Of a stretch of 20,786 nt of DNA, positions 1 through 20,786 are shown in pieces (the stretch's first letter is position 1; the number at the start of each line of letters is the position of its first letter). This stretch comes from a virus. The stretch is from positions 1-20,786 of IMG/VR virus record IMGVR_UViG_3300033993_002170. One strand, written 5' to 3'. A model generated the notes under the pieces. That model had not been told where the DNA came from and made no database searches. It worked only from the letters and a program-made list of their open reading frames with translations. A program made the position numbers and the translations under genes.

Positions 1-55
1 CCTTTGACCCCATTAAAGAGCGAAACGACAGCAGGCATTTGTTCAGCCAGTTCAC
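1..55 (-). CDS. Start of an unidentified gene running off the left edge (partial)
   Basis: Two minus-strand frames are open from here to the window edge and I cannot decide between them. A GTG at 55 overlaps the TGA of the lipoprotein gene by four bases (GTGA) and would begin MNWLNKCLLSF. An ATG at 38 would begin MPAVVSLFNGVK. Both reach the edge without a stop. Tight packing of neighbours supports a gene here, and the four-base overlap is typical of coupled phage genes. Too little is visible to name a product. Confidence 0.3.
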   Translation of the reverse strand, partial: MNWLNKCLLSFRSLMGSK

Positions 56-189
56 TTCTTGTAGCCGCTTAACGGCTGCTCGATCTCGGCAAAAAACTTC
101 TTCGCGTTGAAGTCGTAGCCAAGGTTGAACTTGGTTCCCGCGCAGCCTGTGAGGGCCAGCGCGGCCAGCGCCAATAGTGCGAGGCGCAT
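52..189 (-). CDS. Small phage lipoprotein, 45 aa
   Basis: The 45-residue product starts MRLALLALAALALTGCAG. This is a short signal peptide ending in a clear lipobox (L-T-G-C), so the mature protein should begin at Cys16, be lipidated and sit in the membrane facing the periplasm. The mature part is only about 30 residues and ends in a charged segment (YKK). The start lies three bases after the stop of the membrane-protein gene upstream, consistent with one operon. Small phage lipoproteins next to a membrane protein can be outer-membrane spanins, but the usual proline-rich stretch is absent. Spanin is therefore only a guess; superinfection exclusion is another possibility. Confidence 0.7.
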   Translation of the reverse strand: MRLALLALAALALTGCAGTKFNLGYDFNAKKFFAEIEQPLSGYKK

Positions 190-192
190 GGA

Positions 193-351
193 TTACTTCT
201 TAGCGTCGGCTGCGAAGATAAGGCCGATTCCGGTGATTATTCCGGTCACAAGCGCTGGGTCGAACGGCTGGCCCGCCAACACTGCCTTGGTGATCGTTAG
301 GATCGAAATGAGCGCACCAAGCACTCCCGTTGCGGATGTCTTCCAGTTCAT
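193..351 (-). CDS. Small membrane protein, holin-like, 52 aa
   Basis: The 52-residue product has two hydrophobic stretches, about residues 8-26 and 34-47, separated by a short polar turn (GQPFDP), and ends in a charged tail (DAKK). Small phage proteins of this shape, starting MNWK and ending in GIGLIFAADAKK-like tails, are common near lysis genes and are often called holins. That role is inferred from shape and position only. The ATG at 351 is preceded at 14 nt by TTGACA, the start-associated motif of this window, and by a short hairpin (CCCC/GGGG) between motif and start. The lipoprotein gene follows three bases downstream. Confidence 0.65.
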   Translation of the reverse strand: MNWKTSATGVLGALISILTITKAVLAGQPFDPALVTGIITGIGLIFAADAKK

Positions 352-365
352 ACCCCGCGCAGGGG

Positions 366-371
366 TGTCAA
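366..371 (-). promoter_or_regulatory. TTGACA start-associated motif (membrane protein gene)
   Basis: TTGACA on the minus strand, 14 nt before the ATG at 351. It lies in the gap after the tail-fibre gene and its hairpin. Confidence 0.6.
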
Positions 372-389
372 AGCCTACCTAATGCGAGA

Positions 390-409
390 GCCGCCCGTTG
401 CCGAGCGGC
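390..409 (-). terminator. Hairpin after the last tail-fibre gene, possible terminator
   Basis: An 8-bp stem with one G-U pair closes a GCAA tetraloop (outer arms GCCGC/GCGGC) in the 93-bp gap between the fibre gene stop and the next start. No clean U-run follows on the minus strand, so termination is uncertain. Confidence 0.4.
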
Positions 410-444
410 CCTGCGTCCCTTTGCCGAAGCGCCGGGAGGAGATG

Positions 445-1623
445 TTATACAGGCGACAAAGCATCCGCCAACTGCTGCCCCGTAGAATCCAGCGTGGCCG
501 CATTTTTAAGCCGCGCCCCGATGCTGCCCGAAGTAGTCATCCCGCTCGTCAGTGCATCCCACACGGCGGCGGGTGTGAGGACAGCGGTGCCACTTGTATT
601 GTCTACCAAGACGCCAAGCGCAACGCTGCCAGCAGCGGGAACGCGCAGGCTTCCTGTGGTGTTGCCTTGGTTAAAAGTTGTCCCGAAGCGAACGTCGCCT
701 GCCGCTGGCAATGCGCCAGACACGGAGGCTGCGTCGATAAGGGTTTTTTTGGTGGAAGACAAACGATGCACCAAGCAGACGTTGGTCGTTTGGTCTGGGC
801 AACTGACGGCTCCCGCCACAGGAACTTGGCCGAGTGCGCCAAATTCAAATTCCTCGACGCGGGTTTGCGAGCCGATGGCGGCAGACTGAACGCCAACTGT
901 CGATACCATGCCCGTAGCGCCGATCCCCCAATCGTTTCCAACTGCGCGGGTGACAGTCATAATACCAGTGGAAGCATTGTTTGCGCCAATTGAGTTATTG
1001 GAGCCAAAAGCGGAGCCAACGATTGTAAATGTTCCTGTGCCACTATTTTGTGCGCCAAAAGCAGAAGCCACAGCCCCGCCTGTCGCGTTGCCTGTTATGT
1101 TGAGCGTTCCTGTGTTATTACCTGCACCTATAGTCGCCGCCGAGCCGCCTGTCGCGTTGCCCGTTATGTTGAGCGTTCCTGTGGAAATGTTTCCTGCGCC
1201 GTTAGCTCCAAATGTAGACCCGCCTGTAACATTTCCAGTGATATTAAGTGTTCCCGTAGAGTTATTTCGCGCTCCATCAGCCCCATTTGAACTACCTCCT
1301 GTAAGGTTTCCGACAATAGATGCAGAGTTTCCCGAAGTTCCAGCATAAACTACGCAAGTAGTAGTCCCAGCAAACACATTCGCCGTCAGCGTCACCCCAT
1401 TGGACAACGTAAAGCTCCCGCCTGCTGTGGCGCTGTTGGCATTGTCATTCCGAACTTCACCAACCGTGGTATTGACGTTGACCGTGACAGCAAAGTTATT
1501 GGCGTGCAGCACATCGCTTGACGTAAACGTGCTGTAAACATCCGCCGCCGTGCCGCTGGGCGTGGTGGCCCAGACATCGGTGGCGTTGATGTTGCCTGCT
1601 TTTCTGGCGAAATAGTTTGCCAT
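445..1623 (-). CDS. Tail fibre-like protein with Gly/Asn/Thr-rich repeats, 392 aa
   Basis: This is a low-complexity structural protein. Residues 1-100 are rich in Asn, Thr and Val. From about 102 to 240 a unit of 23-25 residues recurs, beginning GTLNITGN at 124, 149 and 172, with degenerate copies at 197 (GTFTIVGS) and 220 (GIMTVTRA). The alternating short strands and Gly/Asn turns suggest a beta-helix or trimeric fibre shaft. The C-terminal segment, about 340-392 (AVWDALTSGM...GARLKNAATL), looks like the end segments of phage fibres. It is the last of a run of fibre genes and starts three bases after the preceding stop. A host-contact role is inferred from composition and location; no catalytic motif is visible. 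Confidence 0.7.
   Translation of the reverse strand: MANYFARKAGNINATDVWATTPSGTAADVYSTFTSSDVLHANNFAVTVNVNTTVGEVRNDNANSATAGGSFTLSNGVTLTANVFAGTTTCVVYAGTSGNSASIVGNLTGGSSNGADGARNNSTGTLNITGNVTGGSTFGANGAGNISTGTLNITGNATGGSAATIGAGNNTGTLNITGNATGGAVASAFGAQNSGTGTFTIVGSAFGSNNSIGANNASTGIMTVTRAVGNDWGIGATGMVSTVGVQSAAIGSQTRVEEFEFGALGQVPVAGAVSCPDQTTNVCLVHRLSSTKKTLIDAASVSGALPAAGDVRFGTTFNQGNTTGSLRVPAAGSVALGVLVDNTSGTAVLTPAAVWDALTSGMTTSGSIGARLKNAATLDSTGQQLADALSPV
904..1320 (-). repeat. Degenerate 69-75 bp in-frame tandem repeat in the fibre gene
   Basis: About five to six units encode G-T-L-N-I-T-G-N-x-T-G-G followed by a variable Gly/Ala/Asn linker. Spacing alternates between 25 and 23 residues. Units closest in sequence are the three starting at residues 124, 149 and 172; flanking units have drifted. 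Confidence 0.8.
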
Positions 1624-1626
1624 GAC

Positions 1627-1929
1627 TTACAAGCCTTTAGAGGCGACGAGAGTTTGCAGTGCGGTCGTGATCGCCGTGACGCACGCGATTTCGGCGGGGT
1701 CTTGGACTTCCGAGAGATGGCCGCGCAAAAGACCGATGGCGGCTGCGTCTGCCTGCTCGACCGAGGCCGCTGCGTCTTCGGTGGCAGGGACAATGCGGGT
1801 CGGGATGAGGCGCATGGCAATGGAAGCATCGGACGAGCCGTCTGCTTTGTATTTGCCAGTGATGGCAAGGTTGAGCGACCAGCGATCATAGGTCTGGCCG
1901 TCGATTTCAAGAGGAGTTGTAGCGATCAT
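1627..1929 (-). CDS. Hypothetical protein between fibre genes, 100 aa
   Basis: I chose the ATG at 1929 (MIATTPLEIDGQTY...) because the longer frame upstream runs through the end of the preceding fibre gene and has an unlikely composition. The product has a short beta-like N-terminal part (QTYDRWSLNLAITGKYK) with conserved-looking Trp and Tyr, then an Ala-rich helical C-terminal half (residues 45-98). The start follows the previous stop by about 20 bases and the stop is three bases before the next start. Its place between two fibre genes suggests a fibre-associated or chaperone-like role. I do not recognise the family. Confidence 0.6.
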   Translation of the reverse strand: MIATTPLEIDGQTYDRWSLNLAITGKYKADGSSDASIAMRLIPTRIVPATEDAAASVEQADAAAIGLLRGHLSEVQDPAEIACVTAITTALQTLVASKGL

Positions 1930-1948
1930 AGTTTTATTCGTTTGGTTT

Positions 1949-3301
1949 TTAAGCGTAAGAAGCTGTGAGGCGGTTATTCCACGAAACGGCGGACGCGGTG
2001 AGCGTGGCGACGAAGCCGCCGCCCGCGTCAAACTCACTGCGGCGGATTGTCCAGCTTGCGGTGGATTCGCTGGTGCCTGCGTCTGCGAGGCCCGTGTAGG
2101 TGTAAGGGCTGACGAAATCGCTGCGGACTTCTCCGCCGCCACTTCCGCCCGTTGCCGAAAGCTCCCCCGCCGAAAGACTCAAGCCTGCGCCGATTTGGAT
2201 CTCCTCGACGGCACCTGTGCTGCTGCTTGTCCTTCCCAAAATTCTTGCGGTGGCTTGGGTGAGGCCCGATGTGGTGATGGAGCCACTAACAGCGAAGTCG
2301 CCCGTGTCATTGGTGGCCGCCGTGCCGAGGCCAAGGCTTGCTCTTAGCAGAGATGCATCAGCACTGCTTCCAGCTAAACGTCCAATTTGTCCGCCCCCAT
2401 TGCATACAACCAAGTCGTCGCCAGACTCACTGACAAGCGTGGAATCTGTAATGCCAGAAAATTCAACGCTGTCTGTGGTATTTAACGACTGATCAAAAAG
2501 CTCATCCGCGCCATCGGGGAGGTGACTTGCGGCGTGTGAAGCTGCGGCGAAGGCTGTGGTGTCTTCTACGGCGGCGGTGCCAAGTCCGCTCACGCTGGTG
2601 CTTGGCACGCTGTCGCCAACAAAGAGGAAGGTGCTGCGTGCGCGGCCAATTACGTCGGCAATTTTTGCCTTGTCCACATCGCCGCTCCACGCTGACAGCC
2701 ACGGCCACGCAGCGTTGTCATCGTCGCTGGATTCAATGATGTTTGCCGTGATTGGCGAGCCGTCCGTGATGTGCCAGCGAAGGTTTTCAAAGAAAACATA
2801 GTGGCCCGTGGTAGCGCGATATGTGCGCCTGCTGTTAAGCGCAACGTCAGGAAGCGGGTAGTAAAGCCCGTTGCCGTCGCCAAATGCGCCCGTGGTGAAG
2901 GCTGCCCAATCGTCGTTGCCGCTTGTGTCGAGGTCGGAGCCGTCGAGAATAACGGTGCCAGTCTCGCCATTGACGCTCGTGACCGCCCCCGACTCGTTGG
3001 CCCAATGCGGCAAGCCCTGCGCCGAAACTTTTAAGATTTGGCCTGTGCTTCCAATTCCAACGCGAATTGCCGCGCTGTCGTTGCGCGACAGGATGTCGCC
3101 CTTACTCGTAAGAGTTTCAATGCCTGTCCCCGCTGGCCCTTGCGCCCCGGTCGCGCCTGTTGCGCCCGTGGCTCCCGTTGCCCCGGTTGGCCCCGCAGGG
3201 CCGATCGTCGGCACTACCACGTTCACCGTCTGCGGCGAAGGAATCCCAACCTCGACCGCGTTGGTGTTCAGGCTGACCTCGACTTTGTGGTAAGCGGCCA
3301 T
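1949..3301 (-). CDS. Tail fibre protein with collagen-like segment, 450 aa
   Basis: The N-terminal 30 residues (MAAYHKVEVSLNTNAVEVGI...) probably form the virion-attachment part. Nine G-X-Y triplets follow at residues 34-60 (GPAGPT then repeated GAT). Next comes a segment with TSKGDILSRND and GSTGQILKV (about 64-95), a pattern frequent in phage fibre proteins, then a long Ser/Thr/Gly-rich part with LGLGTAATNDTGDF-type motifs. A Gly-rich hinge (about 390-396) precedes the C-terminal domain. The start lies one base after the stop of the preceding gene. A trimeric receptor-binding fibre is the likely role, inferred from architecture. Confidence 0.8.
   Translation of the reverse strand: MAAYHKVEVSLNTNAVEVGIPSPQTVNVVVPTIGPAGPTGATGATGATGATGAQGPAGTGIETLTSKGDILSRNDSAAIRVGIGSTGQILKVSAQGLPHWANESGAVTSVNGETGTVILDGSDLDTSGNDDWAAFTTGAFGDGNGLYYPLPDVALNSRRTYRATTGHYVFFENLRWHITDGSPITANIIESSDDDNAAWPWLSAWSGDVDKAKIADVIGRARSTFLFVGDSVPSTSVSGLGTAAVEDTTAFAAASHAASHLPDGADELFDQSLNTTDSVEFSGITDSTLVSESGDDLVVCNGGGQIGRLAGSSADASLLRASLGLGTAATNDTGDFAVSGSITTSGLTQATARILGRTSSSTGAVEEIQIGAGLSLSAGELSATGGSGGGEVRSDFVSPYTYTGLADAGTSESTASWTIRRSEFDAGGGFVATLTASAVSWNNRLTASYA
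3122..3202 (-). repeat. Collagen-like G-X-Y coding repeat, nine triplets
   Basis: Nine consecutive G-X-Y codon triplets in the fibre gene, with four GAT units in a row encoded by near-identical 9-mers. Collagen-like segments in phage fibres form trimeric stalks. Confidence 0.85.
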
Positions 3302-3302
3302 G

Positions 3303-3668
3303 TTAGAGCGGTGCGGTGCGGGTGGTTACGTCGGAAAGGACTTTCCACAAGCCGCCGAACAACGTGTAAACCTTGTTGTCAGCGCCTTTGATTTGCACGT
3401 CGTAGTAGCGCGTCCCTGCTGTGGCGTTGTCCGTGGTCAAAAGATCAAAGTGGGAAATCCCACCCGCCGCGTTGCTGTGCGAGGTGACTTCTTTGCGAAT
3501 CACGGCAGCAGAATCCGCATCGGTGAGCGTGTTTTTCACCGTCAGAAATAGCGTGCTGCCCGTGAGATTGTAAGCCGCGCCGTCCGCGTCTTTGACCGAG
3601 ACATCGAGGCGCCCAGAGTCGCCACGTGTCCAACACAGATCGGCCTGTGAGGAATTGCACGCGCTCAT
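3303..3668 (-). CDS. Baseplate/tail-tip protein resembling BppU N-terminal domain, 121 aa
   Basis: The ATG at 3668 overlaps the upstream TGA as ATGA, so I prefer it to the longer frame starting at 3725. The product reads CWTRGDSGRLDVSVKDADGAAYNLTGSTLFLTVK in pieces. It is an all-beta domain with an RGDS-like opening, a D-G-x-x-x-N-L-T-G turn and a late YYDVQI strand. This pattern resembles the N-terminal domain of siphophage upper baseplate proteins (BppU_N-type), which anchors receptor-binding proteins to the tail tip. The assignment is by motif and position between a membrane gene and a fibre gene; no profile search was possible. Confidence 0.6.
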   Translation of the reverse strand: MSACNSSQADLCWTRGDSGRLDVSVKDADGAAYNLTGSTLFLTVKNTLTDADSAAVIRKEVTSHSNAAGGISHFDLLTTDNATAGTRYYDVQIKGADNKVYTLFGGLWKVLSDVTTRTAPL

Positions 3669-3847
3669 TTGTTGCGATCCCTCCAGGCTTTGCCCAAGGC
3701 CAACACGGCGATGGCGAGGCCGCAAAAAAGCGTCCCAAGCCTCATGCCTGTCTCCAAATGCGGAAGCAGCGAGACGATGACGCTAAAGAGCGACGAGGCA
3801 ATGGCTACCACGGGGCGGGTAAAGAAATCTGAAAGCTCGTGCATCAT
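3665..3847 (-). CDS. Small two-helix membrane protein, holin-like, 60 aa
   Basis: The product has two hydrophobic helices, about residues 11-30 and 35-52, joined by a short polar loop (HLETGM), and a basic C-terminus (KAWRDRNK). This is the size and shape of small phage holins or tail-module membrane proteins. Two overlapping starts exist, ATGs at 3847 and 3844, and the upstream stop TGA lies between them (ATGATG). Overlap at both ends with its neighbours (ATGA) implies translational coupling. Together with the 52-aa protein at 193-351 the window has two holin-shaped proteins, so one may be an antiholin. That is speculation. Confidence 0.65.
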   Translation of the reverse strand: MMHELSDFFTRPVVAIASSLFSVIVSLLPHLETGMRLGTLFCGLAIAVLALGKAWRDRNK

Positions 3848-4707
3848 TGATACAGCGGGGCGCGGTAAGAATTGGTGCCGATGCGAAACTCTACCCACGC
3901 GGCCACGTTGGTCGCGTTGGCTGGGGCGTTGGTCGCGGGGCGTGTCGAGGCATTGGTCGAAAACCGAATCGGACGGGCAAACTCAGTGGCTCCGTCGCGG
4001 ATGAGGGTCATCACTTCGTTGTTCGTGCCGCCGCCGCTAAAAATCACGGCGTTAGTCGAGGCATCGGCCCCGATTTGCATCAGCGCATTGTAACCAAAGA
4101 CCGAGAACACAGCCACGCCACTGCCGTTGGTGTTGGTCGAGCGGAATCCAAATTGCGCCGAGCGGTTGGTGGCCTCTGCCGTGCCTACGCGAAATAACGT
4201 CTCGTTAGAGATCGTCGTGTTGTTTGAGGCAATGAGGTTGGCGAGGCCGAGAAAGGGCTCGTTGTTGGTGCGGTAGACGAAAAGAATCCCGTTGTTCGTG
4301 GCGGTCTGGTTGGTGATGACGATGTTGCCGTCTGAAGTCAGGCCGCGAAAGGCCGGGGTGTTGGTTGCGCCGAGGCCGAGGTTGGTGCGGGTCGCGGCGG
4401 CCACGCTTGCCGGGTTTGTTCCTTGAAAAACAATCGGGAAATAAAACTCCATCGGCCCCTCAAAAGCAACGGCGGTTGCCTCCATGCGTATAACGTCCGA
4501 ATCGAAATAAATAAAAGCGTCAGATCCCACCGTAGCAGACTCAATGCGGTCTGTGCGGATGGTGTTAGTAAAAGTTAGGACGTTGGTTCCCGAATACATT
4601 ACCTGCCCGTTCGTCGTGTTATACATTAACGACTTCAGCGTCTGCCCGTGTCCGGTGGCCGCGCAAAGGGTGGCGAGAAAGATGGCGAGAAGGAGCTTCA
4701 TAATCAT
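3844..4707 (-). CDS. Fibre-like protein with an N-terminal signal peptide, 287 aa
   Basis: The N-terminus (MKLLLAIFLATLCAATGHGQ) looks like a Sec signal peptide with a likely cut after GHG or nearby. The rest is Asn/Thr-rich and contains AATRTNLGLGATNTPAF (about residues 103-119), a segment typical of phage tail-fibre proteins. A secreted signal on a virion-type fibre is unexpected. The ATG at 4707 overlaps the upstream TGA (ATGA). A second ATG at 4701 begins directly with MKLLL and has CTGACA 17 nt upstream, so it may be the real start. Alternatives are an exported, cell-surface or periplasmic phage protein. The C-terminal region (WVEFRIGTNSYRAPLYQ) also looks structural. Confidence 0.65.
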   Translation of the reverse strand: MIMKLLLAIFLATLCAATGHGQTLKSLMYNTTNGQVMYSGTNVLTFTNTIRTDRIESATVGSDAFIYFDSDVIRMEATAVAFEGPMEFYFPIVFQGTNPASVAAATRTNLGLGATNTPAFRGLTSDGNIVITNQTATNNGILFVYRTNNEPFLGLANLIASNNTTISNETLFRVGTAEATNRSAQFGFRSTNTNGSGVAVFSVFGYNALMQIGADASTNAVIFSGGGTNNEVMTLIRDGATEFARPIRFSTNASTRPATNAPANATNVAAWVEFRIGTNSYRAPLYQ

Positions 4708-5795
4708 TGCTTGGCCGTTGTCAGGATGCCGTTTGAGTCCACGGTGACTTGCCAGACCCCGCCCGCGCCGTCCGAGAGGTTGAAGGAGTTGGCCGTGCTG
4801 GCCGGGAGCGGCGAGGGGCTGGTCGAAGTGATGATGTCGGCAGAGATATCGGCGGATGTTGCATAGGTCTGGCGCTTGCCGCTGCCCGCGACTTCAACTT
4901 CAAAGCGGAGGTTGGTGGTGTTGCCTGCACTGATGAGGCTGGCGATTTCCGAAGTGTTGAAAGAGACGTTGGCCGACAAGGACGGTGCCCCTGAAAGCGT
5001 GTTTCCAGAAAGGGTTAGCGCGCCGAAATTGATGTTGGCTTGGCTGTTGGCGAACGCAAACGTGAAGCCGTTTGATCTGTCGCCCGTGACAACGATTTGC
5101 GGGGCCGAGCCGATCGTGATTCCCGCATCGACAAAAGCCTGCTGAATATCCGAGGCCGTGGCGTTGTAAGCCAGCTGCGGCGTAGTAATGGCGTCCAGCG
5201 TGGCCGTTCCTCCCCCGCTTGTGACCGCTGCGGCAATGGCCGCGCCACCGACCGAAGCGGCGATGCGAAAGGTGTCTTTGGTGCGCGCCGAGACAAAATA
5301 GGCGGCATTGCTGAAAGTGCTGCCGCTAATGGTGAACGAGGAAAGCGTGACGGCTTGGCCGTCCAGCAGGCCGTGGTTGGCTGCGGTAAAGACTCCCGCC
5401 GAGACGCTGCTGACTGTGACGTTGCGCGAGGGCATGGTCAGCGCATAGCTGCCCGTGGCTGGGACGCCGCTAAAGGTTAGCCGCTGCACCTCATTCGCCC
5501 CGCTGCCGCCATTGGTGAGTGTGGTAATGCTTGCGGTGATTGTTGTAGAAACCGCCGTCCAAGAAGTCTGAAGCGCGGCGGGGGCCGTTAGGCCGATAGC
5601 GAGCTTTACGGTGTTGGCCGAGTAGTCGCGGTATTCGTAGGGCGCGGCCAAGTTGCCTGTGGGCTTGAGGAAATAAAGCTCCACGGCCTCCACGTCTTCC
5701 CGAAAAAAGAGGTTCGTCGGCGCGGGGACGGTCGTATCCGGCGAGGCGACAAACGAGCGGTTTGCGGTATCGAGATAAAAGCGGCGCGGCTCCAT
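4704..5795 (-). CDS. Tail-tip/fibre structural protein, 363 aa
   Basis: The N-terminal domain (MEPRRFYLDTANRSFV... FFREDVEAVELYFLKPTG, residues 1-50) looks like an attachment domain of phage tail proteins. It is followed by LAIGLTAPAALQTSWTAV and several Ser/Thr/Gly-rich beta segments. One segment (LAYNATASDIQQAFVDAGI, about 208-226, then QIVVTGDRSNGFTFAF) resembles a small beta-rich module found in phage and surface structural proteins. The start is well supported: ATG at 5795 with TTGACA 16 nt upstream and a 29-bp gap after the preceding stop. It overlaps the next gene as ATGA. A host-recognition or tip role is inferred; the family is not identified. Confidence 0.65.
   Translation of the reverse strand: MEPRRFYLDTANRSFVASPDTTVPAPTNLFFREDVEAVELYFLKPTGNLAAPYEYRDYSANTVKLAIGLTAPAALQTSWTAVSTTITASITTLTNGGSGANEVQRLTFSGVPATGSYALTMPSRNVTVSSVSAGVFTAANHGLLDGQAVTLSSFTISGSTFSNAAYFVSARTKDTFRIAASVGGAAIAAAVTSGGGTATLDAITTPQLAYNATASDIQQAFVDAGITIGSAPQIVVTGDRSNGFTFAFANSQANINFGALTLSGNTLSGAPSLSANVSFNTSEIASLISAGNTTNLRFEVEVAGSGKRQTYATSADISADIITSTSPSPLPASTANSFNLSDGAGGVWQVTVDSNGILTTAKQ
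4719..4724 (-). promoter_or_regulatory. CTGACA variant motif (signal-peptide fibre gene)
   Basis: CTGACA lies 17 nt before the ATG at 4701, or 11 nt before the ATG at 4707. The spacing favours 4701. Confidence 0.35.
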
Positions 5796-5811
5796 TCAAG
5801 GAAACCGTAGG

Positions 5812-5817
5812 TGTCAA
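5812..5817 (-). promoter_or_regulatory. TTGACA start-associated motif (tail-tip gene)
   Basis: TTGACA 16 nt before the ATG at 5795, in the short gap after the Cys-rich gene. No -10 box fits downstream. Confidence 0.65.
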
Positions 5818-5824
5818 AGCGCCG

Positions 5825-6052
5825 TCAGTGTTGGTCGGCCCGATCGCAGCATCCGCTGATGCGCGGGCGGTGGCCGGGGTGTGCGGCCTCGGCCCTCGCA
5901 TCGAAGGCGGCTTTAGCTTCGGGGGTGTTCTGCCCGCTCTTCATACATTGCAGACAGTTGCCGAGCCAAGGGCTTCCGCCATACCAGCCAAGGGCACAGT
6001 GGAATTGGCCGCGATCGCGGCCAGAGGGGCGGGATTGGTGGGGGCAGTTCAT
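5825..6052 (-). CDS. Small Cys-rich protein, 75 aa
   Basis: The product begins MNCPHQSRPSGRDRGQFHC and contains NCLQC (a CxxC pair near residue 33-36) and a late CC pair (about 69-70). With several His residues this suggests a metal-binding or disulfide-linked small protein. The ATG overlaps the upstream TGA as ATGA, which supports a real, coupled gene. Larger frames on this strand in the same place start inside the upstream gene without such coupling. Its location between tail-tip genes suggests a tail accessory protein. I do not recognise the family. Confidence 0.55.
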   Translation of the reverse strand: MNCPHQSRPSGRDRGQFHCALGWYGGSPWLGNCLQCMKSGQNTPEAKAAFDARAEAAHPGHRPRISGCCDRADQH

Positions 6053-6819
6053 GCTTTGCGAACAAGGAAGATATTGCTTGGCGAAAAATATTGCCCTTCG
6101 GGCGAGTTGTATGGGCCTCCGTCACTTCTGAAGTAGTAGTCAAAAGTCCAAAGCTGTGTTCTGTCGGGCGATCTTTCGGTCGTGCCGTTGTATAAAAGAT
6201 TCGGGAACTCCTCATCTACTGGCCCCCATTCACACAAAGATTTTCTGACAATTAGCCGCGTGTAAGCAATGGGCTCCGATTCAATCGGGCCTCCCAACGG
6301 CAATGTGTATGCATCAACTTCATACGCATCTTCAAAATCGTCATCGGGATAAGTAAAACCACCGCTGCCCTGAGGGTCTGGTGGTATCAACGGCCAAGTT
6401 GGCTGTTCTGTGTTCGCGTTTGAATAGCTTGAATAATCCCAAAACAAACAAGGACGCGGCCCCCAATCTTGAACGCCAGACCATTGTCCTGTTGTCCGGC
6501 TTTGGCCTTCAAGCTCCCAAGATCCAAGCTGCGTGTTAACCGCCATCCTATACAGATTTCCCGCGCTGTCAGTTGCTTCGTAAATGTTTGGCCCGCTGTT
6601 TGTGAGGCTCATTGAAAGGATGCTTGAATAAGCTGTGCTGCGAATTGTGAAAGTTTCTGGCAAATCTTCGCGCAAATACTCTATGCCTAAAGATGCGGCA
6701 GGATAATAACAGCACTCGGGAGTTGGCTGCGGCTCCTCACAGCACTCGCAGCTAATCACGGTTGCGCCGTTCACGACTTTCGTGATGACCTTCCCGTTTT
6801 GTAGCTTAATCGTTGCCAC
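6049..6819 (-). CDS. Hypothetical tail-module protein with Cys-rich N-terminus, 256 aa
   Basis: The start is a GTG at 6819, six bases after the preceding stop. The opening MATIKLQNGKVITKVVNGATV reads like a small beta hairpin. It is followed by a dense Cys cluster (CECCEEPQPTPECCYYPA, residues 24-41), which could bind a metal. The remainder (about 45-256) is rich in Tyr, Trp, Pro and acidic residues, including PDDDFEDAYEVDAY, and looks like a globular beta protein. Its place downstream of the tape measure suggests a tail-tip or baseplate component. The family is not recognised and no catalytic motif is visible. Confidence 0.6.
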   Translation of the reverse strand: MATIKLQNGKVITKVVNGATVISCECCEEPQPTPECCYYPAASLGIEYLREDLPETFTIRSTAYSSILSMSLTNSGPNIYEATDSAGNLYRMAVNTQLGSWELEGQSRTTGQWSGVQDWGPRPCLFWDYSSYSNANTEQPTWPLIPPDPQGSGGFTYPDDDFEDAYEVDAYTLPLGGPIESEPIAYTRLIVRKSLCEWGPVDEEFPNLLYNGTTERSPDRTQLWTFDYYFRSDGGPYNSPEGQYFSPSNIFLVRKA

Positions 6820-6825
6820 AATTGT

Positions 6826-7083
6826 TTATTCGCATTCCTCAGTCGGCAGCCATTGGATGATGCCGCCCTTAGCCCCCAGCACCACAGTCCCTCCGGGGGG
6901 CGTTGGGATATTGAAATACCAACCGTTCTCGTCGTAGGACAAATTCAGGCGCTCCATGATGCCGACTTTTTGCGGCATACAGGCGCGGAAGTTTTTATCG
7001 AGCTTGGACGCGCTGACGTTGCGCGGCGGATCTTTTTTCAGATCGTCCGAAAATCGCGCCAGCCCTGTGGAGTCGCTACCCAT
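6826..7083 (-). CDS. Hypothetical tail-module protein, 85 aa
   Basis: A short protein starting MGSDSTGLARFSDDLKK. The N-terminal half is charged and helical (SASKLDKNFRACMP). The C-terminal half is beta-like (GWYFNIPTPPGGTVVLGAKGG) and ends in acidic EECE. The ATG at 7083 follows the previous stop by five bases. The shape, a linker helix followed by a small beta domain, suits a tail-tip adaptor, but I have no family match. Confidence 0.6.
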   Translation of the reverse strand: MGSDSTGLARFSDDLKKDPPRNVSASKLDKNFRACMPQKVGIMERLNLSYDENGWYFNIPTPPGGTVVLGAKGGIIQWLPTEECE

Positions 7084-7088
7084 AATCG

Positions 7089-7769
7089 TTACGCCATGTT
7101 CACAAACTCAGGCGCGGCCGATTCCGTGATGATATAGACGCGGCCACGCTGCTCGATACTGACCGAAACGATATCCTGCTGCGGGGGGAAAAGACTGATG
7201 GCGCTGAATCCGCCCGTGCTGACCGAGGAGGTGAAGCCTGCGCTGTTTTTGTAGTTCCTGATATTTTCGGCGCGCGCGGTTGGTTCCTTGCGGTCGTTGA
7301 TGTTGAAGCTGCAATGCTGGATCGAGACGGCAACGGCGGTGTAGTCGAAGGTCGCCACCGCCGTGTTCGCGGGCAACGGCGGGCCGATGGTGACAGTCGA
7401 ATACGTCACGGTGTTGCTGGCCGTTTTGGTCGTCGAGCTTTCGCTGTATTGACCCTTGGAAAGCATACTTATGCCCGTGTAGGTCGCCTCGATGAGGGCG
7501 ATGCCCTTATCAACGGTATTGGAGTAATCGACCAGAAAGACGTTGCCGCTTTTCAGCGGCATCGCGGCCAAGTCGGCGGGCAAGGCCACGGGGGGGATGG
7601 AGTCGGGTGCGAAATTTTGGAGATTGCGCGCCAAGATGAGCGGGGTGGCAAGGCACGCAAACGACATCCTCGCCTCGACCAAGCCGTTTGTTTGGGTGTT
7701 GACCGAGTGATTGAGCAGGACGAGCCCGCCTGCGGCAAATTCGGGGGCGGAGCGGATCGTGTAGCTCAT
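7089..7769 (-). CDS. Hypothetical tail-tip protein after the tape measure, 226 aa
   Basis: Starts with ATG overlapping the tape measure stop (ATGA) and is therefore probably coupled to it. The product is mostly beta-like with Ser/Thr-rich stretches (SESSTTKTASNTVTYSTVTIG) and single Cys residues, and has no hydrophobic export signal. The gene immediately after the tape measure usually encodes a distal-tail or tail-tip protein (for example lambda gpM or a Dit protein). Position suggests such a role, but I see no recognisable Dit or gpM motif. Confidence 0.6.
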   Translation of the reverse strand: MSYTIRSAPEFAAGGLVLLNHSVNTQTNGLVEARMSFACLATPLILARNLQNFAPDSIPPVALPADLAAMPLKSGNVFLVDYSNTVDKGIALIEATYTGISMLSKGQYSESSTTKTASNTVTYSTVTIGPPLPANTAVATFDYTAVAVSIQHCSFNINDRKEPTARAENIRNYKNSAGFTSSVSTGGFSAISLFPPQQDIVSVSIEQRGRVYIITESAAPEFVNMA

Positions 7770-9802
7770 GTGACGAGGGCGTTTTGCGGCAGGCGGTCGC
7801 GGATTTCTTTGATGAGGGACTGCAAGCTGGCCTCGCTGGCGAGGGCGACTTGCGCCGCCTGCGATTTACCGCCTTCGGCGTTACGCGCTGATTCCTCTTC
7901 GCGCAGACGTTCTCCGGGTGTTTTTTGCTGGTCGCGGACGAAGCGGTCGAAGTCCTCACGTTTGCCGAACGGGTTTTCTTGGCGGAATCGCTGCTGAAGC
8001 TCGCCCATGTTTTTGAGCGGACTGTCTGCTCCAAACAGAGCATCGGTGGCCGAGCGGCGGGTCAGTAAATCCTGCGCTCGCCTTTCGGCGTCACGCTCGG
8101 CGCGGAGTTGAGTGTTGGCGGCAGAAGAAAAGAATCTGCCGTCCATGAGTTCCGACACGCGCTCGGTGCGGCGGTTTTTGTCGGCCTCGATGCGGAAAAG
8201 GTCGGCGCGGGCGCGGGCATCGGTTTCGGCGGCTTTGCGTAATGCGTCGAGGGCGGTGGTGGGTTTGGGGGTGGAGGTGCCGCCGCCGCTGCTGCCACGC
8301 GCCGCTCCTGTGGGTGTCGTGGCCGGAGGCTCGTATGTTTCTGCATTTGCAAAGCGCCTGGCTTGCTCGTCCGTTGCGCCATCTTTAATGCGGCGATTGT
8401 ATTCTGCCATCCACTCTGCTTTAGCCTTGGCCTCGTCTGTCCCAAAAGCCATCGCTTCTGCGTGGCGCAGTTCGGCTTCGATGCCCGCTTGCTGCTTGGC
8501 GATTTCCTGATCTTTAAGGCGAAGGCGATCTTTGTAGGCGGCGTTCACATCGCGCGCCGCCGCTTCCATGTCGCCCTCGTATTTGATGCCAGCTTCTAAA
8601 AGGTCTTTGAACTCGGTGAGATCGGCGGCGAGTGCATCGTTTCCTGCGGCTTGTGCTTCTTTGATTTGCAGATTGACGCGGGCAATTTCCTGCATCAAAG
8701 CCTTCTTTTCTTCGGTGGCCTGTTTGTCGCCTTTGGTCGCTTTGGCCGTTTCTTCGGTTTCTGCGGTAAGTTTTTGCTGCGCCGACAATGTGGCTTGTTT
8801 TGCTTCGGCGCGCTCACGCTCAATCTTTGCAACCTCACGAAGCACAACCAATTCCATCTCGGCCTCTTGCCGCATGGTCATATTGCTGGGTGTTGTTTGT
8901 GGCAGCTGGCCGCGATTACGAAGGTTGGTTAGTGCTTGCTCTTTATCAGCCTCGCTTTGGCGTTCCTCTGGGGTTTGCCCGCCAGCGCGAAGGCTTTCGC
9001 CAAAAGTAAACGGAGCAGCAAGTGCCCGCATTGCCATTTCGGCTGCACTTGCATTTTTTGCTACGTCCAAAAATCTTTCTGCGAGCGATGTAAAAAAAAC
9101 AATAACTGGAGCGGTAATGCTTGCCTGTGCCTGTAGCGATACCTTTTCAAGTGCGTCGTTGGCATCAGCAATTTTCTTGACCGCTTCGTCACTGACCACC
9201 GAGGCGTCGGCCATCGCAGACCTTAATCCGTCCACGTTGCTGATGAGCGGAATCAAATCCGCCGCGCGCATACCAATCAGTTTGAGGATTTGGTTTTGTT
9301 TGCTCGCATCCCCATTTGCCTCCTTAAACGCCTCGGCCACGGTCAACAGCTTTTTATCCAAGGATGCCCGCTCAAACTCACGGGCATTGATCCCTGCAAG
9401 CTCAAAGGTTTCGGCGGCGGCGCCGCCTTCGTTGATGGCCTGCGTAGCGGCCACGCCCGCCTTGGTCATGGCGCGGGCGACCATATCTATGTCGCTGCCA
9501 GCCAATTTTGCGGCCTCTCCTACGCGCTGGATGGATTCGGCGCTGGTTCCAAAGCGAACCGCAAGATCATTAACCCGGTCGAAATGCTCCATGACGCGGC
9601 GGATCTCCGCAATAATGATCGTCCCACTAAAGGCCACGCCGACCGAGGCCATGACGCTTTGGAGCCTTCCGAAGCCAGCGGAAATGTTGTTTGTGTTCGC
9701 CTCGATCTGTTGCGCCGCCTGCTTAATTTTGCGCGGCATCGCCTCAACGGCCTTGTTGTATTCCGTTGTATCAGCGCCAAACTTGAAAACAGATCCGACC
9801 AT
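7766..9802 (-). CDS. Tape measure protein, 678 aa
   Basis: Long helical protein in the place expected for a tape measure, after gpG/gpGT. The N-terminus (MVGSVFKFGADTTEYNKAVEAM) matches the usual opening of phage tape measures. Hydrophobic segments occur near 50-66 (VMASVGVAFSGTIIIA) and 229-243 (TAPVIVFFTSLAERF). Residues about 300-600 are charged coiled coil rich in Glu, Lys, Ala and Arg. At about 1.5 angstroms per residue, the known relation for this family, 678 residues implies a tail near 100 nm. ATG at 9802 has TTGACA 16 nt upstream, and this TTGACA contains the TGA stop of the preceding gene. Confidence 0.9.
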   Translation of the reverse strand: MVGSVFKFGADTTEYNKAVEAMPRKIKQAAQQIEANTNNISAGFGRLQSVMASVGVAFSGTIIIAEIRRVMEHFDRVNDLAVRFGTSAESIQRVGEAAKLAGSDIDMVARAMTKAGVAATQAINEGGAAAETFELAGINAREFERASLDKKLLTVAEAFKEANGDASKQNQILKLIGMRAADLIPLISNVDGLRSAMADASVVSDEAVKKIADANDALEKVSLQAQASITAPVIVFFTSLAERFLDVAKNASAAEMAMRALAAPFTFGESLRAGGQTPEERQSEADKEQALTNLRNRGQLPQTTPSNMTMRQEAEMELVVLREVAKIERERAEAKQATLSAQQKLTAETEETAKATKGDKQATEEKKALMQEIARVNLQIKEAQAAGNDALAADLTEFKDLLEAGIKYEGDMEAAARDVNAAYKDRLRLKDQEIAKQQAGIEAELRHAEAMAFGTDEAKAKAEWMAEYNRRIKDGATDEQARRFANAETYEPPATTPTGAARGSSGGGTSTPKPTTALDALRKAAETDARARADLFRIEADKNRRTERVSELMDGRFFSSAANTQLRAERDAERRAQDLLTRRSATDALFGADSPLKNMGELQQRFRQENPFGKREDFDRFVRDQQKTPGERLREEESARNAEGGKSQAAQVALASEASLQSLIKEIRDRLPQNALVT

Positions 9803-9818
9803 TTTGCCCTTTCTTTAG

Positions 9819-9824
9819 TGTCAA
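9819..9824 (-). promoter_or_regulatory. TTGACA start-associated motif (tape measure gene)
   Basis: TTGACA 16 nt before the ATG at 9802. The TGA in its middle is the stop codon of the upstream gene, so motif and stop coincide. Confidence 0.65.
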
Positions 9825-10594
9825 GCCGCCTTCATCAAGTCGGGGTATCGGCGGGAAATGATGTTGACCTTGCTCTTGGCGTTTTTTTTCATCGCGCTAT
9901 TGAAGAACGTGACCCGGCTGCGGATAGCAGATCGCAGCGCCTTGTCGCCCCCGGCTTCTACCACGGAGAGCCGCCCGAAGTTCTGGCCTTGAATTACGAA
10001 ATTCATGCCGCGCAGCGTGCCGTTGGTTGATGCCTTGACAGCAAAGGGCTTTTTGTTTTGGGCGTTGCGAACTTGCGACGGCGCGTTGACCGGGATTCCG
10101 AGGATATTTGCGATTTGCAGCCAGTGTTTTGCCGAAACGCCCGCGCGCGTAATCTTGTCTTTAAGCGACTTGGCGCGGCGCTGGCGCAGTTCGTTCCATA
10201 GCCAGTTCGGGTGCTTGTGCCTGCCCGCCCCGCCCGCCTTGTGTTTGCCGCCGACAAATGGCGGGAGCGCGTATTTCAGCTTGCCGTTTGTGGACTGCCC
10301 ACGGCGCTGGCCCGCCTGCCGCGCCAGCCGCTCTCTGACATTTGGGTTGTTGCTGCGCGTCTCTGGGCCTCCGTAGGCAATGTTCTGGCTGGTCATCCTT
10401 TGGTTAAAAAAGTTTCGCATGACCTTTTGCGGCGTTGCTTTTTTGGTTCTGTCTATCGTGATTTCCAGCACCTTGCCCACCTCATGCCGCAGCACAGTTT
10501 CAAACTGCTGCCCGGTGATTTTCATAAGATCGCGGCAAGCTGCGCTGAAAGCGTTGAATTGCTTTCCGCGCACCGCCTTGAGTCTTATCGCCAT
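9821..10594 (-). CDS. Basic tail-completion/connector-like protein, 257 aa
   Basis: I chose the ATG at 10594 (MAIRLKAVRGKQFNAFSAA) over the GTG at 10606. It lies two bases after the gpGT stop and has CTGACA 14 nt upstream. The product is strongly basic, with a Lys/Arg-rich middle (GRHKHPNWLWNELRQRRAKSLKDK) and a basic end (MKKNAKSKVN). The N-terminal helices resemble those of tail-completion or minor tail proteins of the gpZ/HK97 gp10 type, which act at the neck or tail. Its place between gpGT and the tape measure is unusual for such proteins. A minor tail protein is the safest call. Confidence 0.55.
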   Translation of the reverse strand: MAIRLKAVRGKQFNAFSAACRDLMKITGQQFETVLRHEVGKVLEITIDRTKKATPQKVMRNFFNQRMTSQNIAYGGPETRSNNPNVRERLARQAGQRRGQSTNGKLKYALPPFVGGKHKAGGAGRHKHPNWLWNELRQRRAKSLKDKITRAGVSAKHWLQIANILGIPVNAPSQVRNAQNKKPFAVKASTNGTLRGMNFVIQGQNFGRLSVVEAGGDKALRSAIRSRVTFFNSAMKKNAKSKVNIISRRYPDLMKAA

Positions 10595-10596
10595 AC

Positions 10597-11213
10597 CTAT
10601 GCGCACCCTGTCAGCGCCTCGGCCAGCAGATCGTCGATAGATTGCCTTCCCTGCTCTTTGTCTATAGGCCAGCGCGGTTTGCGACCACTTGCCAGTTCGT
10701 CGTAAATGATTAGCTGATTGACCACGGCCAACGGCGTGCGCCAGATGGTCTGGTCGATACTGAGGCCGTATTTGGTCAAGCGCGCGGCTATCGCCAACTG
10801 GAAGGCGGGCCGCGCTATGCTTTTGGGTCGGCTAAACCCGCGCCCCCGCCGTCACTGGCAATCAGGCTGGCGGTGAAGGCTTCCATCTGGTCTTTGACCC
10901 ACGGCTGAAACTGCGGCACGTCGGACACCGGGCGGCTCACCATGAAATCGTAGATGGACGGCAAAAGCGCCTGTGGCTTTCCAAAAGCCGCGCGCAGCGT
11001 TTCTTCGGGAACGTGGTGGATGTAAACGAAGCTCAAAAGGTCAAAGCTCCAATCGTCGCCGTAGGATTCGCCTGCGGCGGATTTTATGCGCCTGTGAAGG
11101 CTCCATGTTCCAAGCGTCATGGGGCGAAGCTCCAAGCCGCAGATGGTTTGCGTTCCGCCGAGCGCAGCCGTTTCCAGCGCCTCTGCCCTTTTCTCTGGGT
11201 CAATATCTTGCAT
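10597..11213 (-). CDS. Tail assembly chaperone gpGT, made by -1 frameshift (about 205 aa)
   Basis: The gpG-like frame (132 aa) carries C CCA AAA just before its last sense codon and stop. A -1 slip there continues as SIARPAFQLAIAARLTKYG... through a frame that is open to a TAG at 10597-10599 and adds 74 residues. The total is about 205 residues. This mirrors lambda G/GT: both products act as chaperones of the tape measure protein during tail assembly, and the T domain binds tube subunits. The T frame has no good start of its own; its first ATG-like codon is a TTG inside it. The frames and heptamer were read directly from the sequence; frameshift efficiency is unknown. Confidence 0.8.
10609..10614 (-). 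promoter_or_regulatory. CTGACA variant motif (basic tail protein gene)
   Basis: CTGACA 14 nt before the ATG at 10594, inside the last codons of the gpGT frame. Confidence 0.4.
10815..11213 (-). CDS. Tail assembly chaperone gpG-like protein, 132 aa
   Basis: The unshifted product of the chaperone gene. It is acidic, with a helical N-terminus (MQDIDPEKRAEALETAALGG), a central segment (LELRPMTLGTWSLHRRIKSA) and a Trp/Phe-rich part (DDWSFDLLSFVYIHHVPEE), and ends GGGAGLADPKA. Size, place before the tape measure and the slippery end match the gpG family. ATG at 11213 has TTGACA 16 nt upstream and lies just downstream of an intrinsic terminator. gpG and gpGT are made in a fixed ratio in lambda; the same is inferred here. 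Confidence 0.8.
   Translation of the reverse strand: MQDIDPEKRAEALETAALGGTQTICGLELRPMTLGTWSLHRRIKSAAGESYGDDWSFDLLSFVYIHHVPEETLRAAFGKPQALLPSIYDFMVSRPVSDVPQFQPWVKDQMEAFTASLIASDGGGAGLADPKA
10821..10827 (-). other. -1 programmed frameshift slippery heptamer (C CCA AAA)
   Basis: Read in the gpG frame the bases are GAC CCA AAA GCA TAG. This fits X XXY YYZ exactly, and both P- and A-site codons re-pair after a -1 slip (CCC, AAA). The zero-frame stop is one codon downstream. GC-rich sequence follows and may slow the ribosome; I did not find a firm pseudoknot by eye. Confidence 0.8.
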
Positions 11214-11229
11214 ATCGACCGCGCCGCGC

Positions 11230-11235
11230 TGTCAA
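11230..11235 (-). promoter_or_regulatory. TTGACA start-associated motif (gpG gene)
   Basis: TTGACA 16 nt before the ATG at 11213. It begins in the last bases of the U-tract of the terminator upstream. Confidence 0.65.
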
Positions 11236-11265
11236 AAGAAACAGGGCGGAGCCGAAGCCCCGCCC
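11233..11265 (-). terminator. Intrinsic terminator upstream of gpG
   Basis: A 9-bp GC-rich stem with one G-U pair (positions 11244-11252 and 11257-11265) closes a TTCG tetraloop on the minus strand and is followed by TGTTTCTTTTG. It would stop minus-strand transcription entering from the region with the 133-aa gene. Confidence 0.75.
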
Positions 11266-11267
11266 AT

Positions 11268-11295
11268 TTGACCAAGATTCTAAATCTGGTAAAAT
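11268..11295 (+). promoter_or_regulatory. Possible promoter of the HNH gene
   Basis: TTGACC, a 16-bp spacer and TAAAAT resemble -35 and -10 boxes on the plus strand. The -10 overlaps the ATG at 11294, so if it works the transcript would be leaderless or start inside the gene. Alternatively TTGACC is a loose copy of the start-associated motif at 20 nt. Confidence 0.35.
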
Positions 11296-11869
11296 GCGCG
11301 ACGTGGAAGATGTGGCTCAATTAGAGGCTCGCAAGCGTGGCGATAGACGAAAAGACGGTTTCGTATTTTGGGGCTATCGGACAGAAGTGCTTAAAAGCGG
11401 ATTCAGCAAACGTCGAGAAGTTTGGGTGAGCCCAGCAAGCTATTCAAAGACGATGGCAAATGATCGCCAATGGCGATTGGCAAATAAGGCGCGTCTAAAA
11501 AGCTATACCAAAGAATACGAAAGGTGCAGAAGAGCAAATGATCCGCTATTTCGATTGGTCAAGACCACAAGAACCCGAATTGCAATGGTGCTATCTGGTC
11601 ACAAATCAGTTAAATCGGCGCACCTTGTTGGATGCTCGGCGGAAAAGCTAAAGCGGCATTTAGAGGAACAATTTGTAAGCGGGATGAATTGGGAGAATTA
11701 TGGAAGTTATTGGCACGCCGACCACATAATTCCTTTGGCTTGGTTTGATTTAAGCGACCCAAATCAGCAGCGATGGGCGTTTCATTACACCAATTTGCAG
11801 CCACTGACCAAAGAAGATAACCTTCGCAAAAACAGCAAAATACAATGGCGCGGGACAACCGCTACATAA
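11294..11869 (+). CDS. HNH endonuclease, 191 aa, opposite strand
   Basis: The only gene clearly on the plus strand. I start at ATG 11294 because the longer open frame to 10973 is antisense shadow of the gpG gene. Residues 60-100 form a charged helical region (TKEYERCRRANDPLF). LVGCSAEKLKRHLEEQF (111-127) and MNWENYGSYW (131-140) precede the catalytic part: ADHIIPL (142-148), FDLSDPNQQ, HYTNLQPL (164-171) and N177. This is a standard free-standing phage HNH nuclease with His and Asn positions intact. Such genes behave as homing endonucleases or morons. The DNA looks more AT-rich than neighbouring genes, which suggests transfer. It converges on and overlaps the 133-aa gene by 8 bp. Confidence 0.88.
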   Translation: MRDVEDVAQLEARKRGDRRKDGFVFWGYRTEVLKSGFSKRREVWVSPASYSKTMANDRQWRLANKARLKSYTKEYERCRRANDPLFRLVKTTRTRIAMVLSGHKSVKSAHLVGCSAEKLKRHLEEQFVSGMNWENYGSYWHADHIIPLAWFDLSDPNQQRWAFHYTNLQPLTKEDNLRKNSKIQWRGTTAT

Positions 11870-12263
11870 TTAGCTGGGCCAAATCTCGTTTGGTTTGCCC
11901 GTCCAAATGCTTGTCCGCGAGCATTATCCCGCCTTGTGGTAAATTCACCATTACCAAGGGTCGCGTTTTCTTAAAAATTACATCGAGCAAAATTTCTCTG
12001 TTGTAAAGAGATGCTCGGGCTCCGGGCAAATCTGGAAGCTGATCGCGCAAGGTCTCGCAAGCATCTTGTCCGCTAACAATGGCCTCAACAATGCTGCCAG
12101 TGGCAACTCCATTTACGCCATCGCACTTGAACCAAAAATGGGTTGTTTCTTTTCCTTTTTGAATGACGCGGCTGATGGGGTCTTGCTGCCGCATCGGGAC
12201 ACCTACGGTGCAAAGGCACGAGGCGACCTTGGTGTCGGTGGTGGCGTAGTATGGTTCCTGCAT
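11862..12263 (-). CDS. Hypothetical moron protein, 133 aa
   Basis: Starts MQEPYYATTDTKVASCLCTVGVPMRQQDP. The opening, a YxTTD segment followed by a hydrophobic helix and later THFWFKCDG, loosely resembles DUF5659-type small phage proteins, but that is weak. The gene interrupts the normal order between tail tube and gpG and pairs with the HNH gene in convergent orientation. A hairpin and a direct repeat lie just upstream, and an intrinsic terminator lies beyond the HNH gene. It has no TTGACA at the usual distance. It is probably not a virion assembly gene; function unknown. Confidence 0.6.
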   Translation of the reverse strand: MQEPYYATTDTKVASCLCTVGVPMRQQDPISRVIQKGKETTHFWFKCDGVNGVATGSIVEAIVSGQDACETLRDQLPDLPGARASLYNREILLDVIFKKTRPLVMVNLPQGGIMLADKHLDGQTKRDLAQLIM

Positions 12264-12277
12264 AATCTCTAATCTCT
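12264..12277 (-). repeat. 7-bp tandem direct repeat abutting a start codon
   Basis: Two adjacent copies of AATCTCT on the plus strand (AGAGATT in the leader) directly before the ATG at 12263. The AGAGA-rich leader might act as a ribosome-binding region. Confidence 0.7.
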
Positions 12278-12279
12278 AA

Positions 12280-12293
12280 GCGCCGTCAGGCGC
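12280..12293 (-). terminator. Short hairpin after the tail-tube gene, possible weak terminator
   Basis: GCGCC/GGCGC stem with TGAC loop on the minus strand, five bases after the tail-tube stop. No clear U-run follows; it may instead mark the edge of the moron. Confidence 0.35.
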
Positions 12294-12298
12294 GGGGG

Positions 12299-12649
12299 TT
12301 ACAGGCTGTCGTGCTGCGTGGCCTGAATCGTCACCTCTTGAAAATTTGAAGGGGCTTTGTTCACGGTTACGCTGTCACAGTAAAAACTTCCCGTGATGCC
12401 ACCGAGTTGGGTCAGGGCGTTGGCGAGCGTGACGGAAGCGCCGATGGTCGGCAGGGTGCCTTTGATGAAGCCCGTCATGGAGGCCACGTTTTTTTTGTTC
12501 CAGAAAACTTTCGCCGCCATCGCGCCGTCTTCTTTGAGGACAGGAATGGTGTCCGAATCAGCGGTCTGGCTGAAGGAAGTGAAAACGGCAACAGTCTCCG
12601 AAGAGCCGCCGAAGGTCAGATTGGTTACTCCAACAATAGTCGCGGGCAT
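12299..12649 (-). CDS. Probable tail tube protein, 116 aa
   Basis: A compact, mostly beta protein (MPATIVGVTNLTFGGSSETVAVF...) with ITGSFYCDSVTVNKAPSNFQEVTIQATQ near the end. Position after connector genes and before gpG is where siphophages encode the tube protein that polymerises around the tape measure. The length is short compared with lambda gpV but within the range of small tube proteins. ATG at 12649 has TTGACA 16 nt upstream, in keeping with a strongly expressed structural gene. Assignment rests on order and fold-like composition. Confidence 0.6.
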   Translation of the reverse strand: MPATIVGVTNLTFGGSSETVAVFTSFSQTADSDTIPVLKEDGAMAAKVFWNKKNVASMTGFIKGTLPTIGASVTLANALTQLGGITGSFYCDSVTVNKAPSNFQEVTIQATQHDSL

Positions 12650-12665
12650 AATACCTACCCCGCGT

Positions 12666-12671
12666 TGTCAA
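12666..12671 (-). promoter_or_regulatory. TTGACA start-associated motif (tail-tube gene)
   Basis: TTGACA 16 nt before the ATG at 12649, directly after the upstream TGA. Confidence 0.65.
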
Positions 12672-12673
12672 CC

Positions 12674-12898
12674 TCACGCCGGGCGGTAGGTGGCAGTCTT
12701 GCTGTCGCCCGCGATGTCGTAAGACTCGTAGACCATGCCCTTCACTGCCTCGGCCACGGCAGGATCTTCCAGCGCGGCGGGCCAGTTCGGCACGCGGACG
12801 CGATCGCCTTGGCGGTCAATCTTAGGCTGCGGGATAGGCTTCGTTGACCCAGCATCGGAGGTTGATGCTGCGGCGGAAGCTGCGGGTTTCGTTTTCAT
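12674..12898 (-). CDS. Hypothetical head-tail region protein, 74 aa
   Basis: I prefer ATG 12898 (MKTKPAASAAASTS...); a TTG at 12913 is the alternative. The N-terminal 20 residues are Ala/Ser/Lys-rich and probably unstructured. The rest (VRVPNWPAALEDPAVAEAVKGMVYESYDIAG) looks like a small folded domain. The gene overlaps the 3' end of the tail-terminator candidate by about 77 bp, a long overlap for this window. TTGACC lies only 9 nt upstream, off the usual spacing. The family is not recognised. Confidence 0.5.
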   Translation of the reverse strand: MKTKPAASAAASTSDAGSTKPIPQPKIDRQGDRVRVPNWPAALEDPAVAEAVKGMVYESYDIAGDSKTATYRPA

Positions 12899-13310
12899 AA
12901 GAGGCAGGGTCAAATTCGATGCCCCAGACTTTTACAAGGTCGGTGGCGTTGAGGTTGGTCAGAAAGTTCGGGTCGTCCACGGTGGCCCAGAGGTCGTGCC
13001 AAAGCTCTTTGAAGCCTGCCGCGCCTTCATCATCGTCGGCGGGGTCGGGCAGGCGGCGCTCGTTGCGCTCTTCGTCGGGGGTTTCGTCGGCGGCTGTGGT
13101 CAGGGTGATGCTGACGCGGGTGTTCCACGTTTGCATCCCAAGGACTACCTCATCGAGCTTCTCGGCCCGGATGGAGATCATGGGCAAAGAGTCCTCGTCG
13201 GACTCGTCGGCGGAGGTGATGCGGCACCCGGCAAGGTTGGCGTCGGCGCTGAGAACCGTATCGACGGCGCGCTCTAAGGACTCTTCCAAGCTGTAAGCGG
13301 GGGCGCTCAT
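12822..13310 (-). CDS. Tail terminator-like protein, 162 aa
   Basis: Starts MSAPAYSLEESLERAVDTVL, a helix followed by SADANLAGCRITSADES and long beta segments (LPMISIRAEKLDE; TRVSITLTTAA). The pattern of a helix plus mixed sheet, with its position between head connector and tube genes, suits the tail terminator family (gpU-like) that caps the tube. A variable acidic loop sits at about 73-95 (DETPDEERNERRLPDPADDDE). The start overlaps the upstream stop as ATGA. Position is the main evidence. Confidence 0.55.
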   Translation of the reverse strand: MSAPAYSLEESLERAVDTVLSADANLAGCRITSADESDEDSLPMISIRAEKLDEVVLGMQTWNTRVSITLTTAADETPDEERNERRLPDPADDDEGAAGFKELWHDLWATVDDPNFLTNLNATDLVKVWGIEFDPASYENETRSFRRSINLRCWVNEAYPAA

Positions 13311-13612
13311 TTGTTGTCGGGGCTTTGCAGGGTGAGGTCGATCGTGGCGGTGTCGGTGTCTATTCCGGTAATGCGATAGCGGCGGTCTTGAAATTTCACG
13401 ATGCCGCCGAGGCGGAAGGTTGGTGCGCCTGCTTTAAGAACGGTGGCCGTTAGCCCCCTCGCCGCTTCAAAGCCGCCCTCGCCCAAGGAGTTGCCATAGG
13501 TTTCCTCGCCCACCACGGCCAGATAGGCGCGCTCGCGGTATTCGATCTGGTCGCGGATCGTGCCGACGGCCTCGGTGCTGGCTGCGGTGTAAGCCTGTGC
13601 AAATTGGCTCAT
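13307..13612 (-). CDS. Head-tail connector protein, 101 aa
   Basis: Begins MSQFAQAYTAASTEAVGTI. The second half is a beta barrel-like segment (FRLGGIVKFQDRRYRITGIDTDTATIDLTL). Small proteins of this size and shape sit after the capsid gene in siphophages and complete the head or join head and tail (gpFII- or stopper-like). The start overlaps the glycosyltransferase stop (ATGA) and has CTGACA 13 nt upstream. The exact connector class is not determined. Confidence 0.55.
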   Translation of the reverse strand: MSQFAQAYTAASTEAVGTIRDQIEYRERAYLAVVGEETYGNSLGEGGFEAARGLTATVLKAGAPTFRLGGIVKFQDRRYRITGIDTDTATIDLTLQSPDNK

Positions 13613-15393
13613 GCGGTGGCCGTGGTGTCAGCCTTGGGCGCAAGGTCGGGATTGCGGCGGCGGAAGATTTGCTCGCCGAGCTTGTAGGCTTCGTCCGAGT
13701 TCTCCATCGCGTAGGTATCGTCGGACGGCACGGCGGGATTCCAAAACGGATGCTCGTGCTTGAAGACGATTTCGGACGGGATAAGCAGGCCGCTTTTGCC
13801 AGCGCGCATGGAAAACTCGGTGTCGCTGAAAATGCCCGGATAGTCAGGAGCCAGGATGTTTTGCGCGCCGTAGCCGAGTCGCTTGAACGTGGGGCGCGTA
13901 ACGCAAAACGTGACCATGAGATCGTCGTTGCGGTAGCCGTCTTTGATTTGCAGGACGGCGGGCTGGCGTGCGTCCACCTTGGCGCGCAAGGCTTCCTCAA
14001 TCGCCAAATCCCAGTGGAGCGGCGGGAAGACATCATCCTGGGCGGTGATGATGATCTGCCCGGTGGCCGCGTTGGTGGCCGCGTTGTAGTTTTGGACGGC
14101 GGTTCCGCCCGGACGCTCAAGGTTGCCAGCGGGTGAAAGCGCGTGGCGGAAGCGCGAGAGCAGGCCGACCGATTCCTCGTCATCGGAAGAAAAGCCGAAG
14201 ATGTATTCGATGCGCTCCGGGTTGGCGGCGGCATCGAGCCAGCGTTTGCGCGTCATGGCCGCTTGATGGGCGCGGGCGCGGGTCGGGTGGCAAACGCTGA
14301 TGCTGTATTTGTGGCCCTTGATGCGGGCGCGTTCGATCTCGTCAGCTTTGTCTTGCTGCCCGGCCAAGCGGAGCCATTGCGTCCACAAGGCTTCCCCCGC
14401 CCATCCGTAGAGGCCGTCGCGGTGCGTCCACGGTTTATCCACCGGGCGCGGCAGGGCCATCATGGCGCGGATATAGGCTTCGGCGCTCACCATGTCGCCG
14501 AGGTCGAGGTGCATGGCGCCGAGCAGGGCCAAGGCTTCGCGGCGGTTGGGCTGCGTTTTGTAGGCGCTATGGAGCGCCGTCATCATCGCCTTGTATTCGG
14601 GCGAGTCGGTTTGCAGGATTTCGGGGCGGGCCAGTTCGCAGATGTTGAGGCACAGTTCGTAGCGTTCGGTTGGTTTAAGTTCGGGATGAGCCAGCGCCTT
14701 CTTGGCTAACTCCATCGCTTCGGCCTTGCGCCCGTGGCCGACATACTCGCCGTGCAAGTGGTAGATTTCTGAGAGCGTGCGCTCGGCTTCGGGGATCGAC
14801 TCCAAGATGGTCAGATTGCGGTTGCTGCCCTGCTTGGGCTCATCGTCGGGCAAATGGATGACGGTCGGCTCGTCGCACTTGGCGATCCGCGCATCGGCGC
14901 CAAGTTGGAAATTCTCGTGGATGCGGTTCACCCACTTGCCTTTGTCGCGGCGCACGAGGCGCTCGCGGATGTTGTGGGCGATGCCGCGCCCGGCGACATT
15001 GTGAAACAGGGCAAAGGCGTCGAAGTTCTCGCCGTGCTTTTCAAGGAGTTCGTGCAGGGCGGGCGCGAAGTTCGGCCCTGGCGTATCGTCCGCGTCCACC
15101 CACAGCGCCCAAGGTTTGCTGGCGAGGTCGAAGGATTGCTGCCGCGCGGCCCCGAAATCATCGACGTGCGGCCATTCGTTGCCGGGGGCGTTGGCATAGA
15201 CATCGTAGGTCGCCCCGTGTTTCTGGCAGACCTCGGCAATCTTGATGCTCTTGGCTTCGGCCCCGGTGGCGTGGACTACCACCATCTCGCTGACGGCGGG
15301 GGCAAATTGAGTCAAGCAACGGTCAAGCCGTTTGGGTTCGTTGCCGACGATGACGCAAAGCGCGATCTGCTCGCGCGGGCTTTGTTTCTCCAT
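13609..15393 (-). CDS. Two-domain glycosyltransferase in the head module, 594 aa
   Basis: The N-terminal domain (about 10-185) looks like a GT2 (GT-A) transferase: CVIVGNEP at 13-20, a nucleotide-sugar DxD-type VDADD at 99-103 and a later KWVNRIHENF. A helical region (about 200-355) has TPR-like repeats (GRKAEAMELAKKALAHPELKP). A second transferase-like domain (about 363-555) has SVCHPTRA, a QDDV motif at 452-455 and DTEFSMRAG at 524-532. It sits between the capsid gene and the connector genes. It may glycosylate a virion protein or host surface sugars; the acceptor is unknown. ATG 15393 has TTGACA 17 nt upstream and a terminator just before that, so it may be expressed separately from the capsid gene. 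Confidence 0.8.
   Translation of the reverse strand: MEKQSPREQIALCVIVGNEPKRLDRCLTQFAPAVSEMVVVHATGAEAKSIKIAEVCQKHGATYDVYANAPGNEWPHVDDFGAARQQSFDLASKPWALWVDADDTPGPNFAPALHELLEKHGENFDAFALFHNVAGRGIAHNIRERLVRRDKGKWVNRIHENFQLGADARIAKCDEPTVIHLPDDEPKQGSNRNLTILESIPEAERTLSEIYHLHGEYVGHGRKAEAMELAKKALAHPELKPTERYELCLNICELARPEILQTDSPEYKAMMTALHSAYKTQPNRREALALLGAMHLDLGDMVSAEAYIRAMMALPRPVDKPWTHRDGLYGWAGEALWTQWLRLAGQQDKADEIERARIKGHKYSISVCHPTRARAHQAAMTRKRWLDAAANPERIEYIFGFSSDDEESVGLLSRFRHALSPAGNLERPGGTAVQNYNAATNAATGQIIITAQDDVFPPLHWDLAIEEALRAKVDARQPAVLQIKDGYRNDDLMVTFCVTRPTFKRLGYGAQNILAPDYPGIFSDTEFSMRAGKSGLLIPSEIVFKHEHPFWNPAVPSDDTYAMENSDEAYKLGEQIFRRRNPDLAPKADTTATA
13626..13631 (-). promoter_or_regulatory. CTGACA variant motif (connector gene)
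   Basis: CTGACA 13 nt before the ATG at 13612, inside the final codons of the glycosyltransferase gene. Confidence 0.35.
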
Positions 15394-15410
15394 CTCGGCG
15401 GGAGATGGTT

Positions 15411-15416
15411 TGTCAA
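15411..15416 (-). promoter_or_regulatory. TTGACA start-associated motif (glycosyltransferase gene)
   Basis: TTGACA 17 nt before the ATG at 15393 and about 10 nt after the terminator stem. Confidence 0.65.
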
Positions 15417-15446
15417 CAAACAGAAACCCCCGGCGTTGGCCGGGGG
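15417..15446 (-). terminator. Intrinsic terminator after the major capsid gene
   Basis: A perfect 8-bp stem (GCCGGGGG/CCCCCGGC at 15427-15434 and 15439-15446) with a four-base loop on the minus strand, followed by TTTCTGTTTG. It lies about 26 bp after the capsid stop. Confidence 0.85.
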
Positions 15447-15472
15447 CTCCGTGTTGCGTATGAGATGGAGAC

Positions 15473-16369
15473 TTAGGCTCCGAGAGCGAGCTTTGCTGCC
15501 GCTGTGATTCCGCGAGCGTAGCCGTAGACGCACTCCATAGAGACGAACGAGCGTCCCGTGGCTGTCGAATAGTGGCGACGATAGGACATCGAGATGCCCG
15601 TCTGCGGATCAGTGACGGTTTCAGCGGCGATGTATTCGCTGGGCTCTTGAGGAGCCAAGGCGCGAATCGCCACGGCCATCGCGTTCGGGTGAACGGCGAT
15701 ACCGGACAAGCTGATGCTGTTGGTCGGGAGCACGAGGCTCTCGTAGACGTTCATGCCGAGGATGCGAGGAACACGGCCATCGGCAATCGTGTCACGAGCA
15801 CCAAAGGCGCTGGCATCCAACAGGCCGCTCTGCGAAAGAAGGGAATCATAGAGCGTCGTGTTGAGGATGAGGTTGCGGTCGGTCTGCGGCACTTTCGCGT
15901 CGGACAGCGCCTTGCGGAGCGAGCGAGCGTTGGTGATGGTGAAGGCCGAAAGGTTGGTCAGGGTCGCGGCAAACTGCGCGGCGCTGGAAGCGGTCGTGAC
16001 GAAGGCGCTATAAACGTCTTCAAGCACGGCCTGCGCCAGAGCTTTGCCCTGCTGGCGAGCGAACTTGGTGATCTCGGCAACCGAGGACTTGCTGAACTCG
16101 GTATCGGAGAGGCTGACGGTGACAATCTTGTGTTTGTCCACGTTGACGGTCACGTTGTTGAGTGTGCCGCCGAGGGACTCGTAGGAATTGTCGAAGGTCG
16201 TGGCCGACAAGTTGGCGACGAGAGGAACTTCAACCGAGGCGCCGCGACGGACGACTTCAGCCGAATACGATGTGGTCAGAATGGAGAGGCTCTCCAAATC
16301 TGCTGTCAGAGCTTCCAGCGCGGTTTGCGCGAGGAGGCGGTCGTTCAGGTTTGATGCAATGGTTGCCAT
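15473..16369 (-). CDS. Major capsid protein, 298 aa
   Basis: The product begins MATIASNLNDRLLAQTALEAL and has an early strand VRRGASVEVPLVANLSATTFD, a long spine-like helix (SKSSVAEITKFARQQGKALAQAVLEDVYSAF, about 95-125) and NLILNTTLYDSLL. This layout fits the HK97 fold of coat proteins, nearest in feel to P22-type coats. It follows the protease/scaffold gene by four bases and precedes an intrinsic terminator. No TTGACA precedes this start; translation may be coupled to the upstream gene. No N-terminal delta domain of HK97 type is visible, matching the separate scaffold upstream. Confidence 0.88.
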   Translation of the reverse strand: MATIASNLNDRLLAQTALEALTADLESLSILTTSYSAEVVRRGASVEVPLVANLSATTFDNSYESLGGTLNNVTVNVDKHKIVTVSLSDTEFSKSSVAEITKFARQQGKALAQAVLEDVYSAFVTTASSAAQFAATLTNLSAFTITNARSLRKALSDAKVPQTDRNLILNTTLYDSLLSQSGLLDASAFGARDTIADGRVPRILGMNVYESLVLPTNSISLSGIAVHPNAMAVAIRALAPQEPSEYIAAETVTDPQTGISMSYRRHYSTATGRSFVSMECVYGYARGITAAAKLALGA

Positions 16370-16373
16370 AAAA

Positions 16374-16745
16374 TTAGTAAGCGGACGCGATGATTTCGCG
16401 TTTGTTTTTGCGGAAATACTCCACGGCGTCAGAGCCGCTAAGTGAGTTGAAGATTTGCGCCGGCGTCAGTTCGGGCTCGGCCTGCACGACAGCCACGGGC
16501 TCAAGGCCAACAGAAGCGACGATTGCCGCAGCTTGTTCGCCAGCACTTTTGGAGGCCGCGAGCAGCGCGGTGATCTCCTCGTCCTTGCTGGCCGACTCGG
16601 CGGTCAGGCGCTCGACTTCGGCTTTGAGGGTTTCAAGTTCCTTGGCGATGTCCTCGCTGGCTTGCGCCTGCGCGGCTTCGGCTTCGACTTTGGCGGCGAG
16701 GTCGGCCTGGAGGGCGTCGACTTTCGCTTGGAGCTCGGCGTTCAT
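16374..16745 (-). CDS. Predicted nested scaffold product, 123 aa
   Basis: A second in-frame ATG at residue 240 (MNAELQAKVDALQADL) has TTGACA 17 nt upstream and also GGAAG five bases before the start. It begins exactly at the coiled coil, so the product would be a pure scaffold. It is the better supported of the two nested starts and matches the Nu3 arrangement of lambda. Confidence 0.5.
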   Translation of the reverse strand: MNAELQAKVDALQADLAAKVEAEAAQAQASEDIAKELETLKAEVERLTAESASKDEEITALLAASKSAGEQAAAIVASVGLEPVAVVQAEPELTPAQIFNSLSGSDAVEYFRKNKREIIASAY

Positions 16746-16868
16746 GTTATCTTCCGAGGAAGTGTCAACCGCCTCGTCTGCGACGGGGGCTTCGACAATG
16801 GGCTCCGCGACAACTTCGGCGGGAGCAGCTTCTTCGGCTTTGATGGTTTTGGTCGTTTTGCGGGCCAT
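16374..16868 (-). CDS. Predicted nested scaffold product, 164 aa
   Basis: An in-frame ATG at residue 199 of the protease gene (MARKTTKTIKAEEAA) has TTGACA exactly 14 nt upstream, the same spacing as two gene starts here. The product would lack the protease and keep the linker and coiled coil. Lambda makes a comparable nested scaffold (Nu3). The prediction comes from the motif alone; no Shine-Dalgarno sequence is visible. Confidence 0.45.
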   Translation of the reverse strand: MARKTTKTIKAEEAAPAEVVAEPIVEAPVADEAVDTSSEDNMNAELQAKVDALQADLAAKVEAEAAQAQASEDIAKELETLKAEVERLTAESASKDEEITALLAASKSAGEQAAAIVASVGLEPVAVVQAEPELTPAQIFNSLSGSDAVEYFRKNKREIIASAY

Positions 16869-17462
16869 AGAGTTTTGGAAAGTGTCAAAGCGCGCGCGGG
16901 CGGCTTCGGGCGTGATGGAGGCGGCGGCTTCAATGCCGTCTTCGATGGCGTCGGCAAAACCGAGGGCCACGGCTTCGGTGGCATCAAGCCACGTTTCGTC
17001 ATCCATCATTTGCGCGACTTGCTCGGCTTCCATCCCGGTCTTGCGGACGTAAGCGTTGACCAGGGTGGCTTTGAGCTTGTCGAGGATGTCGGCTTCTTTG
17101 CGGAGTTCGTCGGCATCGCCCATCGTCATGCCCCAAGGGTTGTGAATCATGACGAGCGCGTTGTCGGCAATCAGCGTTTCGTCGCCAGCCATAGCGATGA
17201 CCGAGGCCATCGACGCTGCAAGTGCATCAATGTGAACGACTAAGCCGCCTTTGTGCCGACGAAGTGCGTTGTAGATTGCGGCTCCTTCGACAACTGATCC
17301 GCCGACAGAATTGATGCGGAGGTGAACACGCTGGCCGGAAAGTTTTTTGAGTTCGGCAAGAAAGGATTTTGCGGTGACGCCACCAAAACCGATCTCATCA
17401 TAAATGGACACTTCGGCTTCGCCGTCTTCGGTCTGTTGAATTGCATACCAGTGGCGACTCAT
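16374..17462 (-). CDS. ClpP-type prohead protease fused to scaffold, 362 aa
   Basis: The N-terminal part is a ClpP-fold serine protease: NSVGGSVVEG (51-60, oxyanion-hole Gly), IDALAASMAS (78-87, nucleophile Ser84), MIHNPWG (105-111, His107) and LDATEAVALGFAD (159-171, probable Asp160). An Ala/Pro/Glu linker (about 200-239) leads to a coiled coil (240-310), the scaffold part, and a basic C-terminus (RKNKREIIASAY). It matures and scaffolds the head, like lambda gpC/Nu3. The ATG at 17462 overlaps the portal stop (ATGA) and has TTGACA 14 nt upstream, so the longer frame to 17621 is rejected. Two internal starts are predicted at residues 199 and 240. Confidence 0.92.
   Translation of the reverse strand: MSRHWYAIQQTEDGEAEVSIYDEIGFGGVTAKSFLAELKKLSGQRVHLRINSVGGSVVEGAAIYNALRRHKGGLVVHIDALAASMASVIAMAGDETLIADNALVMIHNPWGMTMGDADELRKEADILDKLKATLVNAYVRKTGMEAEQVAQMMDDETWLDATEAVALGFADAIEDGIEAAASITPEAARARFDTFQNSMARKTTKTIKAEEAAPAEVVAEPIVEAPVADEAVDTSSEDNMNAELQAKVDALQADLAAKVEAEAAQAQASEDIAKELETLKAEVERLTAESASKDEEITALLAASKSAGEQAAAIVASVGLEPVAVVQAEPELTPAQIFNSLSGSDAVEYFRKNKREIIASAY
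16763..16768 (-). promoter_or_regulatory. TTGACA motif before nested start at 16745
   Basis: TTGACA inside the protease/scaffold frame, read there as part of V-D-T, 17 nt before an in-frame ATG. Confidence 0.5.
16883..16888 (-). promoter_or_regulatory. TTGACA motif before nested start at 16868
   Basis: TTGACA inside the protease/scaffold frame, read as part of F-D-T, 14 nt before an in-frame ATG. Confidence 0.5.
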
Positions 17463-18955
17463 TGCGCTTGCTGCGGTGTCAATGCGCTGCCGTTGTTTTG
17501 TGTCGGCGGTGCAGGGTTGGGATTGAAAGTGGCGATGCTGTCGGCGCTGATGCCAAACTCGGCGGACAAGTCGGCGAGATACTTGGCCTCGACGGCGCGC
17601 TGGCGGAGTTGGTCTTTCCACTCAAGGCCGCGCTCGCTGTAATCTTCCGAGTAAGTGCGGAGGCCCGCGCGGACATCGTTGAGGTTGGCTTGCGCTTCCC
17701 GTCCGTAGTCCACAGACGCTGCCGCCGGGCGCTGCCATTCGACGCGCCACCAATTTTCGTTCTGCGGAATGAGGCCGCGCTGCATACCGAGCGTGATGAC
17801 GTGCGCCCAGACGCGGGAACAGAGGCGGTCGATGAGAAGGGCTTGCCGTTGCTCAAAGGTGCGTTGGGCGCGGACGAGCACGGCGCGCAGGGCCGCACCA
17901 CCCGCATCGGCAGGACGTGCTGCAAATTCCCAAGGGACGCCGATGTTGAGGCAGACTTCTCTCAAGAGAAGGTCGCAGAAGTCGCGGAAGTTTTGTGTCG
18001 GGCGATTTGATGTCCAAGAGATCAGGTCTTCGCCCATGCCGAGGCGCGGGATGGCGCCGCCTGCGTTGCCGAGGGATTCGACGGTGACTTCGCTGTTGTC
18101 TTGGCTGTTGACGGAGTGGGTCGCCTCGCCAAAGAAATCCGCGCCTTGCGGGTTGGAAGACTTGATGGCGAGAGCGATGTAAGAGGAAATTTTGAGCGCC
18201 ATCTTCTCAAAGCTGATGGCGTCCGACACATCGCGGAGGTGGTTGATGGACGGGGCGAGCGGCGTGACGTAGCGGAGTTCGTCGCCTTGGCTGGCCTCGC
18301 CAACGTGGATCAGTTGCTGTGCCGGGATGTCCTCAAAACGCTGCGCGGGGTCAACGCCGTCGCCAACCAGATGGCGGTAAAAGATCGGGCGTAGCTGCGG
18401 ATTGACCACCACGCCGTCGATGATGTTCTGCGCGCCTTCGCGGGCGGTCGGGTTGCTCGGCTCGTAAATAGACGAGCGAGCGTCACCGATGCGGTGGGCC
18501 AAGATCAGTTGCAACGCGGGATACCCGGTCGATTGCGCTGTGGCGCGGAAGAACACTTCGCCGTCGCGGTCGATGGCGACCGAGGCGATGCGCTGCATCT
18601 CGCGCCAAGTGTATCGGCCTTGGATGTCGGCCACGCGCGACCACTGCTCAAAGAAAGTTTCTGCGGCGTTGTCCCATGCTTCATCGCCGCTTCGGGCCTG
18701 CGGGCGGATGCCTGTGCCCGTGGCGTAGCGGGCCTTCTCGCAAATCAGCCCACGGACAAAGGGCATATTGTTGTAAACCCAGCGCGAGAGTTTCATCAGG
18801 CGCTCGCGGTCGGCGCCGGAAACGTCAATGTGGCTGTCGGTCGCCGTGGCGTTGTAAGGGAATCGACGCTGAATCGAGGGCCGCGCGGCATCGTAGCTCT
18901 GCGCCTTCGGGCTGAAGGCTTTGGTCACAAGTTTCCAGCGGTCGGCGAGTTTCAT
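17459..18955 (-). CDS. Portal protein, lambda family, 498 aa
   Basis: Recognisable lambda-type portal (Phage_portal_2 family). It has an early Tyr/Arg-rich segment (SYDAARPSIQRRFPYNAT), RERLMKLSRWVYNNMPFVRGLI, an internal IGDARSS segment, LISWTSNRPTQNFRDFCDLLLREV, GVPWEFAARPADAGGAALRAVL and a late DYGREAQANLNDVRAGLRTYSED block. The C-terminus is Pro/Gln/Asn-rich. Portals form the dodecameric ring for DNA packaging and tail joining. It starts at ATG 18955, sharing one base with the upstream TGA (TGATG), and ends overlapping the protease start (ATGA). Length is normal for the family. Confidence 0.95.
   Translation of the reverse strand: MKLADRWKLVTKAFSPKAQSYDAARPSIQRRFPYNATATDSHIDVSGADRERLMKLSRWVYNNMPFVRGLICEKARYATGTGIRPQARSGDEAWDNAAETFFEQWSRVADIQGRYTWREMQRIASVAIDRDGEVFFRATAQSTGYPALQLILAHRIGDARSSIYEPSNPTAREGAQNIIDGVVVNPQLRPIFYRHLVGDGVDPAQRFEDIPAQQLIHVGEASQGDELRYVTPLAPSINHLRDVSDAISFEKMALKISSYIALAIKSSNPQGADFFGEATHSVNSQDNSEVTVESLGNAGGAIPRLGMGEDLISWTSNRPTQNFRDFCDLLLREVCLNIGVPWEFAARPADAGGAALRAVLVRAQRTFEQRQALLIDRLCSRVWAHVITLGMQRGLIPQNENWWRVEWQRPAAASVDYGREAQANLNDVRAGLRTYSEDYSERGLEWKDQLRQRAVEAKYLADLSAEFGISADSIATFNPNPAPPTQNNGSALTPQQAQ
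17477..17482 (-). promoter_or_regulatory. TTGACA start-associated motif (protease gene)
   Basis: TTGACA 14 nt before the ATG at 17462, within the last codons of the portal gene, where it encodes Leu-Thr. Confidence 0.65.
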
Positions 18956-19275
18956 CAGTGCAGCGGGTAGTTGAAGGCCGCGATGGCGGTCTTGGAGGTC
19001 TTGCGTGTCAGCCAGAGTTCCAAGTTGGCGGCGCTGAGATCCTTAATCTCTTTCCAGCAATAGAACGCCAGATCCGCAACGGTGCCTGCGGTCTGGTCTG
19101 GGGGGAGCGAATAGGAGTAGCTCTTGCCCCCCATGCTGGCGCTGACGAGAACGCGCCCGCCCTCCTTGGCGACGGTGAAGTTGTTGGAGGCGATGGCCTC
19201 AAGCGCCGCGACTGTCTTTGTCGCGTCTTTGTTGTTGGCTACCCAGACTGAGAAAACAAAGGAGCGCGGAGACAT
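18955..19275 (-). CDS. Small protein between terminase and portal (gpW-like by position), 106 aa
   Basis: Begins MSPRSFVFSVWVANNKDATKTV. A central segment (FTVAKEGGRVLVSASMGGKSYSYS) is a beta pair, followed by a helix (VADLAFYCWKEIKDLSAANLELWL). Lambda gpW, the head-tail joining protein encoded between terminase and portal, has a similar beta pair plus helix, and the position matches. Similarity is faint, so gpW-like is a hypothesis. ATG at 19275 has TTGACA 16 nt upstream, and that TTGACA contains the stop of the preceding gene. Confidence 0.5.
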   Translation of the reverse strand: MSPRSFVFSVWVANNKDATKTVAALEAIASNNFTVAKEGGRVLVSASMGGKSYSYSLPPDQTAGTVADLAFYCWKEIKDLSAANLELWLTRKTSKTAIAAFNYPLH

Positions 19276-19291
19276 TGCTCACGCGCGGCGG

Positions 19292-19297
19292 TGTCAA
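19292..19297 (-). promoter_or_regulatory. TTGACA start-associated motif (106-aa gene)
   Basis: TTGACA 16 nt before the ATG at 19275. Its TGA is the stop codon of the upstream gene. Confidence 0.65.
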
Positions 19298-19497
19298 TCG
19301 GCGCGCTTGGCCTTTTGCTTGGCGCGATACTTGGCCCACCGGGCTTCGACGGCGGCGCGGGCTTGATCGGTTGTTCGGGCCTTACTCGGCCCTTTAACCT
19401 TGCCGCCCTTGCTGCCAGTGGTGCGGGTGTCCACAAAGCTGGCTGGCAGTGGCTTGTTGCAGTTCGGGCATTTCACGCCCGCGATGTTAGCGGGCAT
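19294..19497 (-). CDS. Small basic protein with CxxC, 67 aa
   Basis: I start at ATG 19497 (MPANIAGVKCPNCNKPLP), which overlaps the previous stop by 11 bases. A single CPNC pair at residues 10-13 looks like half of a zinc ribbon. The rest is Lys/Arg-rich (GSKGGKVKGPSKART; RWAKYRAKQKAKR) and probably binds nucleic acid. The position between terminase and portal would allow a packaging accessory role. The family is not recognised. Confidence 0.5.
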   Translation of the reverse strand: MPANIAGVKCPNCNKPLPASFVDTRTTGSKGGKVKGPSKARTTDQARAAVEARWAKYRAKQKAKRAD

Positions 19498-19672
19498 CGT
19501 CGGCAAGCTCAATCGGAAGCTCCAGTTGCGGATCGGCGGCTTTAGTCCGCGCAATCTGCACAATGTGCGCGTGGCGAAGAATGATCGAGGTCAGGCTTAG
19601 TGCCGCTTCGATATCGTAGTCGTGCTGCGCGTTGAAGTGCGCGGCGGCGTGTGCGATTTCGGTGATGTTCAT
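19487..19672 (-). CDS. Hypothetical protein, 61 aa
   Basis: I start at ATG 19672 (MNITEIAHAAAHFNAQHDYD); a longer frame to 19783 overlaps the upstream gene and is less likely. The product is a short His/Ala-rich helical protein (IEAALSLTSIILRHAHIVQIAR) with an acidic end (ELPIELADDAR). The leader holds a strong hairpin at 19688-19710, and CTGACA lies beyond it. Function unknown. Confidence 0.45.
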   Translation of the reverse strand: MNITEIAHAAAHFNAQHDYDIEAALSLTSIILRHAHIVQIARTKAADPQLELPIELADDAR

Positions 19673-19687
19673 TGTGTGTGGTGATTT

Positions 19688-19710
19688 GCGCGGGGGATGG
19701 AACCCCGCGC
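19688..19710 (-). other. Strong GC hairpin in the leader of the 61-aa gene
   Basis: Perfect 8-bp stem (GCGCGGGG/CCCCGCGC) with a 7-base loop, seven bases after the stop of the 86-aa gene. No U-run follows, so it is not a classic terminator. It separates the CTGACA at 19715-19720 from the ATG at 19672 and would leave about 19 unpaired bases between them if folded. Confidence 0.7.
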
Positions 19711-19716
19711 GGATTG

Positions 19717-19977
19717 TCAGGCAAAACAGACAAGCCCGTCCTTGTGCTTGTAGACGGGCTCTAACCCGCAGATGACGCGGCACTTGCTCGCGTCTGCGTA
19801 GTAGCGTTGACCAACGCCACCTTGTTGGATGCCGTTTTTAACCCACGGCACGATGGTCACGCGCAATCCGTATTCCGGATGAATTTCATCAACGCGAACA
19901 ACGGCGCTGAAGTTTTCGACGATGTCGCCCACTTGGATCGGCTGGGCGGCTTGGCCTTGGAGGAGCGTTGTGCTCAT
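19717..19977 (-). CDS. Hypothetical protein after the terminase, 86 aa
   Basis: Begins MSTTLLQGQAAQPIQVGDIVENFSAVV and continues as a small beta-barrel-like sequence (VDEIHPEYGLRVTIVPWVKNGIQQGGVGQRYYADASKCRVICGLEPV) with two Cys close together. It resembles small SH3-like phage proteins in feel only. The start at 19977 has no TTGACA and no clear Shine-Dalgarno sequence, but it follows an AT-rich gap with two inverted repeats. Function unknown. Confidence 0.5.
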   Translation of the reverse strand: MSTTLLQGQAAQPIQVGDIVENFSAVVRVDEIHPEYGLRVTIVPWVKNGIQQGGVGQRYYADASKCRVICGLEPVYKHKDGLVCFA

Positions 19978-19998
19978 GCCCCCAAACTACGCCAGCTG

Positions 19999-20012
19999 CT
20001 TGCGTATGCAAG
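19999..20012. promoter_or_regulatory. Inverted repeat, operator-like
   Basis: CTTGC-GTAT-GCAAG, a 5-bp arm inverted repeat about 22 bases before the 86-aa gene, abutting a second inverted repeat. Possible protein-binding site or leader hairpin. Confidence 0.35.
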
Positions 20013-20031
20013 AAAAAAGATCACCTTTTTT
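20013..20031. other. AT-rich inverted repeat in the terminase-downstream gap
   Basis: AAAAAAG-ATCAC-CTTTTTT, a 7-bp perfect stem with five-base loop. The gap of about 97 bp between terminase stop and next start is much more AT-rich than its surroundings. It could hold a bidirectional terminator or promoter; I cannot tell which. Confidence 0.4.
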
Positions 20032-20074
20032 GAAAATATTTTTGCCCCCTGCTAACCCCTTGATTTTGGGGGGT

Positions 20075-20786
20075 TTACTCTGTGGGCTCGTCCAGCTTCG
20101 GCTTGATGATGTTGCCGTATTCGGCCAGCGCCAGAATCATCAGTTCGCAATCGAGCATATGGTCAGGACGGCGCCCGACTTGCTTCCAGATGTAGTTCTC
20201 TCGCCCCGTGAGCGGGGAGCGTTTGACCACTTTGCGGTGGGCATCGAGGTGCGCTTTGTATTCCTCGGAGGCATCTGCGGCCACCGTCCACGCCGGGCCT
20301 TTGCCGCCGCGTAGCCATTCAAGAACGTCTTGAGCGGCAGGTGACGAGAACAGCATGAGGAAATATCCGCGACGATACGGCTTGAGGACGGAGATGGCTT
20401 TGCGGAGCGTCTTGCCGAATTTCACGCCGTAGCCGTCCGCGCGGTCTTCGCCCTTGGCCGGGATGTAGCGATTACGGAGGCAGACATCGAGCACCTCGTC
20501 GGTGCGGAAACCTGAGTCCACCACGACGAGCTTTGCCATCGTGCCGCCGATGTTGCGTTGCTGGTCGAGGCCAAGTTCCTGCACCTTAAATTCCAGATCC
20601 GCCCAGGTGGTGAGTCGGCCTTCGTCCACGAGCTTGCTGCTGCCGTCTTTGGCGAAAGCGCGGCAGGCGAAGTAGAAGCAATCTTGCTGAACGTCGACGG
20701 CCATGATGCGCGCCGTGCCTTCTTCGGGTTCGGTGCGGAGGTTGTATTCGCCAACGGTGAGCGGGCGGGATTCGTCGGTGGCTTGC
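20075..20786 (-). CDS. Terminase large subunit, GpA-like, C-terminal part (partial)
   Basis: The frame is open to the right edge, so only the C-terminal 236 residues or so are seen. The first internal Met is at 20704 (MAVDVQQD), but upstream codons are open and phage-like (PLTVGEYNLR), so the gene continues outside. The visible part is the nuclease domain of GpA-type large terminases: AVDVQQD (probable metal Asp), LVVVDSGFRTDEV and a late PDHMLDCELMILAL with acidic residues. It cuts concatemeric DNA during packaging; the ATPase part lies outside the window. Confidence 0.88.
   Translation of the reverse strand, partial: QATDESRPLTVGEYNLRTEPEEGTARIMAVDVQQDCFYFACRAFAKDGSSKLVDEGRLTTWADLEFKVQELGLDQQRNIGGTMAKLVVVDSGFRTDEVLDVCLRNRYIPAKGEDRADGYGVKFGKTLRKAISVLKPYRRGYFLMLFSSPAAQDVLEWLRGGKGPAWTVAADASEEYKAHLDAHRKVVKRSPLTGRENYIWKQVGRRPDHMLDCELMILALAEYGNIIKPKLDEPTE

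Follow-up and report, generated by a model that had tools for sequence, protein, structure and literature searches.

The window analysed here, a 20,786-base virus fragment from IMG/VR, carries a gene for a two-domain glycosyltransferase (GT) behind its major capsid protein (MCP) gene, and these phages carry the GT as a constant component of the head module. It is probably a bifunctional, protein-directed enzyme for glycosylation of the capsid, in which the outer sugar can be exchanged; here we infer the protein acceptor, the capsid as its target, the sugars, their order and the biological role. The structural genes of the window all lie on the minus strand in a lambda-like order: terminase, portal, ClpP-like protease/scaffold, MCP, GT, connector and tail genes. 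The 594-residue reading frame that an earlier note had placed at 13609-15393 is real and lies on the same strand, with VDADD at residues 99-103 and QDDV at residues 452-455. Its stop codon and the start codon of the connector gene share the sequence ATGA; therefore, the two genes are probably translationally coupled. The features around the gene are as follows.

16369-15473 (-): major capsid protein, upstream of the GT (Phage_capsid_4, 5.5e-8; phrog_283, 8.6e-25)
15450-15423 (-): intrinsic terminator-like hairpin in the MCP-GT gap, 12 bp stem
15416-15411 (-): TTGACA element of the GT, 17 nt before the ATG
15393-13609 (-): two-domain GT gene, ORF of 594 aa with Pfam and PHROG matches
14824..15393 (-): N-terminal GT-A domain, approximately residues 1-190 (DxD, 100-102; RIHEN, 157-161)
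14314..14823 (-): TPR-like helical middle, approximately residues 191-360 (all-helical in the model; weak TPR_16)
13612..14313 (-): C-terminal GT-A domain, residues 361-594 (QDD, 452-454; DGYRND; SDTEF; HEHP)
13612-13307 (-): head-tail connector, downstream of the GT (Pfam Phage_attach, weak, 0.048)

Position of the glycosyltransferase gene in the head module

The gene had been described as an insertion that interrupts the head morphogenesis order. It does interrupt the order of lambda-type maps, but the arrangement is the normal one in this phage group, and synteny in the relatives contradicts an insertion. The close relatives all have the order MCP-GT-connector wherever the contig is long enough. 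In an MCP-led scan, where the loci were selected by MCP and not by GT (reach, MCPs at least approximately 52% identical to the query), 76 loci had a complete MCP; 74 of them carry a GT downstream, and the remaining two end too early. Wherever enough sequence lies downstream, the MCP gene is thus followed by the GT (74 of 74), directly or about one gene on, and 70 of the 74 GTs lie within 60-116 nt of the MCP. A recent insertion is therefore ruled out.

The same position was found at larger distances. A profile-led GT scan recovered relatives at 29-32% identity, with an MCP upstream in all 30 loci that have upstream sequence. A scan with a distant GT as the leader yielded at least 561 relatives, and the MCP was the upstream structural gene in 78 of 79 new loci. 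In the remaining locus, L129, the GT directly follows TerL in place of an MCP. These GT-led scans span two MCP families; among 40 loci sampled from the last scan, the upstream MCP was of the phrog_283/267 type in 38 and of the phrog_1005 type in two. The gene after the GT was a connector in 44/44 loci where one was recognised. In the relatives at approximately 30% identity with other capsid types, the place of the GT is unchanged, and additional glycosyltransferases and methyltransferases are present.

The intrinsic terminator that was reported in front of the gene is confirmed: the hairpin is kept in 31/31 loci examined, and in three of them a C-G pair has become G-C by a compensatory change. 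A terminator behind the MCP gene is a usual means of lowering the expression of the next gene, as established for T7; therefore, the GT needs no private promoter. The MCPs of the group with the window, L007, L018, L023 and L034 are 100% identical in amino acid sequence in several contigs, whereas other contigs with portals 98-99% identical have MCPs that are only approximately 75% identical. This difference indicates that capsid alleles have been exchanged by recombination.

Outside this group, the GT of the window had no protein match at 1e-5 among INPHARED phage records, and a plasmid search gave N-domain GTs only, mostly from Bacillales. Phage P8625, whose MCP is 28% identical to that of the window, has no annotated GT between the MCP and the following genes, and no GT match was found in P8625 and the actinobacteriophages sharing this MCP type (approximately 28% identity). 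A terminase search of genome contigs for the host gave two distant Vibrionaceae matches only (21% identity). The likeness to the P8625 MCP is a weak hint at a host among Verrucomicrobiota.

Domain structure and exchange of the C-terminal domain

The suggestion that two transferase domains surround a TPR-like middle agrees with the predicted structure. The AlphaFold2 (AF2) model of the full-length protein (17 sequences; pLDDT 80.5, pTM 0.56) consists of an alpha/beta, an all-helical and an alpha/beta part, and the C-domain alone was modelled with higher scores (27 diverse sequences; pLDDT 90.3, pTM 0.88). Pfam GT2 (PF00535) matches residues 79-127 (4.2e-8; 33.8 bits against a cut-off of 23.3), and with this score and a GT-A fold bearing a DxD motif the protein belongs to the GT2 family. 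PHROG profiles for a beta-1,4-GT and a GT match residues 9-342 (8.4e-15) and 364-569 (1.5e-4), respectively. The TPR signal is weak at the sequence level (TPR_16, 0.031; designed TPR chains in a profile search of the PDB, 0.09-0.5).

In Foldseek searches with the whole model, SunS/ThuS were the best matches (2e-11), and K4 chondroitin polymerase (K4CP; 4e-9, ranks 7-11) aligned over both domains. The C-domain matched the GT-A enzymes RmlT, WrtF, SpsA and TarS (3e-6 to 2e-5), with TarP also among its neighbours. A profile search against PDB sequences found GmaR (6.6e-9) and SunS (8e-5). Among solved structures, the N half is thus nearest to protein or peptide glycosyltransferases (GmaR, SunS/ThuS). 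Over the full length, the TM-scores, taken on the query, are low at 0.34-0.39, partly because the domain placement is uncertain. Both halves independently match GT-A structures and keep their motifs; therefore, the outcome that would have spoken against the earlier proposal, a single complete GT fold, was not obtained. The DxD and H-E motifs of the N-domain and the xDD, DGxRxD, (S/C)D and H-x-x-P motifs of the C-domain are kept in relatives at approximately 30% identity. These catalytic motifs and the confident C-domain model rule out a degenerate second domain. The dN/dS values against relatives (N half, 0.07-0.17; C half, 0.10-0.28) show that the GT is under purifying selection. The models thus support two complete GT-A folds around a TPR-like middle.

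This architecture combines features of several known enzymes. At the superfamily level, the GT of the window shares with the SunS/GmaR-like protein glycosyltransferases an N-terminal GT-A domain followed by a TPR-like helical region. The peptide S-glycosyltransferases SunS/ThuS, the best structural matches, likewise have a GT-A domain and a helical tail, but they have one GT domain, and the GT of the window scores far below the cut-off of the SunS equivalog TIGR04195 (17.2 of 350 bits). K4CP also has two GT-A domains in one chain; however, it makes a free polysaccharide, and it has no TPR middle between its GT domains. GmaR, the flagellin GT and anti-repressor of Listeria, is the best profile match and consists of a GT (6-103), a TPR region (165-350) and, as its third part, an anti-repressor (PMC3150276); in the GT of the window, a second GT-A domain takes the place of this C-terminal anti-repressor. 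FlmG of Caulobacter, a modular TPR-GT flagellin glycosyltransferase (PMC7591256), also unites a TPR part and a GT in one protein, but its single GT domain has a GT-B fold. By analogy with GmaR, SunS and FlmG, the N domain and the TPR region may glycosylate a protein.

In close relatives, the C-domain does not share the history of residues 1-355. The first part is 96% identical between L008 and L018 and the second part 60%, while L018 and L042 are 64% identical in the first part and 89% in the second; between the window and L022, the values are 95% and 50%. Four interchangeable C-domain types occur, and that of the window is type A. A GT-B-like gene follows types C and D in 15/15 loci with sequence there and types A and B in 0/24, the loci behind both counts being partly non-independent. 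Identical MCPs are paired with C-types A, B and C, so matching of the C-domain to the MCP allele is ruled out. Such pairing would fit a C-domain that recognises the first sugar instead of the protein; it is expected if the domain acts on that sugar and lends no support to a contact with the MCP.

Further sugar genes lie between the GT and the connector, where GT2 genes (28/32 loci) and GT-B-like genes occur. In an AT-rich group, this gap holds FkbM and Methyltransf_24 methyltransferases and two more glycosyltransferase-like proteins (assigned by eye, with no Pfam match). In the wide group, a Methyltransf_24 domain is fused to the C-terminus of the GT, and a separate GT2 follows. The GenBank podovirus ctKR88 has an MCP, a small ORF, a beta4-glucosyltransferase, further GTs and methyltransferases. 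Such gene content would be expected of a locus that builds a glycan through an invariable first step followed by variable ones. Behind the GT of L111 (9975-12520), GT-like, transketolase-like and zinc alcohol dehydrogenase-like genes were recognised by eye, as if this phage made its own sugar donor.

Proposed function and alternatives

In the proposed mechanism, the SunS/GmaR-like N domain would transfer a first sugar onto a virion protein, most likely the MCP, with the TPR middle as the acceptor-binding part, and the second GT-A domain would add a second sugar. The C-domain would act as a cassette, exchanged alone or together with the GT-B enzyme, and the extra GTs and methyltransferases of other lineages would elongate and cap the glycan. 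The inner linkage would thereby stay constant while the outer glycan changes, which might allow escape from capsid- or virion-binding factors or play a role in adsorption. Judged from gene position, the MCP is the likeliest acceptor because the MCP-GT pair never separates in the MCP-led scan and because the MCP is an abundant protein whose synthesis coincides with that of the GT.

The two genes could also be linked because both are expressed from the head operon, the acceptor being a tail or decoration protein. An enzyme that glycosylates another virion protein (decoration protein, connector or tail tube) and stands behind the MCP only for dosage and timing is rather unlikely. The overlap between the GT stop and the connector start would suit it, as would the mycobacteriophage enzymes, which are described as modifying both capsid and tail tube (PMC12363180, PMC12619734). 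However, the GT follows the MCP across different MCP families while the next gene varies, and the group of the window has no separate decoration gene there. Modification of host surface glycans, for serotype conversion or superinfection exclusion, is improbable: the C-domain neighbours TarS, TarP and RmlT decorate teichoic acids, and WrtF is also among the neighbours, but neither a GtrA/GtrB-like membrane partner nor an integrase was recognised in the vicinity of the GT, the gene is embedded in the late head operon and linked to the MCP in 74/74 loci, and the N domain most resembles protein GTs.

Phage GTs often glycosylate DNA bases. For the GT of the window this activity is hardly credible, since no base-hydroxylating or hypermodification genes were recognised in the window, and the TPR region, the peptide-GT relatives and the late head location all argue against it. 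If the gene were a moron or a selfish insertion, carried along with the head genes but without a function in the virion, this would account for the terminator in front, the modular C-domain and the extra DNA methyltransferase gene that L010 has at this place; such a reading is nevertheless very improbable, because the GT is present at every related MCP locus with room for it, its dN/dS is 0.07-0.28, and its catalytic motifs are kept at approximately 30% identity. The earlier idea, which linked the enzyme to capsid or tail proteins in preference to DNA modification or serotype conversion, is supported, and it is gene position that points to the capsid over the tail.

The proposed glycosylation of the virion has a known counterpart. 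Virion glycosylation in mycobacteriophages (Che8 gp110, Corndog gp38 and Myrna; Freeman et al. 2023, as reported in PMC12363180 and PMC12619734) involves, in those accounts, GTs encoded by tailed phages that act on the phages' own capsid and tail proteins, a role proposed here for the GT of the window. The GT of the window differs in that its two domains are fused, its place behind the MCP is fixed and its outer-sugar cassettes are swapped; the constant link with the capsid gene and the swapping of cassettes are what is new in this variant. We tentatively extend this, as a possibility that falls somewhat short of probable, to a large uncultivated phage group in which glycosylation of the capsid is a required step of head formation, encoded in the head operon, and cassette exchange behind an unchanging protein-glycosylating domain varies the capsid glycans in the manner of antigenic variation. 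Demonstrations of virion glycosylation by phages are few, and the modification is usually treated as an optional decoration. If our proposal is true, a glycosylation gene tied to one capsid family with no exception seen, and equipped with swappable sugar modules, would make capsid glycans a core, evolving trait of widespread environmental phages, which raises the testable question of what in the bacterium's world selects changing sugars on a phage shell.

The TTGACA element and other features of the window

The GT had been credited with its own TTGACA. The hexamer is present; however, it has no -10 box and is a start-codon element found throughout the phage, so that the notion of a private promoter does not hold. 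Across relatives, it stays 17-18 nt before the GT start while the flanks change. All ten sense-strand copies in the window lie 14-17 nt ahead of an ATG, at gene or internal starts.

371-366, 5817-5812, 9824-9819, 11235-11230, 12671-12666 (-): TTGACA copies
15416-15411, 16768-16763, 16888-16883, 17482-17477, 19297-19292 (-): remaining TTGACA copies

In close relatives, 165 of 203 distinct TTGACA sites are 14-17 nt before an ATG, against 10.5 expected; the hexamer is the most enriched of all 4096, and distinct antisense copies number only ten. Two further sets of these phages, with no overlap between the groups, likewise rank it first and at the same distance, and a Shine-Dalgarno (SD) hexamer does not lead the ranking. 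TTGACA as a promoter was rejected because logos of 152 aligned sites contain no -10 box at a fixed distance and copies also stand before operon-internal genes; a promoter that is compact and specific to the phage is a possible reading. We read the element as a start-codon-linked and probably translational signal, possibly a non-SD translation-start element that has not yet been described. In the open literature, we found no publication that treats the locus or start signals of the TTGACA kind. Some Verrucomicrobiota are SD-scarce (PMC10783764), which would fit a non-SD signal if the host were one of them.

In L010, a DNA methyltransferase-like gene with a DPPY motif (8740-9981) lies between the terminator and the GT and has its own TTGACA-N16-ATG. 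Two internal TTGACA-ATG pairs at 16888-16745 (-), within the ClpP-like protease gene of the window, suggest scaffold proteins made from internal starts, as with lambda Nu3. The 14-17 nt signal is absent from P8625 (L045), where four TTGACA boxes (5412, 10736, 15558 and 22406) stand exactly 30 nt before a start codon, three of them with a similar GTATCC/TATC...TGGATAC-like sequence behind; they look like promoters of nearly leaderless transcripts. Between two tail genes of the window, which are adjacent in L003 and L030, an opposite-strand reading frame (11381-11869, +) with the HNH-like motif HADHIIP has no Pfam match, is preceded by TTGACC-N16-TAAAAT and looks like a homing endonuclease gene.
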